From Rheinheimera sp. (GTDB lineage Bacteria; Pseudomonadota; Gammaproteobacteria; Enterobacterales; Alteromonadaceae), in contig NZ_JAUYGV010000006.1 of assembly GCF_030690345.1 (NCBI RefSeq), positions 1,054,001 to 1,118,000 of the forward strand: a stretch of DNA of 64,000 nucleotides. Reading direction: 5' to 3'. Every line of letters begins with the position of its first letter. The stretch's first letter is position 1. This document shows, in pieces, positions 1-64,000 of the stretch. A program made the position numbers and the translations under genes. Below the pieces are notes generated by a model. That model had not been told where the DNA came from, made no database searches, and saw only the letters and a program-made list of their open reading frames with translations.

Positions 1-237
1 CATGCAGCCGTGGCTTACAGAGCGTTAAAGCGCAGCCTGCAGCATGGCGAGTACGGTATTTTCCTTGGCACGGCACATCCGGCCAAGTTTAAAGAGCAGG
101 TAGAAAACATTCTCGGTACACCGATTGCGCTGCCCGAAGCCTTAGCGCGCTGCGCAGCCGAACAGGGGCTAAGCAAAGATATTCCGGCCGACTTTGCCGT
201 GCTGCAGCAGGAATTGCTGAAACTGGAGCAAGCCTGA
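1..237 (+). CDS. thrC: Threonine synthase, C-terminal fragment
   Basis: This is the last 78 codons of threonine synthase, the PLP enzyme that converts O-phosphohomoserine to threonine; the rest lies left of the window. The reading frame is open from base 1, and the segment with [19 protein letters not shown] is typical of the C-terminal end of the long proteobacterial ThrC type. The stop codon overlaps the ATG of ung (TGATG), so the two are translationally coupled. No catalytic lysine is visible because the N-terminal two thirds is missing. The family call is confident; the start is outside the window. Confidence 0.9.
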
Positions 238-893
238 TGCCGTGGCAGCAGTTATTAGGGCAGGAGAAAACCGAGCCGTATTTTCTTGCTACGCTGGAGC
301 AGGTGAAACAAGCGCGGCTGGCAGGCCAGGTTATCTACCCGCCGGAAGCGGACGTGTTTAACGCTTTTAAGCTGACGGAGTTAGACAACCTTAAGGTGGT
401 GATCCTGGGGCAAGACCCTTACCACGGACCGAATCAGGCGCATGGTTTGGCGTTTTCAGTTCGCCCCGGGGTGCGCACGCCACCGTCACTGCAAAATATG
501 TATAAAGAGCTGGCACTGGAATATGCTGACTTTCAGATCCCGGCGCACGGCTGTCTGGAGGCCTGGGCAAAGCAGGGCGTGTTGCTGCTTAATACGGTGC
601 TTACCGTGGTAGCAACGCAGGCCAACTCGCACCGGCATTTGGGCTGGGAGCAGTTTACCGATAAGGTGATTGCACAAATCAGCGCACAGTGTCAGGGCAT
701 CGTATTTTTGCTTTGGGGTTCGCATGCGCAGAAAAAGGGCCGCCTGATAGACCGGCAACGCCATTTTGTGCTGGAAGCACCGCATCCGTCACCGCTGTCG
801 GCACATCGTGGTTTTCTCGGTTGTGGCCACTTTAAACAGGCAAACGAGCTATTGGTTAAGCAGGGTAAAACCCCGATTAACTGGCAGTTGTAG
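237..893 (+). CDS. ung: Uracil-DNA glycosylase
   Basis: Family 1 uracil-DNA glycosylase, which removes uracil from DNA as the first step of base excision repair. The 218-residue length is normal. The water-activating loop GQDPYHG (catalytic Asp about residue 60) and the DNA-intercalating loop [14 protein letters not shown] near the C-terminus are intact. The ATG overlaps the thrC stop by TGATG, and a bidirectional hairpin follows the stop. Confidence 0.97.
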
Positions 894-907
894 CGGATAG
901 CAGAAGC

Positions 908-939
908 AAAAAACGCCCGCTGTTGCCAGCGGGCGTTTT
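908..939. terminator. Bidirectional Rho-independent terminator
   Basis: A GC-rich stem (ACGCCCGC / GCGGGCGT) with loop TGTTGCCA-type centre is flanked by A and T runs on the two sides. It sits between the converging ung (+) and the DUF3545 gene (-) and can end transcription from both. Confidence 0.85.
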
Positions 940-940
940 G

Positions 941-1114
941 TTACAATTCGATATCGGCCAGTTCCGGTTCAATGGTCCAGTCGATGTCGCTCAGCTCCTT
1001 TTTCAGGCGCTGGCGCTCTTTCAACTGTTCTATTTCGCGCCATTTACGCTTTACCGCACGAGGTTTGGCGGCAGGGCGTTCCAACATATTCAGTAAGTCT
1101 TCGAAGCTTTCCAT
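941..1114 (-). CDS. DUF3545 family small protein
   Basis: A 57-codon gene on the minus strand, starting at an ATG with AGAGG six bases upstream. The product is highly charged and predicted helical; it begins MESFEDLLNMLE and contains KRKWREIEQLKERQRLKKEL and an acidic end. This matches the DUF3545 family of small gammaproteobacterial proteins as I remember it. The function is unknown. It shares the terminator at 908-939 with ung. No signal peptide or membrane segment is seen. Confidence 0.75.
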   Translation of the reverse strand: MESFEDLLNMLERPAAKPRAVKRKWREIEQLKERQRLKKELSDIDWTIEPELADIEL

Positions 1115-1233
1115 AGTTTGGCCTCTCTGATAGTTGTTGTCTGTTAATTGTTGTTATTTTCAACAAAGGATTTACCACAATTTGCCTGAAAATAAAACAA
1201 CTAAGTGACAAGACTATGACAGGTCGGAGCTTT

Positions 1234-2859
1234 TTACTGATTTTTTTGCTGCAAAAACGCCTTAATTAATGCCTGAGTAGAGCTGTCCAGCCGGCTGGCA
1301 TCGTGGCCTGTTAATGCCTGATAAATCGGGCCGGACAGCTGTTTACCTAACTCAACGCCCCATTGATCAAACGAATTTAAGCCCCACAGCACACCCTGAC
1401 AAAATACTTTATGCTCATATAACGCAATTAAGGCGCCAACGTAGTAGGGTGACAACTCCGGCAGCAGCAATGTATTGCTCGGCTTGTTGCCCGGCGACAC
1501 TTTATGCGGTGCCAGTGCAGCAGCTTGCTCTGCTGTCATACCGGCAGCCAGACATTCGTCGGTGGCCTCCTGTAATGTTTTGCCTTGCATTAACGCCTGG
1601 GTTTGCGCAAAGCAGTGCGCAGCTAAGCGCTGATGATGATCCGCCAGGCTATGCGCCGGTTTAACTGGCAGAATAAAATCAGCCGGTACCGCTAACGCAC
1701 TTTGGTGCAACAACTGATGATAAGCATGCTGGCCATTGGTACCGGCATCGCCCCAAATTACCGGTGCGGTGGCATCGGTTAACGGCGCACCGTTAATATC
1801 AACACTCTTGCCGTTAGACTCCATATCCAACTGCTGCACATAAGAGGGCAGCAGGCGCAGATAATGGCTGTATGGCAATAAGGCCTGCGCCTGACAGCCA
1901 AAGCCGTTGATATACCAGATGCCGAGTAACGCCAGCGTCAGCGGCATATTTTCTGCTTGCGGTGCAGTAATAAAATGCTGATCCATCGCTTCGGCGCCTT
2001 TGAGCAACTGCGCAAAATGGCTGTTACCAATCATCAGCGCCACCGGCAAGCCAATGGCTGACCACAGCGAATAGCGGCCGCCAACCCAGTCCCACATCGG
2101 CAGGATATTTTGCTCCACTATGCCAAATTCCGCCGCGGCTTTAATATTGGATGAGGTAGCCCAAAAATGTCGTGCAATGGCTTTGGCATCGGCACCGTGG
2201 TCGGTGAACCATTGGCGCACTGCCAGTGCGTTTTGTTTGGTTTCTTCGGTGCCGAACGATTTAGAGGCGACAAACACCAGGGTGGTGGCCGGGTCGAGAT
2301 TTTTCACCACATCGGATACTACAGCACCGTCAATATTACCGGCAAAGTGCAGTTTGACCGGGCTGCAGTGATAAGGCGTTAAGGCCTCAACCGCCATTTG
2401 CGGCCCCAACAGCGAACCGCCGATGCCAACCCAGATTAAGTCAGTAATGGCTTTACCGCTGTAGCCGGTATATTCGCCCTGATGCAGCTGGCTGACCAGC
2501 GCTGTCATTCTGTTGCGGCAAGCAGTAATAGCTGCGCCGATATCTTCGCCGTCCAGCGTCAAGCCGCTGACATCGGTTTTACGCAGCATCATATGCCAAA
2601 CGCTGCGCTGTTCAGTGTTGTTAATTTTGTCGCCGGCCAGCATCGCCTGCAATACCGGCTGAATATTGCTGTCAGCCGCCAGTTGTTGCAGAGCTTGCCA
2701 GCTTTGCTCATTAATCAGGTTTTTCGAGTAGTCCAGCGTTATGCCGCAGGCGGCAGTGCGAAAGCGGCTGGCCCTGTCCGGATCGGCAGAAAAGGCCTGA
2801 CGTAATGAACCTTGTTGTGCAGCCAGCGCTTTCAGCGCCGGCCATGGTGAAGCTGGCAT
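1234..2859 (-). CDS. pgi: Glucose-6-phosphate isomerase
   Basis: Interconverts glucose-6-phosphate and fructose-6-phosphate in glycolysis/gluconeogenesis. At 541 residues it is close to the usual length of about 550. Seen motifs are the sugar-phosphate binding segment VGIGGSLLGPQM, VASKSFGTEET, the catalytic base region QLDMESNGKSV, and GLNSFDQWGVELGKQL near the end. It is 25 bp downstream of tal on the same strand, so the two form a carbon-metabolism operon joining glycolysis and the pentose phosphate pathway. Confidence 0.97.
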   Translation of the reverse strand: MPASPWPALKALAAQQGSLRQAFSADPDRASRFRTAACGITLDYSKNLINEQSWQALQQLAADSNIQPVLQAMLAGDKINNTEQRSVWHMMLRKTDVSGLTLDGEDIGAAITACRNRMTALVSQLHQGEYTGYSGKAITDLIWVGIGGSLLGPQMAVEALTPYHCSPVKLHFAGNIDGAVVSDVVKNLDPATTLVFVASKSFGTEETKQNALAVRQWFTDHGADAKAIARHFWATSSNIKAAAEFGIVEQNILPMWDWVGGRYSLWSAIGLPVALMIGNSHFAQLLKGAEAMDQHFITAPQAENMPLTLALLGIWYINGFGCQAQALLPYSHYLRLLPSYVQQLDMESNGKSVDINGAPLTDATAPVIWGDAGTNGQHAYHQLLHQSALAVPADFILPVKPAHSLADHHQRLAAHCFAQTQALMQGKTLQEATDECLAAGMTAEQAAALAPHKVSPGNKPSNTLLLPELSPYYVGALIALYEHKVFCQGVLWGLNSFDQWGVELGKQLSGPIYQALTGHDASRLDSSTQALIKAFLQQKNQ

Positions 2860-2884
2860 ACTCTACTCCCCTGTAAAATAATGA

Positions 2885-3835
2885 TTAAAGTGCTTGTTGG
2901 ATCAGTTGTTCCAGTTTGCGCTGATCAATGGCAAATTTACGGATACCTTCGGCCAGTTTTTCGGTGGCCATGGCATCTTCGTTAAGTGCCCAGCGGAACT
3001 GGCTTTGTGTCAGTTGAGCCGGTGCTGCATCGCTGGCGCCGCTGTCGGTTAAATGCACAGTCAGCTCACCCTGCATCTGGCTCAGCTCTGCTAACAGGGC
3101 AGGGCTGATGGTTAAACGGTCGCAGCCGGCCAGGGCTAATACCTCGCCGGTGTTGCGGAAGCTGGCGCCCATTACCACGGTTTTAAAACCATGTTGCTTA
3201 TAGAAGCGGTAAATTTCGCGCACTGACACTACGCCCGGATCCGTTTCGCTGCTGTAATCCTGGCCGGTGCTGGCTTTGTACCAATCCAGAATACGGCCGA
3301 CGAACGGCGAAATTAAATACACACCTGCTTCCGCACAGGCCCGGGCCTGGGCCATATGGAATAGCAAGGTAAGATTGCACTGAATGCCTTGTTGCTCCAG
3401 CTGGCGCGCCGCCTGAATGCCTTCCCAGGTCGAGGCGATTTTGATCAGAATACGCTCAGTACCTATGCCGTTTTCCTGATACAGTGCAACCAGTTGTTGC
3501 GCTTTGGCGATAGTGGCATTGGTGTCGAAAGATAAGCGGGCGTCAACTTCAGTTGATACGCGGCCGGGCACCAGTTTGCTGATGGCGGTACCCACATCCA
3601 CGGCAAATTTATCGCAGGCCAGTTCAAGTTGGGCCGCGGCAGTGGTCGCTTTAGCTTTAGCATAAGCAACAGCCGCATCCAGCATAGGCTTGGCAAAATC
3701 GAGCTGGCTGGCATTTAGCAACAAGCTGGGGTTGGTGGTGGCATCGACCGGACGGAATTGTTCAATGGCGGTCAGATCGCCGCTGTCTACCACAACGGTA
3801 GTGACGGCTTTAAGTTGGCTTAGTAAGTTGCTCAT
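2885..3835 (-). CDS. tal: Transaldolase
   Basis: Transaldolase B-type enzyme of the non-oxidative pentose phosphate branch, transferring a dihydroxyacetone unit through a Schiff base. The 316-residue length is usual. It has the [12 protein letters not shown]-terminal signature, the Schiff-base lysine segment [12 protein letters not shown] near residue 130, and [13 protein letters not shown]. It is the first gene of a tal-pgi operon whose promoter must lie in the 209-bp gap shared with the divergent REC-TPR gene. That gap shows no other feature I can defend. Confidence 0.97.
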
Positions 3836-4043
3836 ATAGTTTTATTACCGTATTTTTGATCACATTCTAGTGATGTAGCGAATAATTAGCAATTAATGTA
3901 GGAATATTACAACAAAACCAGTGTATCGTTGGGAAATAACAACAATAGCGTTGCATGGCACAAAGTAAGTTACTATATTGCCTGTTTTTATCAGGTTATA
4001 AGACCTGTAACTTGTAATCAGTGTAAATTAGCACAGGGTCTCG

Positions 4044-5666
4044 ATGATCTTTCAAGCCAGCTTTTATAAAAGTAAGAAACTTCTGTTGATCGAGGACTGC
4101 GAACCGGTTCGGGCGTCGATCAAGGGTATGCTACAGCAGATAGGTTTCGTTGATATTACTGCTGTCGCTGATGCGGTTCAAGCCTTGTCGCCCGCTAAAC
4201 GCCACGCTTACGACTTTATTTTGGCTGATTTTAACCTCGGTGATGGTAAAGATGCACTGCAATTGTTTGCCGAGTTGTCAGCGCTGGATGCCATTAAACC
4301 CGGCTGTTGTTTTGTCGTAATAAGCGCAGAGCCGCAGCGCTTACCGGTAATGGGCTTGTTGCAGGGCACGCCGGATCATTTTGTGTTAAAGCCGTTCTCC
4401 TATCTGGAATTGGAAAAGCGTTTGGCTAAAGCCTGGCAAAGCCGTGTGGCGTTAAGAAAGGTGTACCAGGCGATGCCGGCCGGCGATTTAACCGCTGTGC
4501 ATACAGAGCTGGACGATGTAATTAAAAATGCCCCCGCCTATACCTTACTGGCGCTGCGGTTAAAAGGTGAAGTGCTGTTGGCGCAGCGTGAATACAATGC
4601 CGCAGCGCAGCTGTATAACAAAATTCAGCAACAGCGTGACTTTAGCTGGACCAGGCTGGGCGCGGCTATTGCGATGGTGAAATTGCAGCAATGGCCCGAA
4701 GCAGAGCAACTGCTGCTGACACTGACAGAGGCCGACGATGTACGTCCTGAAGCGCTGGATTGGCTAAGCCGGTTGTATTTATTGCAAGGCGCTTTGCCAC
4801 AGGCGCTGGAGCAGCTAACTGAACTGGTAAAATTACAGCCTACTAATATCAGCGCACAAATGGCCATCGCCACGGTATTACAGCTGAGTGAGCAGCCGGA
4901 CGATGCATCGCGTTACTGGCAGAAGCTGATCCAGCAATTTCGTTTTTCCGGTTTTGACCGTGCCGATTATTATTTTGAACTCACCCGGTTACTGTTAGCA
5001 CAAGCCACTCAGGCTGAATTGCCGGGCTTTAGCGCTGCGGTAAAAAAATGCAGTGAAGCGTTGGCCAGTATGCCGCAGAAGTTGTTGACGGATGATACCG
5101 AAGCAGAAGTGTTAGCACTGCGGGCCAGAGTGAGTTTGTTGCAAGGCCATATAGCCGATGCCAAACAGCTGACCGATGAACTGCAGATTAAAGAAGACAC
5201 TGCAGCAGCCAATGTTGGTACCTTAGTGGATAAAACGCGTTTGATGTTTGCGCTGGGTGAATTGAAACAGGCCGAGCGCTATTTAACGCAACTGCGGGAA
5301 ATATCGACTGAACAAGATGATCTGTACAGCTGTTGCCAGCGTTTATCTGCCAGCCGCGCATTACAGCAAGACAGTAAGCTGCGCTCAGATATCCGTGATT
5401 GGAACCAGGCCGGTATGGCTGCGGCACAAAGCGGCGATGTAAAGGCTGCACTGTTGAAGTTACGCCAGGCTTTTCTGTCTATGCCGTGTAATGCCGGGTT
5501 AGCGCTGAACTTACTGCAAACTTTAACGCAGCTGCCGGCGCACCGTGGCTTGCAAGCGCTGGCAAAAGCTGTGTTGGCTGCATTGGAGCAAAGCGCTTTA
5601 ACCAGTAGCAATCAACAACGCCTGGAGCAGCTGTTAACACAACTGCCGCCGCTATATACCGAGTAG
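4044..5666 (+). CDS. Response regulator with REC and TPR-like domains
   Basis: Residues 10-130 form a CheY-like receiver domain: acidic pair in LLLIEDCEP, phosphoacceptor Asp62 in ILADFNLGDG, and the conserved Lys in FVLKPFSYLE. The remaining 400 residues are alanine- and leucine-rich helical repeats of the TPR type. No DNA-binding or enzymatic output domain is seen. The architecture resembles VieB of Vibrio cholerae, a regulator that acts by protein contact; that name is an analogy only. No cognate kinase is adjacent. Its 5-prime side is divergent from tal. Confidence 0.75.
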   Translation: MIFQASFYKSKKLLLIEDCEPVRASIKGMLQQIGFVDITAVADAVQALSPAKRHAYDFILADFNLGDGKDALQLFAELSALDAIKPGCCFVVISAEPQRLPVMGLLQGTPDHFVLKPFSYLELEKRLAKAWQSRVALRKVYQAMPAGDLTAVHTELDDVIKNAPAYTLLALRLKGEVLLAQREYNAAAQLYNKIQQQRDFSWTRLGAAIAMVKLQQWPEAEQLLLTLTEADDVRPEALDWLSRLYLLQGALPQALEQLTELVKLQPTNISAQMAIATVLQLSEQPDDASRYWQKLIQQFRFSGFDRADYYFELTRLLLAQATQAELPGFSAAVKKCSEALASMPQKLLTDDTEAEVLALRARVSLLQGHIADAKQLTDELQIKEDTAAANVGTLVDKTRLMFALGELKQAERYLTQLREISTEQDDLYSCCQRLSASRALQQDSKLRSDIRDWNQAGMAAAQSGDVKAALLKLRQAFLSMPCNAGLALNLLQTLTQLPAHRGLQALAKAVLAALEQSALTSSNQQRLEQLLTQLPPLYTE

Positions 5667-5727
5667 CCGAAACTATATCGGAGAGCCCGGGCGTTGCAGT
5701 ACCCCGAATAACAGAGTGAATTAAATT

Positions 5728-6504
5728 ATGTTGTTGCTTGTTTCCCCCGCCAAAGATTTGGACTACCAGCCTTTACAGCGCAGTATCACATCAACACAAC
5801 CGGCTATGTTGGCACAAAGCCGGCAGTTAGCCGGGATTTGTAAAACGCTGACGCCGGCCGATTTATCATCACTGATGCATATCAGTGACAAGCTGGCTGG
5901 GTTAAATGCGGCCAGATTTGCGCAGTGGCAGTTACCTTTTACTGAGCAAAACGCCAAGGCGGCGTTATTTGCCTTTAACGGTGATGTGTATCAGGGCCTG
6001 GACGCGGCCAGTTTAACGGACGACGATATCAGCTTTGCCCAGCAGCATCTGCGCATTCTAAGCGGCTTGTATGGTGTGCTGCGGCCGCTGGATTTAATGC
6101 AACCTTACCGGCTGGAAATGGGCACTAAGCTGGCAAACCCGAATGGTAAAGACTTATATGCCTTTTGGCAGGACAGCATTACTGCCACGTTAAACCAGCA
6201 ACTGCAGGATTTACACATTGATGTGGTGGTTAACCTGGCGTCGCAGGAATACTTTAAGGCAGTAAAACCCAAGCTGCTGCAGGGCCGTTTAATTACCCCG
6301 GTGTTTAAAGACTTTAAAAATGGCCAATATAAAATTATCAGCTTCTTTGCCAAAAAGGCCCGCGGTTTAATGGCGCGCTATATTATCCAGCAGCGTTTAA
6401 CCGCTGCAGAGCAGTTGCAACACTTTGATCTGGCGGGCTATAGCTACAGCGCTGAACACTCAACGGCAAATGCACCGGTATTTTTACGCCACAGCACAGA
6501 ATAG
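5728..6504 (+). CDS. yaaA: Peroxide stress protein YaaA
   Basis: UPF0246/YaaA family, which lowers free intracellular iron and limits oxidative DNA damage under hydrogen peroxide in E. coli. The 258-residue length is normal. The N-terminal [13 protein letters not shown], the central FNGDVYQGL, the [22 protein letters not shown] block and the C-terminal [13 protein letters not shown] are all diagnostic. It is a single gene with its own short upstream gap. Confidence 0.95.
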
Positions 6505-6615
6505 TTTTTATCTATGGAACCAGCCGGTTCTGCTGATTGATTCAACATTACGTTCAGCCGTTTTTTTGTTACAATGCCGCTCTTTGCCGGTAGCGGCTTT
6601 GCAGTGGTATAACAG

Positions 6616-7914
6616 ATGAAATTTCCCGGCCTGCGTAAAATCAAACATTATTTTCCGGTATCCCAGCCTAAACCTCAGCTGCCCAGCTTCGAAGTACGGC
6701 CGGAGCTGGATACCTACATCGTTGGCCTGGATCAAACCATTGTTGATGTGGTCGCCAGCGTTAGTGATGATTTCCTGCAAAAGTATAATATCCGCAAAGG
6801 CTTATCCAATTTGGTTGAGCATGGCAAAGCCAATTTAATTTATCAGGAATTGGTGGCGCAGCAGGCGATATCGGATCATTTTGCCGGCGGCACTATCGGC
6901 AATACCATCCACAATTATTCCGTATTGGCCGATGATAAATCAGTGTTGCTGGGCGTAATGTCAGCCAATATTGCGCTGGGTTCACCGGCGTATCACTATG
7001 TTTGCCATACCAGCTCCAAAGTGGATATGAACCATTTGCAGGGCGTGGCCGGTGATATTGGCCGCGGTATTACCATGATAACGCCGGACGGCGAGCGTAC
7101 TTTTGTTATCGACCCCAGCGATATGGATGAGCTAAGCCCGGACTATATTCCTACTGACATTATTGCTGGTGCCGCGGCTTTTGTGGTCAGTGCTTACCCG
7201 CTGCGCGCCACAGATCAGCCTATTCAGCAGGCTATGTTAAAAGCGCTGCAAGATGCCAAAGCGCATAATGTGCCGGTGGTAATGAGCCTGGGGACGCGGC
7301 ATTTGGTAGAAGAGAACCGCGAGCAAATTCTCAGTACCATTAAAGACTACGTTAACGTGCTGGCGATGAATGAACTGGAAGCCGAAGCCTTAACCGGCTT
7401 TGCCGATCCGCTCAAGGCGGCTGAGGCGATATTGGATCATACCGATATGGTGCTGATCACCGCCGGGCCGGAAGGCTTGTATCTGTGTGGCCATACCGAC
7501 GATAACGTAAAACGTGAGAGTACTAACCCGATAAAATCTGCCAGCCTGGCCGATTTTAACCAATTTGAATTCAGCCGGCCTATGCTGCACGCCTGCTGTC
7601 AGCAACCGCTGAAAGTGTATTCGCATATCGACCCGTATTTAGGCGGCCCGGAGCGGATTAAAAACACTAACGGTGCCGGTGATGGCGCGCTGTCGGCTAT
7701 TCTGCATGATATGGCGGCGAATCATTTCCACAAGCAGGTGCAGCCGTTATCCGGCAAGCATGAGCAGCCGTATTTAGCCTATTCGTCGTTTGCGCAAATT
7801 TGTAAGTACGCTAACCGGGTTAGCTATGAAATTCTGGTACAAAATGCACCGCGTTTATCCAAGGGCTTACCTGAGCGGGAAGACAGCCTGGAAGAGGCTT
7901 ACTGGGAAAGATAA
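6616..7914 (+). CDS. gsk: Inosine/guanosine kinase
   Basis: PfkB/ribokinase-superfamily purine nucleoside kinase that phosphorylates inosine and guanosine for salvage. The 432-residue length fits the E. coli Gsk type. FAGGTIGNTIHNYSVLADD marks the substrate-binding lid region, and the catalytic anion-hole motif is NTNGAGDGALSAILHDM with the base Asp near residue 357. Followed at once by a strong terminator shared with the converging LD-carboxypeptidase gene. Confidence 0.95.
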   Translation: MKFPGLRKIKHYFPVSQPKPQLPSFEVRPELDTYIVGLDQTIVDVVASVSDDFLQKYNIRKGLSNLVEHGKANLIYQELVAQQAISDHFAGGTIGNTIHNYSVLADDKSVLLGVMSANIALGSPAYHYVCHTSSKVDMNHLQGVAGDIGRGITMITPDGERTFVIDPSDMDELSPDYIPTDIIAGAAAFVVSAYPLRATDQPIQQAMLKALQDAKAHNVPVVMSLGTRHLVEENREQILSTIKDYVNVLAMNELEAEALTGFADPLKAAEAILDHTDMVLITAGPEGLYLCGHTDDNVKRESTNPIKSASLADFNQFEFSRPMLHACCQQPLKVYSHIDPYLGGPERIKNTNGAGDGALSAILHDMAANHFHKQVQPLSGKHEQPYLAYSSFAQICKYANRVSYEILVQNAPRLSKGLPEREDSLEEAYWER

Positions 7915-7915
7915 T

Positions 7916-7946
7916 AAAACGGCCCCGCGAAGCGGGGCCGTTTTAT
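7916..7946. terminator. Bidirectional Rho-independent terminator
   Basis: Stem ACGGCCCCGC / GCGGGGCCGT with a very small loop, preceded by an A run and followed by a T run. It lies exactly between the stop codons of the converging gsk and LD-carboxypeptidase genes. Confidence 0.9.
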
Positions 7947-8996
7947 TTAGCTTTGAAACACGCTTTCCAGCAACCGGAATGTACCGGCGTCGGCATCCAG
8001 CTCAACGCGGCCACCTACCGGCACAATAAACTGCTGCTTTATATGGCCAATCATGGCGCCACGGTAGGCCGGTATATTCAGCGGCTTGATATGATCGTCA
8101 AAAATCTGGTCCATCGTCAGCCAGCCATAACCACCGCTGGGGCGACAGGCAGTGCATTCACCGAAAATAAAGCCGGCAATTTTATCCAGCGCCCCCATCA
8201 GCTTTAAGGTGCTGAGCATGCGATCAATGCGATAAGGCGCTTCTTCCACATCTTCCAAAAATAAGATTTTACCGCTGAAATCCGGCAGGTAAGGTGAGCC
8301 GGCCAAAGCGGTAAACACGGTTAAGTTACCGCCAATCAGCTCGCCCTGTACCTTACCGCCGTTAATGGTTACGGTGCGGTTTTGCCGTGCAACCAGCTCG
8401 TCTTTGGCGTCCAGCACATTTTGGTAGTGCATTAATTCGCGGTCGAAAAACAGCCGTTGAAACTGATCAGCATTAAAGCTGTTCCAACTGCCGGTGCCGT
8501 TCGGGCCATGGAAGCTGACTAAGCCGGTTTGGGCATGAATAGCATTGTGCAGTGCGGTAATATCGGAATAACCCAGTAAAACCTTGGGGTTGTTGCGGAT
8601 TAGCTTATAGTCCAGTAATGGCAGCAGGCGGGCCGCGCCGGAGCCCCCGCGCAGGCAAATAATGGCTTTTACTTCTTTGTCAGCAAACATGGCGTTAATG
8701 TCGGCGGCGCGCTCAGCGTCGGTGCCGGCTAAATGGCCGCGGCGTGCCGCCAGATTTTTACCGGTTTTTACTTTAAAACCGAGCGCCTGCATCACTTCCT
8801 GCGCTATTTGCAAGTCCAGCATATCATCGGTGGCTTTAGATGGGCTTACCAGCGCTACCGTATCGCCTTTGTTCAGCGGCAGCGGCAACAGACGTTTATT
8901 GCCGGCAGATGGCGCGGCCATTACGCTGCTGCAGCCGGCCAGTGGTAACAAGGCGGCAGCCAGAGTGCAGTTTTTTATAAATTGGCGTTTATCCAT
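7947..8996 (-). CDS. LD-carboxypeptidase (S66 family), exported
   Basis: Peptidase family S66, which removes the terminal D-Ala from murein tetrapeptides during cell-wall recycling. The protein is 349 residues. The N-terminus KRQFIKNCTLAAALLPLAGC looks like an export signal with lipobox LAGC; a single KR rather than RR makes Tat use uncertain. The nucleophile is the Ser in LLGYSDITALH, and GPNGTGSW, the Glu region GGNLTVF and FLEDVEEAPYRIDR follow the family pattern. E. coli LdcA is cytoplasmic; this one appears to be a lipoprotein, as in other S66 relatives. Confidence 0.85.
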   Translation of the reverse strand: MDKRQFIKNCTLAAALLPLAGCSSVMAAPSAGNKRLLPLPLNKGDTVALVSPSKATDDMLDLQIAQEVMQALGFKVKTGKNLAARRGHLAGTDAERAADINAMFADKEVKAIICLRGGSGAARLLPLLDYKLIRNNPKVLLGYSDITALHNAIHAQTGLVSFHGPNGTGSWNSFNADQFQRLFFDRELMHYQNVLDAKDELVARQNRTVTINGGKVQGELIGGNLTVFTALAGSPYLPDFSGKILFLEDVEEAPYRIDRMLSTLKLMGALDKIAGFIFGECTACRPSGGYGWLTMDQIFDDHIKPLNIPAYRGAMIGHIKQQFIVPVGGRVELDADAGTFRLLESVFQS

Positions 8997-9126
8997 AGCT
9001 TAACCCACCATGCTAAATAATTTATTCAGCATATCAATAGCAGCTTTACTAAAAAATTCCAACAGGGTGGGGCAAAAATGCGATAACCGCCAACTTTTTA
9101 CGGCCGGCGGCTAGCTGCAGGCTGGC

Positions 9127-10350
9127 TTACTTTTTCGGCTTTTTCGCGGCTTTTTTCGCCGCAGCTTTGGTTGGCTTCTTCTTTTTCACCGGTACTTTGG
9201 CTTCTTTATTTTTCGGCCGCAGCGCTTCTATTACACGGCGTTTCAGTTTTTGTTCTACATAGCGCTCTACTTTGGCCAAAATGCCCATATCGTGCGCTTC
9301 AATCAGTGATATCGCCGTGCCTTTTTTACCGGCGCGGCCGGTACGGCCAATGCGGTGCAGGTACACGTCTGCACTGCGTGGCATATCAAAGTTAATCACA
9401 TGGCTGATATCGTCAATGTCCAGACCACGGGCGGCGATATCAGTGGCCAGTAAAATGTTCACGCGGCCGGAGCTGAAACGTTCAACTGCCTGCATGCGTT
9501 TATCCTGTGGCATTTCACCCTGTAACCAGCCGCAGCGCAGGCCGGCGGTTTCCAACTGGCCGGTTAAACTGGCAAGGCGTTCGCGGGTTTTAATAAACAC
9601 GATGGTTTTCGTCACATCCGGCTGTTTCAACAGATGAATAAGCAACGCCAACTTATGTTGGGCATCATCGGCTAAATGCACCCATTGCAGAATTTTGGCG
9701 TTTTCTTTGCGCGACGGTATGGCTTCCACCCGCTCGGGTTCTTTTAAGGCGCGCTCAGCAAAACGCTCCAGGTTGTTGCCTTCGAGCGTGGCGGAGAACA
9801 AAAAGGTTTGCCGGCGGCGGCGTGCTTCCAGCACTATGCGATTCATCTCGCCAACAAAGCCCATATCCAACATGCGGTCGGCTTCATCCAGAATCAGCAG
9901 CTCTACTTCATCGGCCTGAAAGCTTTCTTCATCCAGATATTCGGTTAAGCGGCCTGGCGTAGCGATAAGAATATCGTTGTTTTTTTCCAGCGTGTCTTTG
10001 TGGCTGCCATAGTTAATGCCACCGGTAATCACGCCAACATTTAGGCCGGTATATTGGCTGAAATGCTTAAATTCATCATACACCTGGTACGCCAGTTCGC
10101 GGGTGGGGGTCATTACCAGCACCCTGGCAAAGCCGGGATCTTTACGGCCGAAATCAAGCAGGTACTGAATAGCAGGCAAAACAAAGGCGAGGGTTTTACC
10201 GGTGCCGGTTGGCGCGCTGGCCAATAAGTCTTTGCCTTCCAGCGCCAATGGGATCGCCATTTCCTGGATCAGGGTCGGCAGCTCGAAACCGCGTTCACTG
10301 ATGGCACGGTTAATGTCATCGTCCAGTTGAAAATCTGCGAATGTTGTCAT
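9127..10350 (-). CDS. srmB: DEAD-box RNA helicase SrmB
   Basis: ATP-dependent RNA helicase of the SrmB group, acting early in 50S subunit assembly. All core motifs are present: Q-motif, ASAPTGTGKT (Walker A), PTRELA, DEADRMLD (Walker B), SATLEG, and HRIGRTGRAG. The 407-residue length and the lysine-rich tail (KKKKPTKAAAKKAAKKPKK) are typical. It is divergent from trmN (yfiC), the same arrangement as in E. coli, which supports SrmB over other DEAD-box paralogues. Confidence 0.92.
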   Translation of the reverse strand: MTTFADFQLDDDINRAISERGFELPTLIQEMAIPLALEGKDLLASAPTGTGKTLAFVLPAIQYLLDFGRKDPGFARVLVMTPTRELAYQVYDEFKHFSQYTGLNVGVITGGINYGSHKDTLEKNNDILIATPGRLTEYLDEESFQADEVELLILDEADRMLDMGFVGEMNRIVLEARRRRQTFLFSATLEGNNLERFAERALKEPERVEAIPSRKENAKILQWVHLADDAQHKLALLIHLLKQPDVTKTIVFIKTRERLASLTGQLETAGLRCGWLQGEMPQDKRMQAVERFSSGRVNILLATDIAARGLDIDDISHVINFDMPRSADVYLHRIGRTGRAGKKGTAISLIEAHDMGILAKVERYVEQKLKRRVIEALRPKNKEAKVPVKKKKPTKAAAKKAAKKPKK

Positions 10351-10423
10351 TTTGTCCTCAGCATAATTGCCTGCCCGGTGACAGTGCGCCTGCTTCGCCG
10401 TAAACTGGCGGCCGGAGGTGCTG

Positions 10424-11134
10424 ATGTCAGCCGGTTTTCAATGTAAAAAATTCTATGTTGCTCATGATCAGTGCGCGATGAAAGTCGGCACTGACGGTTT
10501 ATTGCTTGGTGCTTTTGCACCGCTACCACCACCAGGTGGCGATATTCTCGATATTGGTGCCGGCTCCGGCCTGATCAGCCTGATGTTAGCGCAGCGTACC
10601 GCCGGTGCCAATGCAATAGACGCGATAGAGCTGGACCCCGCTGCGGCAGAACAAGCTGCTACAAATGTGGCAAACAGCCCGTGGCCAAACGCGATACGGC
10701 TGATAAAGGGCGACATTCTAACCTATAGCAGTGGCAAACGTTACCGCTTAATTGTATCTAACCCGCCGTTTTTTCAACAATCGTTACTATCGCCGGATCA
10801 GCGGCGCACTCAGGCGCGCCACACCGACAGCTTGCCCTTTGCTGCTCTGCTGCAAAAAGCCGCGCAGTTGTTGCATGATGATGGTAGCTTTGCGCTGGTT
10901 TTGCCACTGACTGAGGCGGAGCAACTGTTGCAACTGGCACTAAGCCATGGTTGGTATCTGGCGCAGTGCTGTAAGGTCCGCAGTAAAGCGGATAAACCGG
11001 CACAGAGGCTGTTGTTGTGCTTAAGCCGGCAATATACAGATACTGAGCGCAGCAGCCTGTTAGTGCAGCAGGCAGACGGTAGCTACAGCAGCCAATACCG
11101 CGCGTTGTTAAAGGATTTTTATCTGAAGTTTTAG
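10424..11134 (+). CDS. trmN: tRNA1(Val) A37 N6-methyltransferase
   Basis: YfiC/TrmN6-type SAM-dependent methyltransferase that makes m6A37 in tRNA1(Val). The SAM-binding motif DIGAGSGLISLMLAQR and the catalytic N6-adenine motif NPPFF are intact. I chose the ATG at 10424 because GGAGG lies six bases upstream; a GTG two codons earlier is the alternative. It is divergent from srmB. About 236 residues, usual for the family. Confidence 0.92.
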   Translation: MSAGFQCKKFYVAHDQCAMKVGTDGLLLGAFAPLPPPGGDILDIGAGSGLISLMLAQRTAGANAIDAIELDPAAAEQAATNVANSPWPNAIRLIKGDILTYSSGKRYRLIVSNPPFFQQSLLSPDQRRTQARHTDSLPFAALLQKAAQLLHDDGSFALVLPLTEAEQLLQLALSHGWYLAQCCKVRSKADKPAQRLLLCLSRQYTDTERSSLLVQQADGSYSSQYRALLKDFYLKF

Positions 11135-11144
11135 CTCGGTTTAT

Positions 11145-11663
11145 TTACAGCAGGCCGGCTATTTCCTGCAAAATCTGGTTTACCCAGTCATTTAGGCGCG
11201 CATCGGTTAAGTTGTACTGGTTTTCATCATCCAGTGCCAGGCCATAAAACAGTTCGCCATCCGCAGTTAAGGCTTTGGAGGCAATAAAATCGTAGCCGGC
11301 AGTGGGCCAAAAACCAATGCGGCGCGGGTTTTGTGGTGCTATAGCGTCATGCAGCATGCCCACAGCATCAATAAACCATTCGGCGTAGCCCAGTTGGTCG
11401 CCCATGCCGTAAATGGCGACAATTTTATTGCTTAAATTTACGCTGCTGATGTCATCCCAGTGCGCTTCCCAGTCTTCCTGGATTTCGCCGAAATCCCAGG
11501 TGGATAAGCCAAGAATAAGAATATCGTAATCCGCCATGGTGCTCAGCGGTACCTGCTTAATGTTATGTAACTCAACAGTGTCAGCGCCAATTAAGGCCTG
11601 AATTTTCTCTGCTACTATTTCGGTGTAACAGGTGGTTGAGCCATAAAATAAGCCAATTTTCAT
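11145..11663 (-). CDS. fldB: Flavodoxin
   Basis: A 172-residue long-chain flavodoxin, an FMN electron carrier. The start MKIGLFYGSTTCYTE carries the phosphate-binding loop. STWDFGEIQEDW and YGMGDQLGYAEWF are the FMN-stacking loops. Upstream in-frame codons would give an unrelated extension, so the start at MKIGLFYG is preferred. Its position divergent to xerD is the same as fldB in E. coli, the basis for the symbol. Confidence 0.92.
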   Translation of the reverse strand: MKIGLFYGSTTCYTEIVAEKIQALIGADTVELHNIKQVPLSTMADYDILILGLSTWDFGEIQEDWEAHWDDISSVNLSNKIVAIYGMGDQLGYAEWFIDAVGMLHDAIAPQNPRRIGFWPTAGYDFIASKALTADGELFYGLALDDENQYNLTDARLNDWVNQILQEIAGLL

Positions 11664-11792
11664 CGCGGTCTCACTACAACAGGGGGCAATAATAAAGCCG
11701 CAGTGTAGCAGAATCGCGGATGCAGCAAAATCCCGGCTTTGCGCCGGGGCAGCCATGCGCTACCATAGCCTGAGATTTCAGAGTAGGCAGCG

Positions 11793-12710
11793 ATGACAAC
11801 AACGGCAGTACAACCTGATGCAACAGATTTGCAGCTGATCAGTCAGTTTCTTGATCAACTGTGGCTGGATAAAGGTGTGAGTGAGCATACACTTAGCGCC
11901 TATGGCACAGATTTAAAGCAATTTGCCGCTTTTGCCGCCGCGCAACAACAGCATTTGCTCAGTGCCGACAGCCAGCTGTTAAATCGCTACCTGGCGCAGC
12001 GTTATGACAAGCAATACAGCCCGCGCAGCACCTCGCGTGCGCTTAGCAGCCTGCGGCGCTTTTATGCCGGCATGCATCAGGCCGGCAAAATCGCCGACAA
12101 CCCGCTGGCGCAATTACTTAACCCGAAAATCGGCCGCAGCTTGCCAAAAAGTTTATCTGAGCAGGATGTTGAGGCGCTGCTAAACGCACCGGATTTAACC
12201 GATCTTATTCAGTTTCGCGACAAAGCCATGCTGGAGCTGCTGTACGCCAGTGGCTTACGGGTATCCGAGTTAGTTGGCTTGTCAATGCAACAACTTAACC
12301 TGCAACACGGTCTGGTAAGAATAACCGGCAAAGGCGAAAAAGAGCGGCTGGTGCCAATGGGCGAGGAAGCAGCGCATTGGTTGCTGCGCTACTTACGCGA
12401 AGCCCGGGTGCAGTTACTCGGCGGGCAGATGCTGGATGTGGTGTTTCCCAGCTTGCGCGCGCAGCAAATGACGCGGCAAACCTTCTGGCACCGTATTAAG
12501 TTTTATGCCAAAGTAGCGCACATTCAGGCAGAGTTGTCGCCGCATACACTGAGGCATGCTTTTGCCACCCATTTATTGAACCATGGCGCCGATTTGCGGG
12601 TAGTACAAATGTTGCTGGGCCACAGTGATTTGTCTACCACACAAATTTATACCCATGTCGCGCAGGCGCGGTTACAAAGCCTGCATCAGCAACATCATCC
12701 GCGCCCTTAG
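11793..12710 (+). CDS. xerD: Site-specific tyrosine recombinase XerD
   Basis: Tyrosine recombinase that acts with XerC and FtsK at dif to resolve chromosome dimers. It has an N-terminal SAM-like core-binding domain (about residues 15-100) and a catalytic domain with Arg in YASGLRVSEL, Lys in TGKGEKERLVP, HTLRHAFATHLL, LLGHSDLSTTQIYTH (His and nucleophile Tyr). The 305-residue length is usual. It opens a xerD-dsbC-recJ operon with gaps of 20 and 6 bp, which identifies it as XerD rather than XerC. Confidence 0.95.
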   Translation: MTTTAVQPDATDLQLISQFLDQLWLDKGVSEHTLSAYGTDLKQFAAFAAAQQQHLLSADSQLLNRYLAQRYDKQYSPRSTSRALSSLRRFYAGMHQAGKIADNPLAQLLNPKIGRSLPKSLSEQDVEALLNAPDLTDLIQFRDKAMLELLYASGLRVSELVGLSMQQLNLQHGLVRITGKGEKERLVPMGEEAAHWLLRYLREARVQLLGGQMLDVVFPSLRAQQMTRQTFWHRIKFYAKVAHIQAELSPHTLRHAFATHLLNHGADLRVVQMLLGHSDLSTTQIYTHVAQARLQSLHQQHHPRP

Positions 12711-12730
12711 GCGCCGTAACAGGAAATTGT

Positions 12731-13447
12731 ATGAACAAGTTTGTATTAGCGTTTTGTAGCCTCGGATTTATTGCCTCTGCCAGTGCGCAGGTAAAGGCGC
12801 CGGATGCCGATTATGCTCAGGTGCGGCAACAATTCAGCTCGCTGAATTTAACCGTTAAGGCGGTAGCGGAATCGCCGATGGAAGGCTTGCTGCAGGTGTT
12901 TACTGATAAAGGCCTGTTTTTCACCTCGGAAGACGGCCGGTATTTTATTGAAGGTAATATTTACGATTTAACCAACAAGGTGTTGGTGAATGACGAGCAG
13001 ATGCGGCCTTATATTCAGCAACAGCTTGACGTGCAAAAAAGCGGCGTAATTGAATACAAAGCGGCCAACGAAAAGTACGTGATCAATGTATTTACCGACC
13101 CGACCTGTGGTTACTGCCGTAAATTACATAATGAAATGAAAGACTATAACAACGCCGGTATTACCGTGCGCTATATGGCGTTTCCGCGCGGTGGTTTAGG
13201 CTCGGAAACCTATCTGCAAATGCAGCATATCTGGTGCAGCAAAGACAGCCGCAGCGCGATGGACAAAGCCAAAGACGGCGCTGATGTGAAACCGGCAATG
13301 TGTAATAACCCGGTAAAAGCCCAGTATGAACTGGGACAATCTTTTGGCATCAGTGGCACCCCGGCCATTATTTTACCCGGCGGCCGCTTAATTCCGGGTT
13401 ACCAGCCGGCCAAGGCATTATTGGCACAACTGCAGGCGGGATCTTAA
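12731..13447 (+). CDS. dsbC: Thiol:disulfide interchange protein DsbC
   Basis: Periplasmic disulfide isomerase kept reduced by DsbD. A signal peptide (MNKFVLAFCSLGFIASASAQ) is followed by the N-terminal dimerisation domain and a thioredoxin-fold domain with active site DPTCGYCRKLH. The cis-Pro segment is GTPAIILPGGR. The 238-residue length is normal. It is the second gene of the xerD-dsbC-recJ operon. Confidence 0.95.
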   Translation: MNKFVLAFCSLGFIASASAQVKAPDADYAQVRQQFSSLNLTVKAVAESPMEGLLQVFTDKGLFFTSEDGRYFIEGNIYDLTNKVLVNDEQMRPYIQQQLDVQKSGVIEYKAANEKYVINVFTDPTCGYCRKLHNEMKDYNNAGITVRYMAFPRGGLGSETYLQMQHIWCSKDSRSAMDKAKDGADVKPAMCNNPVKAQYELGQSFGISGTPAIILPGGRLIPGYQPAKALLAQLQAGS

Positions 13448-13453
13448 CCGCTT

Positions 13454-15190
13454 ATGTCTGCTATCAGCCGCACTATTCAGCGCCGGGTTTTGCCCGGCGT
13501 TTTACCATCGTTGCCTGATGCAATGCATCCGGTGTTGCAAAGCTTATATGCCAGCCGTGGTATTACGCATGCTAATGAGCTGGAGCGCGGTGCCGCCGGC
13601 TTACTGCCTTTTAGTGCATTAAAAGGCATTGAACAAGCCGTTAGTTTGCTGATTGACGCGCTGCAGCAACAGCAACATCTGGTGATCGTAGGTGACTTTG
13701 ATGCCGACGGCGCTACCAGCACAGCGGTACTGATGAGCGGGCTACGGGCTTTGGGCTTTAAGTTTGTTGATTATCTGGTGCCCAACCGCTTTGAATACGG
13801 TTACGGCTTAACGCCACCGATGGCGGAACTCGCCGTGGCGCAGGGCGCGGAGCTTATTGTTACCGTTGATAACGGTATTTCGGCTATTGATGGTGTGGCA
13901 CTGGCGAAAAAAGCCGGCGTTAAGGTGCTGGTTACGGATCATCACCTGGCCGGCAATGAACTGCCGGATGCCGATGCGATAGTTAATCCAAATCAGCCTG
14001 GCTGTACTTTTCCCAGCAAAGCCCTGGCTGGAGTGGGTGTAGCCTTCTACTTATTGCTGGCGCTGCGCGCCAAATTACGTGAGCAAGATTATTTTACCCA
14101 GCGCCAGCTGGCTGAACCCAATTTAGCCGAGCTGCTGGATTTAGTCGCGCTGGGCACAGTAGCCGATGTGGTGCCGCTGGATAGCAACAACCGCATTTTA
14201 GTGCATCAGGGCTTAATGCGAATTCGCAGTGGCAAATGCCGGCCGGGCATTCAGGCGCTGATTGACGTCGCCAACCGCACCGCGGCGAAACTGACCGCCG
14301 GCGACTTTGGCTTTGCCCTGGCACCAAGGTTAAACGCGGCAGGCCGGTTGGACGATATGTCGCTGGGAATAAGCTGTTTGTTGGCACCACAGTTGGGCCT
14401 GGCACGGCAGTATGCTGCTGAGCTGGACAGCCTGAATGTAGAGCGCCGCGCTATAGAGCAAAGTATGCAACTGGAGGCGCAGGCGTTTTTAAGCCAATTG
14501 TCGTTTGACGGCAACGCGCTGCCGGAATGTCTGTGTTTATACCGGCACGACTGGCATCAGGGCGTTATTGGTATTCTGGCCGGACGGATAAAAGAGCAGT
14601 TTAACCGCCCAACCATAGTGTTTGCCCAGGGTGACGACGGTGAGCTGAAAGGTTCGGCCCGTTCTATTGCCGGCTTACATATCCGCGACTTGCTGGAGGA
14701 AATTTCCAGCCAATACCCGGGTTTAATTAAAAAGTTCGGTGGTCATGCCATGGCGGCCGGTTTAACCATCAGCGCCGAGCGGCTGGACACCTTTAAGTTG
14801 GCACTGAGTTTAACGGCAAAAAAACATTTAACGCCGGAGCAGCTTACCGCCGTGATCTACAGTGACGGCGAATTGCCGTCGGACTGCTTTGATATTGGCT
14901 TTGCGCAGTTGCTGCAAAGTGCCGGCCCCTGGGGCCAGGCGTTTCCAGAGCCGGTATTTGACGGTGAATTTAGCCTGATCAGCCAAAAAATGCTGGCCGA
15001 TCGCCACTTAAAAATGATGTTGCAAACCGCGGACGGCAAGTTGGTAGATGCGATTTGGTTTAACGCTGACAACAAAACCTGGCCGGACGTTAATGTACAA
15101 AAAGTGCAGTTGGCCTATCAGCTGGATATTAACGAATACCGCGACAAGCAAAGTTTGCAGTTAATTGTGCGCTATATGAGCGCCGTTTAA
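13454..15190 (+). CDS. recJ: Single-stranded-DNA exonuclease RecJ
   Basis: 5-prime to 3-prime single-strand exonuclease of recombination and mismatch repair. DHH-family motifs are seen: GDFDADGATSTAVL, VTVDNGISA, VTDHHL, LALGTVADVVPL-type motif, and the DHHA1 end with KKFGGHAMAAGLTI. At 578 residues it is the usual size. It is the third gene of the operon starting at xerD. In E. coli prfB follows directly, whereas here two sensor kinases and a solute-binding protein intervene. Confidence 0.95.
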   Translation: MSAISRTIQRRVLPGVLPSLPDAMHPVLQSLYASRGITHANELERGAAGLLPFSALKGIEQAVSLLIDALQQQQHLVIVGDFDADGATSTAVLMSGLRALGFKFVDYLVPNRFEYGYGLTPPMAELAVAQGAELIVTVDNGISAIDGVALAKKAGVKVLVTDHHLAGNELPDADAIVNPNQPGCTFPSKALAGVGVAFYLLLALRAKLREQDYFTQRQLAEPNLAELLDLVALGTVADVVPLDSNNRILVHQGLMRIRSGKCRPGIQALIDVANRTAAKLTAGDFGFALAPRLNAAGRLDDMSLGISCLLAPQLGLARQYAAELDSLNVERRAIEQSMQLEAQAFLSQLSFDGNALPECLCLYRHDWHQGVIGILAGRIKEQFNRPTIVFAQGDDGELKGSARSIAGLHIRDLLEEISSQYPGLIKKFGGHAMAAGLTISAERLDTFKLALSLTAKKHLTPEQLTAVIYSDGELPSDCFDIGFAQLLQSAGPWGQAFPEPVFDGEFSLISQKMLADRHLKMMLQTADGKLVDAIWFNADNKTWPDVNVQKVQLAYQLDINEYRDKQSLQLIVRYMSAV

Positions 15191-15274
15191 CCAGCTAAAG
15201 CAAAAGCCTTGCCGTAACCCCCGCGCCCTGCTAAACCTTAAGCTGTATATAAGGACATTTCTCAGGGCGTAGTA

Positions 15275-17281
15275 ATGGACTCCACTTCAGCTGCAATGCA
15301 AACCTCTGCTGCTTCCGCTGCGCGGCAGGGGCCGCAATTGCTCGCACTTCAAGCCAAAATACTGGCCTCGCCGTTGCTGTTTTCCAGTGACACCCGCCAG
15401 GCCTGGCAATTTCTTACCAAACAAATCAGTAAGGCGCTGTACGCTGACCGCGTCAGTGTCTGGCTGTTTAGCCAAAGCGATGTGTTGCAGTGCATCGACT
15501 TATACCAGTACCACCTGAACAGTCACAGCTGCGGCGTCTGTTTGCAGCGCAGTCACTATCCGAAATATTTCAGCGCCTTACAGCAACATGCCCTGATCGC
15601 GGCGTCGGATGCGGCCAGCCATCCTGCGACGGCAGAATTTAAAGATGGTTATTTGCAAGGTGCCGGTATCCACTCAATGTTAGATGCTGTTATTCAGTCT
15701 GAACAAGGGCTTGGCGGTGTGATCTGTGTCGAGCAGGTTAGCGGCCAGCGCAGCTGGTCAGTGGATGAGCAGCATTTTATCGCCGCCATGGCGTCGATGG
15801 CCAGTACGGTGCATACCTTTAGCCGGCATTTGCAGTTGCAGCACGAATATCAGTTGGTGCTGGAACGCCAGGACATGGCCAGCCGTAATGCCCGTATCGG
15901 TTTTTGGGAGGCTAATGTCAGCAATGGCGAGCTGTGGTGGTCGCCGATGGTGTATGACATCTTTGGCGTTGACCCGGCGCAGTTCTCTCCCAGCGTTGGA
16001 GTGTTTTATCAGTTAGTGCATCCGGACGATATCGTTTTGGTGCAACAAAGTGAAACCCGTGCCATGCAAAGTGGTGAGCACAATGTAGTGCATCGTATAG
16101 TGCTGCCCGATGGCAGCATGCGCTGGGTACATGAAGTGGCAAAGTGGACTACGCCGCAGGGCAGCGAGCCCGCACGGCTGATTGGCTCAGTACAGGATAT
16201 TACCCAACAGCAGCAAACCAGTGGCGAACTGCAGCAATTCTTTTTACTGTCACGCGATATTCTCTGTATTGCTAACCAGCAGAGTTATTTTGAACGGGTT
16301 AACACAGCTTTTAGTCGCGTAACCGGGTATAGCGAGGCTGAATTGTTAAGCCGGCCTTTTACCGACTTTATCCATCCGGACGATCTAATCAGTACCGATG
16401 TCGAAGTGGCAGAACAACAACAAGGCAGAGTAACGTCCGGCTTTTGTAACCGCTACCGGCATAAAGATGGCCATTATGTCACCTTGCAGTGGTCTTCTGT
16501 GCTCGACCCTGTCACCGGCAAATTATATGCCTCGGCGCAGGATATTACTGAGCGTTTACAACTTGAGCGGATAAAAAATGAGTTTGTCTCAACGGTAAGC
16601 CATGAGCTGCGTACACCTTTAACCTCAATTAACGGCGCTTTGGCATTGGTAAGCTCCGGCTGTGTTGGTGAGCTGCCCACAGCAGCTGCGGAGTTGTTAC
16701 AGCTGGCTAATAGTAACTGCCAGCGTCTTACCAGCTTAATTAATGATTTGCTCGACATCGAAAAGCTCTCTGCCGGTATGATGCAAATTGTACTGCAACC
16801 GCAAGCCGTGTTGACGCTGGTGCAACAAAGCGTGGCCGACAACAGCCAATACGGCCGTGACAGGAATATTCAGCTACAACTGCAAAACACGGCTTGTGAT
16901 GAGCAACTGTTAATTAATGTCGACAGTCTGCGTTTTGCTCAGGTTATGGCTAATTTACTATCCAATGCGATTAAGTTTTCACCCGATGCCGCCACCGTAG
17001 TGGTAAAGATTGAGCAGCAACAGCAGCAGGTGCGGATCAGCGTTACCGATACCGGGCCGGGCATAGCCGATGCTTTTAAAGACGCGATTTTTCAGCGCTT
17101 TTCGCAGGCTGACAGCAGCGATACGCGGCAAAAAGGCGGTACCGGGCTTGGGCTGGCATTATCAAAACAACTGACAGAATCGATGCACGGCAGTATTGGT
17201 TTTAGCTCCACCTTTGGCGCCGGCGCCTGCTTTTATGTTGATTTTCCGCTTTGGTCAGGTAAAGCGGTTGCAGATGCCTGA
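15275..17281 (+). CDS. GAF-PAS-PAS sensor histidine kinase, soluble
   Basis: A 668-residue kinase without a transmembrane segment, so a cytoplasmic sensor is likely. Approximate order: GAF domain 20-190 with a Cys-His rich stretch (CIDLY...HSCGVC), PAS 205-325 ending RLIGSVQDIT, PAS 335-425 ending YASAQDIT, HisKA with His443 in TVSHELRTPLTSINGAL, and HATPase with NLLSNAIKFSPDA, DTGPGIA and GGTGLGLAL. No response regulator is adjacent. Its last 49 bp overlap the 3-prime end of the convergent kinase. It is inserted between recJ and prfB relative to E. coli. The ligand is unknown. Confidence 0.88.
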   Translation: MDSTSAAMQTSAASAARQGPQLLALQAKILASPLLFSSDTRQAWQFLTKQISKALYADRVSVWLFSQSDVLQCIDLYQYHLNSHSCGVCLQRSHYPKYFSALQQHALIAASDAASHPATAEFKDGYLQGAGIHSMLDAVIQSEQGLGGVICVEQVSGQRSWSVDEQHFIAAMASMASTVHTFSRHLQLQHEYQLVLERQDMASRNARIGFWEANVSNGELWWSPMVYDIFGVDPAQFSPSVGVFYQLVHPDDIVLVQQSETRAMQSGEHNVVHRIVLPDGSMRWVHEVAKWTTPQGSEPARLIGSVQDITQQQQTSGELQQFFLLSRDILCIANQQSYFERVNTAFSRVTGYSEAELLSRPFTDFIHPDDLISTDVEVAEQQQGRVTSGFCNRYRHKDGHYVTLQWSSVLDPVTGKLYASAQDITERLQLERIKNEFVSTVSHELRTPLTSINGALALVSSGCVGELPTAAAELLQLANSNCQRLTSLINDLLDIEKLSAGMMQIVLQPQAVLTLVQQSVADNSQYGRDRNIQLQLQNTACDEQLLINVDSLRFAQVMANLLSNAIKFSPDAATVVVKIEQQQQQVRISVTDTGPGIADAFKDAIFQRFSQADSSDTRQKGGTGLGLALSKQLTESMHGSIGFSSTFGAGACFYVDFPLWSGKAVADA

Positions 17282-18765
17282 GGCAAACTAAACCAGAACA
17301 GGCTACCGCCATCTTCTAACGCCCGGTAGCCTACCTCGCCACTCAAACGGGTGATGATGCGTTTTACGATAGATAAACCTAAACCATGGCCATCGGCACT
17401 TTGCGGCGAGAAGCGCTGGAAAGTACTGAAAAGGCCCGCTTGCTGTTGTGCACTGAGCGCCCTGCCGTTGTCGCGGATCCAGAATATCACCATAGCATCC
17501 GGCGCAATGTCGGCGCCCAGCTGTATAACCGGCGGCCGGCCGCCGTATTTAATCGCATTAGACAGATAGTTTACCCACACTTCTTCTACCCATTGTGGAT
17601 AACCGCTTGCTGTCGGCCAGTTGGCAGCTACTTCGATAGTAGCCTGATGCTGACGGGCAAAATCATCCAGGCGCTGCTGTGCGTTATTGACCAACAGTGC
17701 CATATCCAGCGGCTGCAGCGCCACATTTTGTTGTTCGCGCATGCTGGCCAATAACAGCAGGGCGTTGATAATGTCATTCATTTTACGTGAGGTATGATCA
17801 ATGGTGGTCAGGGCGGCGTGTTTTTGCTCCTCTGACAGCTCGATAAAAGTAGCATTGAGCAAGCGACTCATACCTGTCAGGCTGGTTAACGGGTGTTTTA
17901 AGTCATGTGCTACGGTATGGGCATAAGCGTCGAGCTCTTCATTTTGTTTGGCTAACTCGGCCGATTGTTGCTGCAATAAGCTGTTTTTAAGCTGTAAATC
18001 CGTGGTGCGTAGTGCTACCTGCTGCTCTAACTGAGCAGTGTTGTTGTTCAGTTGCAGCTCTATTTCATTACGTCTGGCCAGTTCATGTTTAATGCGCTGC
18101 TGCAGCCGGTTAATGGCGTCAACCACCTGGTCCAGCTCGTCTTGCCGCGCTGGTCGTTGTAATTGCAAAGGTTGCTCCAGCCGGTTCAAGTCTAAATGGC
18201 TGGCAAACTGTGCCATTGCACGCAGGTGGCGGCTGACCGCAAAGCGAAAAATCAGCAGCATCAGCACTGCGCTGAGCAACAAGGCGCTGACCGTCACCAG
18301 CGCTATATTGCGGCTTTGTTGCCATAAATGCTGCTGAATGCCGTCTGCCATTAATTCTACCTGCAAGGTGCCGACCGGATGCTGCTCACCGTCAATCTGA
18401 TAGTGCACCGGGTAGTGCTTACTCATCAAGGCGTCGCTGAATTGCGGATGTTGCCGGCTAAGCTGCTGTTGCAGCTCATCTGTCAGGCTAACTGCGCCGA
18501 CATGTTCTAAACGTGTAATGCCATCGAGTAAGGTATTAATACGATGTATATCCACTTCCCACAGGCCGGCGGCCAGGCTTGGCAGGTAGCTTTTTTCAAT
18601 ATTGTCAAACTGCTGTTGTGCGGTAGCAATTTCATAGCGATAGACACTGTAGCTCAACGCGGCTGTCAGCAAGACCGATAGCAACAAGGCCGCCAGTACC
18701 ATAGTGATAACTACCCTGGTAGCCAGATGATGGCGCAGTGGTTGAGAGGGTAAGCTATAGGGCAT
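17233..18765 (-). CDS. Membrane sensor histidine kinase
   Basis: A 510-residue kinase. One transmembrane segment lies at about residues 20-45 (VVITMVLAALLLSVLLTAAL) and a second near 155-175; the periplasmic stretch between them is about 110 residues. A HAMP-like linker and coiled coil follow. HisKA has His287 in HTVAHDLKHPLTSLTGMSR, and the HATPase has NYLSNAIKYGGRP, DNGRAL and DGHGLGLSIVKRI. The upstream gene encodes a solute-binding protein whose stop overlaps this start (TAATG), so the two very likely sense together. No response regulator is adjacent. Confidence 0.88.
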   Translation of the reverse strand: MPYSLPSQPLRHHLATRVVITMVLAALLLSVLLTAALSYSVYRYEIATAQQQFDNIEKSYLPSLAAGLWEVDIHRINTLLDGITRLEHVGAVSLTDELQQQLSRQHPQFSDALMSKHYPVHYQIDGEQHPVGTLQVELMADGIQQHLWQQSRNIALVTVSALLLSAVLMLLIFRFAVSRHLRAMAQFASHLDLNRLEQPLQLQRPARQDELDQVVDAINRLQQRIKHELARRNEIELQLNNNTAQLEQQVALRTTDLQLKNSLLQQQSAELAKQNEELDAYAHTVAHDLKHPLTSLTGMSRLLNATFIELSEEQKHAALTTIDHTSRKMNDIINALLLLASMREQQNVALQPLDMALLVNNAQQRLDDFARQHQATIEVAANWPTASGYPQWVEEVWVNYLSNAIKYGGRPPVIQLGADIAPDAMVIFWIRDNGRALSAQQQAGLFSTFQRFSPQSADGHGLGLSIVKRIITRLSGEVGYRALEDGGSLFWFSLPQASATALPDQSGKST

Positions 18766-19670
18766 TAGTATCCAAGCTCCGGGTTAAACCACAGACTGTT
18801 GTCCTGTAACGGCGTATCCGGATGCAAAAACGGATTATTAAGCCGGATAACGCGGCGTTCAGTTAGCTCAGCCTGTGCAATCGCATCGGCAAAATGTTGC
18901 AGAAATAACTGCTGCATGCTGCCGTCATGCATTGCTAAGCGCAGGCCTTGTTCAATCGCCTGTGCCAGTTGCGGCCGGTTAGGGTTAACAAAATAGTACA
19001 GTGGTGCCGGATAATACAGCGCCAGGTTATCTGCAATAGCTAAGCTGTCGCCGGCTTTTGTTTGCAATTCAGACTGTATTTCGCTGAGCGACCTGGGGAA
19101 ATAATCGACCCGACCCAGCTGTAGCATGGCAAACATGCCGTGATAATAGGTACTTGGTGTGACATTAAACTGGTTATGTTGCAGTATCGGCAGGTCCGGC
19201 CAATCGTGGCCCTGCACCGCGCGTAGCGGCTGTAATTGCTCAGCTGTGCTAATGCCGGCAAATTGGGCCCTGTCTTGCTGGCGGATCAGCAGCAAACGCC
19301 AGCCCAATAAACCACGGTCTATCGGGATCCGCACCGGCAGCAGATTCTCTTCACGTTCGGCTGAGGCAAAAGTCCATACCACATCCATGTCGTTACCGCT
19401 TTCCAACTGCCGTAAAGTACGCCACTGCGCCTGGTCACGTTTACTTGGCACCGGCAGATAATGGCTGCCGGACTTTTCCAGTGCCAAATGCAGTAAGGCT
19501 ATCGGATAATGGCCGCGCGGGTCGTCCAGCATGGTGGCCGGCCAGGAGTAGATCATCGGCTCGGCTATGCAGCGCAGTGCGCTAAGCAGCATTATGAATA
19601 ACAGATACTTCTGCACGGTGAGGTAAGAGAGCAAGATACAGATCCCCTGCAGGGCTTTGTCACACAGCAT
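18765..19670 (-). CDS. Periplasmic solute-binding-like protein (family 3 type)
   Basis: The protein resembles bacterial extracellular solute-binding proteins without any transporter nearby. The N-terminal hydrophobic segment KYLLFIMLLSALRCIAEP looks like a signal peptide. The ATG at 19670 leaves about 20 residues before it, so a later GTG or TTG (about 19613-19637) is more likely the true start. It contains a bilobed-binding pattern such as NDMDVVWTFASAEREENLL and YYHGMFAMLQLGRVDYFPRS. Coupled by a one-base overlap with the kinase at 17233-18765, it probably presents a ligand to that kinase. The ligand is not recognisable. Confidence 0.7.
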   Translation of the reverse strand: MLCDKALQGICILLSYLTVQKYLLFIMLLSALRCIAEPMIYSWPATMLDDPRGHYPIALLHLALEKSGSHYLPVPSKRDQAQWRTLRQLESGNDMDVVWTFASAEREENLLPVRIPIDRGLLGWRLLLIRQQDRAQFAGISTAEQLQPLRAVQGHDWPDLPILQHNQFNVTPSTYYHGMFAMLQLGRVDYFPRSLSEIQSELQTKAGDSLAIADNLALYYPAPLYYFVNPNRPQLAQAIEQGLRLAMHDGSMQQLFLQHFADAIAQAELTERRVIRLNNPFLHPDTPLQDNSLWFNPELGY

Positions 19671-19827
19671 AGCGGCTTAACTCTGTTACGGGCAAGTTAA
19701 CTGCGGCAGATTTTGGCGGAATTTAAGCCGCCGGAAAAATCCGCAACAGATGGCTGCACTGCCAGCGATAAATTTGCTACAATCCACGCCTGTTTTTTTT
19801 CCGCTATTCAAGGTTACCGAGCACAGC

Positions 19828-20926
19828 ATGTTTGAAGTTAATCCGGTGTACAACAGCATTAAAGATCTTACTGAACGCACGAATGTGCTTCGGGGGTATC
19901 TTTGACTACGATGGCAAAAAAGAACGCTTAGAAGAAGTCTCGCGCGAGCTGGAAGATTCAGCTATCTGGAATACGCCGGATAAAGCCCAGGCGCTGGGTA
20001 AAGAGCGTTCAGCACTGGAGCAGGTGGTAGGCACCATCGACAAGCTCGACCGTGGTCTGGAAGACGTGGCCGGCCTGGTAGAGCTGGCAGTAGAAGCTGA
20101 CGACGAAGAAACCTTTGAAGAAGCGAAAACCGAGCTGGCCGATTTAGACAAACAGCTGAGCCTGCTGGAATTTCGCCGTATGTTCTCCGGCAAAAATGAT
20201 CAGAACCATTGCTATCTGGATATACAATCCGGCTCCGGCGGTACTGAAGCCCAGGACTGGGCCAGCATTTTAATGCGTATGTACCTGCGCTGGGGTGAAG
20301 ATAAAGGCTTTAAACCCGAGTTGTACGAAGTGACCGACGGTGATGTGGCCGGCATTAAAGGTTGTACCATTAAATTTACCGGCGAATACGCCTACGGCTG
20401 GCTGCGCACCGAAACCGGCGTACACCGCCTGGTACGTAAAAGTCCGTTCGACAGTGGTAACCGCCGCCATACTTCGTTTGCCTCGGTGTTTGTCTCGCCG
20501 GAGATTGATGATGATATCGAAATTGATATCAATCCGGCCGATTTACGTATCGATACCTACCGCGCCTCGGGTGCCGGTGGTCAGCACGTTAACCGTACCG
20601 ACTCCGCTGTGCGTATTACTCACTTACCCACTAACATCGTGGTGCAGTGTCAGAACGATCGCTCGCAGCATAAAAACCGCGACAACGCCTACAAGCAATT
20701 GCGCGCCAAGCTGTATGAATTTGAGCTGCAAAAGCAAAATGCCGAGAAACAAGCGCTGGAAGATACCAAGTCGGATATCGGCTGGGGTAGCCAGATCCGC
20801 TCTTACGTGCTGGATGATTCGCGCATTAAAGACTTACGTACCGGTATCGAAACCCGCAACACCCAATCGGTGTTAGACGGCGATCTGGACAAATTTATTG
20901 AAGCTAGCTTAAAAGCCGGGCTGTAA
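19828..20926 (+). CDS. prfB: Peptide chain release factor 2 (with +1 frameshift)
   Basis: RF2 reads UGA and UAA stops. The gene starts at ATG 19828 ([18 protein letters not shown]), runs 25 codons to CTT TGA at 19900-19905, and continues in the +1 frame from GAC at 19904, giving 365 residues, the E. coli length. The codon-recognition motif SPF ([14 protein letters not shown]) and the catalytic GGQ ([16 protein letters not shown]) are intact. The residue before SGAGGQ is Ala, as in most bacteria, unlike the Thr of E. coli K-12. lysS follows after 39 bp, the E. coli order. Confidence 0.96.
19892..19906 (+). promoter_or_regulatory. Programmed +1 ribosomal frameshift site of prfB
   Basis: An internal Shine-Dalgarno-like G run (GGGGG, 19892-19896) precedes TATCTTTGAC: CTT at 19900-19902, in-frame TGA at 19903-19905, then C. 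Slow termination at UGA C when RF2 is scarce lets the ribosome slip one base, so RF2 controls its own synthesis. This is the classical arrangement known from E. coli. Confidence 0.95.
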
Positions 20927-20965
20927 TGTTTACTTTAACTTTTTCTCTCAATCAGGAAACGCACT

Positions 20966-22486
20966 ATGTCTGACCAACAGCAACCACAAGAAGAAATTCA
21001 AGACGTAAATAAACTGATTGCTGAGCGAAAACACAAGCTAGCCGGTCTGCGTGCAGACGGCTTTATGTTCCCGAACGATTTTCGCCGTGACAGCATATCC
21101 TCAGACGTGATTGCCAAGTACGACCACTTAACTAAAGAAGAGCTGGAAGCGCAAAAGATTACCGTAAGCTTAGGCGGCCGTATTATGACGCGCCGTATTA
21201 TGGGTAAAGCCAGCTTTACCACTATTGCTGATATGGGCGGCAAAATTCAGCTGTATGTGGCGCGCGACAGCCTGGCTGAGGGTGTGTACAACGACCAGTT
21301 TAAAAAGTGGGATTTAGGCGACATTATCGGTGCTACCGGCCATTTGTTTAAAACCCAAACCGGCGAGCTTACGGTATGGTTAAGCGATATCCGCCTGCTA
21401 ACCAAAGCCCTGCGGCCGTTGCCGGATAAATTCCACGGCTTAACCGATAACGAAGCGCGTTACCGCCAGCGTTATCTGGACCTTATCTCCAACGAGCAAT
21501 CGCGTAAAACCTTTTTAGTGCGCAGCAAAACCGTGGCTTATATCCGTCGCTTTTTTAACGACGAAGGCTTCTTAGAAGTTGAAACGCCGATGCTGCAGGC
21601 CATTCCCGGCGGTGCTTCGGCGCGGCCGTTTGAAACGCACCATAATGCGCTGGATATGCAAATGTTTTTGCGTATCGCGCCCGAGCTGTATTTAAAGCGC
21701 TTGGTAGTTGGCGGCTTTGAAAAAGTGTTTGAGTTAAATCGTAACTTCCGTAACGAAGGCGTATCAACGCGCCACAACCCGGAATTTACCATGCTGGAAT
21801 TCTACTGGGCTTACGCCGATTACAACGACCTGATGGATTTAACCGAAAAGTTATTCCGTGGCCTGGCGGAACACGTGCTGGGCAGCACTGAAGTGCCATA
21901 CCAGGGCGAAGTGTTCGACTTTGGCAAGCCGTTTGCGCGCATGTCGGTTACCGAGTCTATTTTGCACTACAACCCGACTGTGACTAAAGAGCAGTTAGCA
22001 ACACGTGAGTCGGTAGCAGAGCTGGCCAAGAGCCTGGGTATTGAAGTTAAAGCCAACTATGGCCATGGCCGTATTCTAATGGAAGTGTTTGACGAGCTGG
22101 TAGAAACCAAGCTGCGCCACCCAACCTTTATTACTGAATACCCGGCTGAAGTGTCACCGCTGGCGCGCCGTAATGACCATAACCCGGAAATTACCGACCG
22201 TTTCGAGTTCTTTATCGGTGGCCGCGAGCTGGGTAACGGCTTTAGCGAGTTAAACGATGCTGAAGACCAGGCCGAGCGTTTCCGCCATCAGGTAGCACAA
22301 AAAGACGCCGGTGATGACGAAGCCATGTTCTACGACGAAGACTTCGTTACCGCGCTGGAGCACGGTTTACCACCAACAGCAGGCCAGGGTATCGGCATCG
22401 ACCGCCTGGTAATGTTACTGGCCGACGCCGCCTCTATCCGCGACGTTATCCTGTTTCCGCATATGCGTATTCATCACGAGAAGTAA
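20966..22486 (+). CDS. lysS: Lysyl-tRNA synthetase (class II)
   Basis: Charges tRNA-Lys. An N-terminal OB-fold anticodon-binding domain (about residues 60-150) precedes a class II catalytic core with motif 2 in [20 protein letters not shown] and motif 3 in [13 protein letters not shown]. The 506-residue length is usual. It lies directly downstream of prfB and ends in a strong terminator. Confidence 0.97.
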
Positions 22487-22503
22487 GCTTATTTACTGAC
22501 GTG

Positions 22504-22532
22504 AAAAGCCAGACCTTGTGTCTGGCTTTTTT
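22504..22532 (+). terminator. Rho-independent terminator after lysS
   Basis: Perfect stem AAAAGCCAGAC / GTCTGGCTTTT with loop CTTGT, then a T run. It ends the prfB-lysS unit. Confidence 0.9.
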
Positions 22533-22753
22533 GTTTTTAGCGCTGAACGCCGCCAGCTCAAGAGTTTCAATCCTGTAGTTTGCAGCAGCATAATTTTATA
22601 CAAGATAAAAATGCTTGATTTACATTCATCTGGCGCCATAGACTGGAGCTAATTTTGCAACTTGCGGGATCTGCAACACGCAACTCGCGGGTTCTGATCC
22701 TTTGAATAAGCTGGTAGGCAATGAAAACATCGTTCAAGTTATAGAGAATTGAT

Positions 22754-23338
22754 ATGGAATTTATACAGAAGAAAAAATCGAATAAACATACATTCACACT
22801 GCATGATGATTATTTCAATTTTGCTTATGAAGATAAGTCTGGCTCCGGAGATACTGACTTCGACTATGCGGATTTTCCTCAAAAGTCGTCAGTTCAGATT
22901 GAGCAGAATGAATGGCTGAGAAATGTTGGCTATCTTTGGATAGCACTAGGTGTATTTCAGCTCGGTTATGCTATTTATACTGAGGCATCCTTGTCCGGAA
23001 AGGGGTTCTGGATCTTCATTGGCGCTGTATGTGCAATTTGGGCATATTTCTCAAAGGTCAAGTACACGGTTTTTCGTTCTGAACGCGGTAATATATTTAT
23101 AATTCAAGACAAAAATCATGACGAAATAATTAAGCAACTAAATATCAGAAAGAAATCACAGCTCTTGAAATGGTATGGCGATGTAAATCCAGACAACGAG
23201 CTTAAAAACGAAATAAAAAAATTCAATTGGCTTGTGGACCAGGGTGTACTAACAAAGGAAGAGTCTGAGAAAAAAATAGCTCAGGCGGAACTCCTGAAAA
23301 AAGACAACTTTGAGCTTCCGGGCGAGAGGTTGAACTAA
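22754..23338 (+). CDS. Unknown membrane protein with SHOCT-like C-terminus
   Basis: I do not recognise this 194-residue protein. The N-terminal 50 residues are charged. Two adjacent membrane segments occupy about 55-72 (VGYLWIALGVFQLGYAIYT) and 82-98 (FWIFIGAVCAIWAYF). The end, KKFNWLVDQGVLTKEESEKK, resembles a SHOCT oligomerisation motif. The gene is visibly more AT-rich than its neighbours, starts about 16 bp after a GTTATAG, and its stop is immediately followed by an attC-like palindrome. The three facts together suggest a mobile gene cassette. Without a database search no role can be given. Confidence 0.65.
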   Translation: MEFIQKKKSNKHTFTLHDDYFNFAYEDKSGSGDTDFDYADFPQKSSVQIEQNEWLRNVGYLWIALGVFQLGYAIYTEASLSGKGFWIFIGAVCAIWAYFSKVKYTVFRSERGNIFIIQDKNHDEIIKQLNIRKKSQLLKWYGDVNPDNELKNEIKKFNWLVDQGVLTKEESEKKIAQAELLKKDNFELPGERLN

Positions 23339-23339
23339 T

Positions 23340-23408
23340 GCCTAACAAAGTACTGCTAGGTACAAACTTACGCTACGCTTCGCTTTGCCTAAGAGCACTG
23401 CGTTATGT
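23340..23408 (+). other. Integron attC-like imperfect palindrome
   Basis: The element begins one base after the stop codon at 23338. The outer boxes are GCCTAAC (23340-23346, fits RYYYAAC) and GTTATGT (23402-23408, fits GTTRRRY at six of seven positions). The inner arms AAAGTACTGCTAGG and CCTAAGAGCACTGC pair imperfectly, leaving a central TACGCTACGCTTCGC region. Total length of 69 bp fits known attC sites (about 57-140 bp). No integrase is in the window. The folding and identity are inferred by eye. Confidence 0.45.
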
Positions 23409-23457
23409 GCGCATATATCAACGTCGTGTTAGTAACTGAAATATAAAAGGATGTATC

Positions 23458-23943
23458 TTGAAGAAGCTCGTATTGGTTTTATCGTTTATCTCAGGTTCGT
23501 TAATTGCCCAGGAAAGCACTTTTGACAGTCAATATTCTGTTGGTGTTGGTATGGGAGCTGCTTACAGTGGATTAGGCGCAAATTTCGCTCTTTTATCGAA
23601 GACCGACATGAAGTATGTCTCAGTCGGCTGTGTTGAATATAGTTCAAGATATGGCTCAACTTGCGGCTTCGGAGTCGGCTGGATAGTAACTGATCTATTT
23701 GATTCTGATTCAAATAAGCATGGCCTTGGTGTCTATGCAACCAAAGCAGGGCATGAGGTTTACGCGACTACGGAAAACTTTAATATTAAAGAAAATGAAT
23801 ATTATGGTGCCGGCGTTAGTTATACCTACTTTATGAATGGTATTGATAAACCCGGCTTTAATTTTGGCATCTCCGCTCATGCAACAAATGCCAAATATGA
23901 TGAAAAAATTAATGGTTTTTTACAGGTTGGCTATCAGTTTTAA
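23458..23943 (+). CDS. Small secreted/outer-membrane beta-barrel-like protein
   Basis: 161 residues from a TTG start with AAAGGATG upstream. The N-terminus KKLVLVLSFISGSLIAQ is a signal peptide. The rest alternates short aromatic and glycine-rich strands (SVGVGMGAAYSGLGANF, YYGAGVSYTYF) and ends in GFLQVGYQF, with the C-terminal Phe favoured by outer-membrane barrels. The family is not recognised. It is AT-richer than core genes and follows the attC-like site, so it may be a second captured gene. Confidence 0.6.
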   Translation: MKKLVLVLSFISGSLIAQESTFDSQYSVGVGMGAAYSGLGANFALLSKTDMKYVSVGCVEYSSRYGSTCGFGVGWIVTDLFDSDSNKHGLGVYATKAGHEVYATTENFNIKENEYYGAGVSYTYFMNGIDKPGFNFGISAHATNAKYDEKINGFLQVGYQF

Positions 23944-23992
23944 TGCATAACATGTATGAGCCTTCCCGGAGTCAATAGGTAAAACCGCTTTT

Positions 23993-24012
23993 CTGGCCGC
24001 GTTAGCGGCCAG
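23993..24012. terminator. Perfect hairpin, possible terminator
   Basis: CTGGCCGC - GTTA - GCGGCCAG is a perfect 8-bp stem with a 4-base loop. It lies between the converging beta-barrel gene and the serine hydrolase gene. It has no T run on the plus side, so intrinsic termination is uncertain; a T-rich stretch (CTTTTC) precedes it on the minus-strand exit. Confidence 0.5.
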
Positions 24013-24046
24013 TTGATTGTCCATCAGCAATATCGTTACCAAGCGA

Positions 24047-25201
24047 CTAATCTGGCAGTGCCGCTAATACTTTACCCACCAGCTGGTTTAGCTCGTCACC
24101 ATTGCCAATCCAGCGTGTGACTATTAACAAGTCATTTTGCTGATCGATATAAATCACATTACGACCAGCGCCCTGAAAGGTGACTGCGCTCTCGGGGGCA
24201 TTGGGCAAGGCTTTACGGCCCGGGTTTAAAAACCAGTTGGCAAAGCCGTATTCGGCATTGGCGCTACCGCCGGTGCGCGCTAGCGCTATCCAGTCTTTGC
24301 TCACCAGTTGCTGGTCCTCCCATTGGCCATCACGCAAAAACAGATAACCAAAGCGGGCTAAATCCCAGGCGTTGATAAAAATGCCGCCGCCCCAGTGGCC
24401 ACCGCCTGATACCGACTGCACCTGCTGGCCGTCGAGCTCAACCCAGCTATTATCATAGCCGTACCAGCGCCAGGTAGAGGAGGCGCCTATCGGCTGCATA
24501 ATCTGTTGGTTTAACACCTCGGGCAGCGGTTTGCGCCAGACATACAAGGTGGATAGTGCCAGTAGGTTTATCCGCACATCGTTGTATTTGTAATGCGTGC
24601 CCGGTGTACGTAATGGCCGCTTGGGCCAGTCGGCCGGGGTTTTACCCTCGGGCCTGTCGGCCCAGTCGGGTTTACCCCACAGCGTGCCTTGCCAGTCACT
24701 GGTTTGCCGTAGCAAATGCTCCCAGCGGATTTTGCTGTTGTGCTCCCCTTCATAAAGCGCAGTGCCATGTGGCATATAAGGGCCAACCTTATCCTGCAGG
24801 TTGGCAATCAGGCCCTGTTGCCAGGCTAAACCGGTGACGGTAGTTAAAAAGGTTTTCGCGATACTGTGCGTCATATCCACGCTGTCGACCTCGCCCCAGC
24901 GGGCGATCAGCTTACCTTTATAAATAATCAGGCCATTGGCTGCGGCACGCACGCCCATTGGGCCAATGATCTGATCATAGGGCTCTCTGGCGCCAAAGGT
25001 AGTGGCCTGCACTATGGCTTGATCTTTTGCCGCCGGGTTTTCGCTGGCGATGGCATAGTCAACGGCCGCGGCCAGCTTGCCGGCATCCACCCCCAGCGCT
25101 TGCGGCGATGCCGCTGCCCAGTCGCCACGAGGCGGGTAGTAGGTTTGCGCCGAAAGCGGCAGCGCCAACAGCGCCAGTAATAAGGTAAAAGTACAACGCA
25201 C
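24047..25201 (-). CDS. Serine hydrolase, beta-lactamase/class C-like, exported
   Basis: Penicillin-binding-protein-like serine hydrolase of 384 residues. The GTG start at 25201 is preferred because AGGAG lies seven bases before it and it directly opens a signal peptide (RCTFTLLLALLALPLSAQ). The nucleophile motif SxxK is in MTHSIAKTF, the YxN-type motif is in HYKYNDVR, and GGGHWGGG probably replaces the KTG/HxG motif. An ATG at 25276 would add 25 residues before the signal. The substrate is unknown; members include esterases and peptidases. Confidence 0.85.
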   Translation of the reverse strand: MRCTFTLLLALLALPLSAQTYYPPRGDWAAASPQALGVDAGKLAAAVDYAIASENPAAKDQAIVQATTFGAREPYDQIIGPMGVRAAANGLIIYKGKLIARWGEVDSVDMTHSIAKTFLTTVTGLAWQQGLIANLQDKVGPYMPHGTALYEGEHNSKIRWEHLLRQTSDWQGTLWGKPDWADRPEGKTPADWPKRPLRTPGTHYKYNDVRINLLALSTLYVWRKPLPEVLNQQIMQPIGASSTWRWYGYDNSWVELDGQQVQSVSGGGHWGGGIFINAWDLARFGYLFLRDGQWEDQQLVSKDWIALARTGGSANAEYGFANWFLNPGRKALPNAPESAVTFQGAGRNVIYIDQQNDLLIVTRWIGNGDELNQLVGKVLAALPD

Positions 25202-25248
25202 AGTAAGCTCCTGTTTGATAACACTGCAACAGCCATAGTGGCTCCGCA

Positions 25249-26385
25249 TTAATTTTCGCTGTTTACTGTAAGCCACGGATTGCTGTAAGCCGGGTTGGTA
25301 ATAAACTGCTCGTCACTCAGGCTGTGTAAAAACGCCAGCAGTGCCTGTTTTTCTGCAGCTGTTAAATCAAAACCGCGCACAAAACCACTTTTGCCCGGGT
25401 GCTGCCGGCCATCGCTGGTTTCGCCGTTTAGCGTGCTGACTAAACCGCCGGCGGCATAAAAATCAATCACCTCGGCTAATGTCGCCAGGCTGCCATCGTG
25501 CATATAGGGCGCGCTGTAAGCGACATTTCTCAGCGTCGGCGCGCGAAAGCGGCCATCGTCTGCCGGGTTTAAGCTTAGCTCGCTTAAACCGGTATCGTGC
25601 TGCGGATAGCCTTTGCCGGCTAAATCTGCCCGGCTGACATAATACAAGCCGGTGTTATGAAATGGCCGCCGGTCCAGCGGCTGGCGCTGGTGGCTGGTAG
25701 CCTGGGTAAAGTTAAAGCCACCATGGCAGTGGTGGCATTCCAGTTTTTCTGAGAAAAACAAATTCAGCCCGAGTAATTCTTGTTCGGTTAGCGCGCTGTC
25801 GTCCTGCTGATAGGCGTAGCGGTCAAAACGCGAGTTAACCGACAATAAGCTGCGGCTAAAGCTGGCCAGGGCGTCAATAACACGGCGAAAATCCGCCCGG
25901 CTGTCGCCAAAGGCGGCACTAAACAGTTCGGGGTAGGGCGCACGCTTTAAACGGGCTAAAATCTGCTGTTCGTGGCCGCCGGCGCCAAGCTCTATCGGGT
26001 TGTCGCCAAACAGTGGCATAAGCAATTGGCTTTCAATATGCGTCAGGCCATCGTGCGCCCAGGTCAAAGTGTTGTTATAAGCGATATTGACCAGCGCTGA
26101 GGCATTACGCCGGTGCGATTGACCTGTGCTGCCGACCGACACTTTCAGTGGCTGGGCAAAGGCATATTGCTGCTGATGGCAACCGGCACAGCTTTGCTGC
26201 TGATTGGCAGACAAGGCTGTGTCATAAAACAGATGCCTGCCCAGTTCTACCTTGGCCGCGCTCATCGGGTTATCGGCCGGCACTATCGGCAGTGGAAAGC
26301 CCTCAGGCAACGGCCACTGATAGGCCGGCTCTGGCTTGCTGCAGCCGGCCAGCATAACCAGCAGCAACAGTATGGCGCACCTCAT
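25249..26385 (-). CDS. Di-heme cytochrome c peroxidase family protein (MbnH-like)
   Basis: The protein is a 378-residue lipoprotein: signal MRCAILLLLVMLAGC with lipobox. It has two c-type heme sites, SCAGCHQQ near residue 70 and CHHCHGGF near 210, and the downstream YMHDGSLATLAEVI and GKSGFVRGF segments of the MauG/BCCP superfamily. Its ATG overlaps the stop of the MbnP-like gene (ATGA), and in methanotrophs MbnH oxidises a tryptophan of MbnP to kynurenine. The partner gene here keeps conserved tryptophans, so the same oxidation is a reasonable inference. Confidence 0.85.
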   Translation of the reverse strand: MRCAILLLLVMLAGCSKPEPAYQWPLPEGFPLPIVPADNPMSAAKVELGRHLFYDTALSANQQQSCAGCHQQQYAFAQPLKVSVGSTGQSHRRNASALVNIAYNNTLTWAHDGLTHIESQLLMPLFGDNPIELGAGGHEQQILARLKRAPYPELFSAAFGDSRADFRRVIDALASFSRSLLSVNSRFDRYAYQQDDSALTEQELLGLNLFFSEKLECHHCHGGFNFTQATSHQRQPLDRRPFHNTGLYYVSRADLAGKGYPQHDTGLSELSLNPADDGRFRAPTLRNVAYSAPYMHDGSLATLAEVIDFYAAGGLVSTLNGETSDGRQHPGKSGFVRGFDLTAAEKQALLAFLHSLSDEQFITNPAYSNPWLTVNSEN

Positions 26386-27167
26386 TGCATACTCCAGCCC
26401 TGCGGCAGGGCACCTATACCCAGCCGGGGTAGCAGGGTTTGGCAACTTAAGCGGTTAGGATCTGACATACAATGGTTGTCGGCGCTGAGGTTTACCCCGG
26501 CCAGTATCGGCGCTAAATCCAGTATCAGTTGCTGTCCGGGTAGATAATCCAGGTTTATAGTTACGCGGTTAGGCTTGTTACAATCTGCTTCCGGTGCGCG
26601 CATCGGGCTGGCCGAGCGGCAACCGGTCGCGCCCAGATGCAATGACCACTGCTGAGCCGGCTGTGCAGTGCTGTGTATGTCCAGCCGCAAATATTTATAA
26701 CCCTGCTGCCAGCTCCAGAACATATCGCTTTGATTCAGCGGTGCCGCCGCGCGCAGCGGATCCTGATGATTTAACACTGCGGGTACACCAAGTGTAAAAC
26801 TCAGCTGACCGGCAGCAAGTGGCGTAGCGAACTGTAGCTGCCAATTATCGGCACCATCACATACGGTGCCCAGCAGGGCAATATCAGCTTGCTGATGCAG
26901 CGCCGCTGTATCCAGCAGCAGTGGCCTGTTGTTCAGCCGGAAATTGCTGACATAGAGCTGAAATTGCTGCAGCTGCCATACTCTTCCTGCCTGGCTGATA
27001 GCCTTGTCTGTAAGGCTAACGGCTTCGTCTGTCAGGCTAAAGACGCTGTCACAGCTCAACGGCTTATCGTTGACACGCAATTGCAACGTTAAGGTTGATG
27101 TGCTGCCGGGTGCCGGATTACAGCCGGTCAATATCCACCACAGCAAAAGCAGGCTTGCTCGTAACAT
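26382..27167 (-). CDS. MbnP-like periplasmic copper-binding lipoprotein
   Basis: 261 residues from ATG 27167, whose N-terminus MLRASLLLLWWILTGC is a lipoprotein signal; an in-frame start at 27221 would add an unlikely leader. The family core is LGVPAVLNHQDPLR and NQSDMFWSWQQGYKYLRLD, a WxWxxGYK block typical of MbnP. Several Cys, including HLGATGC, are present. It is translationally coupled to the MbnH-like di-heme gene. The likely role is extracytoplasmic copper handling, known for the methanotroph relatives, not shown here. Confidence 0.82.
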   Translation of the reverse strand: MLRASLLLLWWILTGCNPAPGSTSTLTLQLRVNDKPLSCDSVFSLTDEAVSLTDKAISQAGRVWQLQQFQLYVSNFRLNNRPLLLDTAALHQQADIALLGTVCDGADNWQLQFATPLAAGQLSFTLGVPAVLNHQDPLRAAAPLNQSDMFWSWQQGYKYLRLDIHSTAQPAQQWSLHLGATGCRSASPMRAPEADCNKPNRVTINLDYLPGQQLILDLAPILAGVNLSADNHCMSDPNRLSCQTLLPRLGIGALPQGWSMQ

Positions 27168-27248
27168 GAATATACACTTGCATAGTAAATACATTAAGAC
27201 TAACAATACCGTAGTTTGCAAAACCGGTCGACGGACAAGGTAGCCATA

Positions 27249-29990
27249 ATGCTTAAACAGTTTACCGTTTCTGGCTTAACGCTGGTTCTACTCGCCTTAC
27301 CCCTACCGGTGTTGGCCCATGCTGAACATGACAAAGCCCGTTTTGTTGCCACAGACGGCAAAGATGTTGGCCGTTGTGAGCAGCCACTGCGGCCTTGCCA
27401 AACTATTGGCTATGCCGTTAAACAGGCTAATAAAGGCGATAAGGTGTTGGTCGCCGCCGGCCATTACCAGCTGACTGACGAAGAACAGCTGTTTTACCTC
27501 AGTAGTGAAATTGTGCCGGTGCTGGGTGGTTACAGCCGGTTTGATCATTATCAGCTACAGGCACCAACGTTAAACCGCACCACACTCAGTGGTGTGCCCT
27601 CACAGTTACAGGCGACACTGGAGCCGCGTGGCTTTTTCAGCCTGCGCGATGGCAAGGCCCGCTTGTCGGTGGGTTTACAGCAACGGTTGGTACAACATCA
27701 GAGCCTGAGTCAATCACAGCCGGCCCGGTCTTGCGTTGACGGCAAAGCCGGCAACTTTAGCTGCAGCAATATCGATTTAGTGGCACATATGGCATTGGCT
27801 GATTTTAGCTTGCAGCCGTCGTCAGCCAGCGATATCTGGGGTCATGTCGATTTAAACAGCGGTACAGAATATGCGCTTATCGGCTTGCGCAACGGCACTG
27901 CTGTGGTTAGCCTGGCCGATCCGCAAAACCCGGTTGAAGTGGGCAGCATAGCGGGCAGTAGCACCACCTGGCGTGATATTAAGGTGTACCAGTATTTTGA
28001 TACGGCGCTGCGGCGCTGGCAGGCCTATGCTTATGTGTCGTCTGAGGGCAACGATGGTATTCAGATTATTGATTTAACTCGGCTTCCCAACGCCGTATCG
28101 CTGGCCACGACCTACAGCGGCGTAATATCAAGCCATAATATATTTATCAGCGGGGTTGATTACAGCAGCAACAGTCAGAACAGTACTGCGGCACCGTTAT
28201 TGCACCTGGCCGGACAAAATACCCAGCGCGGCGCAGTAGCGGCGTTATCGTTGGCTAACCCGACGGCACTAAGCCCGGTGTGGCAGCAAAACGCTGCGCT
28301 GGCGGGGGATTACAGCCACGATGTGGCGATGATGCAAATAGCCGATGCGCGGGCAATAAGTGACTGTCAGTTCAGTCCCTGTCAGGTGTTGTTTGATTTT
28401 AATGAGCAGGATATCCGCTTGTGGGATGCCTCTGTGGCCAACGCCCCGGCTAAACTTTCGCAATTTAGTTATGATCAGGCCAGCTATGTGCATTCGGGCT
28501 GGAGCAGCGAAGATAACCGCTATTTATTTGTCCACGATGAGCTGGATGAAAGCAGCTTTAGTTTTAATACCACGCTGCGGATCTATGCGTTGGACGATTT
28601 ACGTAACCCTGTGCTGCAACCGGTGTGGCGTGGGCCTACCGCAGCGATAGATCACAATGGCTTTGTCCGCGGCAATCGCTACTATATGTCAACCTATCAG
28701 CGTGGCTTAACAGTACTGGATATCAGTAACCCGGCGGCGCCGGTTGAAGCCGGTTTTTTTGATACCTTTTTACCGTCCGACGGTGCGGCCTTTAACGGCA
28801 TGTGGGGCACCTATCCTTACTTACCCTCGGGGCTGATCCTCGGTAGCGATATTAATTCCGGCCTGTATATTCTGGCCGACAGCAGCAAAACTGTCGCCGC
28901 CGGCTCGCTGTCATTTACCAGCGATGCCGTAAGCGTTGCCCCCGGCGCGGTTGCGCAAGTTATAGTGCAGCGCCCGCAAGGCAGTGGTGCCGTCAGCGTG
29001 GCCTATCAAACGTTTTCCGGCAGTGCGGTGCAGGGCGTTGACTATGAACCGGCAACGGGCCGCTTAAGTTGGGGCGCTGCGGACAACAGCGACAAAACCC
29101 TTACGCTAACCACGCTGGACAGCGGTGACGCAGGGCGGCGCACTTTGTTTGTCAGGCTATATGATGTACAAGGCGGTGCTACACTGGCCACCCCCGCGAT
29201 GATAACTGTCGCCTTTGGTACCGAGCCGGCGCGGCCGGGTAGCCTTAGTCTGGTGCAAACCAGCGTCCAGGCGGTCGAAGGCAGCAGTGTGCAATTAGAT
29301 GTACAGCGCCTTGGCGGCAGTGACGGTGCAATTGCCATCGACTATATATTGCAAAGCGGCAGCGCCACTGTGGGTGACGATGTAGTTGATAACCGCGGCC
29401 GGTTAAGCTGGGCTGACGGCGACAGCAGCGAGAAAACTATTACGCTGGCGCTGATTGATGACAGCCTGGAAGAGGAAGATGAAAGCTTTAGCCTGCAGTT
29501 AGTCAGTGTTGATGGCAGTGAGCCCGGGGTTAATAGCAGTGCACAGCTAACCATCCTGGACGATGAGCGCAATACTGCGCCGGTGGTGAGCGCCGGTGAA
29601 GACCGTCAGGTAAATGCCGGCCAAAGCGTGACGCTGACGGCGATCGCAGAGGATGCAGAAAACGACAGCATTGTTTATCAATGGCTGCAGCTTAGTGGTG
29701 CTGCTGTCAGCCTGCAAAATGCCAGCAGTGCCAGCGTATCTTTTGTGGCGCCGGCCGGTAGCGCCAGCCTGGTGTTGCAGGTAACTGCCACTGACAGTCG
29801 TGACGCCGGCAGCAGCGACGACGTAGCGGTAGCAGTAGTATCTGTGCCGCCAGCGAATAACAATGCCGGTAGCTCAGGTGGTGGCAGTAGTTCAGCCTTT
29901 GCTCTGCTGTTGCTGGCCCTGCTATGGCGGTGCCGCGTTAAGTTGAATCGCCAATATGAGCCGCGCGCCGCTCCGGCATGTACCCTGTAA
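27249..29990 (+). CDS. Choice-of-anchor B family surface protein with Calx-beta repeats
   Basis: 913 residues from ATG 27249 with AAGG upstream. Order: signal peptide MLKQFTVSGLTLVLLALPLPVLAHA; a short segment (CEQPLRPCQTIGYAVKQA) like beta-helix repeat proteins; a beta-propeller-like region of LVIVD-type repeats (TAVVSLADPQNPVEVGSI, LTVLDISNPAAPVEAGFF), typical of the choice-of-anchor B family; two Calx-beta domains (about 560-770); an Ig/PKD-like domain; and a C-terminus GSSGGGSSSAF plus hydrophobic helix plus WRCR, a GlyGly-CTERM-type sorting signal, followed by an unusual 16-residue tail. Divergent from the MbnP/MbnH pair with an 81-bp gap, suggesting a joint function. Confidence 0.82.
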   Translation: MLKQFTVSGLTLVLLALPLPVLAHAEHDKARFVATDGKDVGRCEQPLRPCQTIGYAVKQANKGDKVLVAAGHYQLTDEEQLFYLSSEIVPVLGGYSRFDHYQLQAPTLNRTTLSGVPSQLQATLEPRGFFSLRDGKARLSVGLQQRLVQHQSLSQSQPARSCVDGKAGNFSCSNIDLVAHMALADFSLQPSSASDIWGHVDLNSGTEYALIGLRNGTAVVSLADPQNPVEVGSIAGSSTTWRDIKVYQYFDTALRRWQAYAYVSSEGNDGIQIIDLTRLPNAVSLATTYSGVISSHNIFISGVDYSSNSQNSTAAPLLHLAGQNTQRGAVAALSLANPTALSPVWQQNAALAGDYSHDVAMMQIADARAISDCQFSPCQVLFDFNEQDIRLWDASVANAPAKLSQFSYDQASYVHSGWSSEDNRYLFVHDELDESSFSFNTTLRIYALDDLRNPVLQPVWRGPTAAIDHNGFVRGNRYYMSTYQRGLTVLDISNPAAPVEAGFFDTFLPSDGAAFNGMWGTYPYLPSGLILGSDINSGLYILADSSKTVAAGSLSFTSDAVSVAPGAVAQVIVQRPQGSGAVSVAYQTFSGSAVQGVDYEPATGRLSWGAADNSDKTLTLTTLDSGDAGRRTLFVRLYDVQGGATLATPAMITVAFGTEPARPGSLSLVQTSVQAVEGSSVQLDVQRLGGSDGAIAIDYILQSGSATVGDDVVDNRGRLSWADGDSSEKTITLALIDDSLEEEDESFSLQLVSVDGSEPGVNSSAQLTILDDERNTAPVVSAGEDRQVNAGQSVTLTAIAEDAENDSIVYQWLQLSGAAVSLQNASSASVSFVAPAGSASLVLQVTATDSRDAGSSDDVAVAVVSVPPANNNAGSSGGGSSSAFALLLLALLWRCRVKLNRQYEPRAAPACTL

Positions 29991-30174
29991 AGGTTACTGA
30001 GCACGGGTAACTTCTACAGCCTGTAGTGCTGGTTTCAGTGCATAAGCAGGGTGTTAATTATAATAAGTATCTGTTTTAACTATTTTATTCTATACTGGTA
30101 TGGCCATTGCATTAACCTTATTGGCATATGGCAGCATTTTGCTGCTTTCCTCGTGTTAACCAAGGAGACATATT

Positions 30175-30498
30175 ATGGCTACTTCACAAAGTGCAACTAA
30201 TCAAGCTAACAGCGCAGCCAACGGCGGGTTAAATTCGCCGGTAACAGCGAAAGCCAGTGAAGCTGCGCATCATGCCGTTGATGCCATGGCGGTAAAAGCC
30301 GCAGCAGCAGAAGATACACTGCGCAAAACCGCAGCCAGCTCGCAGGAAACCCTGGCGCATAAGCAGGAAGAAATTAAACAGCAACTGCAAAGTACCTACA
30401 GCAAAAGCCGTGAATTTGCCGCACAAAACCCTCTGGCAGCAGCCGGTATTGCCTTTGCTGCCGGTATTCTGGTCAGCAGCTTATTGCGTCGCCGTTAA
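30175..30498 (+). CDS. DUF883 (ElaB/YqjD-like) membrane-anchored protein
   Basis: 107 residues: an alanine-rich amphipathic helical region followed by one C-terminal membrane segment (LAAAGIAFAAGILVSSLL) and an arginine tail LRRR. This is the DUF883 pattern; E. coli members YqjD and ElaB tether ribosomes to the inner membrane in stationary phase. AAGGAG precedes the ATG. It begins a three-gene unit equivalent to yqjD-yqjE-yqjK. Confidence 0.85.
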   Translation: MATSQSATNQANSAANGGLNSPVTAKASEAAHHAVDAMAVKAAAAEDTLRKTAASSQETLAHKQEEIKQQLQSTYSKSREFAAQNPLAAAGIAFAAGILVSSLLRRR

Positions 30499-30507
30499 GG
30501 CTGCTGT

Positions 30508-31011
30508 ATGCAGAATAGGGAAGAAGCTGAAGCTACTGCTGAGCCACAATCAGCTCAGCAGCAAGCTACCGCAAAAAAGCCGATGGCAGAGCAAGCGCTG
30601 GACCAGCTGTCAGAGTTGGCAGCGCTAAGCTGGTCTGTGTCTGAGCATTACGCTGAACAGCTTAAACTTACCGGACAAACTGCTAAAGCAGAATGGCAAC
30701 TCACCGGCCGCAGCTTAACCATAGCCGCAGCCCTGGTGGTAAGTTTTGGTGCCGGGCTTATTTTGCTCTGGGGCAGTATTTTGCTGCTATTGGGCTATTT
30801 GCTGTTTCAGGCAACCGGCTCGGTGGTTATCTCTGCAGTAGCCATACTGCTATTACAGTCGGCACTGCTGCTGTGGTGCTGGCGCAGTTTGGGCCATGTG
30901 TTGTCACAGGTTGGCTTTAGTGAAACCTGGCAGCAGTTATGCCGCGTGCTGTTTGCCAAAGAGTCGCCAGCTGAACAACAGAATCACGGAGACAATCATG
31001 CTGATAGATAA
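30508..31011 (+). CDS. Phage holin family (YqjE-like) membrane protein
   Basis: 167 residues with a hydrophilic Gln/Ala-rich N-terminus and two long hydrophobic helices (about 75-130) separated by a short turn. This is the DUF1469/YqjE holin-superfamily pattern; the name is structural and does not imply a prophage. Its last 14 bp overlap the next gene. Confidence 0.8.
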   Translation: MQNREEAEATAEPQSAQQQATAKKPMAEQALDQLSELAALSWSVSEHYAEQLKLTGQTAKAEWQLTGRSLTIAAALVVSFGAGLILLWGSILLLLGYLLFQATGSVVISAVAILLLQSALLLWCWRSLGHVLSQVGFSETWQQLCRVLFAKESPAEQQNHGDNHADR

Positions 31012-31249
31012 ATTGTTGTACCAGCAACGGCTGCAAGTAGCACAATTGGCAGAGCAGGGACGGCAGCGGCAAAAACTTTTACAGGCAGAAACCTGGCTGT
31101 TACGCCAGCGTGCCGGCGCTTTTATCGGCTCTGCGCCTGGTTTAATGCTCAGCTTCAGCGCCGGTGTGGTGTTTCAAATGCGGCATAACACTACGGTAAA
31201 AACCCTGCGTACTATGGTTGGGCTGCGCTGGTTAAGGTGGGTGTTTTAA
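30998..31249 (+). CDS. Small YqjK-like protein
   Basis: 83 residues from ATG 30998, preceded by GGAGAC, overlapping the holin-family gene. The N-terminus is glutamine- and arginine-rich and helical (QQRLQVAQLAEQGRQRQK), then comes a short hydrophobic region (GLMLSFSAGVVF). Third gene of the DUF883-YqjE-YqjK set by position and size; sequence similarity alone is weak. Confidence 0.65.
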   Translation: MLIDKLLYQQRLQVAQLAEQGRQRQKLLQAETWLLRQRAGAFIGSAPGLMLSFSAGVVFQMRHNTTVKTLRTMVGLRWLRWVF

Positions 31250-31427
31250 CCGGCGTTTAACCCTGTTGTTGTGGCGCGTTTAGCGCCGCTCCTCCGTTTC
31301 ACTCTCATAGTTAGTCTGCATCCTTCCTATTGCGATCGTTATTATTATTACCTTCTGCTTGTCTAAATATATGAAATTAATCAGTTTATTTTATACGCAT
31401 ATTTATCTTTGCAGATAACTTGCTTTT

Positions 31428-31484
31428 ATACTGTGCGGCGCCTAGTATATTGCTATGTGTCACACAGTATGCGGTGCACAGTAT
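31428..31484. promoter_or_regulatory. Candidate PadR operator: one inverted and two direct copies of CACAGTAT
   Basis: ATACTGTG at 31428-31435 is the reverse complement of CACAGTAT, which occurs at 31463-31470 and again at 31477-31484, 14 bp apart. A GTGTCACAC palindrome lies at 31457-31465. The cluster ends 14 bp before the PadR start codon. PadR repressors commonly bind dyads in their own promoter, so autoregulation is likely. Sites were read by eye. Confidence 0.5.
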
Positions 31485-31498
31485 AGGAAGCAAAGGTT

Positions 31499-31846
31499 AT
31501 GACAACTGCACAACTGGATAAAATGCGTTTGGAGCTGCGCCGTGGCGTGCTGGTATTGGCCGTGTTGGCTTCGCTAAAGCAAGCGCATTACGGCTATTCA
31601 CTGCGCAAACAACTGCAAGAAGGTGGCATCGATATCGACGAAGGTACCCTGTACCCGTTGATCCGGCGTTTAGCCGAGCAAGGTTTGCTCGACAGTGAAT
31701 GGCGACAGGGCGAAGGCCGTGAGCGGCGCTATTACCAACTGTCGCAGTTGGGGGCGGAGCTGTTGACGCAGTTAACAGACGAGTGGCAACAATTAAACGC
31801 AGCGCTTGGCAGCTTGCTGGGTAGCGCAACTGAGGAGAACAGCTGA
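31499..31846 (+). CDS. PadR family transcriptional regulator
   Basis: 115-residue winged-helix repressor: LRRGVLVLAVLASLKQAHYGY, EGTLYPLIRRLAEQGLL and ERRYYQLSQLG are the family blocks. The TGA stop overlaps the ATG of the next gene. PadR plus a HAAS-domain membrane protein is a frequent pair in which the membrane protein acts downstream of the regulator. The effector is unknown. Confidence 0.93.
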   Translation: MTTAQLDKMRLELRRGVLVLAVLASLKQAHYGYSLRKQLQEGGIDIDEGTLYPLIRRLAEQGLLDSEWRQGEGRERRYYQLSQLGAELLTQLTDEWQQLNAALGSLLGSATEENS

Positions 31847-32790
31847 TGGACTTAGTGCAACGTTATATAGCGGCGGTACAACGCGAATTACCCCAGACAA
31901 AACGTGACGAAATTGGCCGCGAGTTAAACGCCAATATTATGGATCAACTGGATATGTTGTCTGAGCAACGAGGTGAATTGGCTGAGGCTGATATTGCCGC
32001 AGTGTTAAAACAGATGGGCCACCCGCGCACGGTAGCGCAACAGTTTGTGCCGCCGCAGCCGCTGATTAGCCCTGGCTACATGTCGCTGTATAAAAGCACC
32101 TTGTTTATGGTGCTGGGTATTTTGTTTTTACTACAGGTGGTAGACAGCACCTCTGCATGGCTTAGCAGCCAGATGAGCTTTTTGCTTTATATGAAAAGCT
32201 TAGCCAGCGGCTTTATGCAGGATGTGCTGTTAGGGTTTACCAGCATCACGCTGGCATTTTGGCTGATGTCGCGGTTTGAGCCCGGGCAGAGCAGTCAGTG
32301 CGAGCAAAGCTGGCAGCCGGAGCAATTGCCAAAAGCCGGCCCGCACTGGCAGCATATATCACTGCAGGATATCTTTACCGACCTGGCAACCTATGTATTT
32401 TTACTGATCGTAATCTGGTTCCCGCTATGGCTGTCGCCGGAGCAGTTGGCTAACAGCCGGTTTTTATTCACCGACAGCGCACATCAGATATTAAAATGGG
32501 CCAGTCCGCTGGCATTGCTTGGTATTGCCAACAGCTTATGGCAGTTAAAGCAGCGCTTTTGGAGCCGTAGCATGTTACTGAGTAATATCGTGTTAAATGC
32601 CGCTTTTGTTGCAGTAATATTGTTACTGGTCGCCAGCGACCCGCTGCTGAAACTTGAGACTGAGGCATGGCAGGGCGTATTGCAGTTAGAGCAACTGGAA
32701 AGGGCAGCCGTTACCGGCCTGGTAATTACCGCCATGTTCCCGCTGTGGGAAGTAGTGCGTGACATATTGCGGTTGCGTAAATTAGCCTGA
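31846..32790 (+). CDS. HAAS signalling domain membrane protein
   Basis: 314 residues. The first 70 form the HAAS/DUF1700-type helical domain (VQRYIAAVQRELPQTKRDEI, LKQMGHPRTVAQQF). About six membrane segments follow. It is translationally coupled to the PadR gene and probably under its control. The role is unknown; similar pairs occur near stress and transport genes. Confidence 0.85.
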   Translation: MDLVQRYIAAVQRELPQTKRDEIGRELNANIMDQLDMLSEQRGELAEADIAAVLKQMGHPRTVAQQFVPPQPLISPGYMSLYKSTLFMVLGILFLLQVVDSTSAWLSSQMSFLLYMKSLASGFMQDVLLGFTSITLAFWLMSRFEPGQSSQCEQSWQPEQLPKAGPHWQHISLQDIFTDLATYVFLLIVIWFPLWLSPEQLANSRFLFTDSAHQILKWASPLALLGIANSLWQLKQRFWSRSMLLSNIVLNAAFVAVILLLVASDPLLKLETEAWQGVLQLEQLERAAVTGLVITAMFPLWEVVRDILRLRKLA

Positions 32791-32822
32791 TGTTTTGAAG
32801 ATGGCCGCCTGCCGGCGGCCTC

Positions 32823-32896
32823 TGGAGCGGGTGGCGGGAATCGAACCCGTGTCTAAAGCTTGGGAAGCTTTCGTTCTGCCATTGAACTACACCCGC
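32823..32896 (-). tRNA. tRNA-Gly (anticodon CCC)
   Basis: A 74-nt cloverleaf on the minus strand including an encoded CCA. The acceptor stem GCGGGTG pairs with CACCCGC, the T-arm is GGGTTCGATTCCC, and the anticodon arm AAAGC-TTCCCAA-GCTTT has CCC in the loop. Closely matches E. coli glyU by memory. It lies at the left edge of the accessory peptide locus, on the side of its 5-prime end. Confidence 0.95.
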
Positions 32897-32971
32897 AGTT
32901 TGCAACCGCGCAGATAAGAGCCGCTAAAGTAAAGCTCGCCTTAATGTCTGTCAATGGCTTGCTGAAGTTAA

Positions 32972-33094
32972 ATAGGGGTATTCAAAGTAGATGCGTTTGA
33001 TTCCCAGTACACTATTTTCCACAGCGAACGCCGTAACGTGGCGCATCTGAATGACGATAAACTGCAGCAGGTTGTTAAGAAAAAACAAGATTAA
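32972..33094 (+). pseudogene. Remnant 3-prime end of a lost gene
   Basis: A 40-codon open stretch has no start codon but a normal stop at 33092-33094, followed 25 bp later by a good terminator. It reads KVDAFDSQYTIFHSERRNVA and ends DDKLQQVVKKKQD, with core-genome-like codon use. It looks like the tail of a gene whose body was lost when DNA was rearranged between the tRNA and the peptide locus. I could not identify the parent gene. Confidence 0.45.
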
Positions 33095-33119
33095 TCAGTG
33101 TTTTGGTTACTCTGCTAAC

Positions 33120-33140
33120 AAGGGGCTGTGGCCCCTTTTT
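33120..33140 (+). terminator. Rho-independent terminator
   Basis: Stem GGGGC / GCCCC with loop TGTG, followed by TTTTT. It lies just after the remnant reading frame and still marks the end of the old gene. Confidence 0.85.
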
Positions 33141-33152
33141 GTTGTCAATTTT

Positions 33153-33180
33153 AAGCCACCTTATATGGAAGTGGCTTTTT
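33153..33180 (+). terminator. Second hairpin with T run
   Basis: AAGCCAC and GTGGCTT pair around an 11-base loop and are followed by TTT. A second, weaker terminator-like hairpin insulating the peptide locus from upstream transcription. The rest of the 520-bp gene-free stretch 32897-33416 holds only the remnant, these two hairpins and the promoter region described separately. Confidence 0.6.
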
Positions 33181-33287
33181 ACTTGAAACGATAGCTTCCA
33201 TGTCGCTGTGTGACACGAAAAATGCCTTCGTGTTGTCCGGCCCGGGGGGAGCGCTTATTGTATTGATTGCCAATTCATCAGAATTTA

Positions 33288-33354
33288 ACCAGAAATCCTC
33301 TTTTTTTACCGTTCGTCACTTTTGCTCAATCTTATTTCAATAACTCTCTACTAT
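33288..33354 (+). promoter_or_regulatory. Promoter region of the precursor operon with LytTR-like site
   Basis: ACCGTTCGTCAC at 33308-33319 fits the general LytTR half-site pattern [TA][AC][CA]GTTN[AG][TC]. A poorer copy lies 20 bp upstream (ACCAGAAATCC, from 33288) or about 21 bp downstream (ATCTTATTTCAA, from 33329). A possible -10 box TACTAT is at 33349-33354. The same CCGTTCGTCAC occurs again at 36452-36462, at nearly the same distance from a start codon. Regulation by the LytTR protein encoded at 41505-42245 is inferred. Confidence 0.5.
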
Positions 33355-33416
33355 TAATTGCAAGTCAAGACGGCTTGGCTTTTAAAACTTTTAATTACAT
33401 ATCAGGAATTTAAAAA

Positions 33417-33536
33417 ATGAAACTGGAAAACACAGTAGCACTAAACACTGAATTTGGCATCGCGGGCACATCACAATTACAAGTAGTTGGTGGCCCAATC
33501 TGCGTTGGCATCATGGTTGTTTTAATTCTTAATTAA
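33417..33536 (+). CDS. Double-glycine leader peptide precursor, copy 1
   Basis: A 39-residue peptide in two parts. The leader of 26 residues (starting MKLENTVALNTEF) ends in GTSQLQVVGG, fitting the double-glycine leaders of class II bacteriocins, microcins and peptide pheromones. The predicted core PICVGIMVVLILN is 13 residues, almost wholly hydrophobic, uncharged, with one Cys at core position 3. AGGA lies upstream of ATG. It is the first of four copies encoding the identical peptide. Predicted to be cleaved after GG and exported; modification of the core is possible but not shown. Family not recognised. Confidence 0.85.
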   Translation: MKLENTVALNTEFGIAGTSQLQVVGGPICVGIMVVLILN

Positions 33537-33562
33537 TTCACTTAAATAAAAGGAATCAAAAA

Positions 33563-33682
33563 ATGAAACTAGAAAATACAGTAGCACTAAACACTGAATT
33601 TGGCATCGCGGGCACATCACAATTGCAAGTAGTTGGTGGCCCAATCTGCGTCGGCATCATGGTTGTTTTAATTCTTAACTAA
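33563..33682 (+). CDS. Double-glycine leader peptide precursor, copy 2
   Basis: Encodes the same 39 residues as copy 1. The DNA differs at a handful of third-position sites only (for example CTG to CTA at codon 3, AAC to AAT at codon 5), so selection or gene conversion is keeping the peptide fixed. Preceded by AAAAGGAATC. Confidence 0.85.
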   Translation: MKLENTVALNTEFGIAGTSQLQVVGGPICVGIMVVLILN

Positions 33683-33707
33683 TTCACTTAAATAAAAGGA
33701 ATAAAAA

Positions 33708-33827
33708 ATGAAACTGGAAAACACAGTAGCACTAAACACCGAATTTGGCATCGCGGGCACATCACAATTGCAAGTAGTTGGTGGCCCAATCTGCGTCGGC
33801 ATCATGGTTGTTTTAATTCTTAACTAA
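33708..33827 (+). CDS. Double-glycine leader peptide precursor, copy 3
   Basis: Identical 39-residue product to copies 1, 2 and 4; the DNA shows silent changes only. The spacer before it is one base shorter than the others (GGAATAAAAA). Same AAAAGGA ribosome binding site. Confidence 0.85.
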   Translation: MKLENTVALNTEFGIAGTSQLQVVGGPICVGIMVVLILN

Positions 33828-33853
33828 TTCACTTAAATAAAAGGAATCAAAAA

Positions 33854-33973
33854 ATGAAACTAGAAAACACAGTAGCACTAAACACTGAATTTGGCATCGC
33901 GGGCACATCACAATTACAAGTAGTTGGTGGCCCAATCTGCGTCGGTATTATGGTTGTTTTAATTCTTAACTAA
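33854..33973 (+). CDS. Double-glycine leader peptide precursor, copy 4
   Basis: Identical 39-residue product to copies 1-3, with silent differences concentrated at the 3-prime end (GTC GGT ATT for Val-Gly-Ile). Downstream the repeated spacer sequence breaks down, marking the end of the perfect array. Confidence 0.85.
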   Translation: MKLENTVALNTEFGIAGTSQLQVVGGPICVGIMVVLILN

Positions 33974-34005
33974 CCCACTCAAATAAGTGAATAAGGAAAG
34001 TTAGT

Positions 34006-34122
34006 ATGAAAATTGACCATGTTGCAGAGTTGACAACCAGTATCGGTATCGCGGGATCTTCACAACTTCAAGTAGTTGGCGGCCTGCAGTGTATCAGTGT
34101 ATTTGTCGGTCATTTACTCTAA
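34006..34122 (+). CDS. Diverged double-glycine leader peptide precursor, copy 5
   Basis: A 38-residue relative. The leader differs at its start (MKIDHVAELTTSI) but shares GIAG-SSQLQVVGG. The predicted core LQCISVFVGHLL is different from PICVGIMVVLILN yet keeps the Cys at core position 3 and the hydrophobic character. Upstream is AAGGAAAG. The divergence suggests a two-component peptide (four doses of one, one of the other) or a separate signalling peptide. Not in the supplied long reading frames because of its size, but conservation of the leader makes it a real gene. Confidence 0.85.
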   Translation: MKIDHVAELTTSIGIAGSSQLQVVGGLQCISVFVGHLL

Positions 34123-34141
34123 TCACCGCCGCGTATCCGTT

Positions 34142-34210
34142 GCCGTAAGTTACGAAAATAAGCTGTGTGGATGTCTCGGCCTGCCGGGACAATTCCACCC
34201 TCCTTACGGC
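34142..34210 (+). ncRNA. Nested intergenic hairpin between precursors and modification genes
   Basis: Three stacked stems: GCCGTAAG (34142-34149) with CTTACGGC (34203-34210); GTGGA (34167-34171) with TCCAC (34194-34198); and TGTCTCGG with CCGGGACA around the tetraloop CCTG. The inner two make a nearly continuous 13-bp helix. There is no T run. Likely roles are partial attenuation or 3-prime protection of the precursor mRNA, so that small peptides are made in excess over the enzymes downstream. Inferred by eye. Confidence 0.65.
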
Positions 34211-34262
34211 GGTCGCAACATAGAGTCTACTATTGATTAAAAAAGCGTTACCGGAGCAAATA

Positions 34263-35231
34263 ATGAAAAAGAACGATCAAATAGAAGCTTTTCTGGCGTC
34301 GCCAGAAACGCGTCAAAAAACGATTAAGAATATTGAATTGAGTCGCAAGAAGAATCTACAACTTACGATTGTTAAGGAGTTACAAACACTCTTTGGCGAT
34401 AACCCTTTGCCTAAGCCAGAGTTGGTAGGGCAGATTATTAAAGAAAACGCACAGGAAGCTATTGATCTAATCATTGACGATACGATTAGGTTCCAGAAAA
34501 ACGACCATTTTTACGTTTATCCAATTGGTGGGCACTCAACTGCGTTCGCACAACGTATTGTATTGTCCAATAGCGACTATTTCGATTTAAGTATCGATGT
34601 TATCGACGCGGGCCTTTTGAATCGCTACAAAGCGCAGAGTAAAGCTAATCTCAGTCAGCGTGGCATCCAATTTTATGGCCGGCAAACCATTACCTACTTT
34701 ATCACTGCTGGCGGTTTAAAAGTGTCGTGCTGGGAACATCAAGTTGCGCAGGATAATTTTATTAACCAGTCGTGTAAGCAAGTGGGGCTAGATGGCGTAA
34801 AAGACGGAGAGCTGCGTTTCAACCCCTGCAATCACACAATGATGTATGAACAGGCGCAGACCAATGTCGTTGCTGTCACCTTGGAGTATAAAGCCAATAA
34901 ACGTCCGTTTAGTTTAATGTTTTCAGCGCAAGATCATATGCTTAAGTTCCAGAATCCATCGGATGAATTAGATTCAAGAGTTCAGCTAAGTATGCTGCTT
35001 CTGAAAAAAATGGATTCACACGCGGCATTACCCGTAATGAAAAAGTTTCTGAGCCACAGCAAACATTTTGTGCGCTGGTATGCAATGCAACAAATTCTCG
35101 GCATTGATGCCATGCAAGTCCTTGATGAATTACACGAAATGGCGAAGAGCGACCCCCATTCAGAGGTCAAACTCGCAGCACAACAAACTATTGCAATGAT
35201 CGAACAAAAGGAGCTTGCTCATGCCTGTTAA
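34263..35231 (+). CDS. HEAT-like protein related to the cupin-like partner, putative peptide-locus protein A
   Basis: 322 residues from ATG 34263, with CGGAG eight bases upstream; the longer reading frame from TTG 34233 is less likely. The N-terminal 65 residues are helical and charged. The centre (about 90-215) is beta-rich and resembles the corresponding part of the next protein (FYVYPIGGHSTAF against FFYRVPHDHNFNF), but the HxH is not kept. The C-terminus (about 240-315) has HEAT-like helices (FVRWYAMQQILGIDA). No known family is recognised. It overlaps the next gene by 11 bp. I infer a role in handling or modifying the precursor peptides, possibly as a non-catalytic partner. Confidence 0.7.
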   Translation: MKKNDQIEAFLASPETRQKTIKNIELSRKKNLQLTIVKELQTLFGDNPLPKPELVGQIIKENAQEAIDLIIDDTIRFQKNDHFYVYPIGGHSTAFAQRIVLSNSDYFDLSIDVIDAGLLNRYKAQSKANLSQRGIQFYGRQTITYFITAGGLKVSCWEHQVAQDNFINQSCKQVGLDGVKDGELRFNPCNHTMMYEQAQTNVVAVTLEYKANKRPFSLMFSAQDHMLKFQNPSDELDSRVQLSMLLLKKMDSHAALPVMKKFLSHSKHFVRWYAMQQILGIDAMQVLDELHEMAKSDPHSEVKLAAQQTIAMIEQKELAHAC

Positions 35232-36141
35232 TATTAATCTGGACCATATCACTGAATCTATTGAATTAGACGAATGCTACGAAGGCTTGCTGGATAGTAA
35301 ATTTAATCCTTATGATCAGGATAGCTTTCAAACAGTGGCTCCCTTGCTCAAGAAACTGAACAACAACAGAACGTTTTTGGCAGATGTTCTGATTAACGAA
35401 TTGGAAGAGCATTGTGCCAGTCAAACGTTGACAAACCGCTATACTCCTCAAGTTATCATGCTAAAGGGCGCACAAAAAGACGTGAGTTTTTTTATGCGAG
35501 CGAATATATGGTTACCTAAAAACGACCCTTTGTTGCGCGCATCAGGAGAAAAATCGTTTTTTTATCGGGTACCACATGATCATAATTTCAATTTTTTGAC
35601 CACCGGCTATATTGGCTCAGGCTATCACAGTGATTACTACGAATATGAATACGATAAAGTCATTGGTTACCCCGGCGAACAAGCAAATTTAAGATTTGTT
35701 GAACACAAGCAGTTGGGTGAGGGGCAAGTGATGTTATATCGCGCCTATAAAGATGTACATAACCAACTCCCGGCTGACGACTTGTCGGTCACGCTGAATA
35801 TTATGCCGACAATGATGTTTGCACATTTGCGTCCTCAATACATCTTTAACGAACAGTGTTCACAGGTCGAACGCACGACGGTTACAACCAATGGTTCCAT
35901 TGAGCCTGTGCTCTATTTGATAGCACAAAGCGGCAGTGAAAGAGGGAGAGAGTTTGTCGAGCATATTGCCCAACGCTCGGTGATTGAAGAGGACAGATTC
36001 AGAGCTATAAAAGCACTGACCTCTGTGAAGGTCACAGACAGCGATAGAGTCGATGTTCTGGAAAAATTCGGCTTGGCTTCATCTTCAAAAATGGTACGCG
36101 AAATGACTAAAGGTCATCAAGCAGCACTTGGCTACGCATAG
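35221..36141 (+). CDS. Cupin-like/HEAT-like protein with HxH motif, putative peptide-modifying enzyme B
   Basis: 306 residues from ATG 35221 (AAAGGAG upstream). Helical N-terminus, then a beta-rich centre with a possible metal site: VPHDHNFNFLTTGY (HxH near residues 119-121), SDYYEYEYD some 20 residues later, and a later His in YRAYKDVHNQLP followed by LSVTLNIM. That spacing recalls cupin-type non-heme iron oxygenases. The C-terminal 80 residues are HEAT-like (DRFRAIKALTSVKVTDSDRV). It is a paralogue of the preceding gene. Oxygenase or hydroxylase activity on the precursor core is a hypothesis; the fold itself is not confirmed. Confidence 0.65.
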   Translation: MPVNINLDHITESIELDECYEGLLDSKFNPYDQDSFQTVAPLLKKLNNNRTFLADVLINELEEHCASQTLTNRYTPQVIMLKGAQKDVSFFMRANIWLPKNDPLLRASGEKSFFYRVPHDHNFNFLTTGYIGSGYHSDYYEYEYDKVIGYPGEQANLRFVEHKQLGEGQVMLYRAYKDVHNQLPADDLSVTLNIMPTMMFAHLRPQYIFNEQCSQVERTTVTTNGSIEPVLYLIAQSGSERGREFVEHIAQRSVIEEDRFRAIKALTSVKVTDSDRVDVLEKFGLASSSKMVREMTKGHQAALGYA

Positions 36142-36151
36142 GAGAAATACA

Positions 36152-36367
36152 ATGTCATTGTTAACCGGAAACTCAGGATTGTTATTGTTTTTAGTCCCCG
36201 CATTTATCGCGCTTTACTTTTTGCCCACGATACTTGCATTTGTACTAAACCGTAAACACAAAATGCAAATACTCATCGCTAATGTCCCTGCAGGTGTGTC
36301 TTGGATCATGTGGTTTGCAATTCTGGCCTGGGCATTCACAGGCAAAGATAAGCCTACGGAGGCTTAA
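36152..36367 (+). CDS. Superinfection immunity family membrane protein
   Basis: 71 residues from ATG 36152 with GGAG upstream. Two membrane helices (LLLFLVPAFIALYFLPTILA and WIMWFAILAWAF) and the pattern ALYFLPTILAFVLNRKHKMQ, which fits the superinfection-immunity family (named after phage T4 Imm). In this setting it is a good candidate for self-protection against the exported peptides; phage exclusion is the other option. Last gene before a terminator. Confidence 0.75.
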   Translation: MSLLTGNSGLLLFLVPAFIALYFLPTILAFVLNRKHKMQILIANVPAGVSWIMWFAILAWAFTGKDKPTEA

Positions 36368-36401
36368 TTAACGCACTAAACGAACATCAAGCTTTGCTCC
36401 T

Positions 36402-36446
36402 AAAAGCCTCTTTACCTACGGCAATGGGTATCGGGGCTTTTCTTAT
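36402..36446 (+). terminator. Rho-independent terminator ending the precursor/enzyme unit
   Basis: AAAAGCC (36402-36408) pairs with GGCTTTT (36435-36441), extended inward by TACC/GGTA, and is followed by TCTTATT. It separates the precursor-enzyme-immunity unit from the YIP1-exporter-regulator unit. Confidence 0.7.
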
Positions 36447-36450
36447 TCCA

Positions 36451-36500
36451 GCCGTTCGTCACGCTTTTTTGCCGAAATTCACTTTTTAGTCCCTGATATT
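36451..36500 (+). promoter_or_regulatory. LytTR-type direct repeat and promoter before the YIP1 gene
   Basis: GCCGTTCGTCAC (36451-36462) and GCCGAAATTCAC (36471-36482) are direct repeats with starts 20 bp apart, the two-turn spacing expected for a LytTR dimer. A possible -10, GATATT, lies at 36495-36500. The first repeat shares CCGTTCGTCAC with 33309-33319. Binding by the LytTR regulator of the locus is inferred. Confidence 0.55.
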
Positions 36501-36551
36501 GCTCTGACTTGATAGGCTTAGCCCGACCTTTAACCTCAACAGGATTCTATT

Positions 36552-37262
36552 ATGTCAACTACAACTTCAAACTTAGGAATGGCATTTGTCGACGCAATAG
36601 TAGCGCCGAACTCGCTGTTTAAAACCTATCAACATATGAGTCGTTATGGGCACTTTGTCCTCTTGGGCGTGCTGTTAGCTGCGGTATTGAGTCAGTACTT
36701 TTTTTTCTCAAATATGAGCGACCAACACTTGCTCAATCAGCAGCTCGCGCAGGTCTCAGACCTGACTAAAAGCGAGTTGGTGGTAGTGAAAGATGCGATG
36801 GAAAAAAGCCTTCCCTATACCGGTATTTTTGTTGGTGGTATGCAAGCGGCGAGCATTTTGCTGCAGATATTGCTGATCAGTGCGTTCGTGTTGGTTGTTG
36901 CCAAAATGCGGCCGCAATCAGCGGTATCGTCTTTTAAAGATACAACCGCATTAGTGAGTTGGTGTTATATGCCCGTGGTCGCAAATGCCCTTGGTTTGGT
37001 ATTGCTTGCTTTCACGGCGTCCTCACCCGACCTGCCTCTTTCTGTAGCGAGTTATGGATCTTTGAATGAGCTGGTGCTCCACCTGGACAACAATCACCCT
37101 CTGTCCGGATGGGCACAATCTCTCACTATATTCGACCTGTGGGTAGTGGCATTGCTGGCAGTCGGCTTTAAAAATAAGCTGGCGCTTACTGGTAAAAATG
37201 CTTTCGTAATGGCGTTGGCTCCCTTTGCCATTGTCTATGGCGTCTGGTTTTTGATTGCCTAA
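36552..37262 (+). CDS. YIP1 family membrane protein
   Basis: 236 residues with about five membrane helices, matching the YIP1 family (opening AIVAPNSLFKTYQHMSRYGH and the later DTTALVSWCYMPVVANALG). Bacterial YIP1 proteins have no fixed function. It starts the second transcription unit of the peptide locus and shares its regulatory motif. A role in immunity or as an accessory exporter subunit is a guess. Confidence 0.78.
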   Translation: MSTTTSNLGMAFVDAIVAPNSLFKTYQHMSRYGHFVLLGVLLAAVLSQYFFFSNMSDQHLLNQQLAQVSDLTKSELVVVKDAMEKSLPYTGIFVGGMQAASILLQILLISAFVLVVAKMRPQSAVSSFKDTTALVSWCYMPVVANALGLVLLAFTASSPDLPLSVASYGSLNELVLHLDNNHPLSGWAQSLTIFDLWVVALLAVGFKNKLALTGKNAFVMALAPFAIVYGVWFLIA

Positions 37263-37287
37263 AGGTGATTCATTGAGGAGCAAAGCA

Positions 37288-38430
37288 ATGAAAAAATTTA
37301 TATCACTTATCGCTATTGTCGCTTGTGTCAGTTTCTTTGCGCTATCGAAAACTTCTTCCTCGCCTGTCGAAGATGTGGTGTTTAGTCTCTATACAGTGCA
37401 AGAACAGGCTGTAGATGACAGCATACTTGCATCAGGCACTTTCACCTTTGCTAATAAGATAGCGCTTCGCTCTGAGGTCATTGGCAAGGTGACAAGATTG
37501 TATGTGAAAGAAGGCGACATGATTTCAAAAGGGGACATGCTGCTTGAGTTGGATAAAACCGCATTTATTACTGATGTTGAACAAGCCCAAGCCTCGGTCA
37601 ATATTCAAGTGGCGGAGATAAAAAAACTTCAAGAACTTAAAAACGAGGCAATTCGAAAAAGCGCGCAAATGGAAGCACTGTCGGTTCGCCAAATCATTGA
37701 TACAGATACTCTGGCAAAAAGTCATAGTGATGTTCGTATTGCCGAAATTGATTTGGAGTCGGCAACGCATCGGCTATCTCAGTTAAAAGCTGTACTTGCA
37801 CAGCGTGAAGATGCATTGAGCAAAGCGGTATTTGTCGCACCGATCGATGGCTTAGTACTTAATGTCGATATCAAAGAAGGTGAGACAGTTATTGCCGGAA
37901 CAACCAATATTGTGGGTAGCGCTTTGCTCACCCTTGCAGATGTCAGCACTTATGTAGCGCAGATCCGTGTCGATGAAGCGGATCTCGGCAACGTATCGAT
38001 TGGGCAACGTGTCGACGTGTTTTCAGCGGCGATGCCGACAACACCCCTGATGGGTGAAATTGCATCTGTCAGCACCATGGCAAAGCAGCAAAGCACCAAT
38101 CAGGGCCTGTTTTATAAAGTCCAGGTAAAGCTAAATTCTGCTGAATATCTTTTCCCGGGGATGAGCTGTCGTGCAGAAGTCGTAGTCAATAAACATGAGC
38201 ACGCGCTTTCAGTTCCTATCGCCGCGATCCAAAAGTCAAATGGTGAACATTTTGTATGGGTTACCAATGATAATAAAGTCGAAAAGCGTACAGTGCGATT
38301 AGGTTTGTCTTCTGATATCGAGCAGGTCATTACTGCTGGCTTACAAAAAAATGAAACGGTGTTAACTGGTCCAAGCAGGGGGCTGGAGCAACTCAAGCAC
38401 GGAGCCAGTGTTTTGGTTCAGGGTGGGTAA
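37288..38430 (+). CDS. MacA-like periplasmic adaptor (HlyD/RND-type membrane fusion protein)
   Basis: 380 residues from ATG 37288 with GAGGAG upstream. One N-terminal membrane anchor (KKFISLIAIVACVSFFALS), then a biotinyl-lipoyl-like half (SEVIGKVTRLYVKEGDMISK), a coiled-coil hairpin (about 105-180), the second lipoyl half (FVAPIDGLVLNVDIKEGETV), and beta-barrel and membrane-proximal domains. It links the MacB-like ABC transporter to an outer-membrane TolC, which is not encoded here. Only 4 bp separate it from the ATPase gene. Confidence 0.9.
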   Translation: MKKFISLIAIVACVSFFALSKTSSSPVEDVVFSLYTVQEQAVDDSILASGTFTFANKIALRSEVIGKVTRLYVKEGDMISKGDMLLELDKTAFITDVEQAQASVNIQVAEIKKLQELKNEAIRKSAQMEALSVRQIIDTDTLAKSHSDVRIAEIDLESATHRLSQLKAVLAQREDALSKAVFVAPIDGLVLNVDIKEGETVIAGTTNIVGSALLTLADVSTYVAQIRVDEADLGNVSIGQRVDVFSAAMPTTPLMGEIASVSTMAKQQSTNQGLFYKVQVKLNSAEYLFPGMSCRAEVVVNKHEHALSVPIAAIQKSNGEHFVWVTNDNKVEKRTVRLGLSSDIEQVITAGLQKNETVLTGPSRGLEQLKHGASVLVQGG

Positions 38431-38434
38431 CTTT

Positions 38435-39160
38435 ATGACTCAGCAACCTTTACTCGAATTACGCGGTATCACCAAGTCTTATTCTATGGGAGAACAAAAG
38501 TTCTTAGCGCTCAAAGGTATTGACCTGACTATTATGCCGAATGAGTTTATCGCAATAACAGGGCCGTCAGGCTCAGGTAAGTCAACATTGATGAATATAC
38601 TTGGATGCCTGGCCAAAGCGGATTCAGGCAGTTATCGTTTAGCAGGAAACCTTATTGCAGATGCCGATGAAGATGCATTGGCAGGATATAGAAATCAATC
38701 CATAGGGTTTATTTTTCAAAGCTTTAACTTATTTCCTAAACTGACGGTACTGGACAATGTTATTTATCCATTGCGTTTTCAACGGGGGCGGGCAGCGCAC
38801 AGGAAAAGCCGGGCAATTAAAGCGCTCAAAGATGTTGGCTTGGCAGACAAATTAGCTAATTTACCGAACCAGCTATCCGGTGGTCAAAGGCAGCGGGTTG
38901 CCATAGCTCGTGCATTGGTTACAAATCCCGATATTTTGCTGGGTGATGAGCCAACGGGAAACCTGGATAGCAAAACAAGTGCAGAAATTATGGCGTTGTT
39001 TCGTGATCTGCATGCAAATGGTCAAACCATCATTTTGGTTACCCATGAACAGGAAATTGCAGAGCAATGTCAGCGAGAGTTGAGGTTAGTGGATGGACAA
39101 ATCGTCAAGGATGAAACGAAAAATACCGCTGAGCAACACGCACTTGGAGTAGCGTCATGA
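38435..39160 (+). CDS. ABC transporter ATPase, MacB/LolD type
   Basis: 241 residues from ATG 38435. Walker A GPSGSGKSTLMN, Q-loop in FIFQSFNLFPKLTV, signature LSGGQRQRVAIARAL, Walker B DILLGDEPTGNLDS and H-loop VTHEQ are complete. The LolD/MacB subfamily pumps peptides, lipoproteins or antibiotics by mechanotransmission from the periplasm. There is no C39 peptidase domain, so this transporter cannot itself cut the double-glycine leader. Its stop overlaps the permease start (ATGA). Confidence 0.95.
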   Translation: MTQQPLLELRGITKSYSMGEQKFLALKGIDLTIMPNEFIAITGPSGSGKSTLMNILGCLAKADSGSYRLAGNLIADADEDALAGYRNQSIGFIFQSFNLFPKLTVLDNVIYPLRFQRGRAAHRKSRAIKALKDVGLADKLANLPNQLSGGQRQRVAIARALVTNPDILLGDEPTGNLDSKTSAEIMALFRDLHANGQTIILVTHEQEIAEQCQRELRLVDGQIVKDETKNTAEQHALGVAS

Positions 39161-40395
39161 AAAAATTTGCGCATGGAATTTATGAAGGTGGGGTATCAGC
39201 GATACAGTCAATATTCGCACACAGTTTTCGTAGTGCACTTACTACACTAGGCATTATTATTGGTGTCAGTGCGGTTATCGCCGTTGTGTCTATTATGGAA
39301 GGGCTTGGTGCGACAGTAGGTAAACAATTGCAAGACTTAGGTTCAGAAATGGTCACGCTTAAAGCACATACCAGCACTGAAAAAGAGATGCTTGGCATGA
39401 CCAGTAAGATATCTTATGAAGATTACCTCTATCTAAAAAATAAAACCGACAATGTTCAATACATGGCGGCAAAAGTGAAAGCGTTTTCGCTTGGGTCCGA
39501 TATTCAATTTGCCCAGAAGTCTATTACGACACAAATTATTGGTACAGAGAGTGAATACAAAAACGTCGTCAACGTTTACCCTGCATCTGGCCGTTTTCTG
39601 ACTGAGACTGACGATCTTAAACGACGCCGGGTGGTGTTTCTGGGTAGCTCACTTGTAGAAAAGCTCGGCCTTAAAGCTGACCCGGTGGGCGAGTTTGTGA
39701 CTTTGTATGGCGAGTGGTTTCGGGTTATTGGCGTGGCCGAAGAGAAAGGCTCATTATTTGGTTTTGATCAGGACAATTACGTGATTGCACCGCTGAGCAC
39801 TATCGAGTCTATCAGTGGCCAACGAGGTAACTTAGGCGTCGATATTGTGTTTGTTCCTGATGTAAATGTTGCGCAATCTGCAGTTATAGAGCAAATGACC
39901 CAATTAATGCGCTATAAATATAAAATAAATGATCCTGCAGATGATTTTTTTGAGTTTGAAACTGCGGAAAAGACACGCAAACAATTTAGCGATATCACTG
40001 ATTCAATTACCTTTGTCGCGGCAGGTGTGGTTGGAATAAGCTTATTAGTTGGCGGAATTGGCATAATGAACATCATGTTGGTTTCGGTAACAGAGCGCAC
40101 AAGAGAGATAGGTATAGCAAAAGCATTAGGGGCAACCTCGACTATTATTCTCATTCAATTTTTGGTCGAAGCCTGCGTTTTGGCATTGTTTGGCGGCGGT
40201 GTGGGTATTGTAGTTGGTTATATTTTTGCATTGTTTATTCTGATGGTAATGCCTGTAGCTGCTGCCGTCTTAGTACCATTGTGGGCGATATGGTTGGCAC
40301 TTGGGTTTAGTTTCACCATAGGTGTGGTATTTGGCATTATGCCCGCGATCAAAGCTTCCCGTCTTGACCCAATAGATGCATTACGGTATGACTAA
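39157..40395 (+). CDS. MacB-like ABC transporter permease
   Basis: 412 residues with the MacB topology: one N-terminal helix (SALTTLGIIIGVSAVIAVVS), a large periplasmic domain (about 50-280), and three C-terminal helices with the FtsX domain (VAAGVVGISLLVGGIGIMNI, VTERTREIGIAKALGAT). Together with the adaptor and ATPase it forms a tripartite exporter. In this locus the likely cargo is the mature peptides. Confidence 0.93.
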   Translation: MKKFAHGIYEGGVSAIQSIFAHSFRSALTTLGIIIGVSAVIAVVSIMEGLGATVGKQLQDLGSEMVTLKAHTSTEKEMLGMTSKISYEDYLYLKNKTDNVQYMAAKVKAFSLGSDIQFAQKSITTQIIGTESEYKNVVNVYPASGRFLTETDDLKRRRVVFLGSSLVEKLGLKADPVGEFVTLYGEWFRVIGVAEEKGSLFGFDQDNYVIAPLSTIESISGQRGNLGVDIVFVPDVNVAQSAVIEQMTQLMRYKYKINDPADDFFEFETAEKTRKQFSDITDSITFVAAGVVGISLLVGGIGIMNIMLVSVTERTREIGIAKALGATSTIILIQFLVEACVLALFGGGVGIVVGYIFALFILMVMPVAAAVLVPLWAIWLALGFSFTIGVVFGIMPAIKASRLDPIDALRYD

Positions 40396-40420
40396 TAAAA
40401 AAATAGAAACGGAACTTTTT

Positions 40421-41527
40421 ATGCGTTTTTTTCGGGAAATATTGGTCACCAGCAAAGCCTATCGCTTCACTATGCTCGCTATGTTTGTCGGACATTTTAT
40501 TTTTACCTGGTCGGTCATGCATTCATTATTCGATTCATCACAAAACATAACCGAGCATCTGATTGTTCGCGGGTTTCTCGAAGCGTTGCTGTTAGTCCTA
40601 ATATGTCATTGTTTGGTCAGGCCCTATTTGCGGCTCAACATGCTCGCCATTTCAATGACCAGCCAAATGATAGCCAGAGCCTTCGTTTATCTGATTTTTG
40701 TTTCGGTAATTTACTTCTTAATTTCCTACTCTCTTGGAAAAACTGACGTCCTTAGCGCCACTGATATCAGTCGTATTAATATTCAAAACCAATCCGGATT
40801 TGTCGCAGGAGAGAGCAATTTATGGTTGACCGCTATTTTGGGGATCGGTGGAAGTTTTATCACGTTAACGACCTGGAGTATGCTTTATCTCATTTTTAAA
40901 TATCAAATAAATAAGAGAGAGCTGCAAGAAGAAATGAATAGTATTCAAATTCAACAACTCACAAGCCAGCTCTCACCACATTTTTTGTTTAACACACTAA
41001 ACAGTATCCGTGCATTGATCTTTGCTGATCAAGAACGGGCGTCAAACGCAATAACCTTACTCGCTGATTTGCTTAGGTCTCAGATGCAGACGCAGTTGCA
41101 ATCCCAAACAACCTTTAAGTCTGACTGGGCGACAACAAAAAACTATTTGAATATTGAGCTAATTCGGTTTGAAGATCGAATGACAGTAGATACTGATTTC
41201 GATGATGAAATATTGAATCAACCACTGCCAACACTGACCCTGTTGACCCTTACAGAAAATGCCATAAAACATGGTATTTCACCGAGCAGCAAGCTTGGTT
41301 TTATCAAGATAAGCGCAAAGAAAATTTCCACCACGCAATGGCAAATTATACTGACTAACTCAGTATACAATGACTTAAAACAGCACGGCACACAGATCGG
41401 GTTGCGCAACGTGAGAAAAAGATTTATCTTACTATTTGGTAACAACTTCACTTTCAGTACTGCGCTGGAAAATCAAACCTACACAGTGAAAATGGAACTT
41501 CCTTATGTTGAGAGTATTATTGGTTGA
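40421..41527 (+). CDS. LytS/YehU-type sensor histidine kinase
   Basis: 368 residues from ATG 40421, chosen because ACGGAA lies six bases upstream; ATG 40388 and 40376 would add 11 or 15 residues and overlap the permease. Four membrane helices fill the first 170 residues and no extracellular domain is present. The His_kinase family block is TSQLSPHFLFNTLNSIRAL (phosphoacceptor His). The ATPase part has LTLTENAIKHGISPSSK and GIGLRNVRKRF-like features. The transmembrane sensor could detect a hydrophobic peptide at the membrane, as AgrC-like kinases do; this is inferred. Confidence 0.9.
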   Translation: MRFFREILVTSKAYRFTMLAMFVGHFIFTWSVMHSLFDSSQNITEHLIVRGFLEALLLVLICHCLVRPYLRLNMLAISMTSQMIARAFVYLIFVSVIYFLISYSLGKTDVLSATDISRINIQNQSGFVAGESNLWLTAILGIGGSFITLTTWSMLYLIFKYQINKRELQEEMNSIQIQQLTSQLSPHFLFNTLNSIRALIFADQERASNAITLLADLLRSQMQTQLQSQTTFKSDWATTKNYLNIELIRFEDRMTVDTDFDDEILNQPLPTLTLLTLTENAIKHGISPSSKLGFIKISAKKISTTQWQIILTNSVYNDLKQHGTQIGLRNVRKRFILLFGNNFTFSTALENQTYTVKMELPYVESIIG

Positions 41528-42245
41528 TGATGAAAAGTTAGCGCTTATGGAAATGCAGCGACTACTGAAAAACATCCCTGATGTCGAGGTGGTCGGACAA
41601 GCTATAAATGGCAAAGAAGCGTTAACTCTTATCGAATCGACCTCACCTCACTTGGTGTTACTCGACATTCGTATGCCTGAAATGACGGGGCTGGAATTTG
41701 CTGAAAAAGTGCCATCCCATATTCACTTTGTATTTTGTACGGCCTACAGTGAACATACCTTCGAAGCGTTTGCTCTAAATGCGGCGGGCTATCTAATGAA
41801 GCCGATCGAACCGACGCGCCTGGCGGCGGTTGTGCAAAAAGTGAAGTTGATGGTTGATGAAGATGTGAGCGCTGAAGCCCTTGTTGAAGACGCTTGTCTT
41901 CCTGATTCTCACGGGTTGCTGCTTAAATCTGGACAAGAGTACCAAATTATCAAAATTCGAGACATTGACCGTGTCGAGTCAGTGGGAAATCACGTTGCAA
42001 TTTATGCACTAAACAAAAAGCTCTACCTTCACGTCTCGTTGTCTAAAATTGAGAAAAAACTGAATCCACATGATTTTATTAAGGCTAGTCGTAGTGATAT
42101 CGTGCGGTTGAGTAGCATAAAAACACTGGAAGATGGCATGGCTACTGGCACGCTAAGTGTCATACTGAACACCGGTCACGAAATAGAAATAAGTCGACGC
42201 CAAGCGCACAGTCTGCGTAAATCATTTAGTTTAGACATTAAATAA
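41505..42245 (+). CDS. LytTR family response regulator
   Basis: 246 residues. The receiver domain (1-120) has LLVDDEKLAL, phosphoacceptor Asp in LVLLDIRMPEMTG, and Lys in GYLMKPIEP. The C-terminal LytTR DNA-binding domain (about 140-240) has IRDIDRVESVGNHVAIYAL and FIKASRSDIVRLSSI. It overlaps the kinase gene by 23 bp, a cognate pair. LytTR regulators of the AlgR/AgrA/LytR type bind direct repeats about 21 bp apart; suitable motifs lie at 33308 and 36451. Confidence 0.93.
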   Translation: MLRVLLVDDEKLALMEMQRLLKNIPDVEVVGQAINGKEALTLIESTSPHLVLLDIRMPEMTGLEFAEKVPSHIHFVFCTAYSEHTFEAFALNAAGYLMKPIEPTRLAAVVQKVKLMVDEDVSAEALVEDACLPDSHGLLLKSGQEYQIIKIRDIDRVESVGNHVAIYALNKKLYLHVSLSKIEKKLNPHDFIKASRSDIVRLSSIKTLEDGMATGTLSVILNTGHEIEISRRQAHSLRKSFSLDIK

Positions 42246-42415
42246 GTACACCCGGAGTAAAGCATATAAATTTGACAGTCTGTGTTTTATTTGAGCCACT
42301 TTATTAACTAACCTGAACTCAGTAAGCAGTGCAATTCAACACCGTTCTCGCTTCTCCTGCCTACCTGCGCTAGACTTTCTGCTGAGTAAGAAAGCCCCTG
42401 TAGTTTTTACACCTG

Positions 42416-42886
42416 TTACAAACCCTTTAGTTGTTCTGTTAAGCGGTCTATCTCAATGTCTATTGCCCTAACATCGGTGTCGTACTGCGCAGCTACGGCG
42501 GCCATTTCTTCCGACAGGCTTTCGTTCCTGACTGAGCCGGCGAGGTTATTAGCGGAGTAACGTTTTGACTCTTTCAGCTGCGCCATTTTGTTATTGCGCT
42601 CTGTCAGTTTGTTGGCTTTATCAGACTGCAGCCGGTTGATGTTGATACGCATATCACGCTTTTTTACCGACTCGCTTAATCTGTCCATGGTTGCCGCCGC
42701 TTCTCCGGCTGCGCTGTTATTCTGCGGCAGCATGGCTGCGGTTTCTTCTCTTGCGTAATCCGTTACCTGCACATCTTCGCTGCAGGGGATTTGACTGTAG
42801 GTGATTACACCCTTTACTTCACATTTATACACGTTTGCTGATGCGAAGAGCGGAAGCAACAGTGGCAGAGTTAATAACGTTTTCAT
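42416..42886 (-). CDS. DUF4124-type exported protein with coiled coil
   Basis: 156 residues. The signal peptide MKTLLTLPLLLPLFASA is followed by the DUF4124-like start NVYKCEVKGVITYSQIPCSED, with two Cys. The rest is charged coiled coil. The family function is unknown. It marks the return to core-genome composition after the peptide locus; the 170 bp between 42245 and 42416 show only a weak 6-bp hairpin and nothing else I can defend. Confidence 0.75.
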   Translation of the reverse strand: MKTLLTLPLLLPLFASANVYKCEVKGVITYSQIPCSEDVQVTDYAREETAAMLPQNNSAAGEAAATMDRLSESVKKRDMRININRLQSDKANKLTERNNKMAQLKESKRYSANNLAGSVRNESLSEEMAAVAAQYDTDVRAIDIEIDRLTEQLKGL

Positions 42887-43021
42887 TTGAATACCTTTAC
42901 ATTCCTGTTACGGGTAATAATAGATAATCAGGGACAAAATTGCATCCTGAAATTGTTGTTTTGCACTAAAGCAGATACGTTATACTCGGGACAACTGAAT
43001 ATTACAGGGCTGAAGGCTGAT

Positions 43022-43306
43022 ATGCGTTTTATGCTAAGTGCGTTGCTTGCGTTTGTATTGCTACCTGCGGTGGCAATGGCCACGCCACAATTCAGCCAGT
43101 CTGAATGTCAGAAGTTAAATGCCCAGCGGCTTGAGGTGCGCAGGCAGTTGCGTCAACCTTACAATGGTGAACATGGCCAGCAGTTGCAGGCGCGACTAAA
43201 AGAGCTGGAACAATTACTGAAACAGCATTGCCGCCGGCCGGTTAAAGATCCACCTGCAGTTCCTGCTTCGGTTCCTGTTCCGGCACCGGTTCAATCGGTT
43301 CAGTAG
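43022..43306 (+). CDS. Small exported protein with proline-rich tail
   Basis: 94 residues from ATG 43022, where a signal peptide begins (MRFMLSALLAFVLLPAVAMA); the earlier in-frame codons would put a hydrophilic stretch before it. The mature part is a short Gln/Leu helix with two Cys, then a tail VPASVPVPAPVQSVQ. The last 65 bp overlap antisense to the convergent membrane-protein gene. No family recognised. Confidence 0.6.
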   Translation: MRFMLSALLAFVLLPAVAMATPQFSQSECQKLNAQRLEVRRQLRQPYNGEHGQQLQARLKELEQLLKQHCRRPVKDPPAVPASVPVPAPVQSVQ

Positions 43307-44351
43307 GCTCAACCGGCTCTTGCAGCGGCTCAGCTGCAGCAGGGGTTACGGTAAAGCGGGCCAGGCCGATAAGCTGTTCTGATTCTGTTACCACTTTTAC
43401 CTGCCATTTGCCCACGGCGTTGGCCGGGAAGTTTTGTTTGCGGCTCCAGGCGCGATAGCCACTGGCGCGGCCGCCGCTGATATCCAGCTTTATCCGGTCT
43501 ACCTCTTTGCCGTTGTGCAACCAGACATGAAAAATTTGTTCGTGTAAGCCGCGCGGTGCCTTTACGGCAGTAAAGCTGAATAAGCCCAAATGATGCAAGG
43601 CGCTTTCATCCAGTTGGTGAATGCTGCGGCCGGGTTTGCGTTGTTCGTAATCGACATCGTGCGACAGTGTTATGGCGTTAAGGCGCAGCGCAGCCGGCGG
43701 CACCCAACTGCGCAGTTGCCATAAGCCGGCGCTGAGCGCACTGAGCAACAATAACAGCAGCGGTACCCGCCACCAGCGGCCACCGGGCAGCAAGGCCCCA
43801 AGTGCCGGCAGGCTTAACAGCGAGGCCATAGCCAGCGCGGCAGCCAGGCTTTGGCTGGTAGTAAGCTGCAGCAATACCGGCAAGATAATTGACAGCACCA
43901 CAAATAAGGTAAAGGCATGAAACACCACAAACAGCGTGCGCTGTGGGGCCAGCTTTCTGAAGTACAACGGGTCAACCACGGACACCAGCGCGCAAAGGAT
44001 CAGCAGCGCGGTAAAAATGGCCTGGCCATGGTACCAACTGGTAACGGCCAGAAAAAACGGTAAGGCAAAAAACAGGCTTTCCTGATGCACCATTTGCAGC
44101 ACGAAACGCAGCAGGTTAGGTGATAAGGCAATACCAAAACGCTGTTCTACCCGCTCGCGCAGCCAGTTATCCAGCAGCAACCATAGCCAGCTGAGCAGTA
44201 AAAACACGGCTATCAGTTGTGCCAATGCGGCTTTGCGCTCTACCAAAATATAACTGGCCACACCGCTGGCAAAGGCCACCAACGCCAGCAAGCCTGGCCA
44301 GCGCTGCATAAATTCAATGGTTTTGTGCATCAGGTTTACAGGCGATATCAT
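43242..44351 (-). CDS. Multi-pass membrane protein with C-terminal DUF2914-like domain
   Basis: 369 residues from ATG 44351 (GGAG about 11 bases upstream; 44396 is an alternative). About seven or eight membrane helices in the first 230 residues, then a soluble domain (FSFTAVKAPRGLHEQIFHVW, GGRASGYRAWSRKQNFP) resembling DUF5924/DUF2914 as I recall them. It ends in a Pro/Glu-rich tail (EPVEPTEPIEPVPEQEPKQE). The tail is encoded antisense to the proline-rich tail of the convergent small gene. Function unknown. Confidence 0.75.
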   Translation of the reverse strand: MISPVNLMHKTIEFMQRWPGLLALVAFASGVASYILVERKAALAQLIAVFLLLSWLWLLLDNWLRERVEQRFGIALSPNLLRFVLQMVHQESLFFALPFFLAVTSWYHGQAIFTALLILCALVSVVDPLYFRKLAPQRTLFVVFHAFTLFVVLSIILPVLLQLTTSQSLAAALAMASLLSLPALGALLPGGRWWRVPLLLLLLSALSAGLWQLRSWVPPAALRLNAITLSHDVDYEQRKPGRSIHQLDESALHHLGLFSFTAVKAPRGLHEQIFHVWLHNGKEVDRIKLDISGGRASGYRAWSRKQNFPANAVGKWQVKVVTESEQLIGLARFTVTPAAAEPLQEPVEPTEPIEPVPEQEPKQELQVDL

Positions 44352-44501
44352 GGCGGCAACGGCTCCATACTGCCCGCAGGAGGGGCGTAAGTACAACTCA
44401 GCTTATGCGTCGTAGCATAAGCTGTTTTGCGTGGCTATTACAGCACTGATTAGGCTGGCGGGGTAATTGGCCCGCCGTTACCTGCGCCGCTGCAGCAAAT
44501 G

Positions 44502-46412
44502 TTACGGCTGGTTAATTAAGCCTCTGTCGGCCATTAACTGCGCGATTTCGGCCACACTGGCCGGGTCGTCGATGGTAGAGGGTATGCTGTATTGCGCCGC
44601 ATCGGCTATTTGCCGCAGCAACTTGCGTAAGATTTTACCGGAGCGGGTTTTTGGCAAACGCTTAACAATAATAGCTTTTTTAAAGCAGGCCAGGGCGCCT
44701 ATTTCTTCACGCACCATGGCTACCAGTTCGGCTTCCAGAATAGTTTCATCCACCGTGATACCGTTTTTAATCAGCAGCAGCGCCAGCGGTTGCTGGCCCT
44801 TAATAGGCTCGTGAATGCCAATAACACAGCATTCTGCTACCGCCGGATGGTTGGCAACAATTTGCTCCATTTCGCCGGTGGATAACCGGTGCCCGGCCAC
44901 GTTAATTACATCATCAGTGCGGCCCATAACAAACAAATAACCGTCGTCATCAATGTAGCCGCCATCGCCACTGGCGTAGTAGCCGTCAAAAGTTTCCAGG
45001 TAACCGGCAACAAAGCGCTCATCGTTGCCCCAGATGGTGGTTAGGCAGCCAGGCGGCAGTGGCAGTTTAAGCGCAATATAGCCCTGTTCATTGGTGCGCA
45101 GCACCTTGCCGCTGTCATTGAGAATGTGCACATTAAAACCGGGCACCGGTACGGTTGACGAGCCGGGTTTGGCATTCATTAACTCAAGCCCGGCCGGGTT
45201 GGCAGCAATGGGCCAGCCGGTTTCGGTTTGCCACCAGTGATCAATCACCGGTTTACCCAGCTTTTGGTGCACCCACTGATAAGTAGCCGGGTCCAGCCGT
45301 TCTCCGGCGACAAAAATGGCACGCAGCGCCGATAAATCATACTGCTGCAATGCGGCATCCGGGTCTTCTTTGCGAATAGCACGAAACGCAGTGGGCGCGG
45401 CAAACAAAATATTCACTTTATATTGTGCGCAGACCCGCCAAAACGCGCCGGCGTCGGGTGTAAATACCGGTTTGCCTTCGTACAATACGCTGGTGCAGCC
45501 GGCAATAAGCGGGCCGTACACTATGTAAGAGTGGCCCACTACCCAACCAACGTCCGATGCGGCCCAAAATACATCACCCGGTTTGGCGTTATACACTGCC
45601 TGCATGCTGTAATTCAGCGCTACGGCATGGCCGCCGTTATCCCGCACCACACCCTTGGGTTTGCCGGTGGTACCGGAGGTATAAAGGATATACAGCGGAT
45701 CGGTAGCTTTTACCGGCACACAACCGGCCGGTTCAGCTTTGCTGACCGCTTGCTGCCAGTCCAGATCGCGGCCGCTTTGCATGCTGGCCAGCAACTGTGG
45801 CCGCTGATAAATAACGCAGTAATCCGGTTTATGTTGCGCTTTAACTATGGCGTCATCCAGCAGCGGCTTGTAGGCAATAAGCTTGCTGATCTCAATACCG
45901 CAAGATGCGCTTACCACCACCTTGGGTTGGGCGTCATCAATACGCAGTGCCAGCTCGTGCGCGGAAAAGCCGCCAAATACCACCGAATGCACCGCTCCCA
46001 AACGCGCCACCGCCAGCATGGCAATGGCGGCCTGCGGGATCATCGGCATATAAATCACTACTCTGTCACCCTTGCCAACGCCCAGTGCTTTCAGTACGCC
46101 GGCAAATTGCGCCACAGCATCGCGCAGCTCGCGGTAGGTAAAGCGCTGTTGGCTGTTGCTTACCGGGGAGTCGTAAATCAGTGCGGTTTGCTCACCGCGA
46201 CCCTGTTCTATGTGGCTATCCAGTGCCAGATAGGCGGTGTTCAGTACACCGTCGCTAAACCAGTGGTAATGGTGCTTATCTTGTTGCTGCAATATCTGAT
46301 GTGGCGTTTTATACCAGTTCAGTTTGGCGGCCTGCTGCTGCCAGAACAGCTCAGGGGTGGCAGTGGCCCGCTGATGTTCTGCCTGATAAGGGCTGTGAGA
46401 CGTCGTTGTCAT
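44502..46412 (-). CDS. prpE: Propionyl-CoA synthetase-type acyl-CoA ligase
   Basis: 636-residue AMP-forming acyl-CoA synthetase. Motifs are YILYTSGTTGKPKGVVRDNGG (the DNGGHAVAL extension is typical of PrpE/ACSS3 rather than Acs), HWWQTETGWP, and ASGDGGYIDDDGYLFVMGRTDDVINVAGHRLS. The catalytic, acetylation-controlled lysine is in TRSGKILRK. It activates propionate, with acetate as a possible second substrate. No prpBCD cluster is adjacent, so the gene probably works in general short-chain acid use. Confidence 0.87.
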   Translation of the reverse strand: MTTTSHSPYQAEHQRATATPELFWQQQAAKLNWYKTPHQILQQQDKHHYHWFSDGVLNTAYLALDSHIEQGRGEQTALIYDSPVSNSQQRFTYRELRDAVAQFAGVLKALGVGKGDRVVIYMPMIPQAAIAMLAVARLGAVHSVVFGGFSAHELALRIDDAQPKVVVSASCGIEISKLIAYKPLLDDAIVKAQHKPDYCVIYQRPQLLASMQSGRDLDWQQAVSKAEPAGCVPVKATDPLYILYTSGTTGKPKGVVRDNGGHAVALNYSMQAVYNAKPGDVFWAASDVGWVVGHSYIVYGPLIAGCTSVLYEGKPVFTPDAGAFWRVCAQYKVNILFAAPTAFRAIRKEDPDAALQQYDLSALRAIFVAGERLDPATYQWVHQKLGKPVIDHWWQTETGWPIAANPAGLELMNAKPGSSTVPVPGFNVHILNDSGKVLRTNEQGYIALKLPLPPGCLTTIWGNDERFVAGYLETFDGYYASGDGGYIDDDGYLFVMGRTDDVINVAGHRLSTGEMEQIVANHPAVAECCVIGIHEPIKGQQPLALLLIKNGITVDETILEAELVAMVREEIGALACFKKAIIVKRLPKTRSGKILRKLLRQIADAAQYSIPSTIDDPASVAEIAQLMADRGLINQP

Positions 46413-46571
46413 GCTGGCATCCTCGCGTCGGTAAGTGTTTACGACAATGGCCTTACTGTAGCTAAAATTTGCAGTTAGCGAACTTAGACTTAAGGCTAAG
46501 CCGGTAAACTTGTATCAGCGCGCAGCTTATGGTCTGATCGCGGTATTAGCGCAGCAACTTACAGCGACAGC

Positions 46572-46991
46572 ATGGCAATTCAGATTTCAAGCAACGTGAT
46601 CCTTAATGACAACGAACTGGAATGGCAGTTTATCCGCTCCAGCGGTGCCGGTGGCCAGCATGTAAATAAGGTGTCTACTGCCGCCCAGCTGATTTTTGAT
46701 ATTAATGCGTCCAGCTTGCCGCAGTTTTATAAAGATAAGCTGTTGGCAAAATCAGACCATCGCATCACGCAAAGCGGCAAAATTATTATTAAATGCCAGC
46801 AAAGCCGCAGCCAGGAGATGAACCGCGAGCAGGCATTGGCGCAGTTTATTGAGCTGGTGCAGTCAGCCGCCAGGGTGGCAAAAAAGCGGGTTGCCACCAA
46901 AGCAACGTATGGCAGCCAACAGCGGAGGCTGGAACATAAAAAACAGCGCGGTGCTACTAAAGCATTACGCCAGGGGAAACCACAGATCTAG
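46572..46991 (+). CDS. arfB: Ribosome rescue factor ArfB
   Basis: Codon-independent peptidyl-tRNA hydrolase (YaeJ) that frees stalled ribosomes. 139 residues. The GGQ motif is in [16 protein letters not shown], and the lysine/arginine-rich C-terminal tail that enters the mRNA channel is present (RRLEHKKQRGATKALRQGK). The lack of codon-recognition domains separates it from RF1/RF2. Confidence 0.95.
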   Translation: MAIQISSNVILNDNELEWQFIRSSGAGGQHVNKVSTAAQLIFDINASSLPQFYKDKLLAKSDHRITQSGKIIIKCQQSRSQEMNREQALAQFIELVQSAARVAKKRVATKATYGSQQRRLEHKKQRGATKALRQGKPQI

Positions 46992-47020
46992 TGAGCAGAA
47001 CGGTGATGGGGTTTATGCAC

Positions 47021-47117
47021 GAACCGGTTTGCCCACGCAAACGCGCCGTGAATACTTCCCTGTAGGCTCGATTCAGGCATCCATGCCTTCAACGGTTCGC
47101 TTAGGGCAAACCGGTTC
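47021..47117. repeat. Palindromic intergenic repeat, copy 1
   Basis: A 97-bp element bounded by a perfect 14-bp inverted repeat (GAACCGGTTTGCCC and GGGCAAACCGGTTC). The interior contains CGCCGTGAA, GGCTCGATTCAGGCATCCAT and CCTTCAACGG. A second copy lies at 48660-48752 on the other side of dbpA. Looks like a REP/BIME-type element of this lineage; it could act as a terminator between the converging arfB and dbpA. Confidence 0.85.
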
Positions 47118-47144
47118 TCACTCCGGCGGCAATGGTCGTCTTTA

Positions 47145-48527
47145 TTACAGTGCCCGTGCGCGGATGCTTTTACCTTTAATCTTGCCCTGTTGGATCAGCT
47201 GCAGTGCCAGCTTTACCGCGCTGCGTTTTACCGCAATAAAACTCCAGATATCGTGCAGCTGAATTTTACCTAAGTCATCATTGCTTAGCTGCTTGCTGGC
47301 GGTGAGGGCGCCAACAATATCACCGGCACGGATCTTATGCTTTTTACCACCATCCAGTTGCAGGGTAGCCATTAACGGCTTAGCCGGTTTTAATGTGGCG
47401 ATGTCCACTGCCGGCAGTTCAGCGGCATCAATTTTAATGCCTAAACCATCTTCCAGCGGAATTAGCTTACCGGCATCACTGGCGGTAAATAAGCTCAGCG
47501 CAATACCGCTTTGGCCGGCACGACCGGTGCGGCCAATACGGTGGGTGTGGGTGTCGGCATCGTGCGCCAGCTGGTAGTTAAATACCGCATCAACACTGCT
47601 GATATCCAGGCCGCGGGCAGCGACGTCGGTCGCCACTAAAATACAGGCGCTGCCGTTGGCAAACTGTACCAGGGTTTGGTCACGATCTTTTTGTTCCATA
47701 TCACCGTGCAGCGCCAGTACGCTAAAGCCGAAGCTGTGCAGTGCATCGGCTACGTCCTGGGTTTCGCGCTTGGTATTACAAAATACCATACTGCTCTGGC
47801 CCTGATAGTTAAGCAGCAATAGCCGCAGAGCGTCTAAGCGGGCGTGGTTGTCGCTGACCTGAAAGAACTGCTGCTGTATGCTGCTGGTGTTGTGCTGCTC
47901 TGCCACCGTTACCTGCACCGGATCTTTTAACAAGCGCTCGCTTAGCTTAGCGATGGCAGTGGGGTAGGTAGCGCTGAATAAAAGTGTCTGCCGGGCGGTC
48001 GGCGCTTTGGCTATTACGGCGTCTAAATCAGCTTGAAAGCCCATCTCCAGCATACGGTCGGCTTCGTCCAGTACTAAGGTTGTTAAATCGTCCAGCCGCA
48101 AACGGTCTTTATCTAAATGGTCAATAACCCGGCCCGGCGTGCCGACAATAATATGCGCGCCATGCTCCAGCGAGCCGATTTGCGGGCCAATGGGCACACC
48201 GCCGCACAGGGTCAGAATTTTAATATTGTGAATACTGCGCGCCAGTTTACGCAGTTCGGCTGCAACCTGATCGGCCAACTCGCGCGTGGGGCACAATACC
48301 AGGGTTTGTACGCGAAAATACTTTACATCTAATTTGGCCAGCAAGCCCAAGCCAAAGGCGGCAGTTTTGCCGGAGCCGGTTTTGGCCTGGCCGATAACAT
48401 CTTTGCCGGCCAAAATAGCCGGCAGGGCCTGCGCCTGAATGGCTGTCATGGCGTTGTAGCCTAAATCGTTCAGGTTACTGACTAAAGCATCGGGTAAATT
48501 CAGGCTGGAAAACGAGGTGTTGCTCAT
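47145..48527 (-). CDS. dbpA: ATP-dependent RNA helicase DbpA
   Basis: 460 residues from ATG 48527 (CGGAG eight bases upstream). DEAD-box core: AKTGSGKTAAFGL, PTRELADQV, DEADRMLEMG, SATYP, HRIGRTGRAG. The C-terminal DbpA RNA-binding domain that recognises 23S rRNA hairpin 92 is present (KKHKIRAGDIVGAL, GKIQLHDIWSFIAVKR, KGKSIRARAL). It acts in late 50S subunit assembly. The gene is bracketed by two copies of the same palindromic repeat. Confidence 0.95.
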   Translation of the reverse strand: MSNTSFSSLNLPDALVSNLNDLGYNAMTAIQAQALPAILAGKDVIGQAKTGSGKTAAFGLGLLAKLDVKYFRVQTLVLCPTRELADQVAAELRKLARSIHNIKILTLCGGVPIGPQIGSLEHGAHIIVGTPGRVIDHLDKDRLRLDDLTTLVLDEADRMLEMGFQADLDAVIAKAPTARQTLLFSATYPTAIAKLSERLLKDPVQVTVAEQHNTSSIQQQFFQVSDNHARLDALRLLLLNYQGQSSMVFCNTKRETQDVADALHSFGFSVLALHGDMEQKDRDQTLVQFANGSACILVATDVAARGLDISSVDAVFNYQLAHDADTHTHRIGRTGRAGQSGIALSLFTASDAGKLIPLEDGLGIKIDAAELPAVDIATLKPAKPLMATLQLDGGKKHKIRAGDIVGALTASKQLSNDDLGKIQLHDIWSFIAVKRSAVKLALQLIQQGKIKGKSIRARAL

Positions 48528-48659
48528 GCTGCTGCTCCGCAAAAGATAAAACTGCGGGCCTTGGCCTGCAAAAGGGGCGGCATTGTAGCAGAACGGCGCG
48601 GCTTTGCATTAGTCTGATGGTGAAAAAAGCAGCTAAGCATGATGTAAGCTCCCGCTGCC

Positions 48660-48752
48660 ACCGGTTTGTTCACGCTAACACGCCGTGAACCCTTCCATGG
48701 GGGCTCGATTCAGGCATCCATGCCTTCAACGGTTAGCTTAGAACAAACCGAT
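48660..48752. repeat. Palindromic intergenic repeat, copy 2
   Basis: A 93-bp copy of the element at 47021-47117 in the same orientation. Terminal arms ACCGGTTTGTTC and GAACAAACCGAT pair at 11 of 12 bases. The arms differ from copy 1 by paired (compensating) changes while the centre GGCTCGATTCAGGCATCCAT is identical, so the folded form seems to be under selection. Confidence 0.85.
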
Positions 48753-48792
48753 TCTGCTCTGTTCCGATATAACCTGCGACATGCCTAAGAAA

Positions 48793-50111
48793 TCATTGCT
48801 TTGGCATTAAATCCAGCAGGGCGATAACGGTGGCTTCCACGCCTTTGATCACAGCTGGCTCCGGGCTTATTTTAAACAACGGGCTGTGATGGCTGGGTAC
48901 CGCCGGGCCACCGGCTTTCTCGGCTGCAAAAGCTTCTGCCGGGGTGCCGCCTACAGCAAAGTAGGTACTGGGGATATAGGGCTTAGTGGTAAAAAACGGG
49001 AAGTCTTCCGCGCCCATACCCAGGCGCTTGTAGTTCTCATCAAACACCGGCTGGCCCATATTGGCGGCCCAGGCCTTTTTCAGCCGTTGTGTCAGCGGAA
49101 TATCATTCACTGTCGGTGGGGTAGGTTCATCGGTAATGCGCACTTCAGGTAATTTATCTTCCGGCAAACCGGCAGCGCGGCCAAGGTTTTCTGCTACCCG
49201 CTTAATAGCCGCGATTAAATATTCCCGCGTTTCCCAACTGTCGTTACGCACGGTAAGCTGTAAATGGGCTTTATCGGAAATAATATTGTGCTTGGTGCCG
49301 CTGTGAAAGGCGCCAACGGTGATCAGCGCCGGCTCTTTCGGTGCGATTTCGCGGCTGACAATAGTTTGTAGCGCCATGACAATTTGTGCGCCCAGCACTA
49401 TAGGGTCTTTACCGCGGTGCGGGCTGGCACCATGGGCACCAACGCCATGCACAATAATATCGACGCTGTCGACGCCGGAGTAGGGCGAGCCTTCTACCGC
49501 GACAATTTTGCCGGCTTCAATTTCGGATGACACATGAAACGCCAGCGCATAGTCCGGCTGACCAAAGCGGCCCCAGATATTATCTGCCATCATGCCTTTA
49601 GCGCCGCCGACGCGCTCTTCGGCCGGCTGGCCCACCAGCATCAGGGTGCCGGACCACTTATCTTTCATCGCCGCCATGCGCCGCGCAGTACCCACCAAAC
49701 TGGTAATGTGTACATCGTGGCCACAGGCATGCATTACATGCACGTCGTTACCATCCCAGTCGGTTTGTTTAGCTTTAGAGGCATAAGCCAGGCCGGATTT
49801 TTCCTCTACCGGCAGGCCGTCCATATCGGCGCGCATCATTACCAGCGGGCCGGGGCCGTTTTTCAGCATCGCCACTACCCCGGTTTTGCCTACACCTTCG
49901 GTAACGTCAAAGCCGGCGGCGCGCAGCTCTTTGGCCAGCCGTTTCGCGGTTTGGGTTTCCATATGTGACAATTCAGGGTTTTGGTGAAAATGCTTAAATA
50001 ACGGTGCTAAATGCTGTTGGTAATCTTGCTGGATCGCGCTGGTTAAATCGGCAGCGGCCAAAGCAGTAAAACTGCTCAGGCTGAGTAAGCTAGCCAGAAG
50101 GTTTTTTTCAT
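48793..50111 (-). CDS. M20 family amidohydrolase, exported, probably frameshifted at its signal peptide
   Basis: Metal-dependent amidohydrolase/carboxypeptidase of the M20D group. Seen: VMMRADMDGLPV, HACGHDVHITSL, GQPAEERVGGAKGM, and a dimerisation domain with VHGVGAHGASPHRGKDP. The reading frame for the enzyme is open from about 50097 down to 48793 and, upstream of residue AAADLTSA, encodes a convincing signal peptide (NLLASLLSLSSFTALAAAD) without a start codon. The only suitable ATG (50111) is in another frame, separated by a run of seven A. One more A would join them as MKKNLLAS. Either a real mutation, a slippage-prone switch, or a sequencing error. From a TTG at 50061 it would be 422 residues without a signal. 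Confidence 0.8.
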
Positions 50112-50204
50112 TGTTATGCTGCCATCAGGTTGCTGTGGAAAGTTTAAGCTAACCTGATACGGTAGAAAAAACCAGCCTTTGCGCCCGGTTGCACGGGCGG
50201 CAGG

Positions 50205-50645
50205 TTAACCGGTTTTGCCGGCTTCGGCTTTATTTTCCAGTGTTTTGGCCGGTTGTTCTTTGTCTTCTTTTGGCAGGCTGACAACATGCTCAGACGAGGT
50301 AGGCAGGGTTTTACCCAGGAAGCTACCGCCACGTTCTATGCTTAAGTCGTCACAGTGAATAATGCCGTGCGCCTTGCCTTGCGGCAAAATTTCCACGTTG
50401 TTAGCGTAACATTCACCGTCAAACAAGCCGTTAATAATGACTTTGTCGGCGGTGACTTCGCCTTTAATGCGGCCGGACGCACTGATGATCAGTGTTTTGT
50501 CGCTGACAATTTTGCCTTCAACGTAACCATCGACCTGCATATCGCAGCTTAGTCGGAGGTTGCCGTTAATTGAGCATCCTTGTGCGATGACAGTTGTAAC
50601 TGTGTGCTTGCTTTGGTTTCCAGCATGCTTACTAAAGAGTGCCAT
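50205..50645 (-). CDS. Bactofilin family polymer-forming protein
   Basis: 146 residues. The central bactofilin beta-helix (about 20-115) has repeated strands such as INGNLRLSCDMQVDGYVEGK and GRIKGEVTADKVIINGLFDG; a flexible Lys/Glu-rich tail follows. Bactofilins form membrane-associated filaments that position cell-wall enzymes. The first 97 bp overlap the 3-prime end of the M23 peptidase gene in another frame, so the two are tightly coupled, and M23-bactofilin partnership is known from other bacteria. Confidence 0.92.
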   Translation of the reverse strand: MALFSKHAGNQSKHTVTTVIAQGCSINGNLRLSCDMQVDGYVEGKIVSDKTLIISASGRIKGEVTADKVIINGLFDGECYANNVEILPQGKAHGIIHCDDLSIERGGSFLGKTLPTSSEHVVSLPKEDKEQPAKTLENKAEAGKTG

Positions 50646-51499
50646 TTAATGCTCCTTTCCTTTTCAAACACCAGATCGAAGTTAGTCGCATCCCAATCCA
50701 TAAAACTTTGCGGATTAAGTGCCCGATCAAGGAAATGTACTTCGTAGTGTAAATGTGGTGCGGTTGATAAACCGGTATTGCCTGAGGTGGCAATTAATTC
50801 GCCTTTATGCACAAAGTGGCCACTTTTTACCTTGAACTCATCCAAATGCGCATACAGGGTAGAAAAACCAAAGGCATGGCGGATCTTGAGTAAATTGCCG
50901 TAACCGGCTTTGCTTGGCCGTATTACTTCAATAACACCGTCGGCCGGGGCATAAATGGGCGTGCCGCGGTTAGCTGATAAATCAACGCCTTTGTGATGCT
51001 GTTGTTTACCGACAATTGGGTGGCTACGCAAACCAAACCTGGACGAACGGCGGCTGAAGTCCAGCGGCGAGCCATTTGGTACCAGCTGTAACATGGCCTG
51101 GCGGGCAGACGAGTTCACCGAAGCGGTATCAAGACGGTTTTCTAAGTTTTGCGGGTATTGTTGCTCCAGCCCCAGCGCCAGCTCTATTTCGCCAACGCGG
51201 TTAATCACCTGCAGCATTTCATCTTGTTTAACGCCCAGCTCTTGTTCCAGTTGCAGTTTGCTGCTGGTCAGGCCGGCAATTTCGGCGCGCAGGCTGTTAG
51301 CGTGCTGTGATAACTGTGAGCGTTCATGCTGGCTTTTCTCTACGCTGCGCAGCAAATAGTCGATAACTGCAGCGGTGATTAACAGGCCAAACAGCGTTAA
51401 CCACATAGCGATCACGGCGTTACGCTTAAACAGCTTACTGACATTAAAATGGCGGGTACCATTGATTGTCGAGACGGAAATGATAATACGATCTTTCAT
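50549..51499 (-). CDS. M23 family murein endopeptidase, membrane-anchored
   Basis: 316 residues. N-terminal membrane helix (VIAMWLTLFGLLITAAVIDYL), coiled coil (about 60-120), then the LytM/M23 domain with zinc ligands in HHKGVDLSANRGTPIYA and HLHYEVHFLD. It probably hydrolyses peptidoglycan cross-links and is positioned by the overlapping bactofilin. Its C-terminal 32 residues share DNA with the bactofilin N-terminus. Confidence 0.92.
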   Translation of the reverse strand: MKDRIIISVSTINGTRHFNVSKLFKRNAVIAMWLTLFGLLITAAVIDYLLRSVEKSQHERSQLSQHANSLRAEIAGLTSSKLQLEQELGVKQDEMLQVINRVGEIELALGLEQQYPQNLENRLDTASVNSSARQAMLQLVPNGSPLDFSRRSSRFGLRSHPIVGKQQHHKGVDLSANRGTPIYAPADGVIEVIRPSKAGYGNLLKIRHAFGFSTLYAHLDEFKVKSGHFVHKGELIATSGNTGLSTAPHLHYEVHFLDRALNPQSFMDWDATNFDLVFEKERSIKWHSLVSMLETKASTQLQLSSHKDAQLTATSD

Positions 51500-51599
51500 T
51501 CGGGCCGGGTACGCTCAATGGTTGGCAATTAAATAAGAGGGTAAAAATAGGGGGCTTTGGTGCTGGTGTCAAGAATTTACTGCCACTGCTAACAGGGTG

Positions 51600-52613
51600 T
51601 TACCACCTGGCAAAGTGATCTTCGGCCAGCCCGGGCACTTGATCCAAAATCAGTTTTTCACCATTTTGCAGCAGTATGCTGCCGGAAAAAAAGCCACAGT
51701 ACTGGCGAAAATTACTGGCTAATATACCCAGATTCAGCCGCTCGCGCCGGCATTGTTGCGGTGTAAATTGCAAACAAACCTGTTGATCGGTACTGCTGAA
51801 TTGCCAGGGTTGTGTTGGTTGTTGCCGGTTTAAGCCAATGCTGACCGGTGGTAATAATTGCAGGCGGCCATCCAGCCACAGGCAATTTTCCGTGGCGCCG
51901 GTTTCGTTTACACCGTTGGCCAGATTCAGGCCAAAACGGCCCTGTGGCAAGGTTGCGCTAATGCTGCCCCAGCGCCAACTGGTTTCGCGGCGCATATAGC
52001 CGGCGGAGAAATCATACCCGGCCAGCGCCGTGCTTAAATCCAGCGCAGTACCGCGGTAATGCAGTTCACCACTAAGGGCTAAAGCATTATGTTTTTGGGT
52101 ATAGGTCCAACCGTTGTAACCGGTGGGGGTGCACAGGGCTATAGGTTGGGCATTTTCGCCGCCATGCAGCATCAGGTTGCCGCTTAGCAATTCACCTTGC
52201 AGTGTTAACTGCCAGTTGTAGCCTTTTGGTGTCAGGCAAATATGTTGTTTTCCGTTTATCCGCGCGCTGCCGGCCACCGGGGTGTTGCTCATCTGTACGC
52301 CGAGGCTGAACGGTTTTAGCAGGCTGATTTCATCCAGCTGCTGTGTACTGCGCTGGTAGAAGTAGCAAAAAGCACTGGCGGCATAGCGGATATCGGCTAT
52401 TGCTACACCTATTTGCCAGTCGGCATGGCTGATACTGACAAACTGAAACTGTTTATAGTGCAGATATTTCGCCAGCGCAGAGGCGGGCCTATCCATCACG
52501 TTGTAATAGGTAAACTGTGCCAGGTTCAGCCGGGTGACCGGGCTGGCAAAATAGCCAAAGCGTGGCAAGCCATCGGTGCCAAGCAGGTTGTTTTCGGGTG
52601 GTGCAGATAGCAT
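51600..52613 (-). CDS. DUF2804 family protein
   Basis: 337 residues rich in beta-strand, no signal peptide. Blocks such as GYNGWTYTQKHNALALSG and GYMRRETSWRWGSISA match the DUF2804 family as I know it. The fold is thought to be lipocalin-like; enzymatic role unknown. It is followed downstream, at lower coordinates, by the M23/bactofilin unit with a 100-bp gap. Confidence 0.75.
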   Translation of the reverse strand: MLSAPPENNLLGTDGLPRFGYFASPVTRLNLAQFTYYNVMDRPASALAKYLHYKQFQFVSISHADWQIGVAIADIRYAASAFCYFYQRSTQQLDEISLLKPFSLGVQMSNTPVAGSARINGKQHICLTPKGYNWQLTLQGELLSGNLMLHGGENAQPIALCTPTGYNGWTYTQKHNALALSGELHYRGTALDLSTALAGYDFSAGYMRRETSWRWGSISATLPQGRFGLNLANGVNETGATENCLWLDGRLQLLPPVSIGLNRQQPTQPWQFSSTDQQVCLQFTPQQCRRERLNLGILASNFRQYCGFFSGSILLQNGEKLILDQVPGLAEDHFARW

Positions 52614-52662
52614 CAGGCGGAATAAGGCCGGCCTGTGCAGGCCGGCACTTGTTCACAACAGA

Positions 52663-53148
52663 TTAATGGCCGGCATGGCCGTCAATGCCATGCACATGGC
52701 CGTGCGCCAGCTCTTCTTCGGTGGCGTCGCGTACCAGGATAACTTCAACATCAAAGCTAAGATCAATACCGGACAACGGGTGGTTACCATCTACCACCAC
52801 TTCTTCCTCTGTTACTTCCAGCACGATAACGGACTGCTCGCGGCCATCAGGGCCGGCCGCGCGAAAGCGCATACCTACGGCTACATCCATGCCTTCAAAC
52901 ATCGATTTTGGTACAGCCTGTGTCAGCGCATCATGGCGCTCGCCATAGGCTTCGGCGGCAGCAATATCGGCTTTAAATTTATCGCCGCTGCTTTTACCGG
53001 CTAAGGCTTGTTCTAAACCCGGAATTAATGAACCGTGGCCAAATAAGAAGACTAAAGGCTCGCCGCCCACCGAAGTATCCAGTTCGTTACCTTGTTGGTC
53101 GGTAACGGTGTAGTGCATGGCGACAACTTTGTCCTGAGAAATGGTCAT
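52663..53148 (-). CDS. slyD: FKBP-type peptidyl-prolyl isomerase SlyD-like
   Basis: 161 residues from ATG 53148 with AGAGG six bases upstream. FKBP domain with inserted chaperone flap: VVAMHYTVTDQQGNELDTS, LIPGLEQALAGKSSGDKF, NHPLSGIDLSFDVEVILV. The C-terminus is His-rich (HGHVHGIDGHAGH), the nickel-binding tail of SlyD. Cytoplasmic proline isomerase and metallochaperone. Symbol by family, not by synteny. Confidence 0.9.
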   Translation of the reverse strand: MTISQDKVVAMHYTVTDQQGNELDTSVGGEPLVFLFGHGSLIPGLEQALAGKSSGDKFKADIAAAEAYGERHDALTQAVPKSMFEGMDVAVGMRFRAAGPDGREQSVIVLEVTEEEVVVDGNHPLSGIDLSFDVEVILVRDATEEELAHGHVHGIDGHAGH

Positions 53149-53158
53149 GAAAACCTCT

Positions 53159-54127
53159 TTAATTAATCGAATAAGGTAACGGCAATAAGCTAAGTGCCGG
53201 TGCACTGTCGCTGCTAAGCCGTAACGAGTCTGCCGGTGTTGTGTCGTTGGGTAATACAGCAATTAACCATAAGTGGTTATTAATATTCACTGCATTGACA
53301 ACCTGGCCGCTCCGGCGCCAGTTCTCACCTAATTGTACTTCTATATCAGTTCCGGCGGCGGGTAATTCGTCTGTCTGCGCCGTCAGAATATAAGCTGCTC
53401 TTTTGTTGCCACCGCGGTATTTCAACCTGGCGACCGTTTCCTGGCCGATATAACAGCCCTTGGTAAAGCTGATGGCATCGAGCGCTTGTAAGTTAAGCAT
53501 TTGTGGCACAAAGGCGCCAATTAATGTCTGCTCCAGATAACTGAAACCGTGTTGAATATGTTGTGCCAACCATAGCGTGGGCGCGGCAAACGGCAATTTT
53601 TGCTGCATTAATTGCTGCGCATCCGGTTGCGCCATTAGTAACATAAAATGGTCGCTGGCTAAACCAAGCAGCATAGCATGGGGCTGGCGGCTTACTGCAC
53701 CCGGCATGGGCAAACTGAAACCCAGTTGGCTAATCAATTGTGCACAGTTGTTGCCACCGATACCAAACACCGCATAGCGCTGCTGGCCGGGGGTAAAACT
53801 GACTTTGGAGAACACACCAAACTTTTTCCACTGCTCAGCCGAGGCGTTTAACTCGTCGCGAAAGGCCAACACAACCAACTGTTCGCCATCACTGACTAAA
53901 TGAAACTGCGACCACATTTTACCTTTGGCATCACAATGGGCACCACGCAAAAAGTTATCTGTGCCCAGCAGGTCCAGATCGCAGGTGGTTTGGCCCTGCA
54001 GATATTTACGGTTGTCAGCTCCGCTGACTAACAAGGTTTCAAATGCCGGCAGGGGGGCAATAAAAGCGCCCTGAACCTGAGTGGATAATTGCGCGTATTG
54101 TTCTGCGGTTAACCAGGATGTATGCAT
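53159..54127 (-). CDS. ygfZ: tRNA-modifying/folate-binding protein YgfZ
   Basis: 322 residues from ATG 54127 (MHTSWLTAEQ); the longer frame to 54196 adds an unlikely leader. A GcvT-like folate-binding fold with the diagnostic KGCYIGQETVARLKYRG motif containing the essential Cys. It helps make or repair some Fe-S clusters, for example in MiaB. Divergent from sdhE-ygfX, as in many Gammaproteobacteria. Confidence 0.92.
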   Translation of the reverse strand: MHTSWLTAEQYAQLSTQVQGAFIAPLPAFETLLVSGADNRKYLQGQTTCDLDLLGTDNFLRGAHCDAKGKMWSQFHLVSDGEQLVVLAFRDELNASAEQWKKFGVFSKVSFTPGQQRYAVFGIGGNNCAQLISQLGFSLPMPGAVSRQPHAMLLGLASDHFMLLMAQPDAQQLMQQKLPFAAPTLWLAQHIQHGFSYLEQTLIGAFVPQMLNLQALDAISFTKGCYIGQETVARLKYRGGNKRAAYILTAQTDELPAAGTDIEVQLGENWRRSGQVVNAVNINNHLWLIAVLPNDTTPADSLRLSSDSAPALSLLPLPYSIN

Positions 54128-54265
54128 AATAAGGTAGTGTGTCGCTGCGCTGACCATGAATGTTGCTATCATTGGGGGAAAGCGGCAAAAGCTCAACCCC
54201 GCAGGCAGAAATTTGTTAGAATCAGCGCTAAATCGAGCCGGAGTAACCGGTAAATTAAGGTAACT

Positions 54266-54517
54266 ATGACAGAATTAATGATAAAACCGCGCTTACGCTG
54301 GGCCTGCCGGCGTGGCATGTTAGAGCTGGATATATTGCTGGCGCCCTTTGTTGAACAAGGCTACGACGCACTTAGCCTGCAGCAGAAGCAGGATTTTGAA
54401 CGTTTGCTGGCATGTGACGATCCGGATTTATTCTCCTGGTTTATGGGCCATGCCAAATCTGCCGACCCGGCGTTGCAGGCGCTGGTACAGCTGATTCTGG
54501 ACCGTGTCCGCGTATAA
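54266..54517 (+). CDS. sdhE: FAD assembly factor SdhE
   Basis: 83 residues, normal for the family. The conserved surface RGMLELDILL sits near residue 17, and the DDPDLFSWFMGH block is present. It promotes covalent flavinylation of succinate dehydrogenase and fumarate reductase. Its 3-prime end overlaps ygfX by 14 bp. Confidence 0.95.
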   Translation: MTELMIKPRLRWACRRGMLELDILLAPFVEQGYDALSLQQKQDFERLLACDDPDLFSWFMGHAKSADPALQALVQLILDRVRV

Positions 54518-54953
54518 TATTGCGCTTAAGCCGTCGCGCTGTTGCCAACAAGGTTTAGTGGCTTTTGCGCTTATGCCGGCATTCGTGTTGGCACTCACGC
54601 CGCTGCCAATGCTGTGGTGGGCAGGTGTTGTGCCCTTGCTGGCGGGGTTTTATTGGCTGTGTTATGGCCAGTGGCAAGCATTGCAGCACAGTGCTGCCCT
54701 TGCACTGCAGGCAGACGGACAGTTGCGCTGGTTTGGTACAGCGCTGCCGCCCGGTAAGCTGAGCGATGCCGGCTTAATCAGTCAGCATGCTATTCGCTTA
54801 TGTTGGCGTGCTGAAGCCGATAAACGCCATTATCAGCGCTGGATTTTTGCTGACCAATGCCCCGAAGCTGATTTCAGGGCTCTGGCACGGGTAATTAATC
54901 AGCGTAACTGGCAATCTGCAGCGGCTGATACCACTACCCCTCCCGGCGCCTGA
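54504..54953 (+). CDS. ygfX: YgfX (CptA-like) membrane protein
   Basis: 149 residues from a GTG at 54504 overlapping the sdhE end. Two adjacent membrane helices (about 15-55) then a soluble domain. The arrangement sdhE-ygfX identifies it; in E. coli the pair was described as the CptBA toxin-antitoxin system and also as partners in flavinylation. Sequence similarity itself is modest. Confidence 0.8.
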   Translation: MSAYNIALKPSRCCQQGLVAFALMPAFVLALTPLPMLWWAGVVPLLAGFYWLCYGQWQALQHSAALALQADGQLRWFGTALPPGKLSDAGLISQHAIRLCWRAEADKRHYQRWIFADQCPEADFRALARVINQRNWQSAAADTTTPPGA

Positions 54954-54959
54954 CGCGGC

Positions 54960-56558
54960 CTAAGGCGTAAGCACTGTTGGGGTGCTGTCCGGCGCTGATT
55001 CGGGATAATCCAGGTTATAATGCAGGCCGCGGCTTTCTTTACGCTGCATGGCACAGCGGATAATCAGCTCAGACACCTGCACCAGATTACGCAACTCCAG
55101 CAAATGGTGGCTGACACGGAAATGACTGTAATATTCGTGAATTTCGCGCTGCAGTAACTCCACGCGGTGCAGCGCACGCTCCAGCCGTTTATTGGTGCGC
55201 ACTATGCCAACGTAATCCCACATAAACAGCCGCAATTCGTGCCAGTTATGCGTAATAACCACTTCCTCGTCTGAGTCACTGACACGGCTGTCATCCCACG
55301 GCGGTAACAACGGCAGCTCACTGGCCGGATCCAGCTGCGCCAAAATATGTTTGGCAGCGGCCTGAGCAAACACCACACACTCCAGCAGAGAATTACTGGC
55401 CATACGGTTGGCGCCATGTAAGCCGGTATAAGCGACTTCGCCTATTGCATATAAGTTGCTGATATCGGTTTGGCCGTTCATATTGGTCATTACGCCGCCA
55501 CAGGTATAGTGGGCGGCCGGCACCACCGGAATGGGCTGGCGGGTAATATCAATGCCGACACTTAAACATTTGGCATAAATAGTCGGGAAGTGCTCAATAA
55601 TAAAGTCTTTTGCCTTGTGGCTGATATCCAGATAAACGCAGTTGGCACCCAGGCGCTTCATTTCATAATCGATAGCCCGGGCGACAATGTCGCGCGGCGC
55701 TAATTCGGCGCGCTCGTCAAAATCCGGCATAAAACGGCTGCCGTCCGGCCGCTTTAAATAAGCACCTTCACCGCGCATGGCTTCGGTTATCAGGAAATTC
55801 GGCGCGTCCGGATGGTACAAACTGGTAGGGTGAAACTGGTTAAATTCCATATTGGCAACGCGGCAGCCTGCGCGCCAGGCCATGGCAATGCCGTCACCGC
55901 TGGCAACATCCGGGTTGCTGGTATACAGATACACCTTACTGGCACCACCGGTAGCCAGCGCCACAAAGCGGGCGCGCACCAGCTCTACTTTGGCGGCATC
56001 TTTATTCCAGACATAGGCGCCGTAGCAATGCTTGGGATCTTTGCCGATTTTGCGGCCGTTGATTAAATCTATCGCGTTGTAGTTTTCCAACAAGCGGATA
56101 TTCGGGTGCGCTTTTACTTTATCGACCAGGGTAATTTGTACCGCCTGACCAGTGGCGTCGGCGGCATGTAAAATGCGTCTGTGGCTGTGGCCGCCTTCGC
56201 GGGTCAGGTGATACTTAAGGCTGCCGTCTTCATCTTTGTATTGATCAAAGGGTACGCCCTGGGCAATCAGCCATTCCATCGCGGTTTTGGCATTACCGGC
56301 AGTAAACTGCACGGCGGCTTCTTCACACAAGCCGGCGCCGGCAATCAGCGTATCGTCAACATGCGAGGCAATACTGTCGCTTTCATCGAACACCGCAGCA
56401 ATGCCGCCCTGAGCATACAGGGTCGAACCTTCGCGCAGCGGGCCTTTACTTAACACCAGCACCTTGGCGCTGTCGGCCAATTGCAATGCCAGCGACAAGC
56501 CTGCGGCACCACTGCCAATAATTAAAACGTCACAGAGATATTCTTTTGCTTGCGTCAT
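54960..56558 (-). CDS. nadB: L-aspartate oxidase
   Basis: Flavoenzyme for the first step of NAD synthesis, aspartate to iminoaspartate. 532 residues from ATG 56558 ([20 protein letters not shown], the FAD-binding Rossmann start). Also seen: [34 protein letters not shown] and [20 protein letters not shown]. It is divergent from rpoE, the classical nadB/rpoE arrangement. Confidence 0.96.
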
Positions 56559-56617
56559 GCGATACACTTGCCGTCAGTCAATGTCCGGCTATTGTAGCTT
56601 TTTTGCCACATTTAGCA

Positions 56618-56644
56618 GAACTATTTCTGGCAGTTACGGTCATA
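56618..56644 (+). promoter_or_regulatory. Candidate sigma-E promoter of rpoE
   Basis: GAACTA (56618-56623), a 15-bp spacer, and GTCATA (56639-56644) resemble the sigma-E elements GAACTT and TCTGA/TCAAA. It lies 62 bp before the rpoE ATG. Autoregulation from a sigma-E promoter is known in E. coli; here the match is partial. Confidence 0.35.
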
Positions 56645-56706
56645 CCAGCACGCTAGACCAGCGCCAGTTAGCATAACGATTAGTATTACAGGGGATTAGC
56701 TCGAAC

Positions 56707-57282
56707 ATGAGCGAGCAAGAATTGGACTGGCAGATTGTCCAGCGTGTACAACAAGGCGATAAAGCGGCGTTTAATGTATTGGTGCGAAAATATCAGCACC
56801 GTATCGCGAACTTAATTTCCCGTTATGTCTCTAACCACGGAGACGTAGCCGATGTGGCGCAGGAAGCCTTTATTAAAGCGTATCGGGCTATTCCCGGTTT
56901 TCGCGGCGAAAGTGCATTTTATACCTGGCTGTATCGGATAGCGGTAAACAGTGCAAAAAACTATCTGGTTGCCAATGGCCGTAAACCGCCGGCTACAGAT
57001 GTTGATGCTGAAGACGCGGAATATTTTGACGGCAGCGATGCGTTAAAAGAACAGGATTCACCGGAAAGGCTATTGTTATCCGATGAAATCCGTAACGTGG
57101 TGTTCAGCACCATTGAAAAATTACCGGACGAGCTGCGCACTGCTATTACGCTGCGTGAACTCGAAGGGTTAAGTTATGAAGAAATTGCGGACGTAATGGC
57201 CTGCCCAATCGGCACCGTCAGAAGCCGTATTTTCAGAGCGCGTGAAGCAATTGATTTGCAGCTTAAGCCATTAATAAGCTAG
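56707..57282 (+). CDS. rpoE: RNA polymerase sigma factor RpoE
   Basis: 191-residue group 4 (ECF) sigma factor for envelope stress. Region 2 includes DVADVAQEAFIKAYRAIPGF and YTWLYRIAVNSAKNYLV; region 4 includes ITLRELEGLSYEEIADVM and GTVRSRIFRAREAI. First gene of rpoE-rseA-rseB-rseC and divergent from nadB. Released when RseA is degraded. Confidence 0.97.
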   Translation: MSEQELDWQIVQRVQQGDKAAFNVLVRKYQHRIANLISRYVSNHGDVADVAQEAFIKAYRAIPGFRGESAFYTWLYRIAVNSAKNYLVANGRKPPATDVDAEDAEYFDGSDALKEQDSPERLLLSDEIRNVVFSTIEKLPDELRTAITLRELEGLSYEEIADVMACPIGTVRSRIFRAREAIDLQLKPLIS

Positions 57283-57322
57283 CAATCAGGGCACAAACCA
57301 GTAATTTAAGACAGGAAACATT

Positions 57323-57946
57323 ATGTCGTCAGAACATCAGGATTGGCTCTCTGCTGCCAGTGACAACCAGCAACTGAGCGCGCAACAGCTCGACAGTTTG
57401 CTGCAAGATACTGAGCTGCAACACAAGCTTGAACGATACCATACGATTGGTGCTGTGCTGCGTCGTGAGCCGCAAAGCGCGCTGAGTGTAAATTTTGCTG
57501 ATGATTTTGCTGCGAAACTGGCGGATGAACCGCAGTATCGCTTACAGAGCAACCGTGGTTTAGTGCGCCGGATTAAATCTGGTTTAAGCTACGCGGCTAA
57601 CGGCCGTTGGCTGCAACCGGTAGCGCAAGGTGCTGTCGCAGCCGGTGTAGCGTTAATGGCGGTGTTTGGTATGCAGCAATATCAGCAGTCGCCACAACAA
57701 GATAATTTGTCGCCGCTGCCGCTGTTACAAACTCAGCCGGTGGCCGGTTTTGCTACCCCGGTAAGTTTAAGCCAGACTACAGTGGAAGATCGCTTTGCCG
57801 AGCAAGAGCAACAAGCCATGCTGGAACAGCAAAAGCGCTTGCAAGCCTTGCTTAATGCCCACCGCCAGCAAGTGCGGGTGATGGAGCAGGCGCAGCAAGC
57901 CAGCAACGACACTAAAGACAGCGGAACAGCAAACGACGGGCAATAA
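57323..57946 (+). CDS. rseA: Anti-sigma-E factor RseA
   Basis: 207 residues. The cytoplasmic N-terminal domain (LSAASDNQQLSAQQLDSLLQ, HTIGAVLRREPQSAL) binds sigma-E, one membrane helix lies near 98-115 (VAQGAVAAGVALMAVFGMQQ), and the periplasmic end is Gln-rich. DegS and RseP cut it under envelope stress. The stop overlaps the rseB start (TAATG). Confidence 0.93.
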   Translation: MSSEHQDWLSAASDNQQLSAQQLDSLLQDTELQHKLERYHTIGAVLRREPQSALSVNFADDFAAKLADEPQYRLQSNRGLVRRIKSGLSYAANGRWLQPVAQGAVAAGVALMAVFGMQQYQQSPQQDNLSPLPLLQTQPVAGFATPVSLSQTTVEDRFAEQEQQAMLEQQKRLQALLNAHRQQVRVMEQAQQASNDTKDSGTANDGQ

Positions 57947-58875
57947 TGATGCGATTCTCTGGCTTATGCAGTGCCATTGTACTGGTAGTAGTGTCAGGCG
58001 TGGCGCAAGCCGCGCAAGAGGGTTGGGCGCTGTTTGACAAAGTGCAACACGCCGTTAAGCAGTATAATTTCGATACTTCCTTTGTGGTACTAAAAGGCGG
58101 TAACGCCGATACCTATCGCTGGATCCACGGTGTTAAAGACCAGCAGGAAATAGAACATTTAATTCCGCTTGATACCAACGGCGTGGATATTCTGCGCCGT
58201 AATGCCCTGGTGTATTACCTGCTAACCGACAAACCGGCTTTTGTTACTCACGGTAACAGTATTCCGGAGTTGCCGGCCTTATTGTTTGAAGATAAAGCCA
58301 CCATTACGCAATTGTATAATGCCGTTGCCGGCAGTAGCTCAGTGATGTCCGGCCGCAGTGCACAATTATTGCGCTTAACGGCAAAAGAGGGCGGGCGTTA
58401 TCATTACTGGCTGTGGTTGGATGCTGAAACCGGTTTTCCGCTGCGTATCGATACCTTATCGGCACAGCAAAATGCGCTGGAGCGCTGGCTGGTTACCCAT
58501 ATGCAAATTTCTGCAGAATTTCCGGAAACTCTGCAAGCAGTGTTAGTGGCGGAGTTGCCTGAGCCGGCAACGGTTACTGCTCAGACTGTACCTGTATCGG
58601 CACATAAACTTACCTGGCTGCCACAAGGTTACCACCAGGTAGAGGAACCGGCAGAATTCCCGCAACTGGCTGACAGCCTGCTGAGTTATTGGTTGCTGAG
58701 TGATGGCTTGCATCAGGTTTCGGTATTTGTGCAAGACAGCAACCGTCTGCCAACCCAGGCCTTTCGTGATGGCGCTACCACTATTTATGTGCAGACAGAA
58801 GAGCAACTGGAGATCACCGTTATCGGCCCGGTAAGTATTGAAACGGCGCGTCAGCTGGCCGCGGCGGTGCGCTGA
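57946..58875 (+). CDS. rseB: Sigma-E regulator RseB
   Basis: 309 residues with a signal peptide (MMRFSGLCSAIVLVVVSGVAQA). A LolA-like N-terminal domain and a smaller C-terminal domain (LTWLPQGYHQVEEPAEFP) are typical. It binds the periplasmic part of RseA and shields it from DegS. A second ATG at 57949 is an equally possible start. The stop overlaps the rseC ATG. Confidence 0.93.
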   Translation: MMRFSGLCSAIVLVVVSGVAQAAQEGWALFDKVQHAVKQYNFDTSFVVLKGGNADTYRWIHGVKDQQEIEHLIPLDTNGVDILRRNALVYYLLTDKPAFVTHGNSIPELPALLFEDKATITQLYNAVAGSSSVMSGRSAQLLRLTAKEGGRYHYWLWLDAETGFPLRIDTLSAQQNALERWLVTHMQISAEFPETLQAVLVAELPEPATVTAQTVPVSAHKLTWLPQGYHQVEEPAEFPQLADSLLSYWLLSDGLHQVSVFVQDSNRLPTQAFRDGATTIYVQTEEQLEITVIGPVSIETARQLAAAVR

Positions 58876-59324
58876 TGGTAGAGGAAATTGCGACTGTGGT
58901 CAGTGTTGATAGCGGCGGCGTGTGGTTAAGCACCACGCCGGTAGCCAGTTGCAATGCCTGTAATGTCAGTGATGATTGCGGTACCGGCATTGTGGCTAAA
59001 ACTATGACACCACGACAACAGCGCTTTTTTGTTGCCACCTCACTGGCATTGTTGCCCGGTGAGCAGGTAAAAATTGGTATGCAGGAACATAACCTTATTA
59101 TGGCGGCGGTTATGGTGTATTTGCTGCCGTTATTGTTGCTGTTAGCCAGCGCTGTGCTGGCCGGTTTGGCAGGTTTAGCCGAAGGCTGGGTAATACTTGC
59201 TGCCCTGGCCGGTGTAACCGCAGGCTTTCTGTTGGCACGCCGCTATGGCCGCTTGCAGCAAAGCACAGAGCACATCAGTATCCTTGAAGTGCTGCCACAG
59301 CTTGGGCTGCAACGCCTCATCTAA
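58875..59324 (+). CDS. rseC: SoxR-reducing system/sigma-E modulator RseC
   Basis: 149 residues with a cysteine cluster near the N-terminus (CNACNVSDDCGTG) and two membrane helices (MAAVMVYLLPLLLLLASAVL, GWVILAALAGVTAGFLLA). Fourth gene of the rpoE operon. It modestly affects sigma-E activity and, in E. coli, supports reduction of SoxR. Confidence 0.93.
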   Translation: MVEEIATVVSVDSGGVWLSTTPVASCNACNVSDDCGTGIVAKTMTPRQQRFFVATSLALLPGEQVKIGMQEHNLIMAAVMVYLLPLLLLLASAVLAGLAGLAEGWVILAALAGVTAGFLLARRYGRLQQSTEHISILEVLPQLGLQRLI

Positions 59325-59510
59325 ACGCTTTGACTTAAACCCGGCCTGCCGGCAATCCCCGCGTTGCGATGAATAACACATAGCAAGCTGACGTGGGATA
59401 GAGTACAATTCGCGCTAATTTATCGGAATAACCCGCGTTAGCGCAGGAGGTTGTGGCTTAGCAGCTATAAGTTTTCAACCTTGCGTTACGCCTACAGTTT
59501 TGCGGACAAC

Positions 59511-61310
59511 ATGCCTAAACTTAATCACATCAGAAACTTTTCTATCATTGCCCATATCGACCATGGTAAATCAACGCTGTCTGATCGCTTAATCCAGTAT
59601 TGTGGTGGTTTATCTGATCGTGAAATGCAGCAACAGGTGCTGGACTCGATGGATCTCGAGCGTGAGCGCGGTATTACCATTAAAGCGCAAAGTGTAACGC
59701 TGTATTATCCGGCTGACGACGGCAATACCTACCAGCTGAACTTTATCGACACCCCTGGCCACGTTGACTTTACCTATGAAGTAAGCCGTTCACTGGCCGC
59801 CTGTGAAGGTGCACTGTTAGTGGTGGACGCCGGCCAGGGCGTAGAAGCGCAAACCGTAGCAAACTGCTATACCGCACTGGAAATGAATTTAGAAGTACTG
59901 CCGGTACTGAACAAAATTGACCTGCCGCAGGCCGAACCGGACCGTGTAGCAGAAGAAATAGAAGACATCATCGGCATTGAAGCCATAGGTGCAGTGCAGT
60001 GCTCGGCCAAAACCGGGCTGGGCATTAAAGATGTGCTGGAAACCATTGTGAAGAAAATCCCGCCACCGGAAGGTGAGCCGGAACAACCGACCCAGGCACT
60101 GATAATCGATTCATGGTTCGATGCCTATCAGGGCGTGGTATCACTGGTGCGGGTAAAACACGGCAGCATTAAAGCCAAAGACAAAATTAAAGTTATGTCG
60201 ACCGGCCAGAGCTACGAAGTAGACAAAGTGGGCGTATTCAGCCCCAAAGCCACTAATACCGGCGAGTTAAAAACCGGCGAAGTAGGCTTTGTGATCGCCG
60301 GTATTAAAGAAATTAAAGGCGCGCCGGTAGGCGATACGTTAACACTGGCAAAAAACAGTGCGGAAAAACCGCTACCGGGCTTTAAACGTATTAAACCGCA
60401 GGTATATGCCGGGGTGTTCCCGGTGTCCAGTGACGATTACGAAGATTTCCGTGATGCACTGGCCAAACTAAGCCTGAATGATTCATCGTTGTTTTATGAA
60501 CCGGAAAACTCCGGCGCCCTGGGTTTTGGTTTCCGTATCGGTTTCCTTGGCATGCTACACATGGAAATTATTCAGGAACGCCTGGAGCGTGAGTACGACC
60601 TGGATTTGATCACCACTGCACCGACAGTAGTGTATGAAGTGCTGAAGAAAAACGGTGAAACCGTGATGGTAGACAATCCCAGTGCCTTACCTGCGGTAAA
60701 TGATATTGACGAAATTCGTGAGCCTATTGTTGAAGCGCATATCCTGGTGCCGCAAGAATATTTGGGTAACGTTATTACCCTGTGTATTGAAAAGCGCGGT
60801 GTGCAGGTAAACATGAGCTATCACGGCCGTCAGGTTGCGGTGGTGTATGAGCTGCCAATGGCCGAAGTTGTAATGGACTTTTTCGATCGGTTAAAGTCAA
60901 CCAGCCGCGGTTATGCCTCACTGGATTACAGCTTCAAGCGCTTTCAAACCTCGAATATGCAGCGGGTAGATATTTTGATTAACGGTGAGCGCGTTGATGC
61001 GTTGGCCATTATCAGCCATATCGATTTTGCTCAGGGCCGCGGCCGGCAGCTGGCAGAAAAACTAAAAGAGCTGATCCCGCGGCAGATGTTCGATATAGCC
61101 ATTCAGGCGGCTATCGGCAACCACGTGATTGCCCGTACCACCATTAAGCAGATGCGTAAAAACGTACTGGCAAAATGTTATGGCGGTGATATCAGCCGGA
61201 AGAAAAAACTGCTGCAAAAGCAGAAAGATGGTAAAAAACGGATGAAGCAGGTAGGTAATGTGGAAGTACCACAGGAAGCCTTCCTTGCCATTCTGAAAGT
61301 CGGTAAATAA
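59511..61310 (+). CDS. lepA: Elongation factor 4 (LepA)
   Basis: 599-residue translational GTPase. The start [20 protein letters not shown] at 59511 gives the usual N-terminus; an in-frame TTG 60 bp earlier sits directly against a GGAGG and cannot use it. G motifs are [18 protein letters not shown] and NKIDLP; the C-terminal LepA-specific domain ends [20 protein letters not shown]. It aids ribosome function under stress. Followed by lepB after 13 bp. Confidence 0.96.
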
Positions 61311-61323
61311 TTAAGGGATCTTC

Positions 61324-62247
61324 ATGGCAGGTTACTTTGCAATTTTTCTGGTGCTGCTGACACTTGCCAGCGGTTTGGTGTGGTTACTGGATGCGTTGGT
61401 GTTAGCGCCAAAACGGCAACAACGCTTGGTGCTGGCGCAAACCTCCGCCGGTGGCGACTTACCTGCTAATGTGGGTGAAGAGCTGGTTAAAGAGCCGCAA
61501 CTGGTAGAAACGGCAAAGTCGATTTTCCCGGTGATAGCGCTGATCACTATCTTCCGCTCCTTTATTTATGAGCCGTTTCAAATTCCGTCCGGTTCAATGA
61601 TGCCTACCTTGCTGGTGGGCGATTTTATCCTGGTCGAGAAGTTCTCCTACGACGTTAAAGACCCGGTATGGCGCAAAACGCTGTACAGCAACAATAAACC
61701 GCAGCGCGGTGATGTGGCGGTGTTTAAATATCCTGAGCAGCCCACGGTAGACTACATTAAACGTGTTATCGGCTTGCCGGGCGACCGGATTATTTACCGC
61801 AATAAACAGCTGTTTATTGAAAAAGCCTGTGACGGTGGCGATGCTGCCAGCTGTGGCAAACTGGAAATGGTGGCGCTGCAGTTGCAAAACGAAGGTGAGT
61901 TTTATCAGGACCAGTATCCGCAGCGGCGTTATACCGAACAGTTAGGCGAAGTATCGCACGATATTTTGCAAACTCCGGCGCGGCGCGAACATACCGAGTT
62001 TTTCTTTAAACAACGCGGCACCGCCATTGATGAGTTTGTTGTGCCGGACGGTCACTATTTTGTGCTGGGTGATAACCGCGATAACAGCCGTGATGGTCGC
62101 TTTTGGGGCTTTGTGCCGGAGCACAACATGGTAGGCAAAGCGGTGTTTATCTGGATGAGCTTTGAATTTAATGAGGATCCAAACAGCTGGTTACCCGGCT
62201 GGATCCCAACCGGAGTGCGCTTTGACCGCCTTGGTGCTATTCACTAA
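61324..62247 (+). CDS. lepB: Signal peptidase I
   Basis: 307 residues. Two N-terminal membrane segments (about 2-25 and 62-80). Catalytic Ser in QIPSGSMMPTLLVGD and Lys in VDYIKRVIGLPGDRI; GDNRDNSRDGRFWGFVP is box E. It removes signal peptides of exported proteins. lepA-lepB-rnc-era-recO is the standard order. Confidence 0.97.
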   Translation: MAGYFAIFLVLLTLASGLVWLLDALVLAPKRQQRLVLAQTSAGGDLPANVGEELVKEPQLVETAKSIFPVIALITIFRSFIYEPFQIPSGSMMPTLLVGDFILVEKFSYDVKDPVWRKTLYSNNKPQRGDVAVFKYPEQPTVDYIKRVIGLPGDRIIYRNKQLFIEKACDGGDAASCGKLEMVALQLQNEGEFYQDQYPQRRYTEQLGEVSHDILQTPARREHTEFFFKQRGTAIDEFVVPDGHYFVLGDNRDNSRDGRFWGFVPEHNMVGKAVFIWMSFEFNEDPNSWLPGWIPTGVRFDRLGAIH

Positions 62248-62279
62248 GCCGGCACAGCGTTCACCGTTAAGAGACAGAC

Positions 62280-62954
62280 ATGCAAAAATCGTTAAAACCG
62301 CTGCAAGCCCGATTGGGCTATCAGTTTCAACAAGAGGCGCTGCTGGAGCAAGCCGTTACCCATCGCAGTTGTAAAGGCCAGCACAATGAACGGCTGGAGT
62401 TTCTCGGCGATGCGGTGCTCAGCTTAGTTATCGCTGAAACCCTGTACGAACACTTCCCTAAAGCGCGCGAAGGCGATCTAACCCGGATGCGGGCGGCACT
62501 GGTAAAGGGCGTAACCCTGGCTGAAATTGCCCAGGAGCTGCAGTTATCTGAGCACCTGCGGTTGGGCCCGGGTGAGCTGAAAAGCGGCGGCTTTCGCCGT
62601 GAGTCTATTTTAGCCGACGCGGTAGAAGCCATTTTAGGTGCTATTTATCTGGATGCCGGTATGGCGGCGTGCAAAGAGCGCATTCTGCTGTGGTTTGGCT
62701 CCCGGCTGAATACCATTATGCCCGGCGAGCAGAAAGACTCAAAAACCCTGTTGCAGGAATACCTGCAGGGGCTACGCTTAGCCTTGCCGGTATATGACGT
62801 TATCGCCACTGTGGGCGAAGCGCATCAGCAAACCTTTACCGTGCGTTGTACTATCGCCGGCATGACACCTTTTACCGCCACCGGCAGTTCACGCCGCAAG
62901 GCAGAGCAGGACGCCGCTCATATGGCGCTGGAAAAAATTAAGCATGACAAGTAA
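62280..62954 (+). CDS. rnc: Ribonuclease III
   Basis: Double-strand RNA endonuclease for rRNA processing and mRNA decay. 224 residues. The catalytic signature [15 protein letters not shown], a second acidic cluster [15 protein letters not shown], and a C-terminal dsRNA-binding domain ending [18 protein letters not shown]. The last 11 bp overlap era. Confidence 0.97.
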
Positions 62955-63852
62955 CGACACAACACCGACCTATGCTGCCTTAGTGGCGATAGTGGGCCGG
63001 CCCAACGTGGGTAAATCAACCTTACTGAATAAGCTGGTAGGGCAGAAGGTAAGCATCACCTCGAAAAAGCCGCAAACCACCCGCCACCGCATTGTTGGTA
63101 TCGACACCCGTGACAATTATCAAACAGTGTATGTCGACACGCCGGGCTTACATATTGAAGAAAAGCGCGCCATTAACCGGTTGATGAACAAAGCTGCGGC
63201 CAGCTCGATTCTGGACGTGGAGTTTGTGTTGTTTGTGGTGGAAGGCACCCGCTGGACCGATGACGACCAAATGGTGTTGAACCGGTTAATAGCGTCAAAG
63301 AAGCCGGTAATATTGGTGGTGAACAAGGTTGATTTATACCGCGATAAAGACACCTTGCTGCCGCATTTACAATGGCTTGGCAGCCAACTGAATTTTATTG
63401 ATGTGGTGCCGTTGTCTGCGGAAACCGGCGACAACGTGGAAGCGCTGCGCACTGTAGTGCAAAAGCATTTACCACCGTGCGAGTTTTTCTTTCCCGATGA
63501 TTATGTTACCGACCGCTCAATGCGCTTTATGGCTGCAGAAATTGTGCGGGAAAAGTTAATGCGCTTTTTAGGTGACGAGTTACCGTACTCGGTAACAGTA
63601 GAGATTGAGCGCTTTAAGTGGGAAGAGAAACACTACCACATAGCGGCGCTGGTGCTGGTAGAGCGCGAAAGCCAAAAGCGCATGGTTATCGGCAATAAAG
63701 GCGAGCGGATAAAAACCATTGCTACCGAGGCACGTATTGATATGGCCTCTATGCTGGAGCAGCCGGTATTTTTGCAGGTTTGGGTTAAGGTTAAATCGGG
63801 CTGGGCTGACGATGAGCGCGCGCTGCGCAGTTTAGGCTACGGCGACGATTAA
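62944..63852 (+). CDS. era: GTPase Era
   Basis: 302-residue Ras-like GTPase for 30S maturation. G1 [13 protein letters not shown]2 TTRHRIVG, G3 DTPGLH, G4 NKVDL, then the KH domain with [20 protein letters not shown] that binds the 3-prime end of 16S rRNA. Coupled to rnc by overlap. Confidence 0.97.
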
Positions 63853-63860
63853 GGCGGCCT

Positions 63861-64000
63861 ATGCACGCTGAGCTATGGCCCGGGTTTATTTTGCACAGCC
63901 GTCAGTTGGGTGAAGACAAGCTGATTTTGCAGCTGTTACTGCCTGAGCTGGGCCGGTTATCGGCGGTGGTACGTAAACGCCAGGGCAAACAACGTTTGGC
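63861..64000 (+). CDS. recO: DNA repair protein RecO, N-terminal fragment
   Basis: The first 46 codons only; the gene runs off the right edge. It starts eight bp after era. The N-terminal OB-fold start is seen (WPGFILHSRQLGEDKLILQL and LSAVVRKRQGK). RecO loads RecA with RecR onto SSB-coated DNA. Position after era confirms the call. Confidence 0.9.
   Translation, partial: MHAELWPGFILHSRQLGEDKLILQLLLPELGRLSAVVRKRQGKQRL

Follow-up and report, generated by a model that had tools for sequence, protein, structure and literature searches.

Several described systems bear on the locus considered here. In RiPP pathways, metal oxidases, sometimes with a partner protein, act on a genetically encoded precursor, as described in the part of PMC12257519 drawn on here. 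YknWXYZ of Bacillus is an efflux pump for the SDP peptide toxin according to the text excerpted from PMC4887032, and passages of PMC4847170 give LytTR repeats as 9–11 nt long with spacers of 11–13 nt. The locus described here lies in a window of 64,000 nucleotides from Rheinheimera sp., and links small precursor genes to a pair of related proteins, A and B, beside exporter and two-component domains. Literature searches aimed at the A-B/peptide family found no description of it. Every gene of the locus is carried on the + strand, in the order of four identical precursors and a fifth, A, B, an Imm_superinfect protein, Yip1-MacA-MacB and LytS-LytTR:

32823..32896, − strand: tRNA-Gly(CCC), left edge of the insertion (context)
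33309..33319, + strand: CCGTTCGTCAC, a candidate half-site for LytTR that lies upstream of the peptide operon
33417..33536, + strand: precursor copy 1, 39 aa, VGGxxC (ORF)
33563..33682, + strand: precursor copy 2, protein identical to copy 1 (ORF)
33708..33827, + strand: precursor copy 3, protein identical to copy 1 (ORF)
33854..33973, + strand: precursor copy 4, protein identical to copy 1 (ORF)
34006..34122, + strand: precursor 5, 38 aa, different core GGLQC... (ORF)
34263..35231, + strand: protein A, a diverged B relative with C-terminal HEAT repeats and no conserved histidine
35221..36141, + strand: protein B, thiol-dioxygenase-like cupin with H119, H121 and H180; proposed modifying enzyme
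36152..36367, + strand: small membrane protein of the Imm_superinfect family, candidate immunity protein (Pfam, PHROGs)
36452..36462, + strand: second candidate LytTR half-site, an exact copy, upstream of yip1
36552..37262, + strand: Yip1-family membrane protein, YknW-like (Pfam Yip1, 2.2e-9)
37288..38430, + strand: MacA/YknX-like periplasmic adaptor, MacA/RND-type (domain match)
38435..39160, + strand: MacB/YknY-like ATPase (domain match)
39157..40395, + strand: MacB/YknZ-like permease, MacB_PCD and FtsX (domain match)
40376..41527, + strand: LytS-type histidine kinase, PF06580 (domain match)
41505..42245, + strand: LytTR response regulator, Response_reg and LytTR (domain match)

The first-pass annotation had described a one-stranded locus, AT-richer than its flanks, with a YIP1 protein, a MacA/MacB-like exporter and a LytS/LytTR pair; gene orientation, base composition and domain matches all agree. 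In 1-kb bins, the G + C fraction is 0.385–0.454 between 33 and 43 kb (ten bins) and 0.466–0.578 elsewhere, apart from 0.397 at 23–24 kb. The locus forms an insertion of ~10 kb adjoining tRNA-Gly that is absent from one congener (G339, the single source of empty-site evidence; the right flank of G254 was not found in the stretch examined), with no convincing attachment repeats flanking it. The tRNA was the sole Rfam match at the gathering threshold, and PADLOC gave zero matches for the four proteins checked. The genes for A and B overlap by 11 nt, and the previously chosen ATG start of A at 34263 is better placed than the TTG at 34233 that opens the longer ORF.

The sequence SQLQVVGG is common to precursor 5 and the four identical copies, and the five leader peptides reported earlier are present as ORFs, four of them encoding the same 39 aa. 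All eight nucleotide differences among these four copies are silent and at third positions, suggesting that the genes are translated and are either under constraint or subject to gene conversion. The wider precursor family, for which neither Pfam nor NCBIfam offers a credible match, combines a leader conserved at the N-terminus, L-x(4)-G-x-x-G, with a variable, hydrophobic C-terminal core, and lies beside a conserved enzyme candidate.

One scan recovered 333 relatives of B, of which the best 80 were studied, and members of the A-B family occur in both Gammaproteobacteria and Sphingomonadales. Among viral contigs, 49 stretches matched the scan pattern and none encodes a relative. Among 249 genomes of one alphaproteobacterial family (inferred to be Sphingomonadaceae), B occurs in 87, mostly once per genome, and the peptide in 82; both are found in 80. 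The peptide is thus present in 80 of the 87 genomes with B and in 2 of the 162 without it, and 79 of 84 peptide matches lie on the strand of B within 2.5 kb upstream of it (median 994 bp). When peptide models built from one half of the loci were run on the other, its 10293 small ORFs gave 85 matches, and 84 of these fell in the zone upstream of A, covering 67 of 80 loci and missing in 13; the two halves share close relatives. In the Vibrio plasmid locus L014 no precursor peptide was recognised. This co-occurrence of the A-B pair with the peptides is the opposite of what had been named as grounds for abandoning the initial reading.

Peptide type also follows the B tree. With 81 labelled rows, whose types were assigned partly by eye, with type II comprising the leftover rows and the type I pattern having Cys built in, the tree requires three changes, the fewest possible, compared with a mean of 34.9 for shuffled labels. 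Two of these rows, L032 and L035, are ambiguous in that they carry both EP-type and GG-type precursors; relabelling them from IV to I again gave three changes (shuffled mean 33.9).

The first-pass annotation had taken the leaders to be of the double-glycine kind, a reading that in its classical form is not supported. No Peptidase_C39 (PF03412) was detected in the organism's own whole genome at E <= 0.01 in a search that found matches in 8 of 14 control genomes, and the ABC exporters adjoining A-B in the two relatives examined, L047 and L049, are without a C39 domain. The analysis brought to light no enzyme that would cleave the precursors. Most relatives keep the leader and replace GG by DD, EP, DP, GD or others. 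In the compiled precursor list, where at least two (L083 and L089) of the 70 loci counted show only spurious-looking ORFs, V-GG precursors occur in 18 of 83 A-B sets. Judged from these sequences, the ‘double-glycine’ label is misleading for these precursors. A class II bacteriocin locus with C39 processing and accessory proteins could account for the VVGG preceding the core in all five window precursors, and for the Cys found two or three residues past V-GG in 25 of 25 listed V-GG precursors. Weakened by the undetected peptidase, by an exporter of the MacAB/YknWXYZ type, and by the rarity of V-GG in sets that nonetheless share leader and A-B, this explanation now seems very improbable.

The earlier statement that A and B belong to no known family is borne out by profile searches, which gave no described family. 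The core of B has no credible match in Pfam, NCBIfam or the PDB; against solved structures its single sequence had no match and its profile only unconvincing ones (E 0.06 and worse). When 65 B members were compared with Pfam, 15 matched HEAT_2 at the C-terminus, with E 0.0011 at best. At E <= 10 the comparison lists 20 families, with filters that drop most matches above 0.1, and PF05995 is not among them. The first eight B proteins, collected without a histidine pattern, all have H119, H121, H180 and Q182, as do all 86 of a larger set, for which the scan pattern required HDH, but not H180, D178 or Q182; some 30 further residues are also invariant.

These histidines match those of PF05995-type enzymes. 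Against two small reference sets (A5, with five rows, of which L123 is below the Pfam cut-off, and a second set of six rows), the B profile A1 scored 40.25 and 36.5, and 17 diverse B proteins scored 40.8 and 38.8. The maximum over 150 column shuffles was 22.0 for A1 with A5 and 21.8 for the 17 B proteins with the second set. The hhalign alignments place the three histidines in register, as HDH and D-x-H, over about 170–190 columns. Scores were weak for the 65-row alignment A3 (19.2 with P 0.08, 21.1 with P 0.04) and reached 24.6 and 32.5 for all 93 rows; these lower values, 19–33, come from Sphingomonadales-heavy alignments, so the signal needs divergent B proteins. CDO_I was found in none of 59 genomes of the order, and the reference rows were therefore taken from a phylum search (8 of 150 genomes, seven over the cut-off). 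One of them, L122, is closely related to 3-mercaptopropionate dioxygenases of solved structure. Scores of B against Cupin_2 and Cupin_8 were just 12.5–16.4, with no alignment like that with PF05995. B thus showed no profile similarity to the JmjC-like (Cupin_8) RiPP hydroxylases, PF13621 giving 12.9, 13.3 and 16.4; shuffles for the first score had a mean of 15.3 and a maximum of 21.7. By its profiles, B looks like a distant cousin of the thiol dioxygenases (PF05995).

The catalytic triad of cysteine dioxygenase is Ser-His-Tyr. The residues of B aligned to it are Ser/Thr, Asn193 (in 86 of 86) and, at position 195, Met (64), Leu (12), Val (7) or Ile (3), alterations that make ordinary thiol dioxygenation doubtful. 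Since many cores are without Cys, a single Cys chemistry cannot serve all precursors. No position in B separates peptide types I and II at 80%.

A and B had been described as related to each other, and a profile-profile match supports this (P 1.5e-6, probability 90%, 145 columns). An A model built from 58 rows was found in 83 of 87 loci, L015 and L024 being one place. The best matches of A among solved structures are HEAT-type repeat proteins, and in PHROGs A matches a family of unknown function (E 0.0039). An apparent A-B fusion in L094 proved to be a frame break in A. We propose that A is the substrate-presenting partner of B: a B relative without metal ligands but with HEAT repeats, it would bind the leader and present the core to B, which would hold iron through its three histidines and oxidise the peptide core.

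The 71-aa protein that follows B matches Pfam Imm_superinfect (2.2e-11, above the cut-off) and ‘immunity to superinfection’ in PHROGs, in line with its initial description as an immunity-type membrane peptide; a relative stands after B in L020–L022. It may shield the producer. Yip1 protein, adaptor, ATPase and permease lie side by side in that order, and this YknWXYZ-type complex would export the product; the YknW model NF052650 scores 29.5 bits on the Yip1 protein, below its cut-off of 110. The exporter and LytS/LytTR genes adjoin A-B variously, downstream in L020–L022, divergent in L032 and mixed in L035.

The two candidate half-sites suggest how the locus might be controlled. Their count in the window is not significant alone (14 of 100 shuffles reach two). 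Two Shewanella loci carry similar candidate sites at the corresponding promoters. Upstream of the peptides, LytTR-type repeats that recur every 20 bp are clear in L021 and L022, where they fall within the repeat and spacer ranges given in the passages of PMC4847170 used here, and partial in the window; L020 has no match to the repeat pattern. LytS/LytTR may sense the product or envelope stress and activate both the peptide-A-B operon and the exporter operon; sensing of the product would amount to autoinduction.

The exporter, the Imm_superinfect protein and LytS/LytTR would also suit a bacteriocin or pheromone that is never modified, with A-B acting as chaperone, immunity or sensor. HEAT repeats are peptide binders in many settings, and the altered CDO-type catalytic positions in B fit this too. 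Three histidines and some 30 invariant residues seem excessive for binding, and the agreement of peptide type with the B tree also speaks against it; we regard an unmodified peptide as unlikely.

The setting in Sphingomonadales raises the further idea that a modified peptide serves there as a resident regulator or membrane factor, and that gammaproteobacterial loci made it an exported one. The frequency of B in the alphaproteobacterial family, mostly as a single copy, would suit this. In many Erythrobacteraceae, A-B lies among genes that by eye are housekeeping-like (RuvX-, LepB-, PdxJ- and cytochrome-oxidase-like), and such neighbour families recur in 18–23 of 80 loci. In the stretch examined, nothing related to the exporter proteins of the window is seen at the 41 type II loci, some contigs being short. 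This arrangement is unlike that of an ordinary mobile bacteriocin. Against a resident role, exporter parts adjoin A-B in the Sphingomonas-type loci L047, L049, L053 and L056, and we consider it distinctly improbable.

The explanation that we favour, with moderate confidence, is a RiPP-like pathway in which A and B modify the precursor, a YknWXYZ-type complex exports it, and LytS/LytTR exerts control. Of the bacteriocin or signalling system proposed in the first-pass annotation, the peptide locus, exporter, two-component system and co-occurring undescribed pair are supported, and the classical double-glycine leaders are not. The chances seem evenly balanced that this is a new RiPP class, in which an iron-dependent B with a thiol-dioxygenase fold and its catalytically dead, HEAT-bearing paralogue A modify hydrophobic peptides that have a leader in common. 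Roughly one in three of the species sampled from one alphaproteobacterial family (inferred to be Sphingomonadaceae) would have it as a resident system, and in Gammaproteobacteria it would have been coupled to an exporter of the YknWXYZ type and to a LytTR switch, acting as a peptide signal or bacteriocin. These loci may represent an overlooked way of making modified peptides. If B does modify peptides, a fold known for the oxidation of small thiols would have been turned to peptide maturation, together with a pseudoenzyme partner, and a precursor family without a credible Pfam or NCBIfam match would be carried by much of one bacterial family. The locus offers a simple three-gene test for a new chemistry of peptides, and it is a candidate for peptide signalling in Gram-negative bacteria.

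Compared with the cysteine, 3-mercaptopropionate and mercaptosuccinate dioxygenases, B is alike in its cupin-like profile and in a three-His site that lacks the Glu found in ordinary cupins. It differs in its HEAT-like C-terminus, its paralogous partner, its linked peptide, its absence from the listing of the Pfam model, and the Asn and aliphatic residues at the Ser-His-Tyr positions. MNIO/DUF692 enzymes with a partner, and the JmjC-like cupin PbsQ, are metal oxidases acting on genetically encoded precursors, as A-B is proposed to do; unlike them, B gives no Cupin_8 alignment, and no Pfam RiPP enzyme is among its listed families. YknWXYZ, as presented in the text excerpted from PMC4887032, has the same four parts as the window exporter (Yip1 protein, adaptor, ATPase and permease), whereas the latter is linked to peptide genes and LytS/LytTR and scores below the YknW equivalog cut-off. 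In LytTR quorum systems with bacteriocin-type peptides, such as sil, the part of PMC2766830 used here describes the same combination of histidine kinase and LytTR regulator, with direct repeats at the controlled promoters where the window has only candidate half-sites. In contrast to sil-type systems, the window locus is Gram-negative and without a C39 transporter, and places an enzyme-like pair between the peptides and their putative exporter.

All genes that the first-pass annotation had called in this peptide export locus were found where it had placed them.

33417 to 42245, plus strand: the locus, in the order peptides, A, B, Imm, yip1, exporter, kinase, regulator
34263 to 35231, plus strand: protein A
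35221 to 36141, plus strand: protein B, with the HDH/three-His motif

Four of the precursors are one identical protein, their genes differing at 8 nucleotide sites that are all silent third positions, and the fifth has a core unlike that of the other four. The open reading frames of A and B share 11 nt. Pfam searches of the remaining proteins identified Imm_superinfect, Yip1, an HlyD-type adaptor, an ABC ATPase, a MacB_PCD/FtsX permease, a LytS-type kinase, and a LytTR regulator. The G + C content of the locus is 0.385-0.454. A second AT-rich stretch at 22754-23943 (0.397 at 23-24 kb) holds two small ORFs without an obvious name, one for a membrane-like protein of 194 aa and the other for a 161-aa protein whose start resembles a signal peptide.

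The simplest explanation of the locus is an insertion adjoining tRNA-Gly. One congener, G339, has the left flank, the tRNA-Gly gene, and the right flank (from 43055 in the window) near each other, with a gap from tRNA to right flank of ~390 bp compared with ~10 kb in the window. In a second genome (G254) the left flank and tRNA are present and the right flank was not detected in the fetched stretch; neither genome has a match to B. No integrase was listed in Pfam scans of the locus proteins, and a search around the inserted stretch found no clear attachment repeat. At the right end of this stretch, a DUF4124 protein is encoded on the other strand (42416-42886). Partial tRNA-Gly copies (~46 bp) occur near the full gene in two congeners (L131, about 2500-2545; L132, 8021-8066), as if insertions had targeted this gene repeatedly.

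The peptides are tied to A-B. A small ORF with the leader pattern and a ribosome-site score precedes A in 70 of 83 A-B sets (85 minus 2 at contig edges), at least 2 of the 70 being spurious-looking (L083, L089). In a stricter test, a peptide model built from half of the loci was run on every small ORF in the remaining half, in both directions; the halves share close relatives. There were 43 hits among 4852 and 42 among 5441 small ORFs. Of these, 42 and 42 fell in the zone upstream of A, where 288 and 292 of the small ORFs are located. Hits were found in 34/40 and 33/40 loci. The sole hit outside the zone, in L041, would also be upstream of A with a start of A at 8016 instead of the rule-chosen position. 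Across 249 genomes of an alphaproteobacterial family, a peptide match occurred in 82, of which 80 also have B; B occurs alone in 7 genomes and the peptide alone in 2 (Fisher P 4e-54, with shared ancestry not taken into account). In this family, 79 of the 84 peptide matches are no more than 2.5 kb upstream of B and on the same strand. In two genomes the match is ~40 kb from B or on another contig (G885 C1:1746390, G946 C20:1319), and the B match there has an internal stop.

The 54 chosen precursors have no credible match in Pfam or NCBIfam (best E 0.044 and 0.011, each from a single member). Their alignment keeps one Leu and one Gly at ≥90%, within a leader frame of L-x(4)-[GA]-x-x-G-[SAT]. Cores with VGGxxC followed by a hydrophobic stretch are found in most Gammaproteobacteria from the contig scan and some Sphingomonadales, DDxIVVIMxxVYE-like cores in Erythrobacter and Novosphingobium, and VGDD-like and EP/DP-like forms elsewhere. 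All 25 V-GG precursors from the small-ORF survey of A-B sets, belonging to 18 sets, carry Cys at the third residue past the GG (the second in L035); one I-GG precursor, of the DD type, in L081 is without such a Cys. Mapped on the B tree (85 rows, 81 labelled), the peptide types, assigned partly by eye, need 3 changes, the fewest possible, compared with means of 34.9 and 33.9 for shuffled labels under two labellings. Peptide and B therefore descend together, with near copies adding to the signal.

Relatives of B were found in 6/394 genomes of the order by single-sequence search, and by profile search in 6/384 of the order, 15/398 of the phylum (order and phylum counts each including the window's own genome), and 87/249 of the alphaproteobacterial family. 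We infer that this family is Sphingomonadaceae in the wide sense, because named matches in the contig scan are mostly Sphingomonadales. That scan, in which the HDH stretch was fixed, gave 333 B relatives out of 345 pattern matches, of which the best 80 were retained as loci for study. Two plasmid records, from Alteromonas stellipolaris and a Vibrio, carry a B relative. Five Sphingomonas loci (L025, L027, L047, L053, L056) contain two adjacent A-B sets that each have a separate precursor type, plus exporter-like genes.

The central part of B has no credible sequence match in Pfam, NCBIfam, or PDB, and its C-terminus gives weak HEAT_2 matches (15/65 members). Its conserved core, P-H-D-H ... G-x(11)-H, is a cupin pattern without the Glu four residues past the second His. 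The first eight sequences all have H119, H121, H180, and Q182, with Asn between the first two His in L014; across 86 sequences H119, D120, H121, D178, H180, and Q182 are invariant. Profile comparison with thiol dioxygenases (PF05995) scored 40.25 (8 vs 5 rows) and 38.8 (17 vs 6 rows), against maxima of 22.0 and 21.8 among 150 column-shuffled controls each. All 93 B rows scored 32.5 and 24.6 against the two reference sets at default settings, and 24.7 with context pseudocounts off (200 shuffles up to 23.3, reversed set 17.0); a 65-row, Sphingomonadales-heavy alignment by itself reached just 19.2 and 21.1. Cupin_2 (13 rows) and Cupin_8 (24 rows) scored 12.5-16.4 against three B alignments, with shuffles of one alignment up to 18.8 and 21.7, and the dioxygenase set scored 24.2 against Cupin_2. 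We interpret B as distantly related to thiol dioxygenases, with a predicted metal site of three His and changes in the second-shell residues.

Protein A matches HEAT_2 in 44/58 members at E ≤ 1. Its profile aligns to the second half of B (P 1.5e-6) and weakly to the dioxygenase set (P 0.029). Residues conserved at ≥90% are M1, G150, G182, L247, R271, W272, L290, and A306, with no His among them. The model, built from 58 rows, matched in 83/87 loci (L015 and L024 being one place) and missed L086, at a contig edge, as well as three divergent loci, L014, L017, and L018. In these three an ORF of 236-243 aa occupies A's position, and one of these ORFs matches HEAT weakly.

Around A-B, L020, L021, and L022 carry relatives of Yip1, adaptor, ATPase, permease, kinase, and regulator in window order, and L032 and L035 carry them in other orientations. 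Exporter parts are present without kinase and regulator in L041 and L013, and sets are partial in L023 and L024. In L016 the only such parts are an ABC ATPase that follows B and a kinase match that is short and weak; no such cassette was seen at L014, L017, or L018, and L019 is a 3.7 kb contig. Two Alteromonas loci have an ABC ATPase and a second ORF directly after B (L013, 9875-11896; L032, 9906-11925), a candidate immunity or export pair, the second ORF of L013 being an ABC-2 type permease. In the window, CCGTTCGTCAC occurs once before the peptides and once before yip1. Sites of the ACCGTTTATCAC type are found at the same two promoters in two Shewanella loci. Those before the peptides are doubled, at a 20-bp period, and the pattern used matched no other position in either locus. 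Both are candidate LytTR operators.

In the proposed pathway, the precursor would be produced together with A and B, A would hold the leader, and B would oxidise the core. The product would exit via a complex like the Bacillus YknWXYZ pump, and LytS/LytTR would switch both operons, perhaps responding to the product. In the VGGxxC type, Cys would be the natural first candidate for modification, such as oxidation. The other types would need a different site, and the shared chemistry may therefore target the backbone or a hydrophobic residue close to where leader and core meet.

Searches of an open-access library aimed at this system turned up no description of the A-B pair, its precursor family, or the thiol-dioxygenase-fold link. 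RiPP pathways and LytTR circuits are established kinds of system, as are pumps of the YknWXYZ type; what appears to be new in this putative peptide-modifying system is the A-B pair with its precursor family and the predicted thiol-dioxygenase-fold link.
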